Assembly: GCA_947588355.1 (NCBI GenBank) | Contig: CANPYI010000001.1 | Coordinates: 141,771 to 205,770 of the forward strand | Origin: an uncultured Clostridia bacterium | GTDB taxonomy: Bacteria; Bacillota; Clostridia; Christensenellales; UBA1242 | DNA length: 64,000 bases | Direction: 5' to 3' | In this document: positions 1 to 64,000 of the stretch, piece after piece | How the letters are laid out: each line of letters begins with the position of its first letter | Position numbering within the stretch: position 1 is the stretch's first letter | Notes under the pieces: model-generated | Databases searched by the model: none | The model's input: only the letters and a program-made list of their open reading frames with translations | Told to the model about the DNA's origin: nothing | Made by a program: the position numbers and the translations under genes

Positions 1-388
1 AAAGGTCAACAAGATATCCCCATGCAACAGCCAAGACAAGTTTAACACCAGTCAAAACAAGCAAATCCACAATTTTGTCAGGATATGACAACATGATTGG
101 TATTGCTTCGTCACTTGTTGCAACAAAAACTGCAATCAAAGTGCCAAGAGTGACGTCATGATGAGCATATAAGTCAGAAATCACAGAGGAAAATCCACAT
201 TGTGGTACACACCCCAAAAATGCGCCATACAGCGGGCCTTTGTTTTTGTGTCTGGAAAGGAAATGTGAAAACTTGTGACTGTGGTCATGTGACAAAAAAG
301 ACACCAAAAGGTATGCCAAAAAAAGTATCGGCAGCACTTTCAGACTGTCATTGACCGCGTCAAACAATGCATCGGCAAAGATTTTCAC
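1..388 (-). CDS. Putative metal/arsenic efflux permease (10TM putative manganese transporter/ArsP-2-like), partial, runs off the left edge
   Basis: My translation from a GTG at 388: VKIFADALFDAVNDSLKVLPILFLAYLLVSFLSHDHSHKF...GPLYGAFLGCVPQCGFSSVISDLYAHHDVTLGTLIAVFVATSDEAIPIMLSYPDKI; hydrophobic with His-rich loop. Not in the supplied ORF track because it has no stop inside the window. Confidence 0.7.
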   Translation of the reverse strand, partial: MKIFADALFDAVNDSLKVLPILFLAYLLVSFLSHDHSHKFSHFLSRHKNKGPLYGAFLGCVPQCGFSSVISDLYAHHDVTLGTLIAVFVATSDEAIPIMLSYPDKIVDLLVLTGVKLVLAVAWGYLVDL

Positions 389-547
389 ACCAACACCCCT
401 TTTCAAAAACTTTTATGATTATATCACAACAAGGGTCAAAAAACAACCAAAATGCCATTTTTTTAATTGACTTTTTTGGCAAAAATTTGTTATTATGCAT
501 ATTGCATAAAGTATGTTTAAAAAAACAATTCATTTTGGAGATGGCAT

Positions 548-2887
548 ATGAAAAGCATGGACAAAACAAATCAAGAAAGCACACAAAAGCCAGAGATTGC
601 TCTCAAACTTGAAAATGTAAACAAAATTTACAAACTTTCAAACAAAGAGACCTTTCAAGCACTTTATGATGTCAATGCGCAGTTCTTTAAAGGAGAACTT
701 GTTTCTATCGTTGGCGAAAGCGGAAGCGGAAAGTCCACCCTCATGAATCTTATTGGCGGATTGGACAGTGATTTTTCCGGAGACATAATCTCCGGAGGGC
801 AAAACCTAGGTAAACTGACCGACAAGCAACTTGACTTGTATCGCAAAAATCATGTTGGATTTGTTTTTCAGTCGTTCAACCTCATATCACATCTTTCTAT
901 TTTGGATAATGTCACCTTGTCGCTCACTTTGTCAAATGTCAGCGAAAAAGAAAAGGTTGAACGTGCCACCGAAATGCTGGAACGTGTTGGACTTGCAAGC
1001 CACCTCAAAAAGAAGCCTACACAACTTTCTGGCGGACAAAAACAACGTGTGGCAATCGCCCGAGCACTTATCAATGACCCCGAGATAATTATTGCAGACG
1101 AGCCAACCGGTGCGCTGGACAGTCAAACCTCCATGCAAATTTTGCAAATCTTGAAAGAAATTGCCGACAGCGGAAAACTTGTCATCATGGTCACGCACAG
1201 CGAAAAAGTGGCTTCTATTTCATCACGTGTTGTAGAAATTTCTGACGGCAGAATTGTTGGCGATAAAAAGAATGAAAACTACAAAAAGGGCAGAAAAAAG
1301 AAAAAAGAAAAACAACAGCAGCCGCCAGAGGACGACAAAAAACACAAAAGTTTTCGAGCCTACAAAAACAAACAGACTTTGTCGTTACGCTCGGCAATAC
1401 GCCTGTCGTTTCACAACATGTGGGCAAGCAAAACAAAAAACTTTTTGATGGCATTTGGAGTGGCTATTGGAATTGGCAGTTTGATTTTGATGCTTTGCTT
1501 TTCGTCGGGCATCACTGACTTTATCAGCAACACAATGCTTTCTTATTCCGACCCAACAATCGTCACGATTTCAAAGTCGGCTCAAACAAAAACTTCAACC
1601 GGACCAAGTTTTGGCTCGTTTGGATACAGCGGTTTCACTGATGAGGACATCGACAATTTGCTGAACGGCTACACAGAAGAAATTGAAGATGAAGACGGCG
1701 AGCCTGTCATGTTTGAGCATCCTGGCTTAAACAATTATCTCAAGCAACTTCATCAAGAAAAGAAACTTGATGTTGAATTTCAAGTTTCAAAAGAAGACAT
1801 GAAACCAGGTTTGCAACTTCTCACGATGTTTGGCGCAATGCTAGGAACGACGGGCGCCCGCGTTGTGTATGACACACAAGCAGAAAATCACCAAACGTCA
1901 CTTGCGATAGAAGATTACACAAATGACAAAAAACTGAAAAAAGAAGGCTACACCTTTGCGGACATAATGTATGTGTACACAATTCCGCCATACTATACTG
2001 ACGCAAACGTTATGGAAGGAGAAATGTCCACAAACAAAGGCGGTGTGATGTTTTCAAAAGGAATCAGAGACTTGTTGCCTGACGAAAGTTTGAAGAACGA
2101 GGACGGCTCGCCACGTGAAGTCAGTCTTTACTTAAACACAACTTTGCTTGACAAAAACGCAAGTCCAATAGCGTTTGATAAGGAAGAATTTGACCTTGAA
2201 GTCACCGGCATTATGGACACATCTGTTATGTCAGACCTTTTGGTTATGTATGTTGATTACGACTTTTTCCAAGAAATTTATGGTCAAGTTGCCGAAAAGC
2301 AAGGCCTAAACAGCACACTCGCACCAAATGTTTATTATGTTAAAACAAAAACTGATGACATTTCAAAAAATCAAGCAGAAAAAATCACTGATGCCATAAA
2401 CGACTATCTTGCCACGTACGAAGTTGGAAAATTCACAGGTTCAGTTGAGGAACAACTTGCCGGCATGTTCAACAGTATGACGTCCGTCATTGGCACTTCG
2501 CTTGTTGTGATTTCCTGCATCTCACTTTTGGTTTCTGCAATGATGATTTTGGTGGTGCTTTACATGAGCGTGACCGAACGCACAAAGGAAATTGGAGTTC
2601 TCAAAAGCATTGGCGCAAGAAGAAAGGATATTCGCAGAATTTTCACCTCCGAAAGTTTCCTTATTGGTCTGCTTTCCGGAATTGTTGGAATACTGTTCAA
2701 CTTTATATTGACACTTGTGGTGTATGTGCTTTTGACAAGCACAATAGGCATGGCGCCAATCTCTTATCGTTGGTATTACTTTGTGATTGCAATAGGTGTT
2801 TCCGTGTTTATCGCAATGATGTCCGGCCTGTACCCTGCTTCCAAAGCCGCCAAACTTGACCCTGTGGAAAGTTTGCGAAGAGAATGA
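548..2887 (+). CDS. ABC transporter ATP-binding/permease fusion (MacB/FtsX-type)
   Basis: Walker [18 protein letters not shown] signature, Walker [14 protein letters not shown]-terminal FtsX-like permease ([35 protein letters not shown]). Confidence 0.92.
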
Positions 2888-2905
2888 ATAAAAAAGGAAA
2901 ATCAA

Positions 2906-3547
2906 ATGAAAAAAAATGATAATAAATTTAAGAACATTTGTCAATTTTACAGCATAACACATAAACTTAAAATTTTATTAAGGTCAGGTTGGTTGCAATG
3001 GAATATATCTGCTGATAGATTTGAAAGTGTGGCAGAGCATGTGTATGGAACACAAATGTTGGCTTTTGCAGTGATTAGTGAATTTGAACTAGATTTAAAT
3101 CTTGCAAAAGTTTTGACAATGCTCGCTTTCCATGAACTTGGCGAAACAATTATTGGAGATATAACTATTTTAGATAAAATATCTCATAAAGAAAAACTAA
3201 AAAAAGAGGAAAATGCTGTATCAAACATATTAGCATCTCTCAAACTTGGTCCTCAAATCGAAAAATTAATTCTAGAATTTGACCAAAGAAAAACTCCAGA
3301 ATCTATCTTTGCATATCAAATAGACAAATTTGAATGTAATTTTCAAGTAAAATATCACGAGCAAATGGGTCACAATGATATCTCTCGTGCAGGGAAAGAG
3401 CCTAAAGAAATGTTGAAAAAACCAAAATATAAAAAAGATAATCTCGCAGAGTTATGGATTGATTTTCATAAGGAAAATTCAAATTTTGATGAATTATTTA
3501 AGGATTTTTCGGATTATCTTTTAAAGCACGATATTTTCAAAAATTAG
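2906..3547 (+). CDS. HD-domain hydrolase (YfbR/5'-deoxynucleotidase-like)
   Basis: ESVAEHVYGTQMLAF ... FHELGETIIGD HD-type motifs. Confidence 0.75.
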   Translation: MKKNDNKFKNICQFYSITHKLKILLRSGWLQWNISADRFESVAEHVYGTQMLAFAVISEFELDLNLAKVLTMLAFHELGETIIGDITILDKISHKEKLKKEENAVSNILASLKLGPQIEKLILEFDQRKTPESIFAYQIDKFECNFQVKYHEQMGHNDISRAGKEPKEMLKKPKYKKDNLAELWIDFHKENSNFDELFKDFSDYLLKHDIFKN

Positions 3548-3553
3548 GTAAAT

Positions 3554-4210
3554 ATGGTCAACATCACAAAATTTTTAAAAGAAAACTCTGATTTTGGTTA
3601 TGCAAACTTCAACCGAAAGTTTATTTTCACGCAATATCAAATTCTTGGAGTGCAAATTCCAACCTTACGCAAATTTGCCAAACAGTTGGAGCCGGAATAC
3701 ATCGATTTGCAAAAATCCAACCTCACACATGAGGAAATTTTGTTGTATGGTTTTGCGGCAAGCGAAATTGAAAGCGAGGCGGAACAACTTGAGTATCTGA
3801 GCAACTTACTCCCGTACTTTGACAATTGGTGCACATGTGACAGCGTTGTGTGTGCAATGAAAAAGTTGAACGGAGACAAATCATACAAATTTTTCACAAA
3901 ATTGCTTAACGACCCACGAGAATTTTATGTCAGAGTTGGCATAGTTGGACTTATGAGATACTTTATCAAAACAGAAAAACTTTTGGACTTGTTGCAAAAC
4001 GTAAGAAAAGTGTCAAATGATGCCTACTATGTCAAAATGGCAATTGCATGGCTTTATGCTGAAGTTTGTGCGACAAATTTTGAAGCAGGAAAAGCCGAAA
4101 TTGAAACTTGCAAAAACGAATTTATAAAAAATAAATCCATTTCAAAAGCAAATGAAAGTTATCGCGTTACGCAAGAGCAAAAAAAATTATTATTAAAATT
4201 AAAAAAATGA
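3554..4210 (+). CDS. DNA alkylation repair protein (AlkD-like HEAT-like repeats)
   Basis: GVQIPTLRKFAKQL, NWCTCDSVVCAMKKL, EFYVRVGIVGLMRYFI; typical AlkD family layout. Confidence 0.85.
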   Translation: MVNITKFLKENSDFGYANFNRKFIFTQYQILGVQIPTLRKFAKQLEPEYIDLQKSNLTHEEILLYGFAASEIESEAEQLEYLSNLLPYFDNWCTCDSVVCAMKKLNGDKSYKFFTKLLNDPREFYVRVGIVGLMRYFIKTEKLLDLLQNVRKVSNDAYYVKMAIAWLYAEVCATNFEAGKAEIETCKNEFIKNKSISKANESYRVTQEQKKLLLKLKK

Positions 4211-4230
4211 CCAATAATGGTCTTTTTTTG
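4207..4230 (+). terminator. Rho-independent terminator after AlkD-like gene
   Basis: gacca-ataa-tggtc followed by ttttttt. Confidence 0.75.
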
Positions 4231-4379
4231 TTTTTTACGCACAATTTTTTGTCAGATTTTATCGAATGAATAGATTTTTTTATTTTTTATATTTTTTTAT
4301 TTTTAAAAAATCCAATAAAAATTCAAGAAAATGTTTTTTACAGGAATTTTTTATTTATTTTTTTATTTTTTAATTATTT

Positions 4380-5555
4380 TTATTTTATTTTTTCGCGCCT
4401 GCTGTGACGACTGACACTAAGGGCAACTCCAACACCCGCCATAAACACTGCGACAGATGTTCCACCGCTGGATATAAATGGCAAAGGGAGTCCTGTTGGC
4501 GGAATGCTGCCCGAAACAACTGCAATATTAAGAAGTGTTTGCACTGCGATGACAATTCCAACTCCACAAGCAAGCAAACAGCCAAAACGATCTTTTGCAT
4601 TAAGTCCAATTTTAAACAAACAAAACACAAGGGCAAAAAACAATCCCATGATCAAAAGGCAACCAAGAAAGCCAAGTTCTTCACCTATTATGGAAAAAAT
4701 AAAGTCACTTTCCGCAAATGGCAAAAACAAAAATTTTTGTCTGGAATTGAAAAGTCCAACACCAAACCAACCTCCATTGCCAAGACTGTACAAAGATTGA
4801 ATCAGTTGAAACCCCTCGCCCTGAGGTGTTGCCCAGGGGTCAAGAAAGGCAAACAAACGTTTCAGTCTATATGGCTCTGCCAAAATTAAGAGCGGAATTG
4901 CTGCCACTCCAACACAAGAAAACATAAGTGTGTGTTTTTTGCTCATGCCACCAATCACAAGCATCAAAAACGTCACACAGGCAAGACACATTGTCACACT
5001 CATTGACGGCTCAATTATCACCAAAAGACAAAGCATGCCTGCAACCGCAAGAGGTACCAAAAGCCCCTTAAAAGTTTTTATTTTGTCATGACTTTCTGAC
5101 AAATAGCATGCCAAAAACAAAATCAAAGCAAATTTTGCAAGTTCGGAAGGTTGCACAGAAACACCCAGCAAATTCACCCACCTATTTGCACCATAACTTT
5201 GCACTCCAAAGCCCGGAACAAATACCAAAACAAGCAAAAGCACGCTTGCGCCAAGCACCCACCACTTGAATCGTTTTAAGATATGATAGTCCACAAATGC
5301 CAGAAAAAACATGCCAAAAAGTCCAAGTGCCACACCAAAAAGTTGCTTAAATAGGAAAAAATACTCATTTCCGTATCTGTACGCAGCGGAATAACTGCTT
5401 GCGCTGTAGACCATAACGCAGCCAAAGCCAACCAAAAACAAGACGAGAAAAATCACAAGCCACTCTGTTTTGGAAAATGTATGGCATTTCTTTGAATTTG
5501 CAAACGGTTGCGTGATTTTGCTTGTCCAATTTTGTTTTGTTTTTGCTTTTTGCAT
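4380..5555 (-). CDS. ftsW: SEDS-family peptidoglycan polymerase FtsW
   Basis: Multi-TM; GVQSYGANRWVNLLGVSVQPSELAKFALILFLACYL and PPTGLPLPFISSGGTS; located after murD. Confidence 0.92.
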   Translation of the reverse strand: MQKAKTKQNWTSKITQPFANSKKCHTFSKTEWLVIFLVLFLVGFGCVMVYSASSYSAAYRYGNEYFFLFKQLFGVALGLFGMFFLAFVDYHILKRFKWWVLGASVLLLVLVFVPGFGVQSYGANRWVNLLGVSVQPSELAKFALILFLACYLSESHDKIKTFKGLLVPLAVAGMLCLLVIIEPSMSVTMCLACVTFLMLVIGGMSKKHTLMFSCVGVAAIPLLILAEPYRLKRLFAFLDPWATPQGEGFQLIQSLYSLGNGGWFGVGLFNSRQKFLFLPFAESDFIFSIIGEELGFLGCLLIMGLFFALVFCLFKIGLNAKDRFGCLLACGVGIVIAVQTLLNIAVVSGSIPPTGLPLPFISSGGTSVAVFMAGVGVALSVSRHSRREKIK

Positions 5556-5569
5556 ACTTCCTCCGGCAA

Positions 5570-6865
5570 TTAGCTATTTATTTTTCCTAAAACTATCTTC
5601 TTGAAAACCTCACCTCGTTCAGCATAACTTGAAAACTCGTCAAAACTTGCACAACCTGGCGACAAAATCACATAGTCATCTTCTTTTGCGTTTTTCATGC
5701 AATATTCCACAGCGCTTTGAAATTTTTCGAAACTTTGAGTTTTATATGCAAACTTTTGCGCACTTTTTGATATATTTTCGCGATCTTCTCCAAAGCAAAC
5801 AACCATTTTTATTTCAAAGCCTATCTTAAAAAGGTCGTCATAATCTATCTCTTTGCCTTGACCTCCCATAAGAAGCCAAACATTTTTGTCGTTGTATGCC
5901 TGCATACAAGCAATCACAGACGCCACATTTGTCGCCTTGCTGTCATCAACAAAATTGACGCCAAAAACCTTTCCGATATTTTCCATTCTGTGATTTGCCG
6001 GGACAAAATTTTTGATTGCCGTGTAATATGCATCATTGCTTATTTTAAACGGCATTGTCACTGCCACGCTGGCAAGCACATTTTCAAGATTTTTTTCACC
6101 TTTCAAGGAAATATCACTGACGCTGATTATTTTTCTTCGACCAGAGTATATCTGATTTTTCCAAACAGAAGTGCCTTTTTTTAAGGCATTTTTAGAAAAA
6201 TATCGTTGCTTTTTGTGAAGTTGCAATTTCTTTGTTACGTCATCGTCCAAGTTTAGCACCAAAATGTCGCCACGTCTCATGTTTTGCGCAATCTTGCACT
6301 TGGCATTTAAATATTCCTCAAAACTGCCATGTCTATCCAAATGGTCAGGCTTGACATTCAAGATTGTGGAAACATCTGCACGAAAAAACTTGCTTGTTTC
6401 AAGTTGAAAATTGGAGACTTCACAAACTGTCACACTGTTTTTTGTCGTTTTTTCGCACACAGCAGAAAAAGGCAAACCAATATTTCCACATAAAAAACTG
6501 TTTATTTTAGAGGCTTTCAGAATGTGATAAACAAGCATACTGACAGTTGTTTTTCCGTTTGTGCCAGTGATGGCAATAATTTTTCCTTTGCTGCAAAGAT
6601 ATGCGAGGTCAAGTTCGCTAATCACAGGCACTTTTTCGCTCAAAAACCATTCAAAGAGGGTGTTTCCAAGACACTTTATGCCCGGACTGATTACCACCAA
6701 ATCCCATTTTTTCTTTGGCTCTCGTTCAAAGCCTATATAATCAAAAAACTTGACATTGTCATCATAAAAACTGACATGTGCACCAAGATTTTTCAAAAGT
6801 TTTATTGCCGCGCGACCACTGTCGCCAAGACCATACACCAAAACATGCTTGTTTTTAAGTTTCAT
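5570..6865 (-). CDS. murD: UDP-N-acetylmuramoyl-L-alanine--D-glutamate ligase
   Basis: GLGDSGRAAIKLL, AITGTNGKTTVSML, NVKPDHLDRHGSFEEY, FVDDSKATN. Confidence 0.93.
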   Translation of the reverse strand: MKLKNKHVLVYGLGDSGRAAIKLLKNLGAHVSFYDDNVKFFDYIGFEREPKKKWDLVVISPGIKCLGNTLFEWFLSEKVPVISELDLAYLCSKGKIIAITGTNGKTTVSMLVYHILKASKINSFLCGNIGLPFSAVCEKTTKNSVTVCEVSNFQLETSKFFRADVSTILNVKPDHLDRHGSFEEYLNAKCKIAQNMRRGDILVLNLDDDVTKKLQLHKKQRYFSKNALKKGTSVWKNQIYSGRRKIISVSDISLKGEKNLENVLASVAVTMPFKISNDAYYTAIKNFVPANHRMENIGKVFGVNFVDDSKATNVASVIACMQAYNDKNVWLLMGGQGKEIDYDDLFKIGFEIKMVVCFGEDRENISKSAQKFAYKTQSFEKFQSAVEYCMKNAKEDDYVILSPGCASFDEFSSYAERGEVFKKIVLGKINS

Positions 6866-6875
6866 TAAGCCACCT

Positions 6876-7850
6876 TCAAATGACAGCAGCCACGACCCCC
6901 GCCAAAACGCATAGGCATGCCACCACCGTCAGTACTATATATACGGTGACAATCCGGTTTTCATGCACTCCCTTTTGCTCAAAATGATGATGCAATGGCG
7001 CCATCAAAAACACACGCTTTTTTGTGCGTTTGTAATAAAAAACTTGTATTATGTCCGAAAGTGCGGACAAAACAAACATAATTCCCATGATTGGAATCAA
7101 AAGTTCCAGCCCACTAAGGCATGCGACCACTCCAATAAAGCCCCCAAGCCCCAACGAGCCTGTGTCGCCCATAAAAATTTTTGCTGGAAAGCAGTTGAAC
7201 ATCAAAAAACCAAGAATCCCTCCGCAAAGTCCAAAACAAAGCATTGCAAGATTGGAAATTTCCAAATGTTCAGCGCCGCCAATCAGTGCCAAAATCACCC
7301 CAAACACCAAAACGTAAACAAAACTTACCCCACCTGCCAAACCGTCGAGTCCGTCGGTGAGATTGACACTGTTTGCAGTTGCCACAAGCACCAGCACAAC
7401 AAGCGGAATAACTCCCCAACTTATGTCAAAAGTCAAGTTGAAAAGTGTCAGGCTTGTCCTCCCAGACAAATAAACAAAAACAGCCACAATAAGGGCTATG
7501 CCAACTTGTCCAACAATTTTTTGATAAGGTTTAAGCCCCTCGTTGTGATGAAAATGTACTTTCAAAAAATCGTCCAAAAAGCCAAGTAATGCATATGCAA
7601 AGGTCACTGCCACAGCAAAAACTGCAAGAAAAGTGTCCCTTTCAAACAAAAAGCAAGCGGAAAGGAGCAGCGCCAAAAGGAAGATGATGCCTCCCATTGT
7701 TGGAGTTCCTTCTTTTGATGCATGCTTGTCCACATAATGCAAAATGCTTTGCGAGGCTTTCAGTTTTTTGCACAAACAAAGCACAATTGGAGAAATCGCC
7801 GTTGCAAAGATCAAGCACAGCAGTGCGCAAACTATATATTTGACTATCAT
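6876..7850 (-). CDS. mraY: Phospho-N-acetylmuramoyl-pentapeptide transferase
   Basis: KEGTPTMGGIIFL, NSVNLTDGLDGLAGG, FMGDTGSLGLGG, APLHHHFEQKG. Confidence 0.95.
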   Translation of the reverse strand: MIVKYIVCALLCLIFATAISPIVLCLCKKLKASQSILHYVDKHASKEGTPTMGGIIFLLALLLSACFLFERDTFLAVFAVAVTFAYALLGFLDDFLKVHFHHNEGLKPYQKIVGQVGIALIVAVFVYLSGRTSLTLFNLTFDISWGVIPLVVLVLVATANSVNLTDGLDGLAGGVSFVYVLVFGVILALIGGAEHLEISNLAMLCFGLCGGILGFLMFNCFPAKIFMGDTGSLGLGGFIGVVACLSGLELLIPIMGIMFVLSALSDIIQVFYYKRTKKRVFLMAPLHHHFEQKGVHENRIVTVYIVLTVVACLCVLAGVVAAVI

Positions 7851-9301
7851 ATCTGTTTACCTCTGTTTTTTGTGGAGTTTTTGTCCTGAAAAAGTTGATA
7901 GACTGTCTCAAAATCATTGTATGGTATTTTTGTATCGCCGAATTCTTGATACTTTTCTGCTCCCTTTCCCGCAATAATAACAATATCACCCTCTTCCGCT
8001 TTTTCAACCATCATTTTTATTGCTTTTGTGCGGTCTGGCTGGACATAATGAGGCTTTTGCATGCCGCTTTCTATGTCGGCAATTATTTCTTCTGGGTTTT
8101 CTGTGCGAGGATTGTCATTGGTCAAGCACACACTATCCGCAATCTGCTCAGCAATTTGCCCCATCTTGTGCCTTTTGTCCTTGTCGCGATTTCCACCGCA
8201 TCCAAAAACAAGGTGCACCTTTTTGTCCGTCAGTGATTTTGCAGAAGTCAAAACATTTTCAAGCCCATCTGGAGTATGAGCATAATCAATCACTATATAT
8301 TTTCCATCAACGCAAGCCACAGTGAAACGGCCTTCAACCGGCTCTAAAAAATTTAGACCATTTGCAAGTTCCATATCATCAAGTCCAAGTTGTTTGCAAA
8401 CACACAGTCCTGCCAAGGCGTTGTAAACATTATACTTTCCAATAAGATTTGTTTTTATATCCAAAATGCTTTCGTCATTTAAATTCACCAAAAATTTACT
8501 TCCATTTATGCTGCAAAAAACATTCATAGCAAACACATCGCAAGGATTTTGAATGCCGTAAGTTTGCACAGGCATATCTATGCAATTTAAGACCTCTTTT
8601 GCAAATTCATCATCTCCACAAATAATTGCCTTTTTTATATGGTCCTTATCAAAAAAACTTAGTTTTGTGTTTTTGTAATTTTCGAATGTTTTAAAATAAT
8701 CCAAATGATCTTGAGTTATGTTGGTCAAAACTGCGGTGTCAAAAATTATGCCATCAATTCTTTTCTGCTCTATTGCATGAGCCGAAATCTCCATGACAAC
8801 ATATTCAATGCCATCACCAAGCATATCTTTGAATGTTTTATGCAAAAAATCAGCATCAGGAGTTGTGAGAGGGCTTTCAAAATGTTTGCCGTTATAAAAC
8901 ACTCCGCTTGTTCCTATCACACCTGCTTTTCTGCCACTTCGATTCAGCATTTCAGCAACAATTCGCACAGTGGTTGTTTTTCCGTTTGTGCCGGTGACAC
9001 CAATCATAGTCAAACGCTCGCATGCACGGTCATAAAAATTTTTACATGACAAAGCAAAATCGTGTCGCACGTCCTTGACTGTTATACTATTTGAAAATGG
9101 AAGTTTGACCTCAGTGACAACCGCTTTTGCTCCTTTTTCCAAAGCCTCTTGGCACCGCCTTTCACACTCAGTTTGCTCGGTGGTGAAACAAAAGTACAAA
9201 TCGCCTTTCTTGACAGTCCGACTGTCATGACTTATGCCAGAAATTTCAAGGTTTTCAAATCTTTCGTCATCAATATTTTGCAAAAGGTTTTTCAAAATCA
9301 T
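7847..9301 (-). CDS. murE: UDP-N-acetylmuramyl-tripeptide synthetase
   Basis: GVTGTNGKTTTVRI, NITQDHLDYFKTFENY, VIDYAHTPDGLENVL, FGCGGNRDKDKRHKMG, DNPRTENPEEI. Confidence 0.94.
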   Translation of the reverse strand: MILKNLLQNIDDERFENLEISGISHDSRTVKKGDLYFCFTTEQTECERRCQEALEKGAKAVVTEVKLPFSNSITVKDVRHDFALSCKNFYDRACERLTMIGVTGTNGKTTTVRIVAEMLNRSGRKAGVIGTSGVFYNGKHFESPLTTPDADFLHKTFKDMLGDGIEYVVMEISAHAIEQKRIDGIIFDTAVLTNITQDHLDYFKTFENYKNTKLSFFDKDHIKKAIICGDDEFAKEVLNCIDMPVQTYGIQNPCDVFAMNVFCSINGSKFLVNLNDESILDIKTNLIGKYNVYNALAGLCVCKQLGLDDMELANGLNFLEPVEGRFTVACVDGKYIVIDYAHTPDGLENVLTSAKSLTDKKVHLVFGCGGNRDKDKRHKMGQIAEQIADSVCLTNDNPRTENPEEIIADIESGMQKPHYVQPDRTKAIKMMVEKAEEGDIVIIAGKGAEKYQEFGDTKIPYNDFETVYQLFQDKNSTKNRGKQI

Positions 9302-9391
9302 AGAAAATCTCCTTACACCATTCTACTTCAACAGATTACAAGATTTTGTTACGCCGCCAAAATAAGTCCAAATTAGACAAAACATGCATCT

Positions 9392-10495
9392 CTATTTTTT
9401 TGTGTGGCAAGAAGCAGACTGAAAGATTTTGAGCGCTTGGCTAGGAAATGTTTTGACAAGTTTTTTTTCTTCCTGTTCTTTAAGCAATGTCTGGTCTATA
9501 ATTCCACAAACAAGTTCCTTGAAAGGCAAATCTTTAAAAAGATAAAATCCCAAAGAGCCCGGAATTGAGTTTATCTCATTTACATAAAGCACTTTTTCTT
9601 TTTCATCATACAAAAAGTCAACTCGCACAACACCCGAACAGTCAAACAGATTGTAAATCTTTTCGGTCAGCATTTTAATTTTTTTTGCAAGATTCTTTTC
9701 TGCCTCGTGAGAGTTTGTTTCACTTGCCAAATATTTGTCTTCAAAAGAATATATTTCCCCTTTGTTGGTCACTTCGTTGACGAATGAAGTGAAAAGATGT
9801 TCCTTAAGCATAAAGCAAGCACAGTTGAACTCGCGGAGATTTTCCACCAATTTTTCCACCAAAACTTTATGGTCAAACGAAAAGGCAAGGTCAAGCGCCT
9901 CGACAAATTGTTTTTTGTTTTTGCATACTGTTATGCCAATAGAACTTCCAAGTGTGCTTGGCTTGACAATAACGGGAAATTTTACTTTCTTTAAAACGTT
10001 TTCAATATCATATTGCTGATATTTTAAAACAAGATATGATGCAGATGAAATTTTGTTGGCCTTTAATATATCCTTCATCACTGCTTTGTCCATGCAAAGT
10101 GCAGACGAAACAACATCGCAAGATGTGTAAGGCACAAAACAGCAATTCAACAGCCCTGCAAGGCAGCCATCTTCACCTGTTGCACCATGACAACAGTTCA
10201 AAACAGCCTTAACTTTCACATATGGCAAAAATTTTTTGTGTCTTTTCAACAACAGCAAATTTTCTCCGACAGAGAATGTCACTTGAGTTGGCTTTTTGGC
10301 ATGTTTATGGAAATTATCATAAATGTTTATTTCGTTCAAATTTTCTGCTGTCCACCAAATTCCGTCACGGTCGATGTAAACAGGCAAAAAATCATATCCG
10401 TCCGGCAAATTTCTCATCACTTGAAGCGCTGTGATGACAGAAATGTCATGCTCCACACTTTTTCCGCCATAAATAATTAAAAATTTTTCTTTCAT
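9392..10495 (-). CDS. ddl: D-alanine--D-alanine ligase
   Basis: GGKSVEHDISVITALQVM, FPVIVKPSTLGSSIGI, LYVNEINSIPGSLGFYLF ATP-grasp motifs. Confidence 0.92.
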   Translation of the reverse strand: MKEKFLIIYGGKSVEHDISVITALQVMRNLPDGYDFLPVYIDRDGIWWTAENLNEINIYDNFHKHAKKPTQVTFSVGENLLLLKRHKKFLPYVKVKAVLNCCHGATGEDGCLAGLLNCCFVPYTSCDVVSSALCMDKAVMKDILKANKISSASYLVLKYQQYDIENVLKKVKFPVIVKPSTLGSSIGITVCKNKKQFVEALDLAFSFDHKVLVEKLVENLREFNCACFMLKEHLFTSFVNEVTNKGEIYSFEDKYLASETNSHEAEKNLAKKIKMLTEKIYNLFDCSGVVRVDFLYDEKEKVLYVNEINSIPGSLGFYLFKDLPFKELVCGIIDQTLLKEQEEKKLVKTFPSQALKIFQSASCHTKK

Positions 10496-10547
10496 ACTTC
10501 CTCTTAAATCTTTTAATATATATGACTTAAAGGCTGCAAGTGTGAAA

Positions 10548-10575
10548 AAGAAAAAAGCCGCACAAGGCGGATTTT
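10548..10575 (-). terminator. Rho-independent terminator of rnpB
   Basis: Minus strand: CCGC-CTTGT-GCGG followed by ttttttcttttt. Confidence 0.8.
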
Positions 10576-10925
10576 ATGTCACTTGGTCTGTAAGCCGAGT
10601 TCTGTTTTAGATGGTCATCTATCCAGACTTGTTGTTGCCAACAAGTTCCAGCGGTGCTTTTGTTGAACGTGAAAGAACGCACATTTGTCCAAACTTAACC
10701 TTGCATCGAGTGGGGTTTACAGAGCGATGAAAGTCACCTTTCACCCGGTGAGCTCTTGCCTCACCTTTCCACCATCACCTTTTGTTGAAAAAGGCAGTCT
10801 ATTTCTGTTGCACTGTCCTTGAAGTCGCCTCCACTGGCCGTTAACCAGCACTCTGTTCTTTTGATGCTCGGACTTTCCTCTCTGCGGCCATCACAACCGC
10901 ACAGCGACCATCTGGCCAACTGACA
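10573..10925 (-). ncRNA. rnpB: RNase P RNA (bacterial class A-like)
   Basis: Minus strand contains GAGAGGAAAGTCCGAGC near the 5' end, ...GGTGAAAGGTGACTTTCATCGCTCTGTAAACCCC..., and the 3' signature ACAGAACTCGGCTTACAGACCAAGT. Confidence 0.93.
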
Positions 10926-10931
10926 AGGTGT

Positions 10932-10960
10932 ATTATATCACAACAATAAAAAAAAGTCAA
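10932..10960 (-). promoter_or_regulatory. Sigma-A type promoter for rnpB
   Basis: Minus strand TTGACT (10955-10960), 17-nt spacer, TATAAT (10932-10937), just upstream of the RNase P RNA. Confidence 0.8.
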
Positions 10961-10978
10961 CCCATTGTTGATTGACTT

Positions 10979-12334
10979 TTATATATCGAATATTTGCTTA
11001 ACTTCCCCGCGTTTGTCTGCCGAAAATCCCGTCATTATCCCGTCTTGCGACACTTTTATGGCTGTGCCATATTTTGCCATAGTGGTGGCTGCCGCCAAAC
11101 GACCTCCACCCATGCTGCCAGCCTCAATTTTGATAATTGCACCAACAGCAACCACAGTGCCGTCATAGTCGATGATTGTTGCGCCATCAACAGACGTCAT
11201 TTCTTCGATAAGTTTTCTGTCAATCTCTTGCAACTTTTTGCCGGCAAGCACTTTTCTTATTGCCATGGTTTTTGTATAGCCATTGTCATTCAAAAACGGT
11301 TCGTATTCCAAACTGAAACGTTCAATAATTTCTTTTGCGTTCCCAAGATTGTAAAGTTTTTCCGCTTCGTCAAGTTCAAGTTGTTTTTTCATTTCAAAAT
11401 GCTCTTTTGAAACAATATCCCCGGCATCGATGTGATTCAATGCGTCAAGCGTTTTGTCCTTGTTTATATACACAATGCAAGCACCCTTGTAAGCAAAAGA
11501 GCAATCCAAAGCAGTGTTGTAAAGTGCTCGACGAATTTCTTTTGCTGTGTAGGAAACATTGTTTTGCAAAAGTCGAATAATTTCTTCGTGCGAATAAACT
11601 CCCCAGCGGCCATTTCTTTTTGCAAAAATAAGTTGATGAGCAAAAAACACCAAAATATCACCTTTTATGGTCAAAACTATTCCAACGCGCTTGTCACCGC
11701 AAACTCTTGCAACATGGTCGTATATTCTTGGAGAAATTGTTGGAACATATTTTACTTTTCGAATGTTGACATGTCCAAGCAAATTTCCATTAAAATCAAA
11801 TTCTATAAATGAATTATTTCCATCAGAAAAGAGTGCAAAAAAGTTTTCTGTCAAGATATCTTTGTAAGAAACTTGATTTTTTGTGTCGCCCGAAACACCA
11901 AGATTGACAAGAATGCCAAGTTGAACGGTGTTGCCTTCATAAGTCCTTGAAGACCACGACTCCAAGCCATTTATTATTCCCAAAATTGTTTCTGTGCCTG
12001 TGTCGGTGATGCTGGCAATAAGGGCTTTTTCAATTGCGATGCTGTTGAGTTGTTGCAAATACATGCTGTCTGAAATATCCATGTGAGATATTTCATTAAG
12101 TTCTTTTATTATGGCACGCATAAGGCTCAGTTCAAACGACTTAAATGCCTGCCCACGTTTTAAGATCAAACGATAATTGTCAGATTTTGTAGGTTTCAAA
12201 AGGACAGAATTTCCGCCACCAAGTGCCACCTCCAAGTCACGAGGAGTTGACTCGGTTTCGCCATCAAGATAAGAACCTGTAAACAGCGGAACAATCAATT
12301 CTTCAACAATGTCGTAAAAAGCAGACTTTTCCAT
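10979..12334 (-). CDS. Protein with C-terminal diadenylate-cyclase-like (DisA_N/DAC-type) domain; divergent second motif
   Basis: C-terminus SVDGATIIDYDGTVVAVGAIIKIEAGSMGGGRLAAATTMAKYGTAIKVSQDGIMTGFS resembles the DAC core: DGA motif present, RHR motif replaced by GGGRLAAA. Confidence 0.65.
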   Translation of the reverse strand: MEKSAFYDIVEELIVPLFTGSYLDGETESTPRDLEVALGGGNSVLLKPTKSDNYRLILKRGQAFKSFELSLMRAIIKELNEISHMDISDSMYLQQLNSIAIEKALIASITDTGTETILGIINGLESWSSRTYEGNTVQLGILVNLGVSGDTKNQVSYKDILTENFFALFSDGNNSFIEFDFNGNLLGHVNIRKVKYVPTISPRIYDHVARVCGDKRVGIVLTIKGDILVFFAHQLIFAKRNGRWGVYSHEEIIRLLQNNVSYTAKEIRRALYNTALDCSFAYKGACIVYINKDKTLDALNHIDAGDIVSKEHFEMKKQLELDEAEKLYNLGNAKEIIERFSLEYEPFLNDNGYTKTMAIRKVLAGKKLQEIDRKLIEEMTSVDGATIIDYDGTVVAVGAIIKIEAGSMGGGRLAAATTMAKYGTAIKVSQDGIMTGFSADKRGEVKQIFDI

Positions 12335-12524
12335 TTGTCACCCCAAACAAACAATTTAGTTCACAAGTTCACCAAAAAAACGACTTTCAACAAAAAAGTG
12401 CCGAAAATATGGTGAAATTTATGAAATTACAAGAAACTTTTATCTTTCAATTTCATTTTAAATTTTTATAAATAATACTGTCAAGTGTTTTGCATTAAAA
12501 TTTAAAAATTTTTAATTAAAACCA

Positions 12525-13211
12525 TCAGTTATCGATTTCATTTCGGATTGTATCCAAAATCTTGTTCTCAATCCTTGAAATATACGAACGAGAAATGCCA
12601 AGTTTTTGTGAAACTTCCTTTTGCGTCAAAGCCTTTGGACAGTCAATGCCATAGCGAAGTTTTATCACAGTTTGTTCGCGGTCATTAAGTTTTTCTGAAA
12701 TTATTCGCTTAACTTTTTGCATAGTCAAATTCTGTTCAACCTGAACAAAAACTTCCTCATCATCACTTGCCAAAACATCTTTAAGTTCCAAATCTTTGTC
12801 GTCATCATTGCCACTTGTAAGAGTGTTGATTGACACAACATTTTTGTGCTTTTTGTTGGCACGAATAAGCATCAAAATTTCGTTGTTTATGCAACGCGCC
12901 GCATAGGTTGAAAGTTGAACTTTTTTTCCATAATCAAAAGTGTCAATTGCCTTTATAAGTCCAATTGTTCCAACAGAAAGCAAATCATCTGCTTCCAAAG
13001 AATTTGTATATTTTTTGACGATGTGTGCCACAAGACGCAGATTGTGACTGATAAGTTTTTCTCGTGCCTTTTTGTCGCCCATTTTCATCTTTTCAAATTC
13101 TGCCTTTTCTTCCTCCAAAGTCAAAGGTTTAGGAAAACCTTGAGCCGTGTTGACATAGTTTGTAAACAAACAAATTCGACTAAAAAAATATGCAAAACTT
13201 TCAAAAACCAT
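12525..13211 (-). CDS. sigK: RNA polymerase sporulation sigma factor SigK
   Basis: FPKPLTLEEEKAEFEKMKMGDKKAREKLISHNLRLVAHIVKKYTN..DDLLSVGTIGLIKAIDTFDYGKKVQLSTYAARCINNEILM; C-terminal QKEVSQKLGISRSYISRIE. Confidence 0.9.
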   Translation of the reverse strand: MVFESFAYFFSRICLFTNYVNTAQGFPKPLTLEEEKAEFEKMKMGDKKAREKLISHNLRLVAHIVKKYTNSLEADDLLSVGTIGLIKAIDTFDYGKKVQLSTYAARCINNEILMLIRANKKHKNVVSINTLTSGNDDDKDLELKDVLASDDEEVFVQVEQNLTMQKVKRIISEKLNDREQTVIKLRYGIDCPKALTQKEVSQKLGISRSYISRIENKILDTIRNEIDN

Positions 13212-13355
13212 ACAAACTCCTACTTTGCATTTATATGTCGGTTTTTGTCAGATTTTGACTGTGATCTTGTCCAATTTTAAAAGCAGCAAACAAAAAAATA
13301 AAAAAGATTTTACAAAAAGATTGTAAAATCAAAAAGTTAAATTATTTTTACGTAA

Positions 13356-13400
13356 ACAAAATATGGTGTATTATGCATCACATACTACACCATATTTTGT
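13356..13400. terminator. Inverted repeat between sigK and ftsY, probably terminator of the ftsY/smc operon
   Basis: acaaaatatggtgta (13356-13370) / tacaccatattttgt (13386-13400): perfect 15-bp arms, 15-nt loop. Confidence 0.6.
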
Positions 13401-13402
13401 GT

Positions 13403-14299
13403 TTAAAACAATTCATCAACAAATTCTTTCACATTAAATTTGTCAAGGTCTTCCACCTTTTCGCCTGTGCCAACAAACACAACCGGCAATTTATACTCTT
13501 TTTCAATGGCAATAATGACACCACCTTTGGCAGTGCCATCAAGTTTTGTAAGCACAATTCCATCAATGGCGCAATATTCTGCAAATGCATTGATTTGCGA
13601 AAGTGCATTTTGACCGGTTGTAGCGTCCAAAACTATAAAATTATATTTGTGAGCGTTTTCATACTCTTTTTGTATAATTTTCTCAATTTTTTTCAATTCT
13701 GCCATAAGGTTTGTTTTGGTGTGAAGTCGCCCCGCAGTGTCCACCAAAAGCACATCTGTGTTGTTTGCTTTTGCACTTGAAATTCCATCAAACACAACTG
13801 CGCCAGCATCAGCGCCTTCTGTGTGCTTCACTATGCGAGTTTTTGTCCTGTCCGCCCATTCAGAAAGTTGAGAAGATGCAGCAGCACGAAAGGTGTCGCC
13901 TGCAACCAATGTCACGCTCTTTTTTTGATTTTTAAAAAACTGTGCAAGTTTTCCTATTGTTGTGGTTTTGCCAACACCATTGACGCCAATAATGGTTATC
14001 ACGGCAGGATACTCAATATCTATTGCCGGTGCCTCACTCAAAAGTTTCTCAATTGTTTCTTTGAGAACAAAGCGAACTTCTTCCGCTTTACGAATTTTTC
14101 GTTTGTGACATTCGTCCCTTAATTCTTCCACAATTTCAATGGATGTTTTCACACCAATATCGCAAGAAATAAGTATGTCCGTAAGGTCATCATAAAGTTC
14201 ATCATCAACTTCTCCATGACTCAGCAGGGCATCAATTTTGCGATTGAAAGCATCTTTAGTTTTTTTAAGAGCATTGCCAATTTTTTTAAAAAGACCCAT
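13403..14299 (-). CDS. ftsY: Signal recognition particle receptor FtsY
   Basis: GVNGVGKTTTIGKLA, GDTFRAAASSQLSEWA, DTAGRLHTKTNLMAEL, LTKLDGTAKGGV. Confidence 0.95.
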   Translation of the reverse strand: MGLFKKIGNALKKTKDAFNRKIDALLSHGEVDDELYDDLTDILISCDIGVKTSIEIVEELRDECHKRKIRKAEEVRFVLKETIEKLLSEAPAIDIEYPAVITIIGVNGVGKTTTIGKLAQFFKNQKKSVTLVAGDTFRAAASSQLSEWADRTKTRIVKHTEGADAGAVVFDGISSAKANNTDVLLVDTAGRLHTKTNLMAELKKIEKIIQKEYENAHKYNFIVLDATTGQNALSQINAFAEYCAIDGIVLTKLDGTAKGGVIIAIEKEYKLPVVFVGTGEKVEDLDKFNVKEFVDELF

Positions 14300-14314
14300 T
14301 GTTCACCTTCCTTA

Positions 14315-17300
14315 TCAAACTTCCACAGATTCGTTTGATTCAACATTACTTTCATCAGATTGTTTTATCGCATCAGAAAGTTTTACAGAAACAATCTTAG
14401 ATACACCTTTTTCCTCCATTGTCACCCCGTACAAGCTGTCCGAAAGTTCCATGGTTGGCTTTCGGTGTGTAATAACAATAAACTGAGTCGTTTCTGACAA
14501 TCTTTTCAGATACAACGCAAATCTTTCGATGTTTGCATCATCAAGAGCCGCTTCAATTTCGTCCAAAAGCGAAAATGGCAGAGGCTTCAATCGAAGAATA
14601 GCAAACAAAAGTGCGATGGCGGTCAAGGTTTTTTCTCCACCAGACAAAAGTGAAAGTTTGTTTGCTGCCTTGCCAGGAAGTTGAACCATAATCTCCACGC
14701 CCGCTTCAAGTGGATCTTCTGCTTCTGTAAGTTCCAAACGCGCGTTTCCGCCACCAAACAATTCTCGGAACACAACCTTAAAACTGTCGTTAATACGCTG
14801 AAATTCAGTGTTGAACTTGTCAAGCATTTCAGTGGAAAGGTCTTTGATAATTTTCACCAAATCACTTTCCGCCTTGCGCAAATCTTCGGCCTGAGTTGTC
14901 ATGTCCTCATATCTGTCAAGAAGTGTTTTTACGTCTTCTATTGCATGAACATTGACATATCCAAGAGCAGAAATATCTTTTTTGAGTTTTGAAATGGCAA
15001 TAGAAGCCTCTTTGATATCAAAATCTGGTCTTCTAAACTCCAAGCAACCTTGATATGTCAAACTATATTCCTCATAAATACGTTCCTGCATTGATTCAAG
15101 TTCAGTGTCCACACGTTGCAAGTTTGCTTCCTCTCGGAATTTGCGATCATTGATTTTTGAAAGTTCTTCCATCGTTGCGGTTTTGTCTTCGTCAAGTTTT
15201 TTAATTGCGGAAGATACAGAAATTTTGCTGTTTTCAAGATTTTCTCTTTCTTTTCTTATTTTTGTCAAGTTGTCTTTTGCAAGCGAAGGTGCAGCCTTTT
15301 CTATTTGAATTTTTATCATTTCTTCAGCATTTGCAATAAACTTTTCATTTTCTGCCAAATGAACTTTCAGAGTTTCTATGTTTGAAATTTGTTTGTCTTT
15401 TTCCAAAATCATTCTGTCAAGTTCATCTTGAAGTGCATGCAATTTTTCTTCACAGGAAGCAATTTCCACCTTGACAGATGTCATGTTTGAAACAATTTGA
15501 TCACGTTCTGTGCGGACTTTGTTGTATCGTTCCTGTCGCTGTTTCACCAATATGTCCGCATCTTCCTTGTTTCCAGAAAGAGCGTTCTGCATCAAGTTTA
15601 CTTGTGCAAGTTCTCCATCAATCAATCTCAACTTATTTTCGACCGAAGTTTTTTCCATTTCAAAGGCTTTCTTTTCGTCAGAAAGTTCGGCAATATCCTT
15701 CAGTATCGCATCAAGTTTTTCTTGCTCCTTGGCAAGTTTCACATCAAGGTCATTTTTCTGTCCTTGCAAAATGTTTTCGTTTTTCTTCGAGCCTTCCAAA
15801 TCGGCTTTAAGATAATCAACTTTTCTGCGCAATTCAACTTCCTTAAGCTGCATTTCTTCAAGTTGATTTGACAGCGTTTCAATCTCTCTTTGACGAGAAA
15901 TCAGATTGACCGCTTCGGCTTTTTTGCTGCCGCCCGTCAATGAACCTTGAGTGCTGACAACATCACCCTCAAGTGTGACAATTTTGAAAGAAAACTTGTT
16001 GTCACGTGCCAAACTTACAGCAGTGTTCATGTTGTCAACAACCACCGTTCCGCCCAGAAGATTGCTGATAACATTGTCAATTTTGCGGTCGTATTCAATA
16101 AGTTTGCTTGCAACACCAAACACACCCTTTCTGCCACTGACAAGACGCTCGTCAAGGTCTCGCCTTTTCATACTTGAGATTGGCAAAAATGTTGCACGGC
16201 CAAATTGGTTTTGTTTAAGATAGGAAATAAGTTCTTTTGCACCGTCTTCGTTGAAAGTTACAATATTTTGCACAGCGGCTCCAAGAGCAACATCTATGGC
16301 TGTTTCAAACTGAGTTGGCACTTTTATAAGAGACGCCAAAACGCCCACCATTTTTTCTCTGAAAGCAGAATTTTTCTCACTTTCTTTCAATATTTTGCGA
16401 ACAGCCGGTGCATATCCTTCAAACTCTGCTTGCATTTCGCTAAGCAATTTTTTTCTATTTTCAAACACCTTGATTTGAGTTGTCAAATTGGCACGTTCAA
16501 CTTCAAGTTCTGCAACTTCGTTTGTGCTGACAAAAAGACGACCGGAAAGTTCTTCAAATTCGGTTTTTATTTTGTCAAACTCCGATTTTGCCAAAGCAAT
16601 CTGACTTTCGCTTGTTTTTTTCAAATTTTCAACATTTTCAAGTTTGTAGTCCACTTCTGCAATGTTTTTTTCAAGATTCTTTTTGCTTTCCAAAAGCAAA
16701 TTTTTCTCAGTTTCCAATCTTGAAACGTTGCTTTTCACATCAGACAAAGATCCAAGAGTTTCAATGATTTTTTGTTGAGATTGCCCGGCCTCCGTTTCAC
16801 TTAGGCTCATTTCATCAACAAGTGCCAAATGTCTGTCCGAAAGTTCTTTATATGAAGCATTCAAAGAAGAAAGTTTGGCTTGCAACTGCTCTTTTTCTGC
16901 TGATTTGTTTTTTTCTTGTTCTTCACAAGTGTCAATTATTGTTTGTGCGTTGGAAATATCCAAGTTTAAGCGATCGTTTTCTCGCTGAGAAAAATTGATT
17001 CGCTCACGCATAACCTTGGTTTCGCCTTCTTGTTTTTCAAGTTCAACAGTCAATTGAAGTTCTTTGTCGTGAAGCGAAGCAATCTGTTTGTCAAAATCAC
17101 TGAGTTTGTCCATCTGCTCGCTGTACTGCTGATTTTGTCTGTCAAGGTCGGTTTGGCGTGCAAACATTTCCTCTTCTATCGCCTGCATTTTGGACTTTAT
17201 TTGGTCTTTTTGCACACTTGAGTTTTCATATTGGAAAATATACGCATTGACCTCCAAATCCTTCAGTTCGCCTTTGTATTGCAGATATTTTTTGGCATCT

Positions 17301-17929
17301 TCTGCTTGTTTTTTAAGCGGCCCCATTTGACGTTCAATTTCTGATGTTATGTCATCTATTCTCACAAGATTGTCACGTGTGTTTTGCAATTTTCGTTCGG
17401 CTTCGTCTTTACGCGATTTAAATTTTGAAATTCCTGCGGCTTCTTCAAACATCACACGGCGTTCTTCAGGTTTTTCATCAACGATTTCACTAACTTTGCC
17501 CTGACCAATAACAGAATATCCATTTTTGCCGACACCACTGTCGAAAAGCAAATTGGTGATATCTTTCAATCTGCAAGTGTTTTTGTTTATCAAATATTCA
17601 CTTTCACCAGAACGATAAAGTTTTCTTGTTATGGAAAGTTCGTCATAAGCAATATTAAAAAATCTGTCGGTATTGTCAAATGTAAGTGTAACTTCACAAT
17701 AAGACAAACTTTTTCTTTTTTCAGTGCCTTTAAAAATGACGTCTTGCATATTGTCGCCACGCAAACTCTTTGCGCTTTGCTCACCCAAAACCCAACGAAT
17801 AGCCTCTGCAATATTACTTTTTCCACAACCGTTAGGCCCTACAATTGCGGTGAAACCTCCATTAAATTCCACGACAGTTCTGTCCGCAAAAGATTTGAAG
17901 CCTATCATTTCGATTTTCTTAAAATACAT
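14315..17929 (-). CDS. smc: Chromosome segregation protein SMC
   Basis: IEMIGFKSFADRT, AIVGPNGCGKSNIAEAIRWVLGEQSAKSLRG, hinge LGAAVQNIV, C-terminal LLSGGEKTLTAIALLFAI and FSLLDEIEAALDD. Confidence 0.97.
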   Translation of the reverse strand: MYFKKIEMIGFKSFADRTVVEFNGGFTAIVGPNGCGKSNIAEAIRWVLGEQSAKSLRGDNMQDVIFKGTEKRKSLSYCEVTLTFDNTDRFFNIAYDELSITRKLYRSGESEYLINKNTCRLKDITNLLFDSGVGKNGYSVIGQGKVSEIVDEKPEERRVMFEEAAGISKFKSRKDEAERKLQNTRDNLVRIDDITSEIERQMGPLKKQAEDAKKYLQYKGELKDLEVNAYIFQYENSSVQKDQIKSKMQAIEEEMFARQTDLDRQNQQYSEQMDKLSDFDKQIASLHDKELQLTVELEKQEGETKVMRERINFSQRENDRLNLDISNAQTIIDTCEEQEKNKSAEKEQLQAKLSSLNASYKELSDRHLALVDEMSLSETEAGQSQQKIIETLGSLSDVKSNVSRLETEKNLLLESKKNLEKNIAEVDYKLENVENLKKTSESQIALAKSEFDKIKTEFEELSGRLFVSTNEVAELEVERANLTTQIKVFENRKKLLSEMQAEFEGYAPAVRKILKESEKNSAFREKMVGVLASLIKVPTQFETAIDVALGAAVQNIVTFNEDGAKELISYLKQNQFGRATFLPISSMKRRDLDERLVSGRKGVFGVASKLIEYDRKIDNVISNLLGGTVVVDNMNTAVSLARDNKFSFKIVTLEGDVVSTQGSLTGGSKKAEAVNLISRQREIETLSNQLEEMQLKEVELRRKVDYLKADLEGSKKNENILQGQKNDLDVKLAKEQEKLDAILKDIAELSDEKKAFEMEKTSVENKLRLIDGELAQVNLMQNALSGNKEDADILVKQRQERYNKVRTERDQIVSNMTSVKVEIASCEEKLHALQDELDRMILEKDKQISNIETLKVHLAENEKFIANAEEMIKIQIEKAAPSLAKDNLTKIRKERENLENSKISVSSAIKKLDEDKTATMEELSKINDRKFREEANLQRVDTELESMQERIYEEYSLTYQGCLEFRRPDFDIKEASIAISKLKKDISALGYVNVHAIEDVKTLLDRYEDMTTQAEDLRKAESDLVKIIKDLSTEMLDKFNTEFQRINDSFKVVFRELFGGGNARLELTEAEDPLEAGVEIMVQLPGKAANKLSLLSGGEKTLTAIALLFAILRLKPLPFSLLDEIEAALDDANIERFALYLKRLSETTQFIVITHRKPTMELSDSLYGVTMEEKGVSKIVSVKLSDAIKQSDESNVESNESVEV

Positions 17930-17964
17930 GTCAATTTCCTTTTTTTTGTTATACTTTCATAACT

Positions 17965-18621
17965 TTATTCAAATAATTTTTTTATAGCAACAAAGGCACA
18001 ATTTTGTTCCGCCTTGGTTTTGTCTTTGCCATATCCCGTGGCAATAAGATCCTCGTCCAAAAAGAATTTTGACTCAAAGCCAACTTCTGCCTTGGTGGTC
18101 TCATATTTCATCGTGCACTTAAAGTTTGCTTGCACAAGTTCCTGCAACTGCGACTTAAAATTGTCGTCTTGTGCAGTAGCAAATTCCTCAAGACCAAGTT
18201 TTGCAATAATAAACTGCCTTGCCTCCTCCAAACCTTTGTCAAGATAAATGGCTGCGATTATGCTTTCCATTATATCGCCTTTGATTGCAGTCGTTATCTC
18301 ACCCTTAAGACTGTTGCCCGTGATGACAAACTTTGAAAGATTCAGTTGGTCAAAACATTCTGACAGATGATCTTCCGAAACATAATGTGCGCGCAAAACG
18401 GTCAATTCGCCCTCATTTTTGGTACAATTTTTAAACAAATATTCACCGACCACAAAATTGAGAATACTGTCGCCCAAAAATTCCAAACGTTGATAATTCT
18501 CTTTTGATTTTGACGGATGAGTCAACGCACGTGTCAAAAGTTTTTTGTCACTTATTTTGATGCCAAGTGCATTAAAAATCTCGTTGGAAAAATCATTTGA
18601 TTTATTTTTTTGTACAGCCAT
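17965..18621 (-). CDS. rnc: Ribonuclease III
   Basis: YQRLEFLGDSILNFVVGEYLF, KGDIMESIIAAIYLDKG, C-terminal dsRBD. Confidence 0.95.
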   Translation of the reverse strand: MAVQKNKSNDFSNEIFNALGIKISDKKLLTRALTHPSKSKENYQRLEFLGDSILNFVVGEYLFKNCTKNEGELTVLRAHYVSEDHLSECFDQLNLSKFVITGNSLKGEITTAIKGDIMESIIAAIYLDKGLEEARQFIIAKLGLEEFATAQDDNFKSQLQELVQANFKCTMKYETTKAEVGFESKFFLDEDLIATGYGKDKTKAEQNCAFVAIKKLFE

Positions 18622-18622
18622 T

Positions 18623-19645
18623 TTACGCCTCGCTTTTCTCTGTCATAGCAAGCACAAGTTCTTCAATTTTTTCATTCAAATGATTTTCGTGCAACTTTGC
18701 AACCTGCAAAATAGTGTTTTTTATCACTTCACGTTTGGCACTGCCATGAGTTTTTACAACAAGTTTCTTGCAGCCCAAGAAAGGTGCCCCGCCATATTTG
18801 TTTATGTCCATTTTTTCCTTTAAGCCCTTAAATTTTTTCATCATAACGGCGCCAATCATGGAAAAAACATTCTTTTTTGCTTCAGCCTTCAACATTTTTG
18901 ACATTCCACTTGCCACACCCTCAACACTCTTCAAAAGCACATTGCCAGCAAAACCATCTGTCACAATAACATCAACGTCGCCTGACATAACTTCGCGTGC
19001 TTCTATATTTCCGACAAAATTGATTGGCAGTTTTTTGAGAAGCGGATAAGTCTCCTTGCAAAGTTCGTTGCCTTTGTGTTCTTCAACACCGTTGTTCAAA
19101 AGGGCAACCTTTGGATTTTCATTTCCTGTCATTGCAGAAGCATAAGCACTTGCCATAATTGCAAAATGTAAAAGATGCTCGCTTTTGCAATCCACATTTG
19201 CGCCACTGTCACAAATCATAACGGTTTTGTTTGGCTTTATAGTTGGCAAAATTGGACAAAGCGCAGGGCGAGAAATTCCTTTAATTCGTCCTATTTTCAA
19301 AATTGCACCCGTAAGCACCGCACCCGTGCTGCCAGCAGAAACCAAACCAACAATATCATCATTTTCTTTCAAAAGGTCAAATGCCTTGACCAAAGAACTG
19401 TCTTTTTTTTGTCTTATTGCAAGCGTTGGAGCATCATCGTTGGAAATAACATCATTTGCCTGAACAATCTCCAATCTTTCTGTGCGACCATTAAGGATTT
19501 CTTTAATTTTATCTTCTCGCCCGGTCAAAACAACCTGCAAATCTTTCTTTTCTTCAACGGCAAGTACAGCACCTTCCACAATCTCAACAGGTGCATTGTC
19601 CCCACCAAAAGCATCAACCACAATTTTCATATTTTTCTCCCACAA
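18623..19645 (-). CDS. plsX: Phosphate acyltransferase PlsX (likely start MKIVVDAFGGDNAP)
   Basis: MKIVVDAFGGDNAPVEIVEGA, GLVSAGSTGAVLTGAILKIGRIKGISRPALCPILPT, DVIVTDGFAGNVLLKSVEG. Confidence 0.94.
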   Translation of the reverse strand: MWEKNMKIVVDAFGGDNAPVEIVEGAVLAVEEKKDLQVVLTGREDKIKEILNGRTERLEIVQANDVISNDDAPTLAIRQKKDSSLVKAFDLLKENDDIVGLVSAGSTGAVLTGAILKIGRIKGISRPALCPILPTIKPNKTVMICDSGANVDCKSEHLLHFAIMASAYASAMTGNENPKVALLNNGVEEHKGNELCKETYPLLKKLPINFVGNIEAREVMSGDVDVIVTDGFAGNVLLKSVEGVASGMSKMLKAEAKKNVFSMIGAVMMKKFKGLKEKMDINKYGGAPFLGCKKLVVKTHGSAKREVIKNTILQVAKLHENHLNEKIEELVLAMTEKSEA

Positions 19646-19782
19646 TATTTGTTATATAGGCAAAATTATAATACAAAGATACTATAACAAAAAAGCCACC
19701 TTAAAGTCAAAAAAATATGTGAAATTTCAGAAGAAAAATAACCAAAAACAAAAAAATAACTTAAAAAATTTTTGAAAACCTA

Positions 19783-19810
19783 TTGACAAACACCCCCCCC
19801 GTGTTAAAAT
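19783..19810 (+). promoter_or_regulatory. Promoter with C8 homopolymer in the -35/-10 spacer
   Basis: TTGACA (19783-19788), aacaCCCCCCCCgtgt (16 nt, C8 at 19793-19800), TAAAAT (19805-19810); RBS and ATG at 19842 follow. Confidence 0.8.
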
Positions 19811-19841
19811 GTGCTTGAATGAAAAAAAGGAGATAAAAAAT

Positions 19842-20555
19842 ATGGCAACAATAGAAAATTATGTAAATTTGCCAAGCGAAGCAGATTGGGAAGAAATTAT
19901 GACAAAATTCCCTGCTTTTGCAAGTGCGTCACTTTCAGCAAAAGCCAAGAAAGACTTGGCATTTGAAAACAGTGATTACAAAGCAGGATACTACTTCACC
20001 CGCACTGCGTTGCCGGGCTCGTCCGACGGAGTGAAGTATGTAGGCACTGACGGCGACCTGCGCTGGACCCGCAGTTACAACTATGACACCGGGTTGCGCG
20101 TCGCTTTGCAAATAATCTACAATCCAGAATGCAACCTTGTCAAAGGTTGCAAAAAAGTTTCCAGAACTGCTGAAATTTGGGACAAGAAAAAAGGTGACAC
20201 AGTCAAAACAACAAGCAAAGCACCAGTTGTGACATTCGGAAAGAAAGACTATATTTGGCTGAACAAAGATGAATGTGAAAATGGCAAAGAAAAGTCAATG
20301 AGGCTTGTAAGTCTTGAACTTATTGCAAGAGCAAAACAATTTGACAAAGATGGAAATACAAATGACTACGGCAGTGAAGAGGCAAAAGAATTGAGACAGC
20401 AATGCCAATATAAAGCATTTGAATTTGCCACTGAGGAAGAAAAGGCAATGCTTGTTAAAGTGCGACTTTCCGAAGAAGACAAATATGAAAAAGCAGAGCC
20501 AATCTTGAAGACAAAACAAGAAAAAACTCATTCAGAAAAACCTAGAAATCGATAA
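19842..20555 (+). CDS. Hypothetical protein with DUF6273-like/C-type-lectin-like segment
   Basis: aaaggag RBS then ATG at 19842 (ORF track start 19809 is probably too early). YYFTRTALPGSSDGVKYVGTDGDLRWTRSYNYDTGLRVALQI resembles the W-x-R ... GVRPAL pattern of DUF6273-like proteins. Confidence 0.6.
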   Translation: MATIENYVNLPSEADWEEIMTKFPAFASASLSAKAKKDLAFENSDYKAGYYFTRTALPGSSDGVKYVGTDGDLRWTRSYNYDTGLRVALQIIYNPECNLVKGCKKVSRTAEIWDKKKGDTVKTTSKAPVVTFGKKDYIWLNKDECENGKEKSMRLVSLELIARAKQFDKDGNTNDYGSEEAKELRQQCQYKAFEFATEEEKAMLVKVRLSEEDKYEKAEPILKTKQEKTHSEKPRNR

Positions 20556-20588
20556 AAAACAGAGAGAAACCTCTGTTTTTTTTTTAAC
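20556..20588 (+). terminator. Rho-independent terminator
   Basis: cagag-agaaac-ctctg followed by a T-run. Confidence 0.75.
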
Positions 20589-20860
20589 ATCGTAGCACCA
20601 ATTTCAAAAAAAACGATTGCATCAACCCAGCGCAAAAACAAAAAAATAAGCGTAAAGGCGATACTTTTCGCTTAAAAGCGAAAATGAGCAAACAGCGCAA
20701 TTTTTTTCTAAATTAAATTTATTATCTTCGAAGTTCTTCTTTCAAAGTCACCGCAAAACCGCCAACGTAGTGCGGTTTTCGTTTGGCGGTGAAACAAAAA
20801 AATAAGCGTCACCCGAGCGCTTGCGACAGCAAGCCGAGTTTAAGCGCAATTTTTTTTGTT

Positions 20861-20935
20861 TGGTCGGGGCGATAAGATTTGAACTTACGGCCTCACGGTC
20901 CCGAACCGTGCGCGCTACCCCTGCGCTACGCCCCG
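20861..20935 (-). tRNA. tRNA-Pro(CGG)
   Basis: Minus strand CGGGGCGTAGCGCAGGGGTAGCGCGCACGGTTCGGGACCGTGAGGCCGTAAGTTCAAATCTTATCGCCCCGACCA; anticodon loop TTCGGGA. Confidence 0.92.
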
Positions 20936-20968
20936 AAAGCCGACAAATGTCGGCAAAATATAAAAATT

Positions 20969-22324
20969 TTATGCTTTAAAATCAAATCCCCGCTTTTTCA
21001 TTTCAGCCAAACAAAATTTGACACTTTGTTCAAGGCTTTGATTTGTGGTGTCAATAACGATGCTTTCCGGCAACTTTTTTATTGCACCATGTTCACGATG
21101 TATGTCCGCATAGTCTCTTTCACGCAATTCCTGCAAAACATCAGCAAACTCGACGTCATTTCCAAGATTTTTCTGTTGCTCGTAGCGTCTTTTTGCCCTC
21201 ACGTTCTCGTCGGCCGTGCAGAAAAACTTGAAATCAGCATTCGGCAAAACGTGACTTCCAATATCCCGCCCTTCCATAACAAGATTATTTTCGGCTGCAA
21301 AGTCACGTTGCAATTTCAGTACTTTTTCGCGTATGCATTCAAATGGAGAAACTTTTGCAGACAAACTGCTGGTATGTTCTGTTCGCAAGTTTTGAGTGTG
21401 GTCAATTCCATTCACAATCACGTGTTGGACATTGTCCACAAAATTTATGCTGACGTTTATTTGTTTTGCAAACTGTTTCATGCTTTTTTCGTTGATTTTT
21501 TTCTCATCAAGCCCCATATAATCATATGCACACGCAATGGCGCGATAAACAGCACCCGTGTCAAAAACTTTAAAATTCAAACGTTTTGCAAGTGTTTTTG
21601 CAATAGTACTTTTTCCGCTGCAAACAAAGCCATCAATAGTGATATTTGTCACTTTTTTGTGATTTAATTTTTCTTTAATAATTTGCAAACAAAAATCTGC
21701 TGTTTCTTGCAAATTCATATCGGAATTGTCAACAATAACGCTGTCATCACAAGGTTTAAGCGGTGCAACCGCACGAGTTGTGTCTCGAAGGTCGCGCTGT
21801 TGCAAATCTGCCAAAACATCAGACAATTTTGCACTTTTATCCTTAATTTTAACATCAGCAAATCGCCTTTTTGCTCGCACTTTTTCGTCTGCAGTAAGAA
21901 AAATCTTTACATCGGCATTTGGAATGACAACCGTTCCAATGTCGCGTCCTTCCATAACACAATCATATTCCGAAGCAAATTTTTTTGCAATTTCAAGATA
22001 TTTTTCACGCACCTTTGGAAAGACGGAAATTTTTGAAGCATTTTGGCTGACCTCTTCCGAGCGAATGAAAGGTGTTGCATCTTTGCCATTTACAAAAGTG
22101 TGCTGACCATCTTGCTGAAAATTGACTTCTATTTTGGCTTTTTTAATAAATTTTTCAGCATTCTTTTCTGTCAATTCGCCATATTTTGAATTCATAAACC
22201 CGTAAGCCATTGCTCTGAAAATTGCACCAGTGTCAAGAATTTTAAAGTTCAACTTTTCCGCAAGAATTTTTGCCAAAGTAGATTTCCCACTGCCTGTAAA
22301 TCCATCTATAGCGACTGCTTTCAT
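20969..22324 (-). CDS. cmk: Tandem (two-domain) cytidylate kinase
   Basis: Two full kinase domains: IDGFTGSGKST..LDTGAIFRA..MEGRDIGTVVIPNADVKIFLTADEKVRAKRR and IDGFVCSGKST..FDTGAVYRA..MEGRDIGSHVLPNADFKFFCTADENVRAKRR. Confidence 0.88.
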   Translation of the reverse strand: MKAVAIDGFTGSGKSTLAKILAEKLNFKILDTGAIFRAMAYGFMNSKYGELTEKNAEKFIKKAKIEVNFQQDGQHTFVNGKDATPFIRSEEVSQNASKISVFPKVREKYLEIAKKFASEYDCVMEGRDIGTVVIPNADVKIFLTADEKVRAKRRFADVKIKDKSAKLSDVLADLQQRDLRDTTRAVAPLKPCDDSVIVDNSDMNLQETADFCLQIIKEKLNHKKVTNITIDGFVCSGKSTIAKTLAKRLNFKVFDTGAVYRAIACAYDYMGLDEKKINEKSMKQFAKQINVSINFVDNVQHVIVNGIDHTQNLRTEHTSSLSAKVSPFECIREKVLKLQRDFAAENNLVMEGRDIGSHVLPNADFKFFCTADENVRAKRRYEQQKNLGNDVEFADVLQELRERDYADIHREHGAIKKLPESIVIDTTNQSLEQSVKFCLAEMKKRGFDFKA

Positions 22325-22524
22325 AAATTTTCCTCCAATTTTTATTTATTGTACATCAAATCAAATTTAGTAGCAAACAAAATCACCAAAAAACTATTTT
22401 AATCAAAGCCAAAAAAGTTTTATATTGCATAAATTGTATTGTTTCGCCAATTTTTTGAAAAAGTTTGCAAAAATTCTTGACTTTTGATATGCCATGCAGT
22501 AAAATAGTTGAGCAAGTGTTGTTT

Positions 22525-22600
22525 CGGGGTGTGGCTCAGTTGGTAGAGCGCGCGGTTTGGGACCGTGAGGTCGGGGGTTCGAGACCCTCCACCCCGACCA
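22525..22600 (+). tRNA. tRNA-Pro(TGG)
   Basis: CGGGGTGTGGCTCAG...GGTTTGGGACC...CACCCCGACCA; anticodon TGG; CCA encoded. Confidence 0.95.
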
Positions 22601-22626
22601 GCAAACCATTGCAAAGGCAAGTTTTT

Positions 22627-22703
22627 GGGCCTTTAGCTCAGTTGGTTAGAGCGACCGGCTCATAACCGGTTGGTCCGCGGTTCGAGTCCGTGAAGGCCCA
22701 CCA
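22627..22703 (+). tRNA. tRNA with CAT anticodon (Met or lysidine-Ile2)
   Basis: GGGCCTTTAGCTCAG...GGCTCATAACC...AAGGCCCACCA. Confidence 0.94.
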
Positions 22704-22773
22704 AAAATAATTTTTTGGCGAAAATGCTTGCAAAAAATGTGTTTTGCGGTTATACTTACAAATATGACGACTT

Positions 22774-22850
22774 GGCTCGGTAGTTCAGTTGGTTAGAACG
22801 CCAGCCTGTCACGCTGGAGGTCATGGGTTCGAGCCCCATTCGAGTCGCCA
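22774..22850 (+). tRNA. tRNA-Asp(GTC)
   Basis: GGCTCGGTAGTTCAGTTGGTTAGAACGCCAGCCTGTCACGCTGG...GAGTCGCCA. Confidence 0.95.
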
Positions 22851-22858
22851 ATTTTTAC

Positions 22859-23024
22859 GCCCAGATAGCTCAGTCGGTAGAGCAAGAGACACTTAGGGCT
22901 CCCGAAAAATGTTCATCATTTTTTGGGAAGAGCGAGTAAAAACTCAATAGCGGATGTGATTTGCAAAAGCAAAGCACGAAGCGGTAAGAGTTTTGTGCGA
23001 GCGAGTGTCGGTGGTTCGATTCCA
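22859..23024 (+). pseudogene. Interrupted tRNA-Phe-like sequence
   Basis: 22859-22890 matches the 5' half of the intact tRNA-Phe (one A/G difference); 23005-23024 matches its GTGTCGGTGGTTCGATTCCA; 114 nt in between replace the anticodon arm; no matching acceptor 3' strand. Confidence 0.75.
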
Positions 23025-23062
23025 AACCACTCCAAACAAAGGTGGAATCGAAAATAATCTAC

Positions 23063-23138
23063 GCCCAGATAGCTCAGTCGGTAGAGCAAGGGACTGAAAA
23101 TCCCTGTGTCGGTGGTTCGATTCCACCTTTGGGCACCA
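23063..23138 (+). tRNA. tRNA-Phe(GAA)
   Basis: GCCCAGATAGCTCAGTCGGTAGAGCAAGGGACTGAAAATCCCTGTGTCGGTGGTTCGATTCCACCTTTGGGCACCA. Confidence 0.95.
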
Positions 23139-23140
23139 GT

Positions 23141-23215
23141 GCTGGCGTGGCTCAATGGTAGAGCAGCTGACTTGTAATCAGCAGGTTGAAGGTTCGATTC
23201 CTTTCGCCAGCTCCA
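23141..23215 (+). tRNA. tRNA-Thr(TGT)
   Basis: GCTGGCGTGGCTCAATGGTAGAGCAGCTGACTTGTAATCAGC...CGCCAGCTCCA. Confidence 0.95.
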
Positions 23216-23242
23216 TTTTTTTTAAGTGGAGCAATCCCCTAT

Positions 23243-23327
23243 GGGTAGGTTGCAGAGCGGCCAAATGCAACGGACTGTAAATCCGTCGACTATGTCTTCG
23301 ATGGTTCGAATCCATCCCTGCCCACCA
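23243..23327 (+). tRNA. tRNA-Tyr(GTA)
   Basis: GGGTAGGTTGCAGAGCGGCCAAATGCAACGGACTGTAAATCCGTCGACTATGTCTTCGATGGTTCGAATCCATCCCTGCCCACCA; long variable arm. Confidence 0.95.
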
Positions 23328-23504
23328 TGTGAAAAAACTGCGCTTTTGCGCGTTTTTTTGTTATCTCTATTTGCGAACCATCGAAGTTTCGATGTCGGCC
23401 CCGTCATGCCTGTCCTTTTGTGCAGGCCTTAATCAGCAAACTCCACGTTTGCTGATTGCGAATCCATCCCTGCCCACCATGTGAAAAAACTGCGCTTTTG
23501 CGCG
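23307..23504 (+). repeat. 46-bp direct repeat of tRNA-Tyr 3' end plus terminator (copies 23307-23352 and 23459-23504)
   Basis: cgaatccatccctgcccaccatgtgaaaaaactgcgcttttgcgcg occurs twice, identical, 152 bp apart. Confidence 0.95.
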
Positions 23505-23565
23505 GTTTTATTTTAGAAAAATCCACGAGTAAACCCATGTTTCTTTCTTAATTCATTTTCCTTAT

Positions 23566-24984
23566 TCAATTAAAAACATCTTTGTCAGCATATAGTTTGA
23601 TAAATTGCAAATACCTTTTCACACTTTCTGCTGAAATTGGTGCGAAATAATGATATGCACAGCAAACGTTAAAACCATATTTCGTCAGCAATTTCAAACT
23701 ATGTACATGACCAAACAAAGTTAAGCAATCTTTTGCGTGTTTTGTTGGCTTATGCGTTAGATAAACCCGTTCACCGAGCACGTTATTGTCAAGATACATG
23801 CCGTCTTTTACAACTTCAGCAAATCCCAAATTTAAAAGTTTTTCGCGAAACTTCTCGAAATTTTTAAAATCATATTTCTCATAGTTGCCACAGATAAGAA
23901 TGATTTTGCCGTTAAGTCTTTTAATTATCTTATAATCACCAAAATCACCCAGATGATAAACCACATCATTTGGCCCCACTTTACTATTCCAGCGTCGAAT
24001 AATCTCCTCATTCATCTCCTTTACACTCTTAAACGGCACTTCTTTTATTCTTATTTTTCTCTCTTGACCAAAATGAGTGTCGGATATAAAGAATATTTCA
24101 GGAACATAACCTTTGCATTTTACAGAATTTACAGCATCCAAAAAATCAAGCCAAACAAAAGAGTATTTTGGCAAATCGACAACAATGTTTATTTTTCTGT
24201 TCGCCGGCAAATTTAAAACATTTTCCTTGTCTAAAAGTTTTGCGTCAATTTCACGCAATGTAAACTTTTTTTTGTGCAATATTAACGCAATTGGCACGAT
24301 ATCATAGATGGATTTGATTTCTTTTTCTTTCTTAATGTAAGCAAAGCGGTCAAATAAAGACTTTAAAAAATCTGTAATGTTGTTTTTTGTTGTATTTTCA
24401 ACAAACTCATACTTTGAGGTAACAACTCCCCTCGCCAAATTTGATGGAACGATAGTGAGTTTTGCTTTACTTGAAAGTACTTCATAGAAAGCTTGCTTGT
24501 CGTTGACAAAATTTCTATCTGAAAAACTTTCAAGTAGAATATTTCCAGTACCGAGCCAAACAATGTTCAGATTTTTTGCTATACTTGGTTCCAGTTTGAT
24601 CGCCATAGCGATGTTTGTAAGAGTTCCCAAACAACAAATAACAAACTCACTTTTCGATTTTGCTAAAGAAATAATTTTTTCAACAGCAGGATTGCTTGAA
24701 TTATAGCCATCTGAAATAAACCCCTCACATCCCAAAAATACAAGAGGTTTTTCCTGTGAATAAGGCATTCCAAACATTCTTAAAATGTGGCTCGCTTCAT
24801 TTTTACTGTCAATGAGTCCATCGCGAAACGTTTGATTTGGCTTTGCAGAATTTTTAAATGGTGCAATAGTAAATCCCAAAATATTGAGTTTACTCCTGCG
24901 TGCTAATGCGTAACAAATAGCAAACTGGTCATCAATTTCATTGCATACGTCTGTGTCTATCAACAAATTTATTTCTTCACTCAT
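23566..24984 (-). CDS. Nucleoside hydrolase domain fused to calcineurin-like metallophosphoesterase domain
   Basis: N-term LLIDTDVCNEIDDQFAICYAL (IUNH family Asp cluster); C-term FFISDTHFGQERKI..NEEIIRRWNSKVGPNDVVYHLGDFGDY..ILICGNYEKYD..VYLTHKP..LFGHVHS. Start chosen at MSEEIN. Confidence 0.85.
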   Translation of the reverse strand: MSEEINLLIDTDVCNEIDDQFAICYALARRSKLNILGFTIAPFKNSAKPNQTFRDGLIDSKNEASHILRMFGMPYSQEKPLVFLGCEGFISDGYNSSNPAVEKIISLAKSKSEFVICCLGTLTNIAMAIKLEPSIAKNLNIVWLGTGNILLESFSDRNFVNDKQAFYEVLSSKAKLTIVPSNLARGVVTSKYEFVENTTKNNITDFLKSLFDRFAYIKKEKEIKSIYDIVPIALILHKKKFTLREIDAKLLDKENVLNLPANRKINIVVDLPKYSFVWLDFLDAVNSVKCKGYVPEIFFISDTHFGQERKIRIKEVPFKSVKEMNEEIIRRWNSKVGPNDVVYHLGDFGDYKIIKRLNGKIILICGNYEKYDFKNFEKFREKLLNLGFAEVVKDGMYLDNNVLGERVYLTHKPTKHAKDCLTLFGHVHSLKLLTKYGFNVCCAYHYFAPISAESVKRYLQFIKLYADKDVFN

Positions 24985-25026
24985 GTTGTTATTGTAACAC
25001 AAAAAACACAAAAAACAAAGAAATTT

Positions 25027-25749
25027 TTATCCTTCCAATTTTTTGCGCAGGTTGTCCAAAATTTTGTTTTCAAGGCGAGAAACTTGCACCTGCGAAACAC
25101 CAAGCCTTTCGGCTATCTCACTTTGTGTCTTATCATAAAAATATCTCATCAAAATGATTTTTTTGTCGCGCTCATCAAGTTTTTCAATCAAGTCTCTGAG
25201 TGCAAATTTGTCAACAAAATCTTCGTTTTGTTCACCATCAAAACGGTCAATGATTGTCAAGCCGTCTTCCTCGCCATCGTCAAAAGGCGTGTAAAGAGAA
25301 ACCGGCATTTTGGCGCTATCCATTGCCATCACAACATCCTGTTCGGATATTTTGAAATGTTTTGAAATCTCCGAGATGCTGGCTTTTCTGCCATTTTGCA
25401 TGAAAAAATTGTCAACAAATTTGTTGATTTTAAGATTTAGCCCTTTTATCGCTCTGGAAACTTTCACAGCACCGTCATCACGCATAAAACGTTTGATTTC
25501 GCCGATAACCATTGGCACAACATAGGTCGAAAATTTGACATTATAAGAAACATCAAAGTTGTTTATCGCTTTCAAAAAACCCATGCAGCCAAGTTGATAA
25601 AGGTCATCGTTTTCCACGCCTTTATCCCTAAACCAACGTATCACGCTTTTTATGAGTGGAGAATTTTCACTTACAAGTCTTTCTTTGGCTTGTTCGTCAC
25701 CATTTTGTGCTTTTTTTATAAGTTCCAGAGTCTCATCTTGCCCCAGCAT
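25027..25749 (-). CDS. sigF: RNA polymerase sporulation sigma factor SigF
   Basis: GVENDDLYQLGCMGFLKAINNFD..VKFSTYVVPMVIGEIKRFMRDDGAVKVSRAIKGL; follows spoIIAA-spoIIAB. Confidence 0.9.
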   Translation of the reverse strand: MLGQDETLELIKKAQNGDEQAKERLVSENSPLIKSVIRWFRDKGVENDDLYQLGCMGFLKAINNFDVSYNVKFSTYVVPMVIGEIKRFMRDDGAVKVSRAIKGLNLKINKFVDNFFMQNGRKASISEISKHFKISEQDVVMAMDSAKMPVSLYTPFDDGEEDGLTIIDRFDGEQNEDFVDKFALRDLIEKLDERDKKIILMRYFYDKTQSEIAERLGVSQVQVSRLENKILDNLRKKLEG

Positions 25750-26195
25750 CAGCCCACCTTTTCATTTTCATTGGCTTGAATACGTTTTGTCATCTTTACA
25801 CATGTTCCGAAAGAATTTGACAACACCTGAACATCGTCCATAAAACTTTCCATAACTGTAAATCCCATTCCAGAACGCTCCGCAGATGGTTTTGAGGTGT
25901 AAAATGGCTCGCGAGCCTTTTCGATATCTTTAATACCCACACCCTTGTCCGTCACAGTGATTGTCACAAGGTCGCCTTCAAGTTCGCAGCGCAAAATCAC
26001 ATCACCTTTCACAGATGTTGGATAAGCATGAACAACACAGTTTGTCACTGCTTCGCTGACAGCAGTTTTGATGTCCGTGATTTCGTCTACAGAAGGATTA
26101 AGTTGCACGCAAAAAGATGCCACACACACTCTGGCAAAGCCCTCGTTGACGGATAACGCCTTGAAAGTAACTTCCATAAAATTTGAATATTTCAT
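25749..26195 (-). CDS. spoIIAB: Anti-sigma F factor SpoIIAB
   Basis: EITDIKTAVSEAVTNCVVHAYP, VTVTDKGVGIKDIEKAREPFYTSKPSAERSGMGFTVMESFMD GHKL kinase motifs. Confidence 0.92.
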   Translation of the reverse strand: MKYSNFMEVTFKALSVNEGFARVCVASFCVQLNPSVDEITDIKTAVSEAVTNCVVHAYPTSVKGDVILRCELEGDLVTITVTDKGVGIKDIEKAREPFYTSKPSAERSGMGFTVMESFMDDVQVLSNSFGTCVKMTKRIQANENEKVG

Positions 26196-26213
26196 AAAAA
26201 ACTCCTTTTTAAA

Positions 26214-26522
26214 CTAAACAATCTTTGGCATGATGTCATAAAGTCCGGTCATCTTGAATATTTTTTCGGCATGAGTTGATGGATTGGTGATAAAAATAGG
26301 AATGTCTTTATCCTTCATACGTTTGTATCTGCCAATCAAAACACCAATCCCCGTACTGTCCATAAAGGAAAGTTCGGAAAGGTCAAAAATAATTTTTTTG
26401 AAATTTGGCTTGTCAAAGATTTCGTCCAAAGTGATTCTGGTGTAAGTTGCTGAATGCTCGTCCAACTCCCCGCAAAGAAGTACATAAAGCACTCCACCTG
26501 CCACACGGCTTTTTACTTGCAT
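26214..26522 (-). CDS. spoIIAA: Anti-sigma F factor antagonist SpoIIAA (STAS)
   Basis: IIFDLSELSFMDSTGIGVLIGRYK. Confidence 0.92.
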   Translation of the reverse strand: MQVKSRVAGGVLYVLLCGELDEHSATYTRITLDEIFDKPNFKKIIFDLSELSFMDSTGIGVLIGRYKRMKDKDIPIFITNPSTHAEKIFKMTGLYDIMPKIV

Positions 26523-26698
26523 AGGCTTTTTCTCCTTTCTGAAAGGATAGCAAATACAACTAAAAAACCGGTCGAAGAAAAAAGTCGCAAAACGACTAAT
26601 TTTGCCGATCCCTAAGGAAAAAAGAAAATGTTATAATTTGAAATAATTGATTTTTATAAAAAATAGTGATATTCTTAGATAAAATAAAGGAGTTAATA

Positions 26699-27994
26699 AT
26701 GTCTAATAAAAAAGTGATAAAATTAAAAAATGGAGCAATAATGTTATATCAAAAGAAAAAGACAGGATGCACAAGTGTTGCAGCAGGTTTTTTGTTTGGG
26801 AAAAATCGCGACAAATATAACGAACCCACTGCTCACTTTTGTGAACATATGCTCTTTAATGAAACTGAAAAACACAACAAAGAAGAACTTTCAGAAATGC
26901 AAGCCAAAATTTTTTCAAATCAAAATGCATATACAAGTCTGACATCACTTTTTTTCACATTTACACGTGCAAACAAAATGTTTTTGCCAGCACTTAGATT
27001 ATGCAGTGAAATGCTTTTAAACACAAAATTCGAAAAAAAATATATTGAAAGTGAAAAAGGTGTCATAAAACAAGAACTTATACGTCGTAACAATGACCAA
27101 AACCGCCAAAACATATCCGCTTTCATAAGATGTAAGCGTGATAATCACAACCTTTCTACAATGGTATTAGGCAGTGAAGAAGAAATTGATAAGATAACAG
27201 CCAAAGACCTCAAAAAGTTTCGGGATGAAACTTTTATATCTCAAAATTTCTACATATCTTTTGTCGGAGATATTTCTTTGTACAAAGCAAAACGACTTGC
27301 AAACAAAATGTTTGTTGAAAATTTGACATCAAATCCAAAATATACAGTCGACAAAACATATGATTTTCCTTGTAACCGCACAGGAAACATGAACATAGAG
27401 TTTTTTCCTTTTAAAAAAGTGTTGGGACGCGTTGCTTTTAGTCTTGGAAAAATTGATGAGAAAGCCGAACAAATCTTGGAAATGCTGCATTATTTATTTA
27501 ACGCGCTGAAAGGTGGAGATTATTTTGAAACCTTACGAAATAAAGGATATGTATATAGTGCAAAGATAACAAATTTTTTATATCCTGAGCCATTTATGTG
27601 TTTTGATTTTGAGTCTTCTTCCGAAAATGTCAACAAAATTATTGAGGAAATCGGAAAACTCTTAAAAATGCGTAGAAGCAAACTTTATGAACAAGACCGT
27701 TTGGAATTTATTAAAAAAGATGTTGAATATCGAAAAAAAGAACGTTCTTATCAAAAGAATGAAGCAGGTTATCGTATGTTGATGGAATATCTCAGATATG
27801 AGGACAAATATTTTAATAAGGAAAAACGGTTAAAAAGAGTTTTCAACTCTATAACCCCGACAGATATTAGAAACTTTTTTCAAAGATATTTTTCAAATCC
27901 TGACAGAATTTATGTGTCAATCTTGACCGGCGAAAAAAATCCTAAATACTATACCTATAAAAAAATTCAACAAATTCTGACCGACAAAAAATAA
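26699..27994 (+). CDS. M16-family (insulinase-like) zinc peptidase
   Basis: AHFCEHMLFNET (HxxEH); M16-like two-domain layout; start at ATG 26699 after aaaggag. Confidence 0.82.
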   Translation: MSNKKVIKLKNGAIMLYQKKKTGCTSVAAGFLFGKNRDKYNEPTAHFCEHMLFNETEKHNKEELSEMQAKIFSNQNAYTSLTSLFFTFTRANKMFLPALRLCSEMLLNTKFEKKYIESEKGVIKQELIRRNNDQNRQNISAFIRCKRDNHNLSTMVLGSEEEIDKITAKDLKKFRDETFISQNFYISFVGDISLYKAKRLANKMFVENLTSNPKYTVDKTYDFPCNRTGNMNIEFFPFKKVLGRVAFSLGKIDEKAEQILEMLHYLFNALKGGDYFETLRNKGYVYSAKITNFLYPEPFMCFDFESSSENVNKIIEEIGKLLKMRRSKLYEQDRLEFIKKDVEYRKKERSYQKNEAGYRMLMEYLRYEDKYFNKEKRLKRVFNSITPTDIRNFFQRYFSNPDRIYVSILTGEKNPKYYTYKKIQQILTDKK

Positions 27995-28030
27995 AAAGTG
28001 TATTTTTATTGTACAAAAAACATGCAAAAT

Positions 28031-28064
28031 AAAAAAATACACTCATTTTTGAGTGTATTTTTTT
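28031..28064. terminator. Bidirectional terminator between the M16 peptidase and rplL
   Basis: aaaaaaatacactca-tttt-tgagtgtattttttt, perfect arms. Confidence 0.85.
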
Positions 28065-28092
28065 ACGCAAATCTTATTATTTTTAAAATTAC

Positions 28093-28476
28093 TTATTTAA
28101 GTTCAACAACAGCGCCAGCTTCTTTGAATTTAGCTTCAAATTCTTTTGCTTGAGCAGCAGCAACATTTTCTTTAACCATCTTTGGTGCGCCATCAACGAT
28201 AGCCTTTGCCTCAGAAAGTCCAAGTCCTGTGATTTCTCTTACAACTTTGATAACAGCAATTTTGTTTGCACCAACGTCTTTAAGGAAGATGTTGAATTCG
28301 CTCTTTTCTTCAGCAGCAGGAGCACCTGCAGCGGCACCAGCAACTGGAGCAGCAGCAACTGCAACTGGAGCAGCAGCAGAAACGCCAAATTCTTCTTCAA
28401 GAGCTTTAACAAGTTCTGAAACTTCAACGATAGTCAATTTTTTGATTTCTTCTACAAGATTTTTAATATCAGCCAT
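28093..28476 (-). CDS. rplL: 50S ribosomal protein L7/L12
   Basis: [34 protein letters not shown]...[22 protein letters not shown]. Confidence 0.97.
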
Positions 28477-28570
28477 TTTAATTTTCTCCTTTAAAAATAA
28501 TTTTAATTGAAAGTTTTGCACAGCAAGGCACTTTCAAGCCTTAAATGTCAGTTTTAAGCAACTTTCAAAC

Positions 28571-29086
28571 TCACTTTGTTGCAATAGCATTCAAAGCAAC
28601 AGCCAAGCCCCTTGTTGGAGCAGACAAAACTCTGCACAAACTTGTTGCAGTGTTGTTGAGTGTCCCCAAAAGTTTGGCAATAAGTTGTTCCTTGGAAGGA
28701 AGTTTTGCAAGTTCTTCAATTTCGTGTGCGTCAACGCAAACACCATTTAAAATACCAAATTTGATTGTCATTTTATTGGTTTCTTTGACTGCATCAGCCA
28801 CAATTTTGGCTGGAGCAACTTCGTCTTCAAAGCCAACGGCAACGGCAGTGGTCCCTTCAAAGTAATTTTCTGGGCATTTGATACCAAGTTCAGAAAGTGC
28901 TTTCAACATCAGACGGTTTTTGTAAACTTTGTAGTCGCAACCTGCGGCACGGAATTTTTTACGCAAAGCAGTATCTTCTGCAACAGTAAGTCCGCGATAG
29001 TCCACAAATGCGATAGTTTTTGCCTTGGAAAATTTTTCTTTAATTTCTTCGACAACCTGTTTTTTAGCCTCAAAATTTGCACTCAT
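28571..29086 (-). CDS. rplJ: 50S ribosomal protein L10
   Basis: MSANFEAKKQVVEEIKEKFSKAKTIAFVDYRGLTVAEDTALRKKFRAAGCDYKVYKNRLMLKAL. Confidence 0.96.
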   Translation of the reverse strand: MSANFEAKKQVVEEIKEKFSKAKTIAFVDYRGLTVAEDTALRKKFRAAGCDYKVYKNRLMLKALSELGIKCPENYFEGTTAVAVGFEDEVAPAKIVADAVKETNKMTIKFGILNGVCVDAHEIEELAKLPSKEQLIAKLLGTLNNTATSLCRVLSAPTRGLAVALNAIATK

Positions 29087-29099
29087 CTTTCTTTGCCTC

Positions 29100-29250
29100 C
29101 TTTTAATAAGATTATGCGTGTAATCAAAAAATCTCTGTGACAAGGAAAAGCCACAGAGAAAGAAAATTCAATCGCTACACTTTTCCTCGGCAAGCACACT
29201 TTTGTGTTTACGCTTTCGCACTTGCGGTCTTCGGAAGATATTTTTGACTG
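29100..29250 (-). promoter_or_regulatory. Ribosomal protein L10 leader (autoregulatory mRNA leader)
   Basis: Minus strand CTTCCGAAGACCGCAAGTGCGAAAGCGTAAACACAAAAGTGTGCTTGCCGAGG, then an attenuator-like hairpin (TCTCTGTGGCTTTTCCTTGTCACAGAGA + T-run) upstream of rplJ. Confidence 0.8.
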
Positions 29251-29311
29251 TGATATAATAGCAAAAAAAATTGTGAAAGTCAACAGTTTTTCACAATTTT
29301 TTCAAAAAAGT

Positions 29312-30067
29312 TTAATTTTGTTCGCCAATTTCATTCCACGCTTCATACAAAACGTTTGTATCTGCTTTGACAGTCACTGTGACAAGACGATTTATTGTGC
29401 CAGATTGCTGACCATTGACAAATCTTGGATATGTTGCAATGACAAAAATTTTTGTATCTTGCATTCCAGACTTTTGTTGCACTTGGATATAAACTTCTTC
29501 AAAAGTCAGCCCCGAGCCATTCCAATATCTGCCTTGAAACTTTTGCGAAACATAATCCCTGCCATTTTGCTCTACAAGATGCAACTTGTTGTTTTCAGTG
29601 GTGTTGAAACGCAATTTCACCAAATAATCGCCACTGTTTATATACTTTCTTGCAGTGGTCAAGGCATTGTTGCCGGTGATTTCAGTGCCATTTTCTTCAA
29701 CATCAAAACTGAACAAAGAGCCACTAAATATGGCGGACAAATAGGGTTGACTGAATGATTTGTTGAGATATTTTTTGAAAGTTTGATATCTACTGTCCTG
29801 CTTGTCAAAACTTGCAAAAGTGGAGTCTGAAGTGTACATATTGACAATGCTTATATCATTTTGCAAAAATCTTGGCTTCAAACTTGCCGGAACTGCCGCC
29901 AAAACAATCACAACTATTGCAAGTGCCATTGCAACGCAAAGGCTGGCAAATGTGGCTGTTTGCTTCGCTTTTTTCTTTTTTAACAATTTTTCAGTCTGAA
30001 TTTTTGAATAAAGTTCATCTTCTGACAATTGTGTTTCGTCAACTTGTAGATTTTGAGTCTTTTTCAT
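29312..30067 (-). CDS. Hypothetical single-pass membrane protein
   Basis: TM segment FASLCVAMALAIVVIVLAAV followed by an extracellular domain; abuts ftsH. Confidence 0.6.
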   Translation of the reverse strand: MKKTQNLQVDETQLSEDELYSKIQTEKLLKKKKAKQTATFASLCVAMALAIVVIVLAAVPASLKPRFLQNDISIVNMYTSDSTFASFDKQDSRYQTFKKYLNKSFSQPYLSAIFSGSLFSFDVEENGTEITGNNALTTARKYINSGDYLVKLRFNTTENNKLHLVEQNGRDYVSQKFQGRYWNGSGLTFEEVYIQVQQKSGMQDTKIFVIATYPRFVNGQQSGTINRLVTVTVKADTNVLYEAWNEIGEQN

Positions 30068-32289
30068 CAGTTTTCCTCGTCATTTTTGTTTTCTTTTTTT
30101 GCTGTCTTTGGCTTTTGAGTGCTTGTTGTCTTTTTTGTTGTTGGCTTTTCTTGTGGTGATTTTTTTGCAGTTTCTGGCTTTTCTTTTGATTGCTTTGGCT
30201 TTTCTTCCAATTCATCATTCAAAGTCTTTTCAAACTCAGCATAATCCTTTTTCAAATTGTCAAGTTCAGCTTGTGTGATTATGCCCATTTTGACAAAATT
30301 TTCACCATCTTCAATCTTCTTGCGGAAGTTTTCAAGTTTTTCACGTGATTCTTTTTGAGCACGCAATTTTTCTTCCTTAATTTTTTGCTGTTTTTGACGT
30401 TCGTCCATGATTTTGACAATCTCTTCCGTCTTCTTGCCGGCAAGAATCATGTCAACTTCTTCTTTGTAAATGGTCTCACGTGCCAACAAAAGTTTTGCCA
30501 TTTCATGCAAAATTTCTATGTTGTCGGTCAAAATTTGCTTTCCGCGTTTGTAATTTGTTGCCAAAATATTTTGAATTTCCTCGTCAGCCATTGCAGCAAG
30601 TTTTTCGGAAAAATCATTTTTTGCTTGATAGTCACGGCCGATGAAAACCATATCGCTTGCACCGAGCGACATAAATCCAATCTTTTTGCTCATGCCCCAA
30701 TCATACACCATATCATGAGCAACTTTTGTTGCCTGCTTGATATCGGAAACGGCACCGCTTGAAATATCCTTAAAGATAATTTCTTCGGCCAAACGCCCAC
30801 CCATGCACATTGCGATATAGTCGTTTGCTTTGCCAAAAGTCATCATTCTGTCATCTGTTTCTGGTCTTTGCAAAGTATAGCCACCCGCATGCCCACGAGG
30901 AATAATGGAAACCTCTTGCACATCATCGCAGTTTTTCAGGAGTTTTCCAAGAATTGCGTGGCCGGATTCATGATATGCTGTAAGTTTTCTTTCTTTTTCT
31001 GTCAGCACACGGCTTTTCTTTTGAGGACCCATTATAACCTTGTTTATGCCTTCTGTAATATCTTCCATTATTATTTTTGGTCTGTTTGCACGTGCTGCCA
31101 AAATAGCGGCTTCGTTGAGCATATTTTCAATGTCCGCACCTGTAAAACCGGTGGTGATTCTTGCCAAAACTGTAAAGTCAACACTTTCATCAAGAGGTTT
31201 GTTTCGGGCATGAATACGCAAAATTCCCTCTCTGCCTTTCACATCAGGAACATGAACATAGATTTGTCTGTCAAATCTGCCCGGCCTCATAAGAGCAGGA
31301 TCCAAAACGTCACTGCGGTTTGTTGCCGCCAAAACAATAATCCCCTCATTTGGTTCAAAGCCGTCCATTTCAACAAGAAGTTGGTTTAAGGTTTGCTCTC
31401 TTTCATCATTTCCGCCACCAAGTCCGGCACCACGTTGACGACCAACGGCATCAATTTCATCAATAAACACGATGCAAGGTTTATTCTTTTTTGCTTGGTC
31501 AAAAAGGTCTCTGACACGTGAAGCACCAACTCCAACAAACATTTCAACAAAGTCCGAGCCGCTTATGGAAATAAATGGCACACGGCTTTCTCCTGCCACC
31601 GCACGAGCAAGCAGAGTTTTTCCAGTGCCAGGCTCTCCGACAAGCAAAACTCCTTTTGGAATCCTTGCCCCAAGGTCAGTAAATTTTTTTGGATTTTTCA
31701 AAAATTCAACAATTTCTTGAAGTTCTGCTTTTTCTTCGTCCATTCCAGCAATGTCAGTGAATCTTACTTTTGACATCTGATAGGTTTTCACTTTTGTTTT
31801 GCCAAAACTCATTGCACCTTTGTTTGCACCTGCAATCATGCGATAGAACAAAAAGATGACAAAAATTGCAAATGCCACATAAAGAATTGGCACAATAATA
31901 TCCCATGCATTGATGCCCGCTGGAGCATATTTCAAAACAACCGGCAAATTGTTTTGTTTTATCATTTCTCGTAAATCATTGATAAATCCATCAGCACCTG
32001 TTGGATCGTACTTAAAGTAATAGTCAGAATATGAAGGCACTTGATTTGGTTGGATATCTTTTCCGACCAAAATATAACCTGTTCCGTTGCGATAAAAGAT
32101 GTATGTTGCTTGCAAATTTGTTTCTTCGCCATCGTTAAATTCACCCTGCACCACTTCATAAACTTCGGTTTGAGTCAACTCGCGGCCATTTTCACCGAAG
32201 TCAACAAAAAGAAATGCAATCAAAAGCACAGCCACCAAAAGAATGATGACGTAGCCGATTTTAAATCCCCCGTTTTTTTTCTCGTTCAT
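30067..32289 (-). CDS. ftsH: ATP-dependent zinc metalloprotease FtsH with Lys/Thr-rich C-terminal tail
   Basis: [60 protein letters not shown] tail. Confidence 0.96.
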
Positions 32290-32436
32290 AAAAACTCCTT
32301 TAAAGCCAAAGGCATTTCTCGCATAATATATGATATTGTATCACAAAAGAAAAATAAAAACAACAAAACAATAGTCAAAATAAAAAAATCTTAACCTCAT
32401 CTTGTTGATTTTAATTGAAAAATGTCGCTGTCAACA

Positions 32437-33759
32437 TTATTTGGCATAAATTCTTACTGAAAGTTTAAACACAATTCTGTCCAAGTAGTCGTCTGGATTT
32501 TCCAAACTATCCAAAAAATTGTGAAAAGCAATTCTGTTGTCGTTGTGAAGTATTGTATAAAAATCTGCAATGTCTGACTGATTCTCACGCATAATATTCA
32601 AGCCCTCAGCCATAGAGGTTTTCACTTTCTTTTCAACTGCCTTTATTGCTTGTGGAGTGATCACAAAAAGTTCGACATTTTCTTGCAAAATGCCGGTGTT
32701 TTGTTCAACTTCACTCAAACGCAGTGTCAAACTTGTGTCAATGTTGACAACAGGAATCCCGTTTTGATAGACAATCTTGTATCCAATGGATTTATCAAAA
32801 ATCTCAAATGTCAAATTTGCATCTTGAAAATGGTCATCAGAAAAATTTTCAACAACCAAAGAGCCGTTGTTGTAGTCACCAATAACGAAATTGACTCTTT
32901 TCATGTCGCGCTCGCCAAGTTTTGTCACAAGATTTTCTTCTTTAAAAACATACACGTGGCATTGCGTAATCATCTCATCTGGCGAAGATTGTGCTTGTCC
33001 GCCTCCGTCTGAAGAACCACCGTCGCCACTTGATGCTGTCGGTGTTGTTTGCTCTTCTTTGCCTTTTGCCGACAGACAAGCCATGAGACCGACATGCGTT
33101 GGCCCAAAAGTGCCCTTAAAAAAGGTTTCCAAACTACTTTCAGTGGAGTATATATAGTCACTGTTAAACATTATATGCTCCGCCACCTTTATAGAACTTT
33201 CGTTGTCCAATTTTTGAGCCGCTTCCAAAAATTCTTTGGCTGGTTCGTCAGTTGCAACAACCTTTGTGCTTGAAGAGATTTGAATATTTCTCAACAAGTA
33301 ATCCAAAAATTTAAAAAGCCCTGTTTCAACAAGTTCATGGCTCAAAACTATTATTTTGAGATGTGAAAGTCCAATTTCACGACCAATATTCAGTGCGGCA
33401 AGGTCAATGGCTTCGCTCACACTTCTGCCTTTGCCATTTACAACCTTATATTTTTCAGTAAAATTTTGCTGTGCAACAGGAATAAAGGTCAAAAGTGTCA
33501 CCTCATAAAGTTGCTCATCTTGTGCACTTTCAACGTCTGACAAAATGTTCCCTCCGAATGCCACACTATCTGCACCGCCGGTGGAAGTGCCTTCGCCATT
33601 GTCAGAATTTTCCGCCTTGTCAATTCCAAGCGCCGTCACAACTGCGTACTGGTTTATTTCTGCGGGCTTGGCAAGAGCAGAAAATCCATACAGCACAATC
33701 ATAACAGCAAACACCAAAAACATCGGCGTTTTAAAAAATTGTTTGCAGAAAAATCTCAT
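32437..33759 (-). CDS. Ger(x)C family spore germination lipoprotein-like protein
   Basis: Third gene of gerA-type operon; EINQYAVVTALGIDKAE, GREIGLSHLKIIVLSHELVETG. Confidence 0.85.
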   Translation of the reverse strand: MRFFCKQFFKTPMFLVFAVMIVLYGFSALAKPAEINQYAVVTALGIDKAENSDNGEGTSTGGADSVAFGGNILSDVESAQDEQLYEVTLLTFIPVAQQNFTEKYKVVNGKGRSVSEAIDLAALNIGREIGLSHLKIIVLSHELVETGLFKFLDYLLRNIQISSSTKVVATDEPAKEFLEAAQKLDNESSIKVAEHIMFNSDYIYSTESSLETFFKGTFGPTHVGLMACLSAKGKEEQTTPTASSGDGGSSDGGGQAQSSPDEMITQCHVYVFKEENLVTKLGERDMKRVNFVIGDYNNGSLVVENFSDDHFQDANLTFEIFDKSIGYKIVYQNGIPVVNIDTSLTLRLSEVEQNTGILQENVELFVITPQAIKAVEKKVKTSMAEGLNIMRENQSDIADFYTILHNDNRIAFHNFLDSLENPDDYLDRIVFKLSVRIYAK

Positions 33760-34868
33760 TCAGCCGCCTCCAAAGAAAATTTTGTTTTTTTCTTTCTTCT
33801 GCCACTTAAAAGCGCCACAAAAACAAAAACAGGCAAAATCAAAAAAGAAAATATTGCAATCCAAGGTAGTATCTGCTCGCCGTAAACGACTGCGGTTTCA
33901 AGGTTGACGATAAAAAATGTCACAATAACAACAAAAACAAAATCAAAAGTCAAAATAGAATATATATTATCTATTTTTGGAAAAATCTGATGAAAGGAAA
34001 GCATAAAAGTTTTCAGATAAATTGCAAGATGAAAGTATGCAAACACAATTATAAGCACCATTGAGATAATATCAATACGTCCTAATCCTCCAAATTCTTT
34101 TACAAAACTCATAATCTCAAATATGGCATAAGGGTGCATGAAAGACGTGTAAGTGTAAGAAAGCATGAAAATAAGGTTGACAGCAACAATCAAAATCGTG
34201 GCAGCACCCGCAAAAGAGAAAATCACTTTCCATTGTCCTTTTTTGACCTCAATCTTGTCCATAAAAGCAAACAGGAAAATCATATCGCCAAACGGTGCGA
34301 TATGTCTTAATCCTGTCAAAACAACACTTTCAAAGGAGTTTGAAAACAAAAGCGGCCTACTGTCAATGCCAAATATTCCAACAACAAGACAAAAAATCAA
34401 AATGCCAGCAATTACAGGAAAAAACATTTGAGCGGTGCGACCAAGTGCTCTTAGGCCTGAAATAGCCAAATGATTTATTATCGGCAAAAAACAAAACAAA
34501 ATCAAAAAATTGCTTGTGTCTTTGTAAATAAGATTTCTGAAAAAAATGTAAGTAACATTGTACAACAAAACTGCTTTTGAAAGGAAAAATATGCAAAAAG
34601 CAGCGAAAAACAAAACTTTCACACCTTCGCCGAAATGTTTTTGCAACACGGAAGCAAAACTTTTGTTTGGATATCGTTTTTTCAATATATAAAACAGCCA
34701 AATCAAACCTATTTCAAACATAAACACAAAAACAAGCATAAAAATAGATTCCAAACCCGCGCCCTCAAAAAGTAAAGACGGAAGAACGATAATTTTGTTG
34801 GCAAACAAAAGGATAAAAATCAAAATGCCGGTTTGCCAAGCATTCAAGTTTCTGTCAATCACTCTCAT
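33756..34868 (-). CDS. GerAB-type spore germination permease
   Basis: Multi-TM protein; NHLAISGLRALGRTAQMFFPVI; between the GerA- and GerC-type genes. Confidence 0.85.
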   Translation of the reverse strand: MRVIDRNLNAWQTGILIFILLFANKIIVLPSLLFEGAGLESIFMLVFVFMFEIGLIWLFYILKKRYPNKSFASVLQKHFGEGVKVLFFAAFCIFFLSKAVLLYNVTYIFFRNLIYKDTSNFLILFCFLPIINHLAISGLRALGRTAQMFFPVIAGILIFCLVVGIFGIDSRPLLFSNSFESVVLTGLRHIAPFGDMIFLFAFMDKIEVKKGQWKVIFSFAGAATILIVAVNLIFMLSYTYTSFMHPYAIFEIMSFVKEFGGLGRIDIISMVLIIVFAYFHLAIYLKTFMLSFHQIFPKIDNIYSILTFDFVFVVIVTFFIVNLETAVVYGEQILPWIAIFSFLILPVFVFVALLSGRRKKKTKFSLEAAE

Positions 34869-36360
34869 TTGATTTTTCCTCGTTTTTTAAAAGTCTTTTC
34901 TCGTCAATACGCTCTGTCGGAATGTTTTTGAAAGATTTTGGCATTTTTTTCATCTTGTCCAACGGAACTTTAAACACTCCATCTTTATTGTCGGACAAAA
35001 TAAATGGAGACAAAGGTGCAAGATATGGTGCACCAAAATTTTCCACCGTGTTGGCATATGCCACAAAATAAATCATTCCGCCTATCAATCCCAAAAGCCC
35101 AAGAGATGCTCCGATAATCATAAAAATATACTGAAGCAAAGTGATTTGTGAAGCCTGCTCAGGAATTGTGTAAAGGGCAATTTTGGCAATAGCCACAACA
35201 ATAACCGCAGGCGGAGAAATCAAGCCTGCTTTGACGCCTGTGTCCCCCAAAATAAGTGCCCCGACAACGGAAGTTGCAAGCCCCAAATAACTTGGCAAAC
35301 GTAAACTTACTTCGTACAACACCTGAAACAGCAGTGAAATAAACAGCAACTCAATAAATGGTGTAAACGGCACTTGTTGAGTGGCATCTGCTATGGTTAT
35401 CAGATACTTAAATGGCAGGATATTGTAATGGAATAGTTGCAAAGCAATGTAAGTCCCGGGTCCAAGCACCGCCAAAATTATTGCAGCAACTCTGACAAAT
35501 CGTATCAGAGTTGAATATGTAAAATTTGTATAATAATCGTTAGAGTTTTGCAAATCTTCCAAAAAAACAAACGGCACTGTAAGCACAATAGGAGAATTGT
35601 CAACAATGATTGCCACGCGACCTTCCAACATTTTTGCAGCAACAATGTCTGGTTTTTCCGATTGTCCAACTTGTTTCAAAAACGAATTTGGTCGGCTTGT
35701 GATCAAAGAAAGCAGATAATAACTATCCACAATGCCATCAATTTCGATGTTTTTTAGGCGTTTTTTCAGTTCAGCAATCACTTTTTTGTCAGCAACACCA
35801 TGCAAATATGCCACAATAATCTGCGTTTTTGTTTGTTTTCCGACAAATGCACTTTCAAGCACAAGATTTTCATCATGAAAGCGACGTCTAAGCAACGTTA
35901 TATTGGTTTTGTAGTCTTCCGTAAATCCCTCACGTGGTCCCATAATCACCGGAGATGTTGGTGGCTCCGAAGGTGCGCGAGTGTTGTATTTCAAGATATC
36001 AATCGCGAGAATTTTTTCGGAATTTGAAATAAAAATCACAACGCCGCCTTTCAAAATGTTCTTAAGCACTTCCGATTGTTCAATTTCCGAAACATCGTTT
36101 GGCCTTACAAAACTTTTAAGCATCTCAAAAGAAATTTCTCCTTGAAAACTTGCAACCGGCTCAAAGATATTTTCCGAAAAAATAGCATTATCCGTGATAC
36201 TTTTCAAGTATATAAAGCCAATCTTGACACCATTTTTGTCAAGAGTGCGGTCGGCAACATCGACTGAATTATGAAGTTTTTTCTTAAAATCTTTGATAGT
36301 TTTGTCAACGTCCACTTTTTCGCACTCCTTTTTTTGTATTATGAAAAAAAGCGCAAACAA
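34855..36360 (-). CDS. GerAA-type spore germination protein
   Basis: SFVRPNDVSEIEQSEVLKNILKGGVVIFI, RPNSFLKQVGQSEKPDIVAAKMLEGRVAIIVDNSPIVLTVPFVFLEDLQN-DYY. Confidence 0.92.
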   Translation of the reverse strand: MFALFFIIQKKECEKVDVDKTIKDFKKKLHNSVDVADRTLDKNGVKIGFIYLKSITDNAIFSENIFEPVASFQGEISFEMLKSFVRPNDVSEIEQSEVLKNILKGGVVIFISNSEKILAIDILKYNTRAPSEPPTSPVIMGPREGFTEDYKTNITLLRRRFHDENLVLESAFVGKQTKTQIIVAYLHGVADKKVIAELKKRLKNIEIDGIVDSYYLLSLITSRPNSFLKQVGQSEKPDIVAAKMLEGRVAIIVDNSPIVLTVPFVFLEDLQNSNDYYTNFTYSTLIRFVRVAAIILAVLGPGTYIALQLFHYNILPFKYLITIADATQQVPFTPFIELLFISLLFQVLYEVSLRLPSYLGLATSVVGALILGDTGVKAGLISPPAVIVVAIAKIALYTIPEQASQITLLQYIFMIIGASLGLLGLIGGMIYFVAYANTVENFGAPYLAPLSPFILSDNKDGVFKVPLDKMKKMPKSFKNIPTERIDEKRLLKNEEKSNESD

Positions 36361-36409
36361 TTATGCAATGCGCTTTCAATTTGTATATTATTTATAATAA
36401 CAAAACAAC

Positions 36410-37327
36410 TTACAAAATCTGGAACAACTCACTTTCAAGAATACAATCTGTTGCACAAGATTTTATATAAACAAGGCCGTTTCTGACTTCATCGTCACCA
36501 AAAAAAACATTTGCACCCGAAAGTTTGACAACAAACTTGTCTTGCACAACCTGACAACTTTCAAAACCCAAATATCCTTTCAGTTTGCCGTCAACCCAAA
36601 TCTCAAAAACAGTAGCATTTTGTGAGCATGTTGCGTAAAGTGTGTCAGCATCTCTTTGAACCGCCGTAATCTCGTTTTTGCGAATTACTTTCAACTTTTT
36701 TGACCAGCCGTCACCGATGTCACCGTCAAGATATCTTTCATTTGTGCTTTTTGCAGAGATATACACTTTAAATTCGCCGGCTTTTAGTATTGCTGTGGAA
36801 AACATTGGTGAATTTGAAGCAAAATTGCTTATTTTTCCATTTATGTCAACAAAAGTCAAAGCATAAGAGTCGGCATTTCTGACACTTTTCCAAGATAATG
36901 TTTGTTTTTGCTCGTCAAAAACAACACTACTATAGTCAACTTTGTCAAGAATCACCTCCGGCGACCATTCAATTGTATCGGAAAAGTCACCCGCAACATT
37001 TTCTTTTGTGTAACAAGCCGAAAATCTGAACTCTGTGCCAAAAAGGTCGATATTTTTTTCGGAAAGATTGATTGTGTTTGTTTTGCTGTCAACTTTTTCA
37101 ATTTCAACAAACTGGCCATTCATTTTTTGCTCCAACTTAAAGCGATATTCAAAGCCAGAGCGATATTCTGTGGTCAAAATCCAATCTTTTGACATTCGTT
37201 CAACTTTGACAAAATTTGGAACATCCGAAATGCCTTTATTTGCAAAAAAGAAGCACAACAATCCGGTTATGATTGCAAAAACAGCCATAAAACCTGCACA
37301 AAAAAGGAATATTTTTGTTTTTTTCAT
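36410..37327 (-). CDS. Hypothetical exported/membrane-anchored protein (Fn3-like repeats possible)
   Basis: N-terminal TM KIFLFCAGFMAVFAIITGLLCFFF; SWKSVRNADSYALTFVD Fn3-like phrase. Confidence 0.55.
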   Translation of the reverse strand: MKKTKIFLFCAGFMAVFAIITGLLCFFFANKGISDVPNFVKVERMSKDWILTTEYRSGFEYRFKLEQKMNGQFVEIEKVDSKTNTINLSEKNIDLFGTEFRFSACYTKENVAGDFSDTIEWSPEVILDKVDYSSVVFDEQKQTLSWKSVRNADSYALTFVDINGKISNFASNSPMFSTAILKAGEFKVYISAKSTNERYLDGDIGDGWSKKLKVIRKNEITAVQRDADTLYATCSQNATVFEIWVDGKLKGYLGFESCQVVQDKFVVKLSGANVFFGDDEVRNGLVYIKSCATDCILESELFQIL

Positions 37328-37422
37328 AATTAAATTTCAACAATAGTATATATTAAAATAGTGATTTTTGCAATTTTTTTGTCAAAATTTCAAAAAAAAT
37401 GAAAATATTTTTGAATTGACTA

Positions 37423-37451
37423 TTGACAAACAAAAATTAGTGTGTTAGAAT
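37423..37451 (+). promoter_or_regulatory. Sigma-A type promoter
   Basis: TTGACA (37423-37428), 17-nt spacer, TAGAAT (37446-37451), RBS ggagg and ATG at 37477. Confidence 0.82.
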
Positions 37452-37476
37452 ATGGATAATTTTGGAGGTAAAAAAT

Positions 37477-38511
37477 ATGTTGTTAAGTCCTAATTTCAAC
37501 AATTTGACAAGTGAAGGATATGCCGCATTCATTTTGGCAATCGTGTTCACAATTGTCATGCTCGCATCGTTTTTCTTCTTCGCAAAGCACAAACAACTCA
37601 ACAAAATCATGCTTATTGTTGTCACATTTGTGTTGCCATTTTTGACAACTTTCTGCTGGATATACTTGATCTTAAACGTTTTGCAGTACAACACACTCGT
37701 AAATCTTGGCATCTCTGTTGCTGCTGCAATTGGATACGTTTTGATCGCACTTCTCATCACCTTGACGTTCAACTACACTGACAAAGAAAAAGACGAAAAC
37801 GTTGAAGTGAAAGAAGAAAGTGAATCCGCACCAATGCTCATCGAACACAACCCACAAAGCGAAGAAGAAGTTGTGGAAGACGAGAAAGAAGTTTCTGAAG
37901 AATCAGAAGAAAAAGTTGAAGGTGTGGTATTCTCAACAGAAGAAAAGAAAACTTTTGCAGAACAACTTGAAGCACTTTCATATGAAACACACAAAGCCTA
38001 CGAAGAAATTTTGGCATACGCCCAAGAACAAGCAGGCACAAAAACAAAAGATGCCAAATATCACGTCACAGTAAGTGTTGGCAGAATGAGACTTGTTCAA
38101 TTCAAGTTCAATCGTGGCGCTTTGGTAAGCAGTTTCATGGCAGGAAGTTCAGAATTGAAAAACTACTCTGCATCTGAAAAGAATGTAAAAATCAAAGAAA
38201 AGCCAGTAATCGTTGAAATTGAAAATGAAGACAGTGTTCCTGTTGCCAAAAACATGGTTGACATTGTTTACAAAAACATCACTGATGCAAAAGAAGACTT
38301 GAAAGAAAGCAAAAAGGCTGCAAGAAAAGCAAAGAAACAAGCAGAAGCTGAGGCCGAAGCAGTTGAAGTTGTTGAAGCGCCTGAAGAAGCACCAAAAAAA
38401 CGCGGACGCAGAAAAAAATCTGAAGAAGTTGCAGAGCAGCCAGCCGAAACAGAAGAAAAGCCAAAAAGACGTGGACGCAGAAAAAAATCTGAAGAAACTG
38501 AGGTCGAATAA
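37477..38511 (+). CDS. Membrane-anchored protein with repeated basic KKRGRRKKSEE tail
   Basis: N-terminal TMs, acidic linker, C-term KKRGRRKKSEEVAEQPAETEEKPKRRGRRKKSEETEVE. Confidence 0.65.
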   Translation: MLLSPNFNNLTSEGYAAFILAIVFTIVMLASFFFFAKHKQLNKIMLIVVTFVLPFLTTFCWIYLILNVLQYNTLVNLGISVAAAIGYVLIALLITLTFNYTDKEKDENVEVKEESESAPMLIEHNPQSEEEVVEDEKEVSEESEEKVEGVVFSTEEKKTFAEQLEALSYETHKAYEEILAYAQEQAGTKTKDAKYHVTVSVGRMRLVQFKFNRGALVSSFMAGSSELKNYSASEKNVKIKEKPVIVEIENEDSVPVAKNMVDIVYKNITDAKEDLKESKKAARKAKKQAEAEAEAVEVVEAPEEAPKKRGRRKKSEEVAEQPAETEEKPKRRGRRKKSEETEVE

Positions 38512-38518
38512 TTAAACA

Positions 38519-38555
38519 AAAAAATAAAACTGCAGAATTGCAGTTTTATTTTTTA
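38519..38555 (+). terminator. Rho-independent terminator
   Basis: aaataaaactgca-gaat-tgcagttttattttttatt. Confidence 0.8.
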
Positions 38556-38589
38556 TTCTTCACTAAAACATGACAAAAGGTCAAACTTT

Positions 38590-41007
38590 CTATTTAATTA
38601 AATTTATTATTTTGTTTGGAACGTAAACAACTTTTTTCAAGGTTTCATCGGCGGAACAAATCTCACTGTAGTTTGTGAAAATCTCTTTCAAAAGTTCTTG
38701 TTCCGTTATGTCTCGCTTCACGCTTATCACTTTGCGTACTTTTCCGTTCACTTGCACAGGAATGTTTATTTTTGTGTCCATCAAAAATCTTTCATCATAT
38801 TTTGGCCACTTTTCATCAAGTATTTGACTTGCAAAAACTCTTTCAAAAATCTCGCTTGTGATGTGCGGTGCAAGTGGATTCAAGAGTATCAAAAAGTCAT
38901 GCAATTCTGCCCTTGTAATAAAACCATCTTCTCTTATTTTTTTGATAAAAATCATAAAAGCAGAAATGCAGGTGTTGAGTTTCAAATCTTCCAAATCTTC
39001 GCCAATTTTTTTGATAAGTTTGTTGAGTTCTATTTTATGCTGCTCGGACACATCGTCACCTTTGACCATGTCCTGCAAAGTCCACACTCTGTCCAAGAAG
39101 GAAGTTATCCCCGTGATGCCGTCATATGTCCAAGGTGTGTTGTCTTCGTAGCCTCCCAAAAAGTGCACGTGAAGTCTGGCAGCATCTGTGCCATACTTTT
39201 CAATAACTTCGGCAGGCGAAACACCATTTGCTGAACTTTTGCTCATTTTTTTGCCGGTGTCGTCCAAAATCAATCCACTGCCCATCTTCCTTACAAACGG
39301 ATCGCGGGTCGGAACTGCACCAATTTCATACAAAAAGTTTTGCCAGAAAAATGCATAAAGCACATGGCGAGTGATATGCTCTGTCCCGCCGGTGTAAACG
39401 TCAACACTGCCCCAATATTTCAATTTTTCAAAATCCGCAAGTGCTTTGTCGTTGTGAGGGTCGCAATATCTAAGCCAATACCAACTGCTCCCTGCCCAGT
39501 TTGGCATTGTGTCCGTTTCGCGATGGGCATCTCTGCCACATTTTGGACATTTGCAGTTCACCCATTCGGTCACTTTTGAAAGCGGGCTGTCGCCGTTGGC
39601 GTTTGGCAAATAGTCCTTTGTTTCCGGAAGAATCAAAGGCAAATCTTTTTCATTTAAAGGCACAGTGCCGCAGTGGTCACAGAAAACAACCGGAAATGGC
39701 TCTCCCCAATATCTTTGACGATTGAAAGACCAATCTTGCATTTTGTAATTGACAACTTTTTTGCCTACACCCATTTGCACAATTTTTTCAGCAATCTTAT
39801 TTTTTGCTTCCTTGACATTCAAGCCCGTAAATTCGGCAGAATTGAGCATTTTGCTGTTTTTTTCAAGATATTCTTTCTTTTCCACAGCACAGGCAGAGCA
39901 ATCACCTTCAATAACTTGAATCATATCAATGCCAAATTCTTTTGCAAATTCAAAGTCACGTTGGTCATGACAAGGAACTGCCATAACTGCGCCTGTTCCA
40001 TATCCCCCAAGCACAAAATCAGCGATGTAGAGTGGAACTTTTTTGTTGTTGACCGGATTGACACCATAAAGCCCGTCAAGCCTTACACCCGTTTTTTGTT
40101 TTTGGTCAGAAAGACGTTCAAATTCGCTTCTGTGCGTGGTTTTTTCGCAATACTCTTTTACTTGCCCGATATTTTTTATATCTTTTTCGTATTTTTTGAT
40201 CAAATCATGCTCTGGAGCAACAACCAAAAATGTTATGCCATAGATTGTTTCAACACAAGTTGTAAAAATTTCGATTTGACCCAATTTTTCGTCTTTTGAA
40301 TTGTAAAGGTCAAATGAAACTTGCATTCCTTCACTTTTTCCAATCCAATTTCTTTGTGCGTCTTTCAAATTTTCCGACATTTTGATACGGTCCACATTTT
40401 CAAGCAACTTTTCGGAATATTCCTTCATTTTCAAAAACCAAACCCAACGTTCTTCTTGCACAACGTCGCCACCACAACGGTCGCATTTTCCACCTTGACT
40501 GTCTTCGTTTGAAAGCACCGTTTCGCAGTTTGGACAAAAGTTTACATATCCCTTTTTCTTGTAAGCCTTGCCATGTTTCAACAGTTGCAAAAATATCCAT
40601 TGTGTCCAATGATAGTACTGTGGATCGCTTGTGCATATTGTTCTGTCGTAATCAAAAGAAAGTCCAAGTGCCTTGGATTGCTGTATCACTCTTTTCATGC
40701 CGTCACGGACAAAGTCGTGCGGATTTATGCCCTTTTTTATCGCAGCATTTTCAGCCGGAAGTCCAAACGCATCTCCCCCAATCGGAAAAAGAACATTGTA
40801 GCCTTGAAATCTTTTGTACCTTGCCAAAGCATCAGCCGGAATAGTGCCCTTGAGGTGCCCCATATGCAAATTGCCGCTTATGTTGTAAAACTCATAAAGG
40901 ACATAAAATTTTGGCTTTGTTGGATGAAAGTCAATTGCCTTGAAAGGTTTTTCTTTTTCCCAAATATCTTGCCATTTTTTTTCTACTGCCTTAAAATCGT
41001 AATTCAT
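38590..41007 (-). CDS. leuS: Leucyl-tRNA synthetase
   Basis: YEFYNISGNLHMGHLKGTIPADALARYKRFQGYNVLFPIGGDAFGLPAENAAIKKG; KMSKSSANGVSP. Confidence 0.97.
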   Translation of the reverse strand: MNYDFKAVEKKWQDIWEKEKPFKAIDFHPTKPKFYVLYEFYNISGNLHMGHLKGTIPADALARYKRFQGYNVLFPIGGDAFGLPAENAAIKKGINPHDFVRDGMKRVIQQSKALGLSFDYDRTICTSDPQYYHWTQWIFLQLLKHGKAYKKKGYVNFCPNCETVLSNEDSQGGKCDRCGGDVVQEERWVWFLKMKEYSEKLLENVDRIKMSENLKDAQRNWIGKSEGMQVSFDLYNSKDEKLGQIEIFTTCVETIYGITFLVVAPEHDLIKKYEKDIKNIGQVKEYCEKTTHRSEFERLSDQKQKTGVRLDGLYGVNPVNNKKVPLYIADFVLGGYGTGAVMAVPCHDQRDFEFAKEFGIDMIQVIEGDCSACAVEKKEYLEKNSKMLNSAEFTGLNVKEAKNKIAEKIVQMGVGKKVVNYKMQDWSFNRQRYWGEPFPVVFCDHCGTVPLNEKDLPLILPETKDYLPNANGDSPLSKVTEWVNCKCPKCGRDAHRETDTMPNWAGSSWYWLRYCDPHNDKALADFEKLKYWGSVDVYTGGTEHITRHVLYAFFWQNFLYEIGAVPTRDPFVRKMGSGLILDDTGKKMSKSSANGVSPAEVIEKYGTDAARLHVHFLGGYEDNTPWTYDGITGITSFLDRVWTLQDMVKGDDVSEQHKIELNKLIKKIGEDLEDLKLNTCISAFMIFIKKIREDGFITRAELHDFLILLNPLAPHITSEIFERVFASQILDEKWPKYDERFLMDTKINIPVQVNGKVRKVISVKRDITEQELLKEIFTNYSEICSADETLKKVVYVPNKIINLIK

Positions 41008-41182
41008 TTTCTTCTCCACCTAAAATTTTTGCCAAATTTGTGCATTCAATAAAGATATATTATCACACACAACAAAATTTTGCAAAATGATTTTATGCAA
41101 AACTTGTTTTGAATTGCTTTACAAAGTACCTCAAAAAAATATATAATGATAAAGCAAAACCAACAACCCCAAAGGAGAACGC

Positions 41183-42205
41183 ATGAAAAAGATAAAACTT
41201 ATTGTAGATGTTGACCCAGGTTGCGATGATGCAACAGCACTTTGCTTTTTGCTCAACGACCCAAAATACGATATAAAACTTATCAGTGTGTCGCGCGGAA
41301 ACATTATGTTGAAAAATGCAGTCAGAAATGCGTGCCACATAGTTGATTTGATGCACAAAGATGTGCCCGTGGTTGCTGGATACGAGCAACGTTTTTCCGA
41401 TTCAACCGAAGATGCCACTTTTTTGCACACAAAAGACGGGCTTGGTGGTTACAAACCTCCAAAAACAACAAAAACTCAGCCAATACAAAAAGATTGTGCC
41501 GATGCAATGTATGAGATTTTGAAGAAGTATCCAAAACAAGTGACAATCCTTATGATCACCCCTCATACAAATCTTGCACATCTTTTGACAAAACACCCTG
41601 ATGCCAAAAAACTTATAAAACGTGTTGTCATGGAAAGTGGCGCTCCAAACGGCATAAAAGCAAATCCAAATTATTGCTCTTTCAATATTCGAGTTGATGC
41701 ACCTGCGTTCAAAAAGACGATTGACAGCGGCTTGCCAACAGTGATGATTCCCTCAAATATTGGCAGAGATGAGGCATATCTTACAGAAAAACATGTTGAG
41801 CGAATAAAAAACACCAACGACATTGGCCTTTTTATGGCAAAAACATACGAAACTTACTGGGAGCCAAATTATGAAGACCCACGTATCGCCTGCAATGATT
41901 TGGCTGCGGCTTTTTATCTTGAAAGTCCACGACTGTTCAAATTTAAGCGCGCAAAAATATCGGTTGATACAAAAACCGGAAAAGTGACAGCAGACTACAC
42001 GCGCAAAGGAAATTTCCGCGTGGCACAAGTTTTAAATCGCAGAAAATTTTTGAATATGATTTTCAAAAAACTTGAACAATTGAACGATATTTCCATTCCA
42101 GAAATTCACAAACAAATAAATTCAAAACCAGTAAAACACGAAACGTACAAATCACTTGCCATGAAGGGAAAAGAAACAACAAGAAGAAAGACAACAAAAA
42201 AATGA
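41183..42205 (+). CDS. Inosine/uridine-preferring nucleoside hydrolase family protein
   Basis: KLIVDVDPGCDDATALCFLL (DxDPGxDDA), NLAHLLTKHPDAKK. Confidence 0.88.
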   Translation: MKKIKLIVDVDPGCDDATALCFLLNDPKYDIKLISVSRGNIMLKNAVRNACHIVDLMHKDVPVVAGYEQRFSDSTEDATFLHTKDGLGGYKPPKTTKTQPIQKDCADAMYEILKKYPKQVTILMITPHTNLAHLLTKHPDAKKLIKRVVMESGAPNGIKANPNYCSFNIRVDAPAFKKTIDSGLPTVMIPSNIGRDEAYLTEKHVERIKNTNDIGLFMAKTYETYWEPNYEDPRIACNDLAAAFYLESPRLFKFKRAKISVDTKTGKVTADYTRKGNFRVAQVLNRRKFLNMIFKKLEQLNDISIPEIHKQINSKPVKHETYKSLAMKGKETTRRKTTKK

Positions 42206-42226
42206 CCAGATTTGGTCATTTTTTAT
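42203..42226 (+). terminator. Rho-independent terminator
   Basis: gacca-gatt-tggtc followed by attttttat. Confidence 0.75.
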
Positions 42227-42353
42227 AGTAGTAAATAGAAAGAGTTGTCAACATTCCTTAAACAACAAAGAAATTACAACCAAATATATATTTCAAGCAA
42301 TAAAAATTCAATAATTTTATGAAAATAGCAACAAAAAAACAGCAAAAATGCCG

Positions 42354-42491
42354 TTATTTTGTTTTTTCTTTGTTTTGTTTGGCTTTCTTCTGTTCGATTT
42401 CCTTTTGTTGTTGTTTCAAACTTGCTTCTTTTGATTTTTCAACGTAAATTTTGTACATTTCTCCGCGTGATGGCATTCTTTTTTCTTCCAT
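42354..42491 (-). CDS. Small highly charged protein (45 aa)
   Basis: Minus strand RBS gaggtg then MEEKRMPSRGEMYKIYVEKSKEASLKQQQKEIEQKKAKQNKEKTK*; below the size cutoff of the ORF track. Confidence 0.5.
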   Translation of the reverse strand: MEEKRMPSRGEMYKIYVEKSKEASLKQQQKEIEQKKAKQNKEKTK

Positions 42492-42541
42492 TTTTCACCT
42501 CTTTTGTTATTTTATCACATTTCAAAAGATTTGTCAAGTTT

Positions 42542-44002
42542 TTAGTTTGCCAGAACAACCCTGCCTTCGAGCCACGCGTCAACAAATTTTTCCAAATTTA
42601 TGTGTGCCGTTTTTGAAAAACTTTCCACAAGTTTTTCTGCAGAGGAGTTTTTGAAGGCATAATCTTCAAAATATTGCTTCAAACATTGGAAAAACTTTCG
42701 GTCGCTCATGCTTTTTCTTATGCTGTCAAACATAAGCATACCTTTTGTGTAAGTGCAATTGACATATTCTGGCTCGGTGCGGAACTGTGAAAGTTTTCTG
42801 TTCATACTCTCATCAAGTTCGCCATAGATATCCTTGTAAATCTTCACAAAGTTATTGTAAGACTCTGCAGCGTTTTGCATAATAGTTTCATAATTCAAGC
42901 CATACTGTTCATTCTTTTCGAAAAACAAGGCCGTTGAAAACTCCGTCAGCCCCTCATCAACCCACGCGTTTTCAAACTCATTGTTTCCAACAACTCCATA
43001 CCACCACTGATGAGCAATCTCATGAACAATCACGTAATCTTCCGTTTCACTGTCAGCAAGGTCATCAGCAATAAGCACAAGATTTGGATATTCCATCCCC
43101 CCAAAACAAAAATCTGACTTGACGACATTCAAAACTTTGTACGGATACTGTCCAAACATTTCGCAAAAGGTTTCAACTGCTTTCAAAGATGTTTCAAGCC
43201 TTGCTTGTGGCTGAGAATCGTCATAGTAAAAATAATTGACCTGTATGCCACAAACTTCTTGTGTCAAAACTTCAAATTTATCAGACAAGACAAAGCAAAA
43301 ATCACGCACCTTTTGTGCTTTGCAAATTGCCACACATTGCTCGTTTTGTTTTTGCAAATTACTCTCCCCCGTTGAAGTAAAAATATATTTGTCTGGATAG
43401 GCAATTTTCACTTCAAAGTTTGAAACGTCACTATAAAACGGGTCCCCGCTCATAGAAAAATCGTTTTTCACAAAGCCGTTGTCATACACGCACGCAATCG
43501 GAAAAAAATTGCCAAAATTTATGGTGTTATTGCCTACGCCAAGACGGTGACGAATGTTTGCCAAACTTACAACATATTCCAAGTCAATCGTCACACACTC
43601 ATTTGGAAAGATCTCCTTGTCAAGCGTAATAGTCAAAATATTGCCACCTTCCGAAAGATAAAATTCTGTCTCATTGCCGTTCACGTCTGCAGAAAGTATA
43701 TCAATTCCGCCAAAACTTGCCTCACCGCTTGGATATGCACGGTCAAAATAGGAATTTGACACTGCTTTTTTGCCTTCATTAAAGGAATTTGCATACAAAA
43801 AGAAACACACTTCACTCAGTGCGTTGTCGCTTGTGTTGACATATTCCACAGTTTGAGAGCAAGCAAGTATGTTTTGCTGGTCATCAAATGTGGCGTCAAT
43901 CTTGTAAGAGTTGAGTTTCTGTTCTGCTTGTCCGCACCCAACAAGCACAAATGGCAAACAAAGGCAAATGATCCCCAGAATAACAAAACTTATTTTTTTC
44001 AT
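42542..44002 (-). CDS. M1-family (gluzincin) aminopeptidase-like lipoprotein
   Basis: Lipobox CLPFVLVGCGQ; VIVHEIAHQWWYGVVGNNEFENAWVDEGLTEF. Confidence 0.9.
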   Translation of the reverse strand: MKKISFVILGIICLCLPFVLVGCGQAEQKLNSYKIDATFDDQQNILACSQTVEYVNTSDNALSEVCFFLYANSFNEGKKAVSNSYFDRAYPSGEASFGGIDILSADVNGNETEFYLSEGGNILTITLDKEIFPNECVTIDLEYVVSLANIRHRLGVGNNTINFGNFFPIACVYDNGFVKNDFSMSGDPFYSDVSNFEVKIAYPDKYIFTSTGESNLQKQNEQCVAICKAQKVRDFCFVLSDKFEVLTQEVCGIQVNYFYYDDSQPQARLETSLKAVETFCEMFGQYPYKVLNVVKSDFCFGGMEYPNLVLIADDLADSETEDYVIVHEIAHQWWYGVVGNNEFENAWVDEGLTEFSTALFFEKNEQYGLNYETIMQNAAESYNNFVKIYKDIYGELDESMNRKLSQFRTEPEYVNCTYTKGMLMFDSIRKSMSDRKFFQCLKQYFEDYAFKNSSAEKLVESFSKTAHINLEKFVDAWLEGRVVLAN

Positions 44003-44099
44003 AACATAACATATTCATCTGCGTGTCCAAACATTCACACAAAAAAACTTGTAAAATCCAAAAATTTGTGATATTATAACTTAAACTTTGGAGGCAATC

Positions 44100-45560
44100 A
44101 TGGCATTTTGCAAATATTCCATTGACATGTTGGCAAACAACGTCACACAAGTTGACAATATTTTTTTGACAAACTATTTGCCGTTTGCTGACCCGCAAGC
44201 TGTGAGGGTTTATTTATATGGGCTTTACAAGTGTCAAGACAGCAGTGCAAAAGACAACACTTTGGAGCGCTTTGCCACCGAATTGCACCTTTCACAAGAC
44301 GAAGTTGAAAAATATTTCACATATTGGCAAGAGCAAGGCCTTGTGCAAATCATAAACGTCATTCCGTTTGAGGTGAGATATTTGCCCCTGACTGATGTGC
44401 TTTCAAACAACAAAAAATACAATGCCAAAAAATATGAAAACTTTAATGTTCAAGCACAAGAAATTTTGCGTGGACGCATGATAACGCCCAACGAATATCG
44501 CGAATATTATGACATTATTGAGCGTTTACATATGGAAAAAGACGCCCTTTTGAACATAATAGACTACTGCGTAAAATATAAAAACAGTGACAAAATTGGT
44601 TATGCTTACATAACTACAGTTGCAAAAGAGTGGGCAAGTCAAAAAATCACAACAGCAGAAGCAGTGAAGCAAAAGATTTTTGAAATGGACAGTTTGAAGA
44701 TTGGTTTGGACAGCCTTTTGAAAGCATTGTCAATCAAACGTTCCTTAAGTATGGACGAGTTTGAACTATACAAAAAATGGATAGTTTCGTATGGTTTTGA
44801 CGAAAATGTTGTGCTTTTTGTGGCAAAAGAAGTGAAAAAGCGAAAAGACTTCCGCGAATATTTTGTTTTTCAAGCAATAGACAAAAAACTTGAAAAATAT
44901 TATTCAAACAAGTTGTTTGAAGTGCAAGACATTCAAAATTTTGAAGAAGAATGTGCAAAATCACAAGAAATTGCCAAAAAAGTGGTAAAAAGTTTGGGAC
45001 TTTACTATGAAAATCTTGAGCCAGTGGTCGAAAACTACATTTTACCTTGGCTGGCACTTGGATTTTCGGAAGGAATGCTCACCGAAATTTCCACTTACTG
45101 CTTCAAAACCGGCGTACGTACGCTTGAGGGCATGAACAAAGTGCTAACAAAACTGCAAAAACTTGGCATATTGAGTGAAAAAGCGCTTGGCGAGTATTTT
45201 AATGGCGTGCTTTCAACCGACAAAAAAATAAAGGAAATTTTGGAAAATTTGGGGCTTTCTCGCAATGTCAATCAGTTTGACCGCGACAAATTTCGCATCT
45301 GGACAGAAGTCTGGCAGATGCCTGAAGACGTCATTGACTACGCCTGCACTTTGGCGTTTGGAAAGGATCAACCTGTCCAATATCTTTCCACAATTTTGAC
45401 CTCTTTTCACGACAAAAATATCCGCACTTTGAATGACGCAAAAAATTCCTCAGAAATAGTTGCTCCAAAAGCACAAAAATCCAATTTTTCAGGCGGAAGA
45501 AGTTACACAAAAGAGGAAATGAATGCGCTTTTCCAATCAATAGACGAGATTGAGGTGTGA
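44100..45560 (+). CDS. DnaD/DnaB-type replication initiation domain protein
   Basis: N-terminal winged-helix-like region and DnaD-like segments (VIDYACTLAFGKDQPVQYLSTILTSFHDKNIRT); immediately upstream of the DnaI-like loader; ATG 44100 after ggaggcaatc. Confidence 0.8.
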   Translation: MAFCKYSIDMLANNVTQVDNIFLTNYLPFADPQAVRVYLYGLYKCQDSSAKDNTLERFATELHLSQDEVEKYFTYWQEQGLVQIINVIPFEVRYLPLTDVLSNNKKYNAKKYENFNVQAQEILRGRMITPNEYREYYDIIERLHMEKDALLNIIDYCVKYKNSDKIGYAYITTVAKEWASQKITTAEAVKQKIFEMDSLKIGLDSLLKALSIKRSLSMDEFELYKKWIVSYGFDENVVLFVAKEVKKRKDFREYFVFQAIDKKLEKYYSNKLFEVQDIQNFEEECAKSQEIAKKVVKSLGLYYENLEPVVENYILPWLALGFSEGMLTEISTYCFKTGVRTLEGMNKVLTKLQKLGILSEKALGEYFNGVLSTDKKIKEILENLGLSRNVNQFDRDKFRIWTEVWQMPEDVIDYACTLAFGKDQPVQYLSTILTSFHDKNIRTLNDAKNSSEIVAPKAQKSNFSGGRSYTKEEMNALFQSIDEIEV

Positions 45561-45561
45561 C

Positions 45562-46458
45562 ATGAAACAAGAATTGATAAACTTCGCCCTTTCAATTTTG
45601 CAAACAAAACGCCGTAATGCTGTTTCGCAGTACGAAGAGAAAATGCAGTCGCTGTACAACGACCCAGATTATCAAAAACTCAATTCCGCTTACAACAAGA
45701 TTATGATAGAAAATGCCCGCAAACAAGCATATGGCCACAAGCAATTCAGTGAAACGGAAGAAAAACTGAAAAAAGAATTGGATTTATTGAAAACAAAATA
45801 CAACGTGCAAAATCTTTCACCAAATTTTGCATGCAAAAAATGCGAGGACAAAGGCTATGTTGATGGACAAATGTGCAGTTGCTTGAAAACAGAGATTTCA
45901 AAACTTTTGCTTGCAGGCAGCGGCTTTGAAAAATTGGAAGATTTTTCCGACTCCAAAAAAACGAGCGATCAACTTGCCCCCGTGTATGACTTGATGGAAA
46001 AGTGGTGTGCAAGCGATTTCAAAAAAAATTTGGTTTTGCTTTCCGGTCAAACAGGCATCGGCAAAACACATCTGATGCGCTGCATGGCAAATGATTTGAT
46101 AAAGCGCGGCAAAGTCGTAAAAATTGTCACATCTTTTCACCTGAACAATGATTTTCGCGAGTTTTCCAAAACACAAAACGAGCAAATTATTCAAAATTAT
46201 ATCGATTGCGAAATATTGTTTGTTGATGATTTAGGCAGTGAGCCTCTTTACAAAAATGTGACTGTGGAATATTTTTATCTTGTGATAAACGAACGCAAAA
46301 TGCGAGGTCTTGCCACTGTGATAACGACAAATCTTGATATGGCTGACATTCGCGAGCATTATGACGAACGAATTTGGTCACGAATAGCCGATCGCGAAAC
46401 ATCAATAACAATTCAAATGCTTGGCACAGACAGACGACTTAAATCGGACAAAAAATAA
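45562..46458 (+). CDS. DnaC/DnaI-like helicase loader ATPase
   Basis: FACKKCEDKGYVDGQMCSCLK zinc motif, LLSGQTGIGKTHLMRCMANDL, EILFVDDLGSEP, VITTNLDMADIREHYDERIWSRI. Confidence 0.92.
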   Translation: MKQELINFALSILQTKRRNAVSQYEEKMQSLYNDPDYQKLNSAYNKIMIENARKQAYGHKQFSETEEKLKKELDLLKTKYNVQNLSPNFACKKCEDKGYVDGQMCSCLKTEISKLLLAGSGFEKLEDFSDSKKTSDQLAPVYDLMEKWCASDFKKNLVLLSGQTGIGKTHLMRCMANDLIKRGKVVKIVTSFHLNNDFREFSKTQNEQIIQNYIDCEILFVDDLGSEPLYKNVTVEYFYLVINERKMRGLATVITTNLDMADIREHYDERIWSRIADRETSITIQMLGTDRRLKSDKK

Positions 46459-46488
46459 AAAAAACGAGGCAAAATCCCCGTTTTTTTG

Positions 46489-46947
46489 TTATTTTTTGAA
46501 ACTGCCTTTGATTTTTTTTGCCCGAATTCTTAAAGCAGGTCCGTTTTTGTTGTAATCTTCAATCAATGCAGCTGCAACTTCTGGTGGCATAAGCGGAAAA
46601 TTTGGAATTTTGGCAATTTCGACAGTCGTTTGCTTGTAAATACCCTTGTTGCGATCCGGCTGGAACTCCTCGCCACGCCCATCGCCGACTTTTCCGCTAA
46701 TCCAGTCGCAAAGGAAGAAGTGCTCAATGCTTCGTTCGGATTCGTAGATATAAACTTTTTTAACAGGCTTTACAACAAGTCCAAACTCCTCAAAAACCTC
46801 CCGCCTAACACAATCCTCTTCTGTTTCACCTGCCTCCAAGCCTCCGCCCGGAAAAGTGTAAAATTTTCTGTCCTCCTTTTCCCGATACATAGACACCATT
46901 TTTTTGCCTTTAAAAATAATCGCCCTGCAACTAACTCTTTTTTCCAT
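46489..46947 (-). CDS. NUDIX hydrolase
   Basis: GGGLEAGETEEDCVRREVFEEFGL. Confidence 0.88.
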   Translation of the reverse strand: MEKRVSCRAIIFKGKKMVSMYREKEDRKFYTFPGGGLEAGETEEDCVRREVFEEFGLVVKPVKKVYIYESERSIEHFFLCDWISGKVGDGRGEEFQPDRNKGIYKQTTVEIAKIPNFPLMPPEVAAALIEDYNKNGPALRIRAKKIKGSFKK

Positions 46948-47028
46948 AAAATCCTCCAAATTTTATAATTTGTGTATTTTGATTATAACACAAACTCATA
47001 TAAAAGGAAACGAAAAGATTAGTTTTTT

Positions 47029-50000
47029 TTATTCTGATGGCACCCATGAAACATCTTGCATCGTCTTTTTAAGATTTGTGATGTGGTCTTCGGTGACTCC
47101 TTTAAGTTTTATGTCACGATATGCTCGTTGCATATGCCACAGTATATGTTCAAAATTTTTCACTCCTTCGTCTTTGTATTCACATTGTAAACGAATATAT
47201 CGTTTTTCCGTAAACAACTGACTTAAATCTGCCGAAACAGTCAAACCAAATAATGAATCGGATACTTTTGCGTTATCCAAGCGTTGACCATTTTCATCCA
47301 ACATTTCATAAGTCCATGCATAGCACCTGTTCCACGCAAGATCTTTATTTACTAATTTTGCACCATTACTCAATGTTGCTTGTTCTGCTTTTGCATAGTC
47401 TCCATCTTTCCATACAAAAACATTTCCGCTTATATTGCCCATTACAAATATCAACACATTTACATACAACCTATCGATACTTTTATCAGCATATGAACTT
47501 TTGCTAGCGGTGAAAGACTCGCTACCTTGCCATTCAAAATAATCTTTAACATTTCCTGCAATTTCGGGATATAACAGACCTATCAATCCATTTAAATTTT
47601 CGAGTCCTGTTTTGTTGGCAAAATTAAGAATCTCCACATTGCCCTTAAAATAAATTTTCGAATCATGTTTTGATTCACTGTCAAGAAGGATAGCCACACC
47701 ACTTTCAACAATGGTAATATTTTCGGCATATAACGGTTCGTTGTAAGGTAATTGTATAGCAGCCTTTGGTATGTATGCAAAAACTGTATTTTTGGTGTAG
47801 AACGCACCGCCTATTGGATTAAATTTGTAATAGTATGACAAATCGCAATAGTAAGCATAATTCATTTTAAGAACCATTTTTTGATTGCTAGCACTGATTG
47901 TTTCGTTTGGATTGGAGCATTTTATAACAGTATTATATGCCTTATTGACCGTAATGCCGTCGCTTTCGCTACTACCGCTCATTGATGCATTTTTTGCTTG
48001 AAAATTGACCTGATAACCATTGCCATATATCATTGTTTTGGCAAGGCCGTCAACCTTAGTCAAGAACAATCCATTTTGTGTAGCGTAATCAAATTTTTCG
48101 CCACTTTCATCGAGTTCGCCCTCGCCATAAAGATCGGAATGCAGAACAATATTGCTGCTACAATAATATCCGTTCGAATCAAAAACATTCACAAGTGTTT
48201 CATCTTGTAAAACATTGAAATTAAAGTGACAATTCTTTCCGCCTTCAACACCATCTCCAGCCACTACTTTTAAGAAAGCATAGGCATTTTTCGATGGTTC
48301 AATATCAATCCCACCGCCTTTGTTATCGACAGATTTGTGTTCCGACCAATTCTGTTGCTCATCAAAATTTCCAAAATAATCGTTGTAAACATCGGACTCA
48401 GACAATCCGCCAAAATTTCCAAAATAAATTCTTGCGTAGCCCTCTTCTTGTTCGGTGTAAACGTCAACCCAGATATAACCTTGGTCATTTTTTCCGCCTT
48501 GTCCAGATACTATAACATCGCCATCTTTCAAAACATATTCACTGCCTTCTTTGACAATTTTGTATCTTTTTTCATTGATCGTGACAGTGTCGCCAAGTTG
48601 AGAGGTCAAAATGCCCATGTCATCGTTTCCAACATAGCGAGAAAGTGTCCAACTGATTGTGTCCAGAGATGCTTGTGTTTCGTCGGCAATACTGCTGAGT
48701 GCTTTGAGTGGAACTTTGAAATAGTCAACGTCTTTTCCATAGTAACTATGTTTTGCAAACACTCTAACCTGTTGGTAGCCTTTGTGAATGTCCTCATCTT
48801 TTGCGCTGTCAAAACTTAAAGTATCATTCACAAATGTGATTTCCTGGAGGTTTACTTTGACAATTTGAATGGCAATCTGATGTTTGCCATAACTCATGCT
48901 TATTGTTTTAGTAAACTCCGCTTCCTTGTTGAAAGAAATCACAATCTGTTTTGCACTTGATGTATATTTTGCCTGTAAACCTTCTACATCTTCAAGATTT
49001 ATGCTGAAAAGTTTTTCAAAGTCGGCATCATTGCCAAAGCCACCTAAAAAGTTTTCAGTTTCAAAAACAATCTTCATTGTCAGATTGTTTTGAATATCAC
49101 TTGGCAAGATGTATGAAATATCCGCCCTGTCTTTCACAGTTTCCACCGTTTTGAGTGGTTTTGTTTCGGCATTTGCGTTTGTGAAAGATGAATCTATTCC
49201 AAAATCCTCAATGTCCACCTTTTCCAAGTGAAAAGACAGCAAAACATCATCACTTTTGAAAGTGATGGATTCAACTGATGCTGTGTCCAAAGTAACTTTG
49301 CCATATTCAGTGTCTTTCCACTCACCCATATCATTTATTTGATAGGTGATGTGCTCGTTTGAAACCTCTTTTCCATCATCTCGGTTTGGAGTGATTGTAA
49401 AGGAAAGTTTGTCGATCAACGTTTGATATGTTTCGTTTGCCTCAATCTGCGTGTCTCCACACAAAACTTCAAGTTTTTCGGCTTTTGCTTTTATACTTAC
49501 TTTCAAAATATATGTTTTTGTGCCGATGCTCAAATAAACACTCTGATTTTCACAAGTGTCTTTGCTTGTCAAAATTATGGTATTGTTTTGTCTTTCAATT
49601 ATAACATATGGACTCGTGTCATATCTTACAACAAGATTATCTGGATTTTCAAAAGAAAGAATAATTTTTTCGCCTATGTTGCTGAACTTAATTTCATTTT
49701 CATTTCCAACACCGGCAGTAAGTTCTTGATCTTCATTAAAAACCTTTACGTTGTCTTGCGTTGGCTTTTTGGTGATACGAAAAGTGTCTTCGTAAGTTGT
49801 TTTCAACGCGTCAGTTTCAAAGTCGTAAACTGTGGCATGCACAACAACGTCAATAAAACTGTTAAATTCTGGAAAACTTCCAATAAGTTTAAATTTTTGT
49901 TCCTTTTGGTCGAAAGAAATCAATTTTTGTGCGTTGAGGTTGCTTATACTTTCACTGTCAACATAGCAATCAATTTCGCCTATTTGACGGTCAGCACCCT

Positions 50001-50979
50001 CAAGATTGGTGAAATTTAAAGGCAAAAATTCTTTTTCAAGGCAGTCGTTGTAATTTATCTCTTTGTTCACAAAAAGCGGGCCAACGTAGTATCCATATGT
50101 AGAAACAAATTCTTTGCTTGCTTGCAAAGTGTTTTGTTTGAAATCGGTTGCTCTGACCGTAATTGTTACGCGACCCTCTTTTTTAAACGAAATTTTTCCG
50201 TTTTGATCAACGGTTGCGATGTCGTCGTTGCTTGAGGTGTATTCAAACGAAACATCGCAACTTTCTGGATTTGTTTTGATAGCAGGGAATTGAGCCTCCT
50301 TAAACGAGGTTGTAAACAAAGTTTTGTCAAAAACAAGCCCTCTCAGTTTGGCATGACAAGTTATTTCCGCCTTTACACTGATATCTTGATTGTCAACAGA
50401 TGTTGCAGTTACAATCGCCTTTCCATTTCCGACCGCAGTGACAAGTCCGTTTGAACTAACTTGCAAAATGCTGTCATCGGAACTTTTCCATTCTATAAAC
50501 TTGTTTTCCGCCTCTTTTGGAAAAATGCTGACAGAAAGTTGTGTTGATTCACCTTCGTACAAATCTCTCGGATACTCACTCATAACAAGTTTGTGAACTG
50601 ATTTGTCGGTTATGATAATCTTTCTTGTTGCTGTTGCGGTTTTGTTTTCTGTACTGCGCACTGTAACATAAGTTTCACCATAAAAAATCGGAGTAAGAAT
50701 GCCATCTTCGCTGACTTGCAACAAATTTTCATCATAATTTGTGTATTCAAGGCCGCGATTTGTGGCTTTAAGTGGCAAAATAGTGATTTGCTCGCCCAAA
50801 TTGTATGTTGGAGGATTTTGTTCGTCGTTCATGACAAGCACTATGGTGTCATTGGCGGAAAATTCCACCGCTTCAACATAAATGTGCGTGATAAGACTCA
50901 TGATCGCCCCGCTGACCAGAAGTATTGCCAGCAACAATAATGGCAGAATGATAATTGTGGAAATCATCAATTTTTTCAT
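47029..50979 (-). CDS. Large (1316 aa) membrane-anchored protein with Big_2-type Ig-like domains
   Basis: N-terminal TM; repeated phrases such as ENKFIEWKSSDDSILQVSSNGLVTAVGNGKAIVTATSVD and SFEYTSSNDDIATVDQNGKISFKKEGRVTITVRATD. Confidence 0.85.
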   Translation of the reverse strand: MKKLMISTIIILPLLLLAILLVSGAIMSLITHIYVEAVEFSANDTIVLVMNDEQNPPTYNLGEQITILPLKATNRGLEYTNYDENLLQVSEDGILTPIFYGETYVTVRSTENKTATATRKIIITDKSVHKLVMSEYPRDLYEGESTQLSVSIFPKEAENKFIEWKSSDDSILQVSSNGLVTAVGNGKAIVTATSVDNQDISVKAEITCHAKLRGLVFDKTLFTTSFKEAQFPAIKTNPESCDVSFEYTSSNDDIATVDQNGKISFKKEGRVTITVRATDFKQNTLQASKEFVSTYGYYVGPLFVNKEINYNDCLEKEFLPLNFTNLEGADRQIGEIDCYVDSESISNLNAQKLISFDQKEQKFKLIGSFPEFNSFIDVVVHATVYDFETDALKTTYEDTFRITKKPTQDNVKVFNEDQELTAGVGNENEIKFSNIGEKIILSFENPDNLVVRYDTSPYVIIERQNNTIILTSKDTCENQSVYLSIGTKTYILKVSIKAKAEKLEVLCGDTQIEANETYQTLIDKLSFTITPNRDDGKEVSNEHITYQINDMGEWKDTEYGKVTLDTASVESITFKSDDVLLSFHLEKVDIEDFGIDSSFTNANAETKPLKTVETVKDRADISYILPSDIQNNLTMKIVFETENFLGGFGNDADFEKLFSINLEDVEGLQAKYTSSAKQIVISFNKEAEFTKTISMSYGKHQIAIQIVKVNLQEITFVNDTLSFDSAKDEDIHKGYQQVRVFAKHSYYGKDVDYFKVPLKALSSIADETQASLDTISWTLSRYVGNDDMGILTSQLGDTVTINEKRYKIVKEGSEYVLKDGDVIVSGQGGKNDQGYIWVDVYTEQEEGYARIYFGNFGGLSESDVYNDYFGNFDEQQNWSEHKSVDNKGGGIDIEPSKNAYAFLKVVAGDGVEGGKNCHFNFNVLQDETLVNVFDSNGYYCSSNIVLHSDLYGEGELDESGEKFDYATQNGLFLTKVDGLAKTMIYGNGYQVNFQAKNASMSGSSESDGITVNKAYNTVIKCSNPNETISASNQKMVLKMNYAYYCDLSYYYKFNPIGGAFYTKNTVFAYIPKAAIQLPYNEPLYAENITIVESGVAILLDSESKHDSKIYFKGNVEILNFANKTGLENLNGLIGLLYPEIAGNVKDYFEWQGSESFTASKSSYADKSIDRLYVNVLIFVMGNISGNVFVWKDGDYAKAEQATLSNGAKLVNKDLAWNRCYAWTYEMLDENGQRLDNAKVSDSLFGLTVSADLSQLFTEKRYIRLQCEYKDEGVKNFEHILWHMQRAYRDIKLKGVTEDHITNLKKTMQDVSWVPSE

Positions 50980-50982
50980 ACA

Positions 50983-52585
50983 TTACACCTCGATTTTTCT
51001 GTATTTTTTGTCCACTGTAAACCAAAAAACAAGAAAGTTTGTCAGTGCGTAAACAAGCCCTATTGCCACAACAATAATATAGGCATAAGTACTTCCGTTT
51101 TCCATAATTTTTGGCAACAACAAACTGAAAACACCAAAAACACCTGCAATCAAAAGACCGATCATCAACATATATGTCACATTGATTTCTTCGGCATCGC
51201 CATTTGCCTTTGGCTTAAGGTTTGGATTGACAAGGTTGAGATTTATGCCATTGAAAACAAGCCCAAACACAAACAAAATTTGCGAAATTGCAAGCACAAC
51301 CATTTCAACAGCACTGACAAACTTCAACGCAATCAAAACAATCGAACTGACAAGCAAAGCACCAAGGCTGACAGCAACATTAAGAAAGCCCTTTATCAAA
51401 AGTTGTTTGCGATAGGAAACCGGCACCAATTTTGTTATGTAAAAATTTTTGCCTTCAATACTCAAAATTGTGGCAGCAAAAGAACCTATCATTGCCATAA
51501 ATACGGCAACAACAAGCATAGATGCCCCAAAATTGATTCCTTTGCCAATTTGAGCCTCGCCAACCATAGTGACCAGACGATTACAGAAAAACACCATTAC
51601 AGGTGTTGAAAGTGCAACGCCCAAATAAAAGTAAGAATAGGATTTTGTATGTAAAATTTCAAGAAAAGTGTGTCTGAAGATCGCTTTTCCGCTTGAATTG
51701 TCATCAATCTTTGAATTTCGCTTGCTGACTGTTCCGCCACCATCAAGTTCTTTAGTACGTATTTTTTGATAGACAAATTTTGCGACAAGCACGCCAAGTG
51801 CAATCAGAATTGCGCTTGCGCCAATTCCCCCCCCCCGCACCTATCCAAAAGTTTTCAAAGAAAATTATGTTTGCCAAATAATAGGCTGGATTGTACCATT
51901 TGTCGAGCCCGGTGAGCAATGACTGCCAAATTTCAAGTGTGCCTTGTTCCCAATTTCTGTGAATGAAAAACTGTGCAAGAACTGTGAGGATATAGTAGTA
52001 AAGTGCAAACAATCCTGCCAAAAGCAAGATGAAAACAATCAACTTTATTATGTTGTGTTTTTTAAGAAGCGAATTTATGTACATTATTGGAATTGCCAAA
52101 AAAACAGAAAGTCCAAACGGAATAAGCGGCATAAACAAAATTCCAAGGATAATGCCCAAAAAATATGTGAAAGTTATGCAATTCATCGCCCAGCCAAACA
52201 CCAACATGATTGGCAAAAGTAAGACTGCTGAATAAATCATAAGATCAATATAATTGAGGATCAAACAACTTACAAAAATCTTGAAAGTACTGAGCGGAAA
52301 CCTTGCAGTAATGTGCATATCACCAGGCCTGTACAGTCTGTTGATTTGCATTCCCGTTGCGGCAACTGTAAGTCCAATCACCAAAATAGTAAGAAAAAGC
52401 ACCGACAATCTTTTTGCGGAAACAACAATACTTGACTTTAAAACATAAGAAAGTCCCCAAACAAGTCCAAGCGCAATGACAACTGCCAAAAGTGCTGCCA
52501 CTGCAGTCATAATGGCATTTTTCTTGCTGTTGTTTCGGTTTAGACCCCACTTAAGTTTAAGTTGCAAACGGATGAAATCAAGCAT
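50983..52585 (-). CDS. ABC transporter permease split by a frame change at a G10 tract (5' part 51752-52585, 3' part 50983-51840)
   Basis: Two overlapping ORFs, each half of a multi-TM permease, join at GCGGGGGGGGGGAATTGGC (minus strand). Deleting one G gives a continuous 533-aa reading frame ...WIGAGGGIGASAILIALGV.... Confidence 0.85.
51827..51836. repeat. C10/G10 homopolymeric tract at the frame junction
   Basis: ccaattCCCCCCCCCCgcacc. Confidence 0.97.
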
Positions 52586-53297
52586 TGCTCACCTCGTTTA
52601 TTTCCATAAATTCTTTTTCAAGGTCAAAGTCTTTGTTTGTGCGTAAGTCAATCTTTCTGACAATTTGACCTTTTCGAATAAAAATAACAACATCGCATGC
52701 TTTTTTGACAGTTTCCAAACTGTGTGACGAAAACAAAACTGCATGTTTTTCATCAGCATATTCTCTGATAAATCTCACCAAAAGTGCCATAGTTTGAGGG
52801 TCAAGACCAACCATAGGTTCGTCAAGAACCCAAAGTGCTGGTTTGTGAACAAGTGCACCCAAGATACAAATTTTTTGTTTCATACCGTGTGAATAATTTG
52901 CAATTTGAGTGTCAAGAGCATATGCAATATTAAATTTTTCTGCAAGTTCGCCTACGGCATATTCTTTTTGCTCTTTGGTTGCGCCATACAAACTGCCCAT
53001 ATAGTTTATGTATTCTCTGCCGGTCAATTTGTCGTAAACGGAGTGGTCGTCAGGAACGTATCCAATAGATTTTTTTGCTTGCTCGCTTTGTGTATTAATG
53101 TCAAAACCATTCACTTTTATTTGCCCTTGCTGAAAAGGAAGGACTCCAATAATGCTTTTTATTATCGTGGACTTTCCTGCACCATTGCTTCCAACAAGAC
53201 CGACAACCTCGCCTGCTTTGACAGAAAAACTTACATTCGATGCGGAATACTTTTCGCTGGCAGGATACTTTTTAGATAAATTTTGGACTTTAAGCAT
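52578..53297 (-). CDS. ABC transporter ATP-binding protein
   Basis: GLVGSNGAGKSTIIKSIIGVL, SHGMKQKICILGALVHKPALWVLDEPMVGLDP. Confidence 0.95.
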   Translation of the reverse strand: MLKVQNLSKKYPASEKYSASNVSFSVKAGEVVGLVGSNGAGKSTIIKSIIGVLPFQQGQIKVNGFDINTQSEQAKKSIGYVPDDHSVYDKLTGREYINYMGSLYGATKEQKEYAVGELAEKFNIAYALDTQIANYSHGMKQKICILGALVHKPALWVLDEPMVGLDPQTMALLVRFIREYADEKHAVLFSSHSLETVKKACDVVIFIRKGQIVRKIDLRTNKDFDLEKEFMEINEVSNA

Positions 53298-53320
53298 AAT
53301 TTACTCCTTCACATTTGTTT

Positions 53321-53345
53321 ATTATAGTGCGGGGGGGGTTGTCAA
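53321..53345 (-). promoter_or_regulatory. Promoter with C8 (minus strand) homopolymer in the spacer
   Basis: Minus strand TTGACA (53345-53340), ACCCCCCCCGCAC (13 nt), TATAAT (53326-53321), upstream of the ABC ATPase gene. Confidence 0.7.
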
Positions 53346-53488
53346 CTAATTAAAAAAAACTGTCAATAACTCTTTTTTAGTATATCACAATTTAATAAAA
53401 AAGCAAAAAGAAAGAATCTTTTTTTATAAATATTTAAATTGAGTTTTACAAATAAAAACAAGTTGATTTTCTCTTTAAAATTGTTTAA

Positions 53489-54085
53489 TTATTTATTCAA
53501 AAATTTTTCAATTTCTTTGAAATTCGATATACGTATAACGTTTTTTGGAACACTCAAATCTTTATTAAAATTTGTAACAGACAAAAATGCTTGTTTTTTG
53601 TTTCCAAATTGACCAAAATAATTGGCAACTTTTTCAACAATTGCCAAATCGTCATCTACAAAAAAATCGGCATTCACTTCCTCGCAGATTTTCTCCTTGT
53701 CTTTTCGTCCAATAAAAATATGGTCATATGAAATTTTGTTTTTTGCAAGCCATCTCAATGTCACTTCTTTTGGATTTGTATGCCAATCGTTGGCTCTTGC
53801 TGTGGCAATCACAATCTTGTTTCCGGCATCATGAATCTTTTGCAAAAATTCAACAGTGCCCTTTTTGCATGGAAATTCTTCCATCATTTTATCGCCATAC
53901 TTTCTGTACCACGCAAGTGCAGTATCCATATCCCAGTCAAATTTTGCCTCTGCAAAACGTACATCAGTGGCAACTTGTTTGTAAGGCCACTTATGAGACA
54001 CCAAAAAATCACGAATATATTTTTCGCTGTATGCATCAGTTTCACAAATTGTATCGTCCAAATCAAAAACAAATATCATAATCAA
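53489..54085 (-). CDS. HAD-superfamily hydrolase (NT5C-like nucleotidase)
   Basis: IFVFDLDDTICETDAYS, IVIATARAND, ADFFVDDDLAIVEKV. Confidence 0.82.
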   Translation of the reverse strand: MIMIFVFDLDDTICETDAYSEKYIRDFLVSHKWPYKQVATDVRFAEAKFDWDMDTALAWYRKYGDKMMEEFPCKKGTVEFLQKIHDAGNKIVIATARANDWHTNPKEVTLRWLAKNKISYDHIFIGRKDKEKICEEVNADFFVDDDLAIVEKVANYFGQFGNKKQAFLSVTNFNKDLSVPKNVIRISNFKEIEKFLNK

Positions 54086-54100
54086 GCCAACTTTTGTATA

Positions 54101-54628
54101 TTAAATTAAAACTGTTCCGTGCTTGCCCGCTTTTGAGCATTCAACACAACAAACTCTGGTTTCGTTTATTTTTGGCAAGCTTTCCAAAAAGTTTTCAGGC
54201 AAATCTTTTTCATTGCAAAATCCAAGAGTGATATGAGGTGTTGTAGTTCCATTTGCAATCTGAAATTTGTGTGGTTTTATCAAAAAATTGTCAAGTTTTT
54301 CAATCATCATAACGCAATCTTTCACAAAAGGTTCAGGATTTTCAACATCACACATTATATAATTGTTTTTAAAATAAATTTTTGAGAATTTAATCACATC
54401 ATTCGACGCACAGAAATGCAAGTTTCGCACAGTTTGTTTTATTTTTTCATATTGTTCATCAAACACATCATCATTTATGTCACCCATAAAAAGTGTTATG
54501 TGCGGCCTACAAATTTTTTGTGCAAAATCTATTTCACAATTTGGAATTTGTTTGCAGATCATTTGATTTATATTAAAGCACTCTTTTTCAGTTTCTTCTG
54601 AAAGATGATAATTTATATTTATTCTCAC
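54101..54628 (-). CDS. 2H phosphoesterase (2'-5' RNA ligase-like)
   Basis: Two HxT motifs: RPHITLFMG and TPHITLGF. Confidence 0.85.
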   Translation of the reverse strand: MRININYHLSEETEKECFNINQMICKQIPNCEIDFAQKICRPHITLFMGDINDDVFDEQYEKIKQTVRNLHFCASNDVIKFSKIYFKNNYIMCDVENPEPFVKDCVMMIEKLDNFLIKPHKFQIANGTTTPHITLGFCNEKDLPENFLESLPKINETRVCCVECSKAGKHGTVLI

Positions 54629-54749
54629 TATTCAAATGTCCTTTAACTGATATTTTAAACAAAATAGGTTTAATTTCAAAACTGTTTTTCCGCTTTTTGC
54701 ACAAAAAAAACAAAAACTTTGAAAAAGTCAAAACAAACATAAAGGGCTT

Positions 54750-55244
54750 TTATTTTTTTTCAAGTTTCAAATATTCAAGATATGCACCTTGATAGTGTGG
54801 CATAAAAAATTGCCCATCTTTCACCAATTGTTGTATTTGCTCTTTTGTAAACCAGCCAATATCTTGCACTTCGCTTTCTTGCAATTTGGTGTCCTTAAGG
54901 TCAATATCTTTGTGTAAATAATACAAATCTACAAAAGTTTTTGGAGTTTTTTGTGTTTTAAACAAAACAAGTTCACTTTCATCAACAACAACACCAATTT
55001 CCTCTTTCAACTCTTGACGCATTCCCTCAAGGCTGCTTTGGCCAGATGTTGGATGTCCGCCAGTTGTCGCCCATTTTCCGCCCTTTGCTTCTGACCGTTT
55101 TTGAAGCAACATCTGTCCTTTGCTGTTTTCAATAAACACCATCACAACAACGATGTATTTTCCTTTATCAAATTTTTCGCCCTTTGCAACCTTTTCGCCC
55201 GTAGGCTTTCTGTTTTTATCATACAAATCTCTATATTCCATCAT
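54750..55244 (-). CDS. NUDIX hydrolase (IPP-isomerase-like subgroup)
   Basis: MEYRDLYDKNRKPTGEKV, GGHPTSGQSSLEGMRQELKEEIGV. Confidence 0.88.
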   Translation of the reverse strand: MMEYRDLYDKNRKPTGEKVAKGEKFDKGKYIVVVMVFIENSKGQMLLQKRSEAKGGKWATTGGHPTSGQSSLEGMRQELKEEIGVVVDESELVLFKTQKTPKTFVDLYYLHKDIDLKDTKLQESEVQDIGWFTKEQIQQLVKDGQFFMPHYQGAYLEYLKLEKK

Positions 55245-55281
55245 TTAACTCCCGAATTTTAGATGAAATTCTTTTATTTCA

Positions 55282-56763
55282 TTATTCTGCCAGGTCAAAT
55301 GAAAATCCCGACCATTCTGAGAAGTCCGAAATGCTTAAATTCAGTTTCACGAGCCCATTTTCATCGGCAGGAGAAATTGTTACAGTCAGCCCGTCATCGC
55401 AACTTATTTGTGTCGCCGAAACAACATCATCGGTTTTTGTGTACTTTATGACAGCACTTCTTCCGCACAAAGTGAAGACATAACTTTTTTCGGTTTCCCC
55501 TTCAAAAAACGGGTCAATCTTCACATCAACGCCAAATTCACCTGCTGGAAAGTAGTAAACGTCTCCTTCTGTCGAATGTTCTTGTGTGCTAGCATTAATA
55601 GATGTGTTAGGTGTTGTGGCATTAAAGATGTGTTTATCCAAAGCTTCGTTCCATGCAACGCTATCAAATCTACCGCCTTCGGTATAAACACGCACCCATT
55701 TATCTTGGTTTAAACTGAAGTAATAATCAAGTCCTTCAATTGAAACTGTGTAAGCAAAAGGCGAACTACCTGTGCCAGCATTGGAATATTTCCAGACAGG
55801 CAAAACTTCTGAAATTATTATTTTCCCGCCTTCTGCTTTAACTTTGTCAAAATTGATTTTATTTCCGTTTATGGTGAAATAAATCTTTGGCTGAACTTCG
55901 GCATTATCCGTCAAATATGCGTACACCTCGTTTCCAAGTCCTGAGCCATCTGTGACGGTCAATGTCATGTTTTCGGTCATATCAGCAAATTTTACAACCT
56001 CAACTGCACCCTCCTGACCTGGTTTGGTCAATAATGTACCACGACGAAACCCAAGAAATCCGGATTGATCATTCAGATATTCCTCTAAAGTTTGTCCATC
56101 GCCTAAATAAATTTGATACTGTTTTGTGACATCAACATCAAATGTTGTTGAAGAGATATATTTGTCGCCCTCTTTTCTATATTTATTCGGAAAATCACAA
56201 AAATCCATTAAAAAGCCATTTTGCGAAACTGCTTCAAAAACAACTTGCTCTTGATGATAAAGTGGCACGGCGTCACTTAAAAATTCTTTAAGTTGATCAA
56301 AGTTCATATTTTTTCTGTCGGCAAAATTAAATGTCAAATCTTCATTCACGTTTTCGCCAGACAAGTTGAATTCCACACCGATTTTCATTTTTTCGGCAGC
56401 CCCTGAAAAGGTCAAAACAACATCTTCTTTAACTTTTGGAACTGTGTAATTCCAACATTGTCTATGTTCCGTTTCGGATTTAAGTGTTTTTTGTGTAACC
56501 TCAACCCCATTGGCAAAAACTTTCAAAGTGCCCACGCCATAACCAACGCCAAATTCAACATCAAAATTCAGATCCTTCCCCTGCTCAGCGCCATCCACTT
56601 CGTTTTTAGACGTTTCAAAATAGACATGTTCAACACCGGTTGGCAAGGATCCGCTGACTGTGGCAGCAATCCAAGTTTTTGAGCCACCGCAAGCGGAAAG
56701 ACCCAAAGAAAAGCAAACAACGGCAAAAACTACAAAAAATGAGTTGAAAATGTTCCGTTTCAT
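55282..56763 (-). CDS. Hypothetical lipoprotein
   Basis: Signal/lipobox VVCFSLGLSACGGSK; beta-rich extracellular sequence. Confidence 0.75.
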   Translation of the reverse strand: MKRNIFNSFFVVFAVVCFSLGLSACGGSKTWIAATVSGSLPTGVEHVYFETSKNEVDGAEQGKDLNFDVEFGVGYGVGTLKVFANGVEVTQKTLKSETEHRQCWNYTVPKVKEDVVLTFSGAAEKMKIGVEFNLSGENVNEDLTFNFADRKNMNFDQLKEFLSDAVPLYHQEQVVFEAVSQNGFLMDFCDFPNKYRKEGDKYISSTTFDVDVTKQYQIYLGDGQTLEEYLNDQSGFLGFRRGTLLTKPGQEGAVEVVKFADMTENMTLTVTDGSGLGNEVYAYLTDNAEVQPKIYFTINGNKINFDKVKAEGGKIIISEVLPVWKYSNAGTGSSPFAYTVSIEGLDYYFSLNQDKWVRVYTEGGRFDSVAWNEALDKHIFNATTPNTSINASTQEHSTEGDVYYFPAGEFGVDVKIDPFFEGETEKSYVFTLCGRSAVIKYTKTDDVVSATQISCDDGLTVTISPADENGLVKLNLSISDFSEWSGFSFDLAE

Positions 56764-56851
56764 ATCCCAAACCCCTCCTATAACTTATATTGTAATATAA
56801 AAAACAAAAAAATCAAAATATTTGAAATAAAAAGAAAAAACATATCTTGTC

Positions 56852-57832
56852 TTAGAGTCTGATGAAAAACTCGATGATTTTGTCATAAAAATGCGCAAAA
56901 TCTGAATATTTTCCATTTTCATATTGTTTATAAAGATCGATAATGTTTGGCAAATACAAAAATCCGTCGTCAATATAGTTTGCAATAAATGAAGTGTAAG
57001 TGCTTTCAAAATTTGCTTTAACATACATGCACTCTATGGCACGAATAACATGTTCATTGACAACAGTTTCGATGTCATCACCATAACTGTTTCGCTCAAA
57101 ACAAAGCGCAAATTTCTCTTTATTGATTTTTTCTATTTTTGTGCGATATTTGGCAGTCAGAGGGTTGATAATAGTGTGCGCAAACTCGTGCAAAAGCAAA
57201 GTTGTAATATAAGGCATATCAAAAGAAAAATCAATTTGTCCCTTTCTCCCTTTTTTGTATGGCCTAACACAACAGTAAGGCTTGCCAGCAACCTCAATGC
57301 CATAATTTGATGTTGACACACCAAACATCAGAAGAACATTCAGTTTTTTCGCTTTCATTTTGAGGAAATGCAGCAAATAATCCACCGGCGAAAAAACGCT
57401 TAGATTTTTAATAAATCTCTCCATTTGCAGAACATATTCGTCGTGATTACTCTCAAAAAAGGCATCAAAATTTGACTGGTCCATAAAATCTTGTAAGTTA
57501 AGCAGAAACGCATCAATATCATCTTTTTCAAGTCCAAACTTCTGACAAAATTCATGGTCAAGTGATTCGTTATAAAAAATCTTCAAAAACATCTCAACTG
57601 GACCGTTATAACGAAAATACGGGTTTTGTAAAAGCCTGTTCAAAAGTTTCAGTGCTCTATGATTTTTTTGGTCTTCAAAATATTTGTAAATTTTTTCCCG
57701 ATAGAGTCGATTGCTACGTTCTTTGTTTAACACAAAATTATTCAACACAAGCATAACACCCAAACATTCCACAGCCGGATTGACGCAAAGATCATATTTA
57801 TCATCTCGCACCTTGATTTCTTTTGCAACCAT
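56852..57832 (-). CDS. Putative zinc metallopeptidase (DUF4932-like)
   Basis: TTLLLHEFAHTIINPLTAKY (HExxH) and downstream VVNEHVIRAIECMY. Confidence 0.6.
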   Translation of the reverse strand: MVAKEIKVRDDKYDLCVNPAVECLGVMLVLNNFVLNKERSNRLYREKIYKYFEDQKNHRALKLLNRLLQNPYFRYNGPVEMFLKIFYNESLDHEFCQKFGLEKDDIDAFLLNLQDFMDQSNFDAFFESNHDEYVLQMERFIKNLSVFSPVDYLLHFLKMKAKKLNVLLMFGVSTSNYGIEVAGKPYCCVRPYKKGRKGQIDFSFDMPYITTLLLHEFAHTIINPLTAKYRTKIEKINKEKFALCFERNSYGDDIETVVNEHVIRAIECMYVKANFESTYTSFIANYIDDGFLYLPNIIDLYKQYENGKYSDFAHFYDKIIEFFIRL

Positions 57833-57964
57833 AACAAATTCCTCCTATACAAGCGTTATCAAACCTATATTATTTTGTACTTATATTTATACACCTACTC
57901 TACGCCTACATTCCAAATTTTCCAAATGTTTGATGCTTTTAGTTCTAACAAAAGTTCTATAGTT

Positions 57965-60520
57965 TTATTTATTTTTCCACTTATTACGCTTATTTTTTAC
58001 AATCACAAACCCAACAACCCCAGCAATCATCAAAACTGAAACCGGAACCACTATCGCCAGCCAAATCAAATTTTCTTGCTTTGAATCAGCAGGCGGTTTT
58101 GGCTGTTCTTGTTCTTCAAAAACAATTTCAAAAACAAGTTCTGTTGTTTCATAACTGCTTGCATCATCGCCTTTGTAAATTGCTTTTGCTGTTATTCTAT
58201 CTCCCGTAAATTCTATATTTTCATTTTCCCAAACAAAATTGTTTGGTAATTGTATGTCAGACAATTTCACTGATTTTTGATTTGTGCATATTTTTGTGTC
58301 AACATTTGGCTTTTCTGCCTTTGAAATTGTAAAAGTTTTGCATATCTGACCAAAATAACGCCCGCCTCCTTTGGCAATAACTGTTGCGGTCCCTGCATAT
58401 TTGTTGTCTTGAAATATCAGTGTATAGTCAATGCCATAGTGCAATTCGGTGTCTTTATACATAACTTTCACACTCGGAACGATAGGCTCGCCCGTATAAA
58501 CATAACTACCAGCAATTTCAACTTCTGCTGTTGAAATATCAATGTCAGCAGGTGGATTTTCAACAATTTTGTTAACGTCAACGGTGCAAGTTATGTTTTG
58601 ATAAAACTCCTTATCTTCCCCAACATAAATCATTGAAACTGAATTAGTTCCATTTTCAAGTTTTTTGTTTTCATCAACCCACTGCCAATCGCTAGGAGTT
58701 GGAACATCACGCAAGAAAGTTTTGTCATTGTAAACAACAATACCGTCAGTTGTTTTATTTGGTGGATTTTTGGCTTTTGCAACTTCAAAATAAGTTGTTC
58801 TGGTGCCCGTATAGTTCTCTATACCCAAAATATCTATCTCGGTCTTGCCAGGTGATGTAATTTTTTGAATTTTTACATTAAAATCCTGTTCATTTTTAAG
58901 CAATTTCCCATCTAAAAAGACATTGATTTCTTCCGGCTTTAATTCTTTGCCTTTTTCATAATATACAAGCCTATTTGGAATTTCAACTCTGGCATATTTT
59001 AAGTCATTGACTGAATCGGTTGTTCTATCCACGGTATTGGTTATTGCCCTTATTTTGGCTGTCTTATTGCCAGTCGAACTGTCGGCATAATAATTACTGC
59101 TTTTAAAACTAATCCATTGTCCATTCTCAAGATAATAAGTCATATCATTGATTGAATTGTTGTAATCAACCGCACATTTGACCGAAACCGATGCACCATT
59201 ACTCCCCTTGCACCTTATTACTATCGAAAAATATTCGCCTTGTTCAAGATTTATTGGCTCTTGTAGGTCTATGGTGTGCATTCCATTTCGCATTATTTTT
59301 GTATTCATGCTTAGGGCCGGATCGCCTTGCTCTGGATTGTTGATTTTGTCATTAACATTGCCAGGATTTACCGTTAAGTTTTTGTATATCTTAACATTTA
59401 CGTCTAAATTATCCTCTGGCACATATATCATAACGGCCTTTAATTGTTCCTGCTTTGTAGGGCTTGAGAGTTTTGCCTCATAAATGGCCGCTTGAGCATC
59501 GCCTGCTTTTTTTGCCATATTTACTGTTACATTCCCGTCATAGTGATAGATATTTTGATAGTCTTTTTGCATTGCCACTTCAATAGAATATAAACCGCCT
59601 ATTGGTTGCTCGTAGGAAATGTAAAAGTAACCATTCTCTCCCGTGTTGCTTCCCCAACTATTTTTGATTATCCAAGCACCACCACTAGATGGTTTCTTTG
59701 GCTTGAACTCCGAAATTTCTATTGTGTCATCCCAGCCCACAATGATTGAGGTGTGATTTGACTCGGCATTCGGATTATAAAATTTTATTTCAGATGGCCC
59801 AGCATAATTAAATGCGACCGCTCCATATTGTAAAATGGCACGCTTGATTGAATTTTTATCACTGTAAATACTTTGATAACTTTTAACATAATATTTGGAT
59901 TGTTGAAGTGCACTTTTAATTTTATTTACATCTTCGCTAGTGCTAAAATGGTGTTCATCCAAAAGAGTGTAACCTTGTGTCATAATAGAAAAAGCACTTG
60001 CAGCGCCAGAATCCCCCTGATTCCATCTTCCATAATCATATTTGTCATTTGTTGTTAAAAGCAGTGGATCTTGGCTTCCATCACGGACATGACGATTATA
60101 TGCTGTTATTGTTTCATCAAGATCAAGAGTTTGATTTGTTTCGTCTTGGTCTATTCCGTTACGCAAAATGCTTGCCTCGGCCGCCCCTACCGCTGCATAT
60201 GCCCAACAAATATTTCTTTTATATTGATCTCTTATAGGCGTTATGTAATTATATGTTCTTCCGTCAAAACTCGAAAGCGTTGTTGCCCAATGGTCAAGTT
60301 GTCCACCACTTGCCTTTTGAAGCTCTGTAAGGTTTTCCGGAGCAGCGTCTTTGAAAACCTCAATTTCCTGTGCAGTTGCATTTGCAAATGAATTTGCTTG
60401 ATAATCAATAGAAAAAATACCCACGCCTAGCGAGAGAAAAGCCACCGTACAAAAAATCATAATAGGTAAAAAGTATTTTTTCATCTTTCCCACTAATATT
60501 TTACAAAAAATTCTAGTCAA
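57965..60520 (-). CDS. Secreted/membrane-anchored C1 (papain-like) cysteine peptidase with C-terminal TM
   Basis: PIRDQYKRNICWAYAAVGAAEASI, NHTSIIVGWDDTI, GGAWIIKNSWGSNTGENGYFYISYE; C-terminal WLAIVVPVSVLMIAGVVGFVIV. Confidence 0.88.
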   Translation of the reverse strand: MTRIFCKILVGKMKKYFLPIMIFCTVAFLSLGVGIFSIDYQANSFANATAQEIEVFKDAAPENLTELQKASGGQLDHWATTLSSFDGRTYNYITPIRDQYKRNICWAYAAVGAAEASILRNGIDQDETNQTLDLDETITAYNRHVRDGSQDPLLLTTNDKYDYGRWNQGDSGAASAFSIMTQGYTLLDEHHFSTSEDVNKIKSALQQSKYYVKSYQSIYSDKNSIKRAILQYGAVAFNYAGPSEIKFYNPNAESNHTSIIVGWDDTIEISEFKPKKPSSGGAWIIKNSWGSNTGENGYFYISYEQPIGGLYSIEVAMQKDYQNIYHYDGNVTVNMAKKAGDAQAAIYEAKLSSPTKQEQLKAVMIYVPEDNLDVNVKIYKNLTVNPGNVNDKINNPEQGDPALSMNTKIMRNGMHTIDLQEPINLEQGEYFSIVIRCKGSNGASVSVKCAVDYNNSINDMTYYLENGQWISFKSSNYYADSSTGNKTAKIRAITNTVDRTTDSVNDLKYARVEIPNRLVYYEKGKELKPEEINVFLDGKLLKNEQDFNVKIQKITSPGKTEIDILGIENYTGTRTTYFEVAKAKNPPNKTTDGIVVYNDKTFLRDVPTPSDWQWVDENKKLENGTNSVSMIYVGEDKEFYQNITCTVDVNKIVENPPADIDISTAEVEIAGSYVYTGEPIVPSVKVMYKDTELHYGIDYTLIFQDNKYAGTATVIAKGGGRYFGQICKTFTISKAEKPNVDTKICTNQKSVKLSDIQLPNNFVWENENIEFTGDRITAKAIYKGDDASSYETTELVFEIVFEEQEQPKPPADSKQENLIWLAIVVPVSVLMIAGVVGFVIVKNKRNKWKNK

Positions 60521-60628
60521 AAGTCAAACACATGTGCTTATATTAAAGATACATCAAAACTTATTTAATAAAACACGTAATTTTGATTTATTTGATTATT
60601 GTACATTGTGATTTTTTTGTGTTTTCTA

Positions 60629-60666
60629 TAAAAAAATGTCTTCTTAAAAAAGAAGACATTTTTGCC
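60629..60666. terminator. Bidirectional terminator
   Basis: aaaaatgtcttctt-aaaa-aagaagacattttt. Confidence 0.8.
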
Positions 60667-60680
60667 AACTTTATAAGTAT

Positions 60681-61243
60681 CGCCAAAAAGTCGATTTTTG
60701 ATTTATAAAAAGCCCTAGTATAAAACTTTGTCTTTGATTTTTATATATTTTTGGAATAGTTTAAAGCATTCATCATGGTCAATTTGAATTAGCCTTTCTT
60801 TCACTTTCTTTGTTGAAATTGAAAGTTTTTTATAAAAAACTTCATCTTTAAAACCTATCATTTCATTCTCGGCAACTGTGCAACCAAAATATATATTATT
60901 GATGTTTGCCCAAAGACAAGCCACTAAACACATAGGACATGGCTCGCCGGTTGTGTAAATATCCGCCCCAGACAAATCAAAAGACGAGATGTTTTTGCAA
61001 GCATCTCTTATCGCCGATATTTCACCATGACATGTAGGATCACTGTTTGCGACAACTTGATTGTGACCAACGCCAATAACTTTTCCATCTTTAACAATCA
61101 CCGCTCCAAAAGGCCCACCATGACCTAATTTTATTCCTTTTTCTGCCTCTTTAATAGCCAATTTCATAAACTTGTTCATAATCACTCCTAAAAATAGACT
61201 GCTTCTATATGGGATTACCGCCAAAAAGTCGACTTTCGATTTT
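60681..61243 (+). repeat. Imperfect 24-bp direct repeats flanking the deaminase gene (60681-60704 and 61219-61242)
   Basis: cgccaaaaagtcgatttttgattt vs cgccaaaaagtcgactttcgattt, 22/24 identical. Confidence 0.85.
60715..61179 (-). CDS. Nucleoside/guanine deaminase-like (CDA fold)
   Basis: GGPFGAVIVKDGKVIGVGHNQVVANSDPTCHGEISAI, TTGEPCPMCLVACLWANI. Confidence 0.88.
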   Translation of the reverse strand: MNKFMKLAIKEAEKGIKLGHGGPFGAVIVKDGKVIGVGHNQVVANSDPTCHGEISAIRDACKNISSFDLSGADIYTTGEPCPMCLVACLWANINNIYFGCTVAENEMIGFKDEVFYKKLSISTKKVKERLIQIDHDECFKLFQKYIKIKDKVLY

Positions 61244-61246
61244 CCG

Positions 61247-61341
61247 TTTTGATATTGCGATTATACCACATTTTGATTAAAAATCAAAAAAAATCAAAAA
61301 TAATCAAATTTTGATTTTGCGACAGCGTTTTGATTTTGCGA
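61247..61341. repeat. Three iteron-like copies of TTTTGATTTTGCGA
   Basis: 61247-61260 (ttttgatattgcga, 1 mismatch), 61309-61322, 61328-61341, plus interleaved aatcaaaa/ttttgatt inverted repeats. Confidence 0.8.
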
Positions 61342-61344
61342 AAA

Positions 61345-61749
61345 TCAAAATTTTTTGTCTTCATCAATATATTTTTTATAAATAAAAAGTCTACTCTTGC
61401 ACTCTGGACAATAAACATCCTTACACCCATATTGATCCCAATTCGGATGCCCTTGCAATTGAATTAAGTTATTTTCTTTATCCCAACATCTAGCACAATA
61501 AAGACGTTCAATTTTATCACTTTTCCTAGTATAAAAAGCTTGTATATGAGGAATTAAATCTTTTTCAATATTTTTTAATTTTTTGTCATCTAATAATTTT
61601 GTTTGGAGCTTTCTATTTTCCTCTTTTAAATTTTGATTCTCTTCTCTCATATTAAATAAGTCAGCCTGTATTTCATTTGCCAAATCCACCAATTCTTGTT
61701 TACCACTTTCTTTGGCCAAATTTAATAAATCTTTTAAAATATCGTACAT
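61345..61749 (-). CDS. Hypothetical protein: coiled coil plus zinc-ribbon-like C-terminus
   Basis: EENQNLKEENRKLQTKL coiled coil; CARC...CPEC. Confidence 0.6.
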   Translation of the reverse strand: MYDILKDLLNLAKESGKQELVDLANEIQADLFNMREENQNLKEENRKLQTKLLDDKKLKNIEKDLIPHIQAFYTRKSDKIERLYCARCWDKENNLIQLQGHPNWDQYGCKDVYCPECKSRLFIYKKYIDEDKKF

Positions 61750-61852
61750 ATCTTTAAAAGTCCCAATTTTTTACTCCTTTAATTTTAAATTTCTAATAAT
61801 TATATTATAATACAAGAATTGTAGCATAATTAAATGACAAAAGGAAGCAAAA

Positions 61853-62890
61853 ATGGAAAATTACACAAAAGAATTTAAGATGCAAGTTGTTTCGGAATAT
61901 AATCAATGCAAGGATATTGGTGATTACATACGCCTCCAAAACAAATACGACAAGAAACTTCGCGAATTTGAAATCATTGAAAAGGCACATTGTTTCAAAG
62001 ACTCCCCTAGGCAACAAAAACTTGAAGCTATTGAATCTCTTTTTGGTCAATATCCAACAAAAGAAATGTGTCGTGTTTTAGCATTGCCAACCGGCACTTT
62101 CTATAATTATCGTAAAAGCAGATTAGTCGAAACTCAATATTAAAAACGCGATAATTTTCTAAAAGAACAAATAAAGCGAGTTTTCGATGAAAGCGAAGGA
62201 AGATTCAGTGGAAATAAAATTTGCAAAAAATTGAAGGCGGAAGGCATAAAAGTTTCCGAACTCAAAGTCTATGAATTAATGAAAGTTTTGAACATAAAGC
62301 CAAAACTTCGCAAAAAGCGGACTTTCATACAACAGGAAGGAAAGTTCAAATATTTAAAGAATAAACTAAATCGAGATTTCAATCCTCACACGCCAAATGT
62401 TTCATGGGTTAGCGACACAACAAAGTTGTATGTCGGCAAAGCATTATTCACCCTGTGCGTAATTTTAGATCTATTTTCTAGAAAGGTAATTGCGTATAGG
62501 TTGTCAAGTCAAGAAAACACTCAACTCATTATCAACACCTTCAAAGATGCTTTTGAAAGCCGAAACAATCCTAAAAATCTTTTATTTCATAGCGACCGAG
62601 GTTACATCTACACCTCGCAAGAATTTCGCATGTTTTTGCATTCGCTGAAAGTTGACCAATCTTTCTCAAAGAAAGGCAACCCTTATGATAATGCAGTTAT
62701 AGAATCCTTTTTTGCTTGCATGAAAAAAGAAGAATTAAATTCCCATGATTTTGAATACTATGATGAATTGAAAGAATGCGTTGATAAGTATATTGGATTT
62801 TATAACAATTACCGCCCACATGGAACATTGAACAATAAAACCCCTAACCAGTTTGAAGATGAATATTGGTTAGGGGCAAATATTAAATAA
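61853..62890 (+). pseudogene. IS3-family transposase interrupted by an in-frame TAA
   Basis: ORFs 61853-62143 and 62231-62890 are in the same frame (offset 378 = 3x126). DDE motifs VSDTTKL, FHSDRGYIY, NAVIESFFACMKKE, and GTLNNKTPNQFE are intact. Confidence 0.85.
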
Positions 62891-63503
62891 AAATTTTTGC
62901 AACAAATTTATAATATAAATCATTCTCTCCGTACGGAACTGATGGGATGCTTACAACCAATGTTGCTGACGGCACTCTTATTTGGTCAAAATCTTCTTGC
63001 CTATATTGCGGATCAGTCAGAGCAAGTTTATATTCATGTCCATTATACTGAAAATTAACTTTATAGTGATGTCTTCCATCACCTTTCATTGATGTGTCAA
63101 AAACAAGATCTTTAACATTTATAATTTCCAAAGAGTGATTTACATTCTTTATTTCAGATTTTTCCAAATAGTCGCCAAAACTGTTGAATATTGATTCTGA
63201 CTTTTGTATAGGGTGAACACTTAAAACATCTCTTAATGTTAACTCCCCTATTCTTTTTATCTCCTTATTCAAATCAATAAGCCAATTTTCAACTTGTGTT
63301 TTGTAAGGGACTGCTTGCAAAAGTTCAACTTCAACAAGGTCTAATTCTTTAAATTTTTTATCATCAAGCATTTCTTTCGGAAAAGCCCCTCCGTCTTTTG
63401 ATGTTACAAGTCTAATCCATCTGCCACTAGGAAATTCAACGCCTGCAACACAATAATCATGATCTTTTAATGATTTTGTTAAAATACAAATATTCGTTTT
63501 CAT
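62883..63503 (-). CDS. Dual-OB-domain-like hypothetical protein
   Basis: NICILTKSLKDHDYCVAGVEFPSGRWIRLVTSKDGGAFPKEML...LALTDPQYR; neighbours a DUF488-family gene. Confidence 0.6.
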   Translation of the reverse strand: MKTNICILTKSLKDHDYCVAGVEFPSGRWIRLVTSKDGGAFPKEMLDDKKFKELDLVEVELLQAVPYKTQVENWLIDLNKEIKRIGELTLRDVLSVHPIQKSESIFNSFGDYLEKSEIKNVNHSLEIINVKDLVFDTSMKGDGRHHYKVNFQYNGHEYKLALTDPQYRQEDFDQIRVPSATLVVSIPSVPYGENDLYYKFVAKIFI

Positions 63504-63528
63504 AAATTTCTCCTTTTTTGGTTATTAA

Positions 63529-63562
63529 AAAAGTTAATCACACTGCTTTGTGATTAACTTTA
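63529..63562. terminator. Hairpin between the DUF488-like and dual-OB-like genes
   Basis: aaagttaatcaca-ctgctt-tgtgattaacttt. Confidence 0.65.
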
Positions 63563-63582
63563 AGTGGCTGACAAACCAAAAT

Positions 63583-64000
63583 TTATTTTTGCAGAAGTTT
63601 ATAGCCTATTTTTTTACTTTGTTTACGGTAAGCCTCATCGAGGTTGTTTACCTTTGTTTCTTGCAGAAGTCTATTTTCAAAATTTGCATGTGATTCCATC
63701 AATGTTTCACCGTTTCTTTTTGCAATTATATGTTCAACATCCAATCCCTTTTTTACTAACTCTCTTGCACAAAGCACCGCCCTATGACAGTTTATGGGAT
63801 CTATCTCTGCACATAACAAACAAATAATTTCTTCATTAGCTGAAAGTTCTGAGACTTTTGCAAGCCCGTTTTGGAACTGATCACTTTCGGCAAATTTTTC
63901 ATAATCAAGTACACCGTCTGTATAGAACTCGGCATTGTCTTGTCGGGCCCCAAATTCGTGTTTGTAATTTTCATACTTGATTCCAACTTCTTTTAATGAT
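63583..64000 (-). CDS. DUF488-family protein, partial (runs off the right edge)
   Basis: My translation of the minus strand: SLKEVGIKYENYKHEFGARQDNAEFYTDGVLDYEKFAESDQFQNGLAKVSELSANEEIICLLCAEIDPINCHRAVLCARELVKKGLDVEHI. The ORF track lists only an internal start. Confidence 0.8.
   Translation of the reverse strand, partial: SLKEVGIKYENYKHEFGARQDNAEFYTDGVLDYEKFAESDQFQNGLAKVSELSANEEIICLLCAEIDPINCHRAVLCARELVKKGLDVEHIIAKRNGETLMESHANFENRLLQETKVNNLDEAYRKQSKKIGYKLLQK

Follow-up and report, generated by a model that had tools for sequence, protein, structure and literature searches.

Neisseria meningitidis controls the transcription of surface-protein genes (porA, fetA and opc) through unstable poly-G or poly-C tracts in the core promoter (PMC2791445). 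The optimum spacer of porA is 17 bp; the opc tract is placed over the -35 region, and the involvement of a regulator has been suggested (PMC7864442). In Treponema pallidum the tp0126 promoter carries poly-G between its -35 and -10 elements and performs best at 17 bp, and the poly-G tract of tprL varies from 7 to 11, mostly 9 (PMC7864442). Mycoplasma species have a dinucleotide repeat in the promoter spacer of vmm and poly-A in the promoter region of vlp (PMC10502178). HPT_37 of Cutibacterium (Propionibacterium) acnes is a poly-C tract lying between -35 and -10; it is C5 in some strains and C7 in others, and a change in expression via spacer length was proposed (PMC4746626). The familiar mechanism of phase variation in Clostridia is the invertible promoter, as in Clostridioides difficile (PMC11868660); there Clostridioides comes up in connection with invertible promoters and signalling, and neither "spacer" nor "poly-C" occurs in the main text. 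In the literature searched, whose coverage was partial, we found no account of switching by homopolymer-spacer promoters in Clostridia or Christensenellales. This agrees with the first-pass annotation of the DNA studied here, which knew of no established mechanism of this kind in Clostridia.

The window, the whole 64,000-nucleotide stretch that was analysed, carries such an arrangement at 53321-53345. On the minus strand, positions 53345 to 53321 read TTGACA-ACCCCCCCCGCAC-TATAAT, the spacer being A-C8-GCAC and 13 bp long. Re-reading of the window sequence reproduced exactly the earlier description of two perfect hexamers around a C8 tract with a 13-bp spacer. The features of the locus are as follows.

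53340-53345, minus strand: -35 hexamer TTGACA, perfect consensus (from the sequence)
53331-53338, minus strand: C8 tract in the 13-bp spacer (A-C8-GCAC), a member of the genus-wide class described below (from the sequence)
53321-53326, minus strand: -10 hexamer TATAAT, perfect consensus, no TGn extension (from the sequence)
53304-53309, minus strand: Shine-Dalgarno sequence AAGGAG, 6 nt 5′ of the ATG at 53297 (from the sequence)
52578-53297, minus strand: ABC transporter ATPase (PF00005), first gene of the operon (ORF and Pfam)
50983-52585, minus strand: ABC permease-like membrane protein, in two frames split at the G10 tract (ORFs and ortholog comparison)
51827-51836, minus strand: G10 coding tract (C10 on the plus strand), which leaves the permease out of frame (sequence and ortholog comparison)
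47029-50979, minus strand: 1316-aa protein with bacterial Ig-like domains (PF02368, Big_2), third gene of the operon (ORF and Pfam)

The homopolymer thus sits between the -35 and -10 elements of the operon's own promoter, with the Shine-Dalgarno sequence and start codon directly after it; only 23 nt separate the end of TATAAT from the ATG of the ATPase gene, and AAGGAG lies between. Neither our own scan nor a consensus scan found another strong sigma-A-type promoter on the same strand within about 300 nt upstream. A weak candidate about 70 nt upstream (TTGCTT-16-TATACT with a TGa extension) fell below the scoring threshold, and alternative -35 elements that would give 16-18 bp at C8 are poor matches (at 17 bp TTAGTT, 2/6). 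The best explanation of the site is a sigma-A promoter that serves the ABC/Ig-like operon.

The permease gene ends 3 nt before the gene for the 1316-aa Ig-like protein. The G10 tract, also noted in the first-pass annotation as lying in this operon, is real, and leaves a permease ORF of 277 aa that is out of frame. All six permease orthologs with full-length sequence are single ORFs of 531-533 aa, and none of the 29 ortholog loci has a tract at the G10 position of its permease gene. The G10 at 51827-51836 is a possible second phase-variable site of the operon, which in its assembled state is predicted to be doubly down (13-bp spacer and frameshifted permease). Across the same 29 loci a C tract stands directly before the ATPase gene in two, from two other species (C7 with 17 bp; C9 with 18 bp), G tracts occur in several within TTGACA promoters farther upstream, and the closest orthologs (L058-L060) lack any tract; the presence of the tract therefore changes between orthologs. 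The comparison of the window promoter with its orthologs (13 versus 17 and 18 bp) is one with diverged orthologs only. The longest tract seen is G15, in the 21-bp spacer of a TTGACA/TATAAT promoter at one ortholog locus (L081:3074). The ortholog loci come from uncultured Clostridia assemblies with "Lapin" (French, rabbit) isolate labels, which suggests a rabbit-gut source.

A scan of 112 genomes of the genus, each about 1 Mb and one per species, located poly-C promoter spacers in 63 genomes and poly-G spacers in 51; the reversed-pattern controls gave one match overall and none, respectively. Outside the genus such promoters are sparse: a strict pattern was present in 9/376 other genomes of the same order, mostly as single matches, and 3/299 other genomes sampled across the phylum gave one weak match each. 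Single genomes carry up to about 14 tract promoters once duplicate -10 readings are removed. The assignment of the C8 promoter at 53321-53345 to a large, genus-restricted set of homopolymer-spacer promoters is supported at the level of sequence comparison. Some tracts (G097:C6:8431, G098:C2:111830, L036 and L122) are broken by one substitution, for example CCCTCCCCC and CCACCCCCCC; their total length is like that of uninterrupted tracts, and they could be locked, non-slipping derivatives. One viral contig (L240, IMGVR_UViG_2675903535_000002) resembles the genus class, its promoter spacer being 15 bp long with C9.

The source genome itself is rich in such tracts. In the window C8 runs give five overlapping matches (three tracts) where 0.15 are expected, and the perfect TTGACA-N10-22-TATAAT pattern occurs 32 times in the genome, compared with one match for the reversed pattern. 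A partial scan of C-run lengths returned one C6 and two C7; the genome has 14 tracts of C8-C10. Tracts above chance are looked for in a slippage locus, and here C8-C10 is commoner than C6-C7; because of this gap in length, the long tracts appear to be a separate class and not the tail of a decay. Half of them (7/14 tracts of C8 or longer) sit between TTGACA and a -10-like hexamer. A second poly-C-spacer promoter lies in the window:

19783-19810, plus strand: promoter TTGACA-AACA-C8-GTGT-TAAAAT, 16-bp spacer (sequence scan)
19842-20555, plus strand: 237-aa gene with no Pfam family, behind this promoter (ORF)

Near-copies of this gene and promoter occur elsewhere in the genome, with C9 in L090 and C8 in L022 (at a contig end). 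Non-promoter tracts of C8 or longer in the same genome were noted near position 1500 of L010, L012, L013, L014, L018, L019 and L020, that of L019 appearing also as L018:2700. These lie mostly within ORFs, frequently in the context AAATT-C9-GCA, and several fall at places where ORFs start or overlap in different frames.

The lengths of the promoter spacers follow a clear pattern. Among 222 C-tract promoters analysed in the genus, C9 accounts for 146 and C8 for 48, and a single tract is longer than C10; spacer totals run from 12 to 20 bp. The C-tract promoters with a TATAAT hexamer peak at 15 and 16 bp, and only 10/111 (9%) have the 17 bp that is found in 64/117 (55%) of ordinary TTGACA/TATAAT promoters from three genus genomes (Fisher p = 3e-14). 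A bias of the search pattern can be excluded as the origin of this shift, since in unrelated viral contigs promoter spacers containing C7 have the lengths of ordinary promoters, 17-18 bp in 29/34. The consensus state of the tract promoters would be sub-optimal, with one or two added bases restoring full strength. The typical C-tract promoter of the genus reaches 17 bp at C10 (C9-C11); the promoter at 53321-53345 does so only at C12. Its spacer is among the shortest: ten of the 222 promoters have 13 bp or less, and it lacks the possibly compensating TGn extension present in four of those ten. As C12 is needed here and only one tract in 222 exceeds C10, the locus may sit mostly OFF or be decaying.

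Homologous promoters differ in spacer length, both between species and between paralogs. A lipoprotein promoter common to five species, with 90-100% identity over the 400 downstream bases, has spacers of 16, 17, 17, 17 and 16 bp containing C9, TC9, CCAC7, C10 and C8T. Orthologous membrane-protein promoters in L136 and L151 have C7 with 13 bp and C9 with 16 bp, and in the source genome the promoter at 19783-19810 and its paralogous copy have C8 with 16 bp and C9 with 17 bp. Promoter copies with the same flanks within other genomes also differ by one base, G-tract copies included. Such one-base differences between species and copies are what slippage would predict. At strain level, a search of viral contigs for length variation found replicate contigs with a constant C7 and recognised no contig of the genus. 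In four genomes (G093, G048, G024 and G106) the same tract promoter recurs along families of surface-protein genes, its tract varying in length from copy to copy; several of the G093 copies are at contig ends, suggesting an assembly-breaking repeat family.

The genes behind the tract promoters are enriched in exported products. By a simple hydrophobicity-based signal-peptide rule these make up 33/90 behind tract promoters and 2/40 behind ordinary ones (p = 8e-5), the latter being a small control set of 40 products from four genomes, chosen for perfect-consensus promoters and not matched for promoter strength. Inspection by eye showed lipoproteins, and proteins resembling leucine-rich-repeat and Ig-like surface proteins, in the tract set, and many ribosomal and other housekeeping genes in the control set. 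Surface and secreted products are thus enriched behind the tracts without being the majority; the operon studied here encodes an ABC transporter and an Ig-like protein. Loss of mismatch repair, an optional feature of contingency loci, is ruled out as a cause: mutS is intact in the source genome (MutS of 875 aa) and there is therefore no hypermutator background. Genus genomes have one MutS-type protein, and most other sampled genera of the order have two, the second of which could be MutS2-like.

We regard a slippage-tuned promoter of the porA/tp0126 type as the probable explanation of the sequence at 53321-53345, because of the genus-wide class, the avoidance of 17 bp, the one-C differences between homologs and the enrichment of exported genes. 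Gain or loss of a C at replication would move the -35 and -10 elements farther apart or closer together. At C8, with 13 bp, there would be little transcription and the operon would be nearly OFF; longer tracts would give more, up to a maximum near C11-C13 (16-18 bp). The first-pass annotation had named the same range, and a maximum is indeed to be expected there, but C12 exceeds nearly all tracts of the genus. Tract promoters of the genus would rest at C8-C9, in most cases a base or two below the 17-bp optimum, and the rare +1 or +2 variants would then be expressed strongly, a form of bet-hedging. The earlier proposal of a transcriptional switch is supported in part, by the class, the homolog differences, the exported bias and the presence of the G10 coding tract; for this locus we infer that slippage is the cause, that it has an ON/OFF effect and that a promoter requiring C12 continues to switch.

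The class could be real and the promoter at 53321-53345 nevertheless dead or decaying, stuck at 13 bp with five non-tract spacer bases, in an operon that is being lost in this strain. A spacer among the shortest of the class, the requirement for C12, the permease frameshifted at G10 and the small genome would all fit. Set against these, both hexamers, the Shine-Dalgarno sequence and the remaining reading frames are undamaged, the third gene is an uninterrupted frame of 1316 aa, and the permease frameshift lies in a homopolymer, a revertible kind of site; we consider decay somewhat doubtful. Far less credible is an assembly or sequencing artefact, in which miscalled homopolymers would make both the 13-bp spacer and the frameshift unreal. 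The assembly does consist of 15 contigs and long homopolymers are generally error-prone, but dozens of genomes, each assembled independently, show the same order of hexamer, tract and hexamer, for which the reversed-pattern control is close to zero, the depletion of 17 bp is systematic, and a one-base miscall would still leave a spacer of 12-14 bp.

A different reading would make C9 or G9 a fixed operator or structural element, with a regulator or an unusual sigma subunit reading T-C9-G, 15-16 bp as the working spacer and the differences in tract length as minor drift. It draws on the sharp mode at C9, on a fairly constant tract start 3-4 nt from the -35 element, and on the stereotyped T-Cn-G context of promoter tracts (T before in 160/207, G after in 166/207). 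Tract lengths, as read from metagenome assemblies, cluster at C9 more sharply than free slippage might allow, a point against the slippage reading. The context is seen for tracts in promoters and in genes, and within the source-genome material it surrounds 75% of tracts of C8 or longer compared with 8-16% of C3-C5; a common origin, a slippage bias or a binding protein may be the cause. It is mainly for this shared context that we keep the operator in view. A fixed element is at odds with tracts that occur in either orientation, at several spacer positions and also inside genes, with spacer totals as far apart as 12 and 20 bp, and with homologous promoters that vary in length or have no tract; no regulator of T-C9-G was identified. 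On balance we judge it distinctly unlikely.

The slippage-tuned promoter compares most closely with porA, fetA and opc of Neisseria, which likewise have a homopolymer in the core promoter of surface-protein genes. Neisseria differs in being a proteobacterium in which few genes are involved and length variation has been measured; here many promoters per genome are concerned, in Clostridia, as read from sequence. The tprL mode of 9 in Treponema resembles the C9 mode of the genus, but the phylum is unrelated, the tprL tract is outside the spacer and only a few outer-membrane protein genes are affected. Mycoplasma vmm and vlp are alike in using promoter repeat length as a switch for lipoprotein genes, several per genome for vlp (PMC10502178); they differ in having dinucleotide or A tracts in a wall-less organism, in contrast to G/C tracts of 8-10 in AT-rich Clostridia. 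HPT_37 of C. acnes shares the poly-C tract in the promoter spacer, but is a single case with slow change along clades, not a repeated, stereotyped architecture. As a mechanism this is known; the novelty lies in the lineage, in how many such promoters one genome carries, in C and G both being used and in the offset from 17 bp.

Through gain or loss of a base, C or G runs in promoters of the genus probably raise or lower the expression of genes that often encode surface proteins. The chances seem to us about even that the genus has a promoter-level phasome, in which stereotyped C9/G9 spacers, up to about 14 per genome, stand before surface and accessory genes one or two bases short of the optimum, leaving most cells weak and rare slippage variants strong. 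The shared T-C9-G context may point to a specific origin or factor. From the systematic offset comes an idea, quantitative and open to test, of the way in which evolution fixes a switch's default state, and the tracts are short enough for direct typing in existing metagenome reads. It is also a warning that expression in these organisms is not readable from a consensus assembly. If true, the finding would mean that small-genome uncultured gut bacteria use simple repeats in the core promoter as a major device of phase variation.
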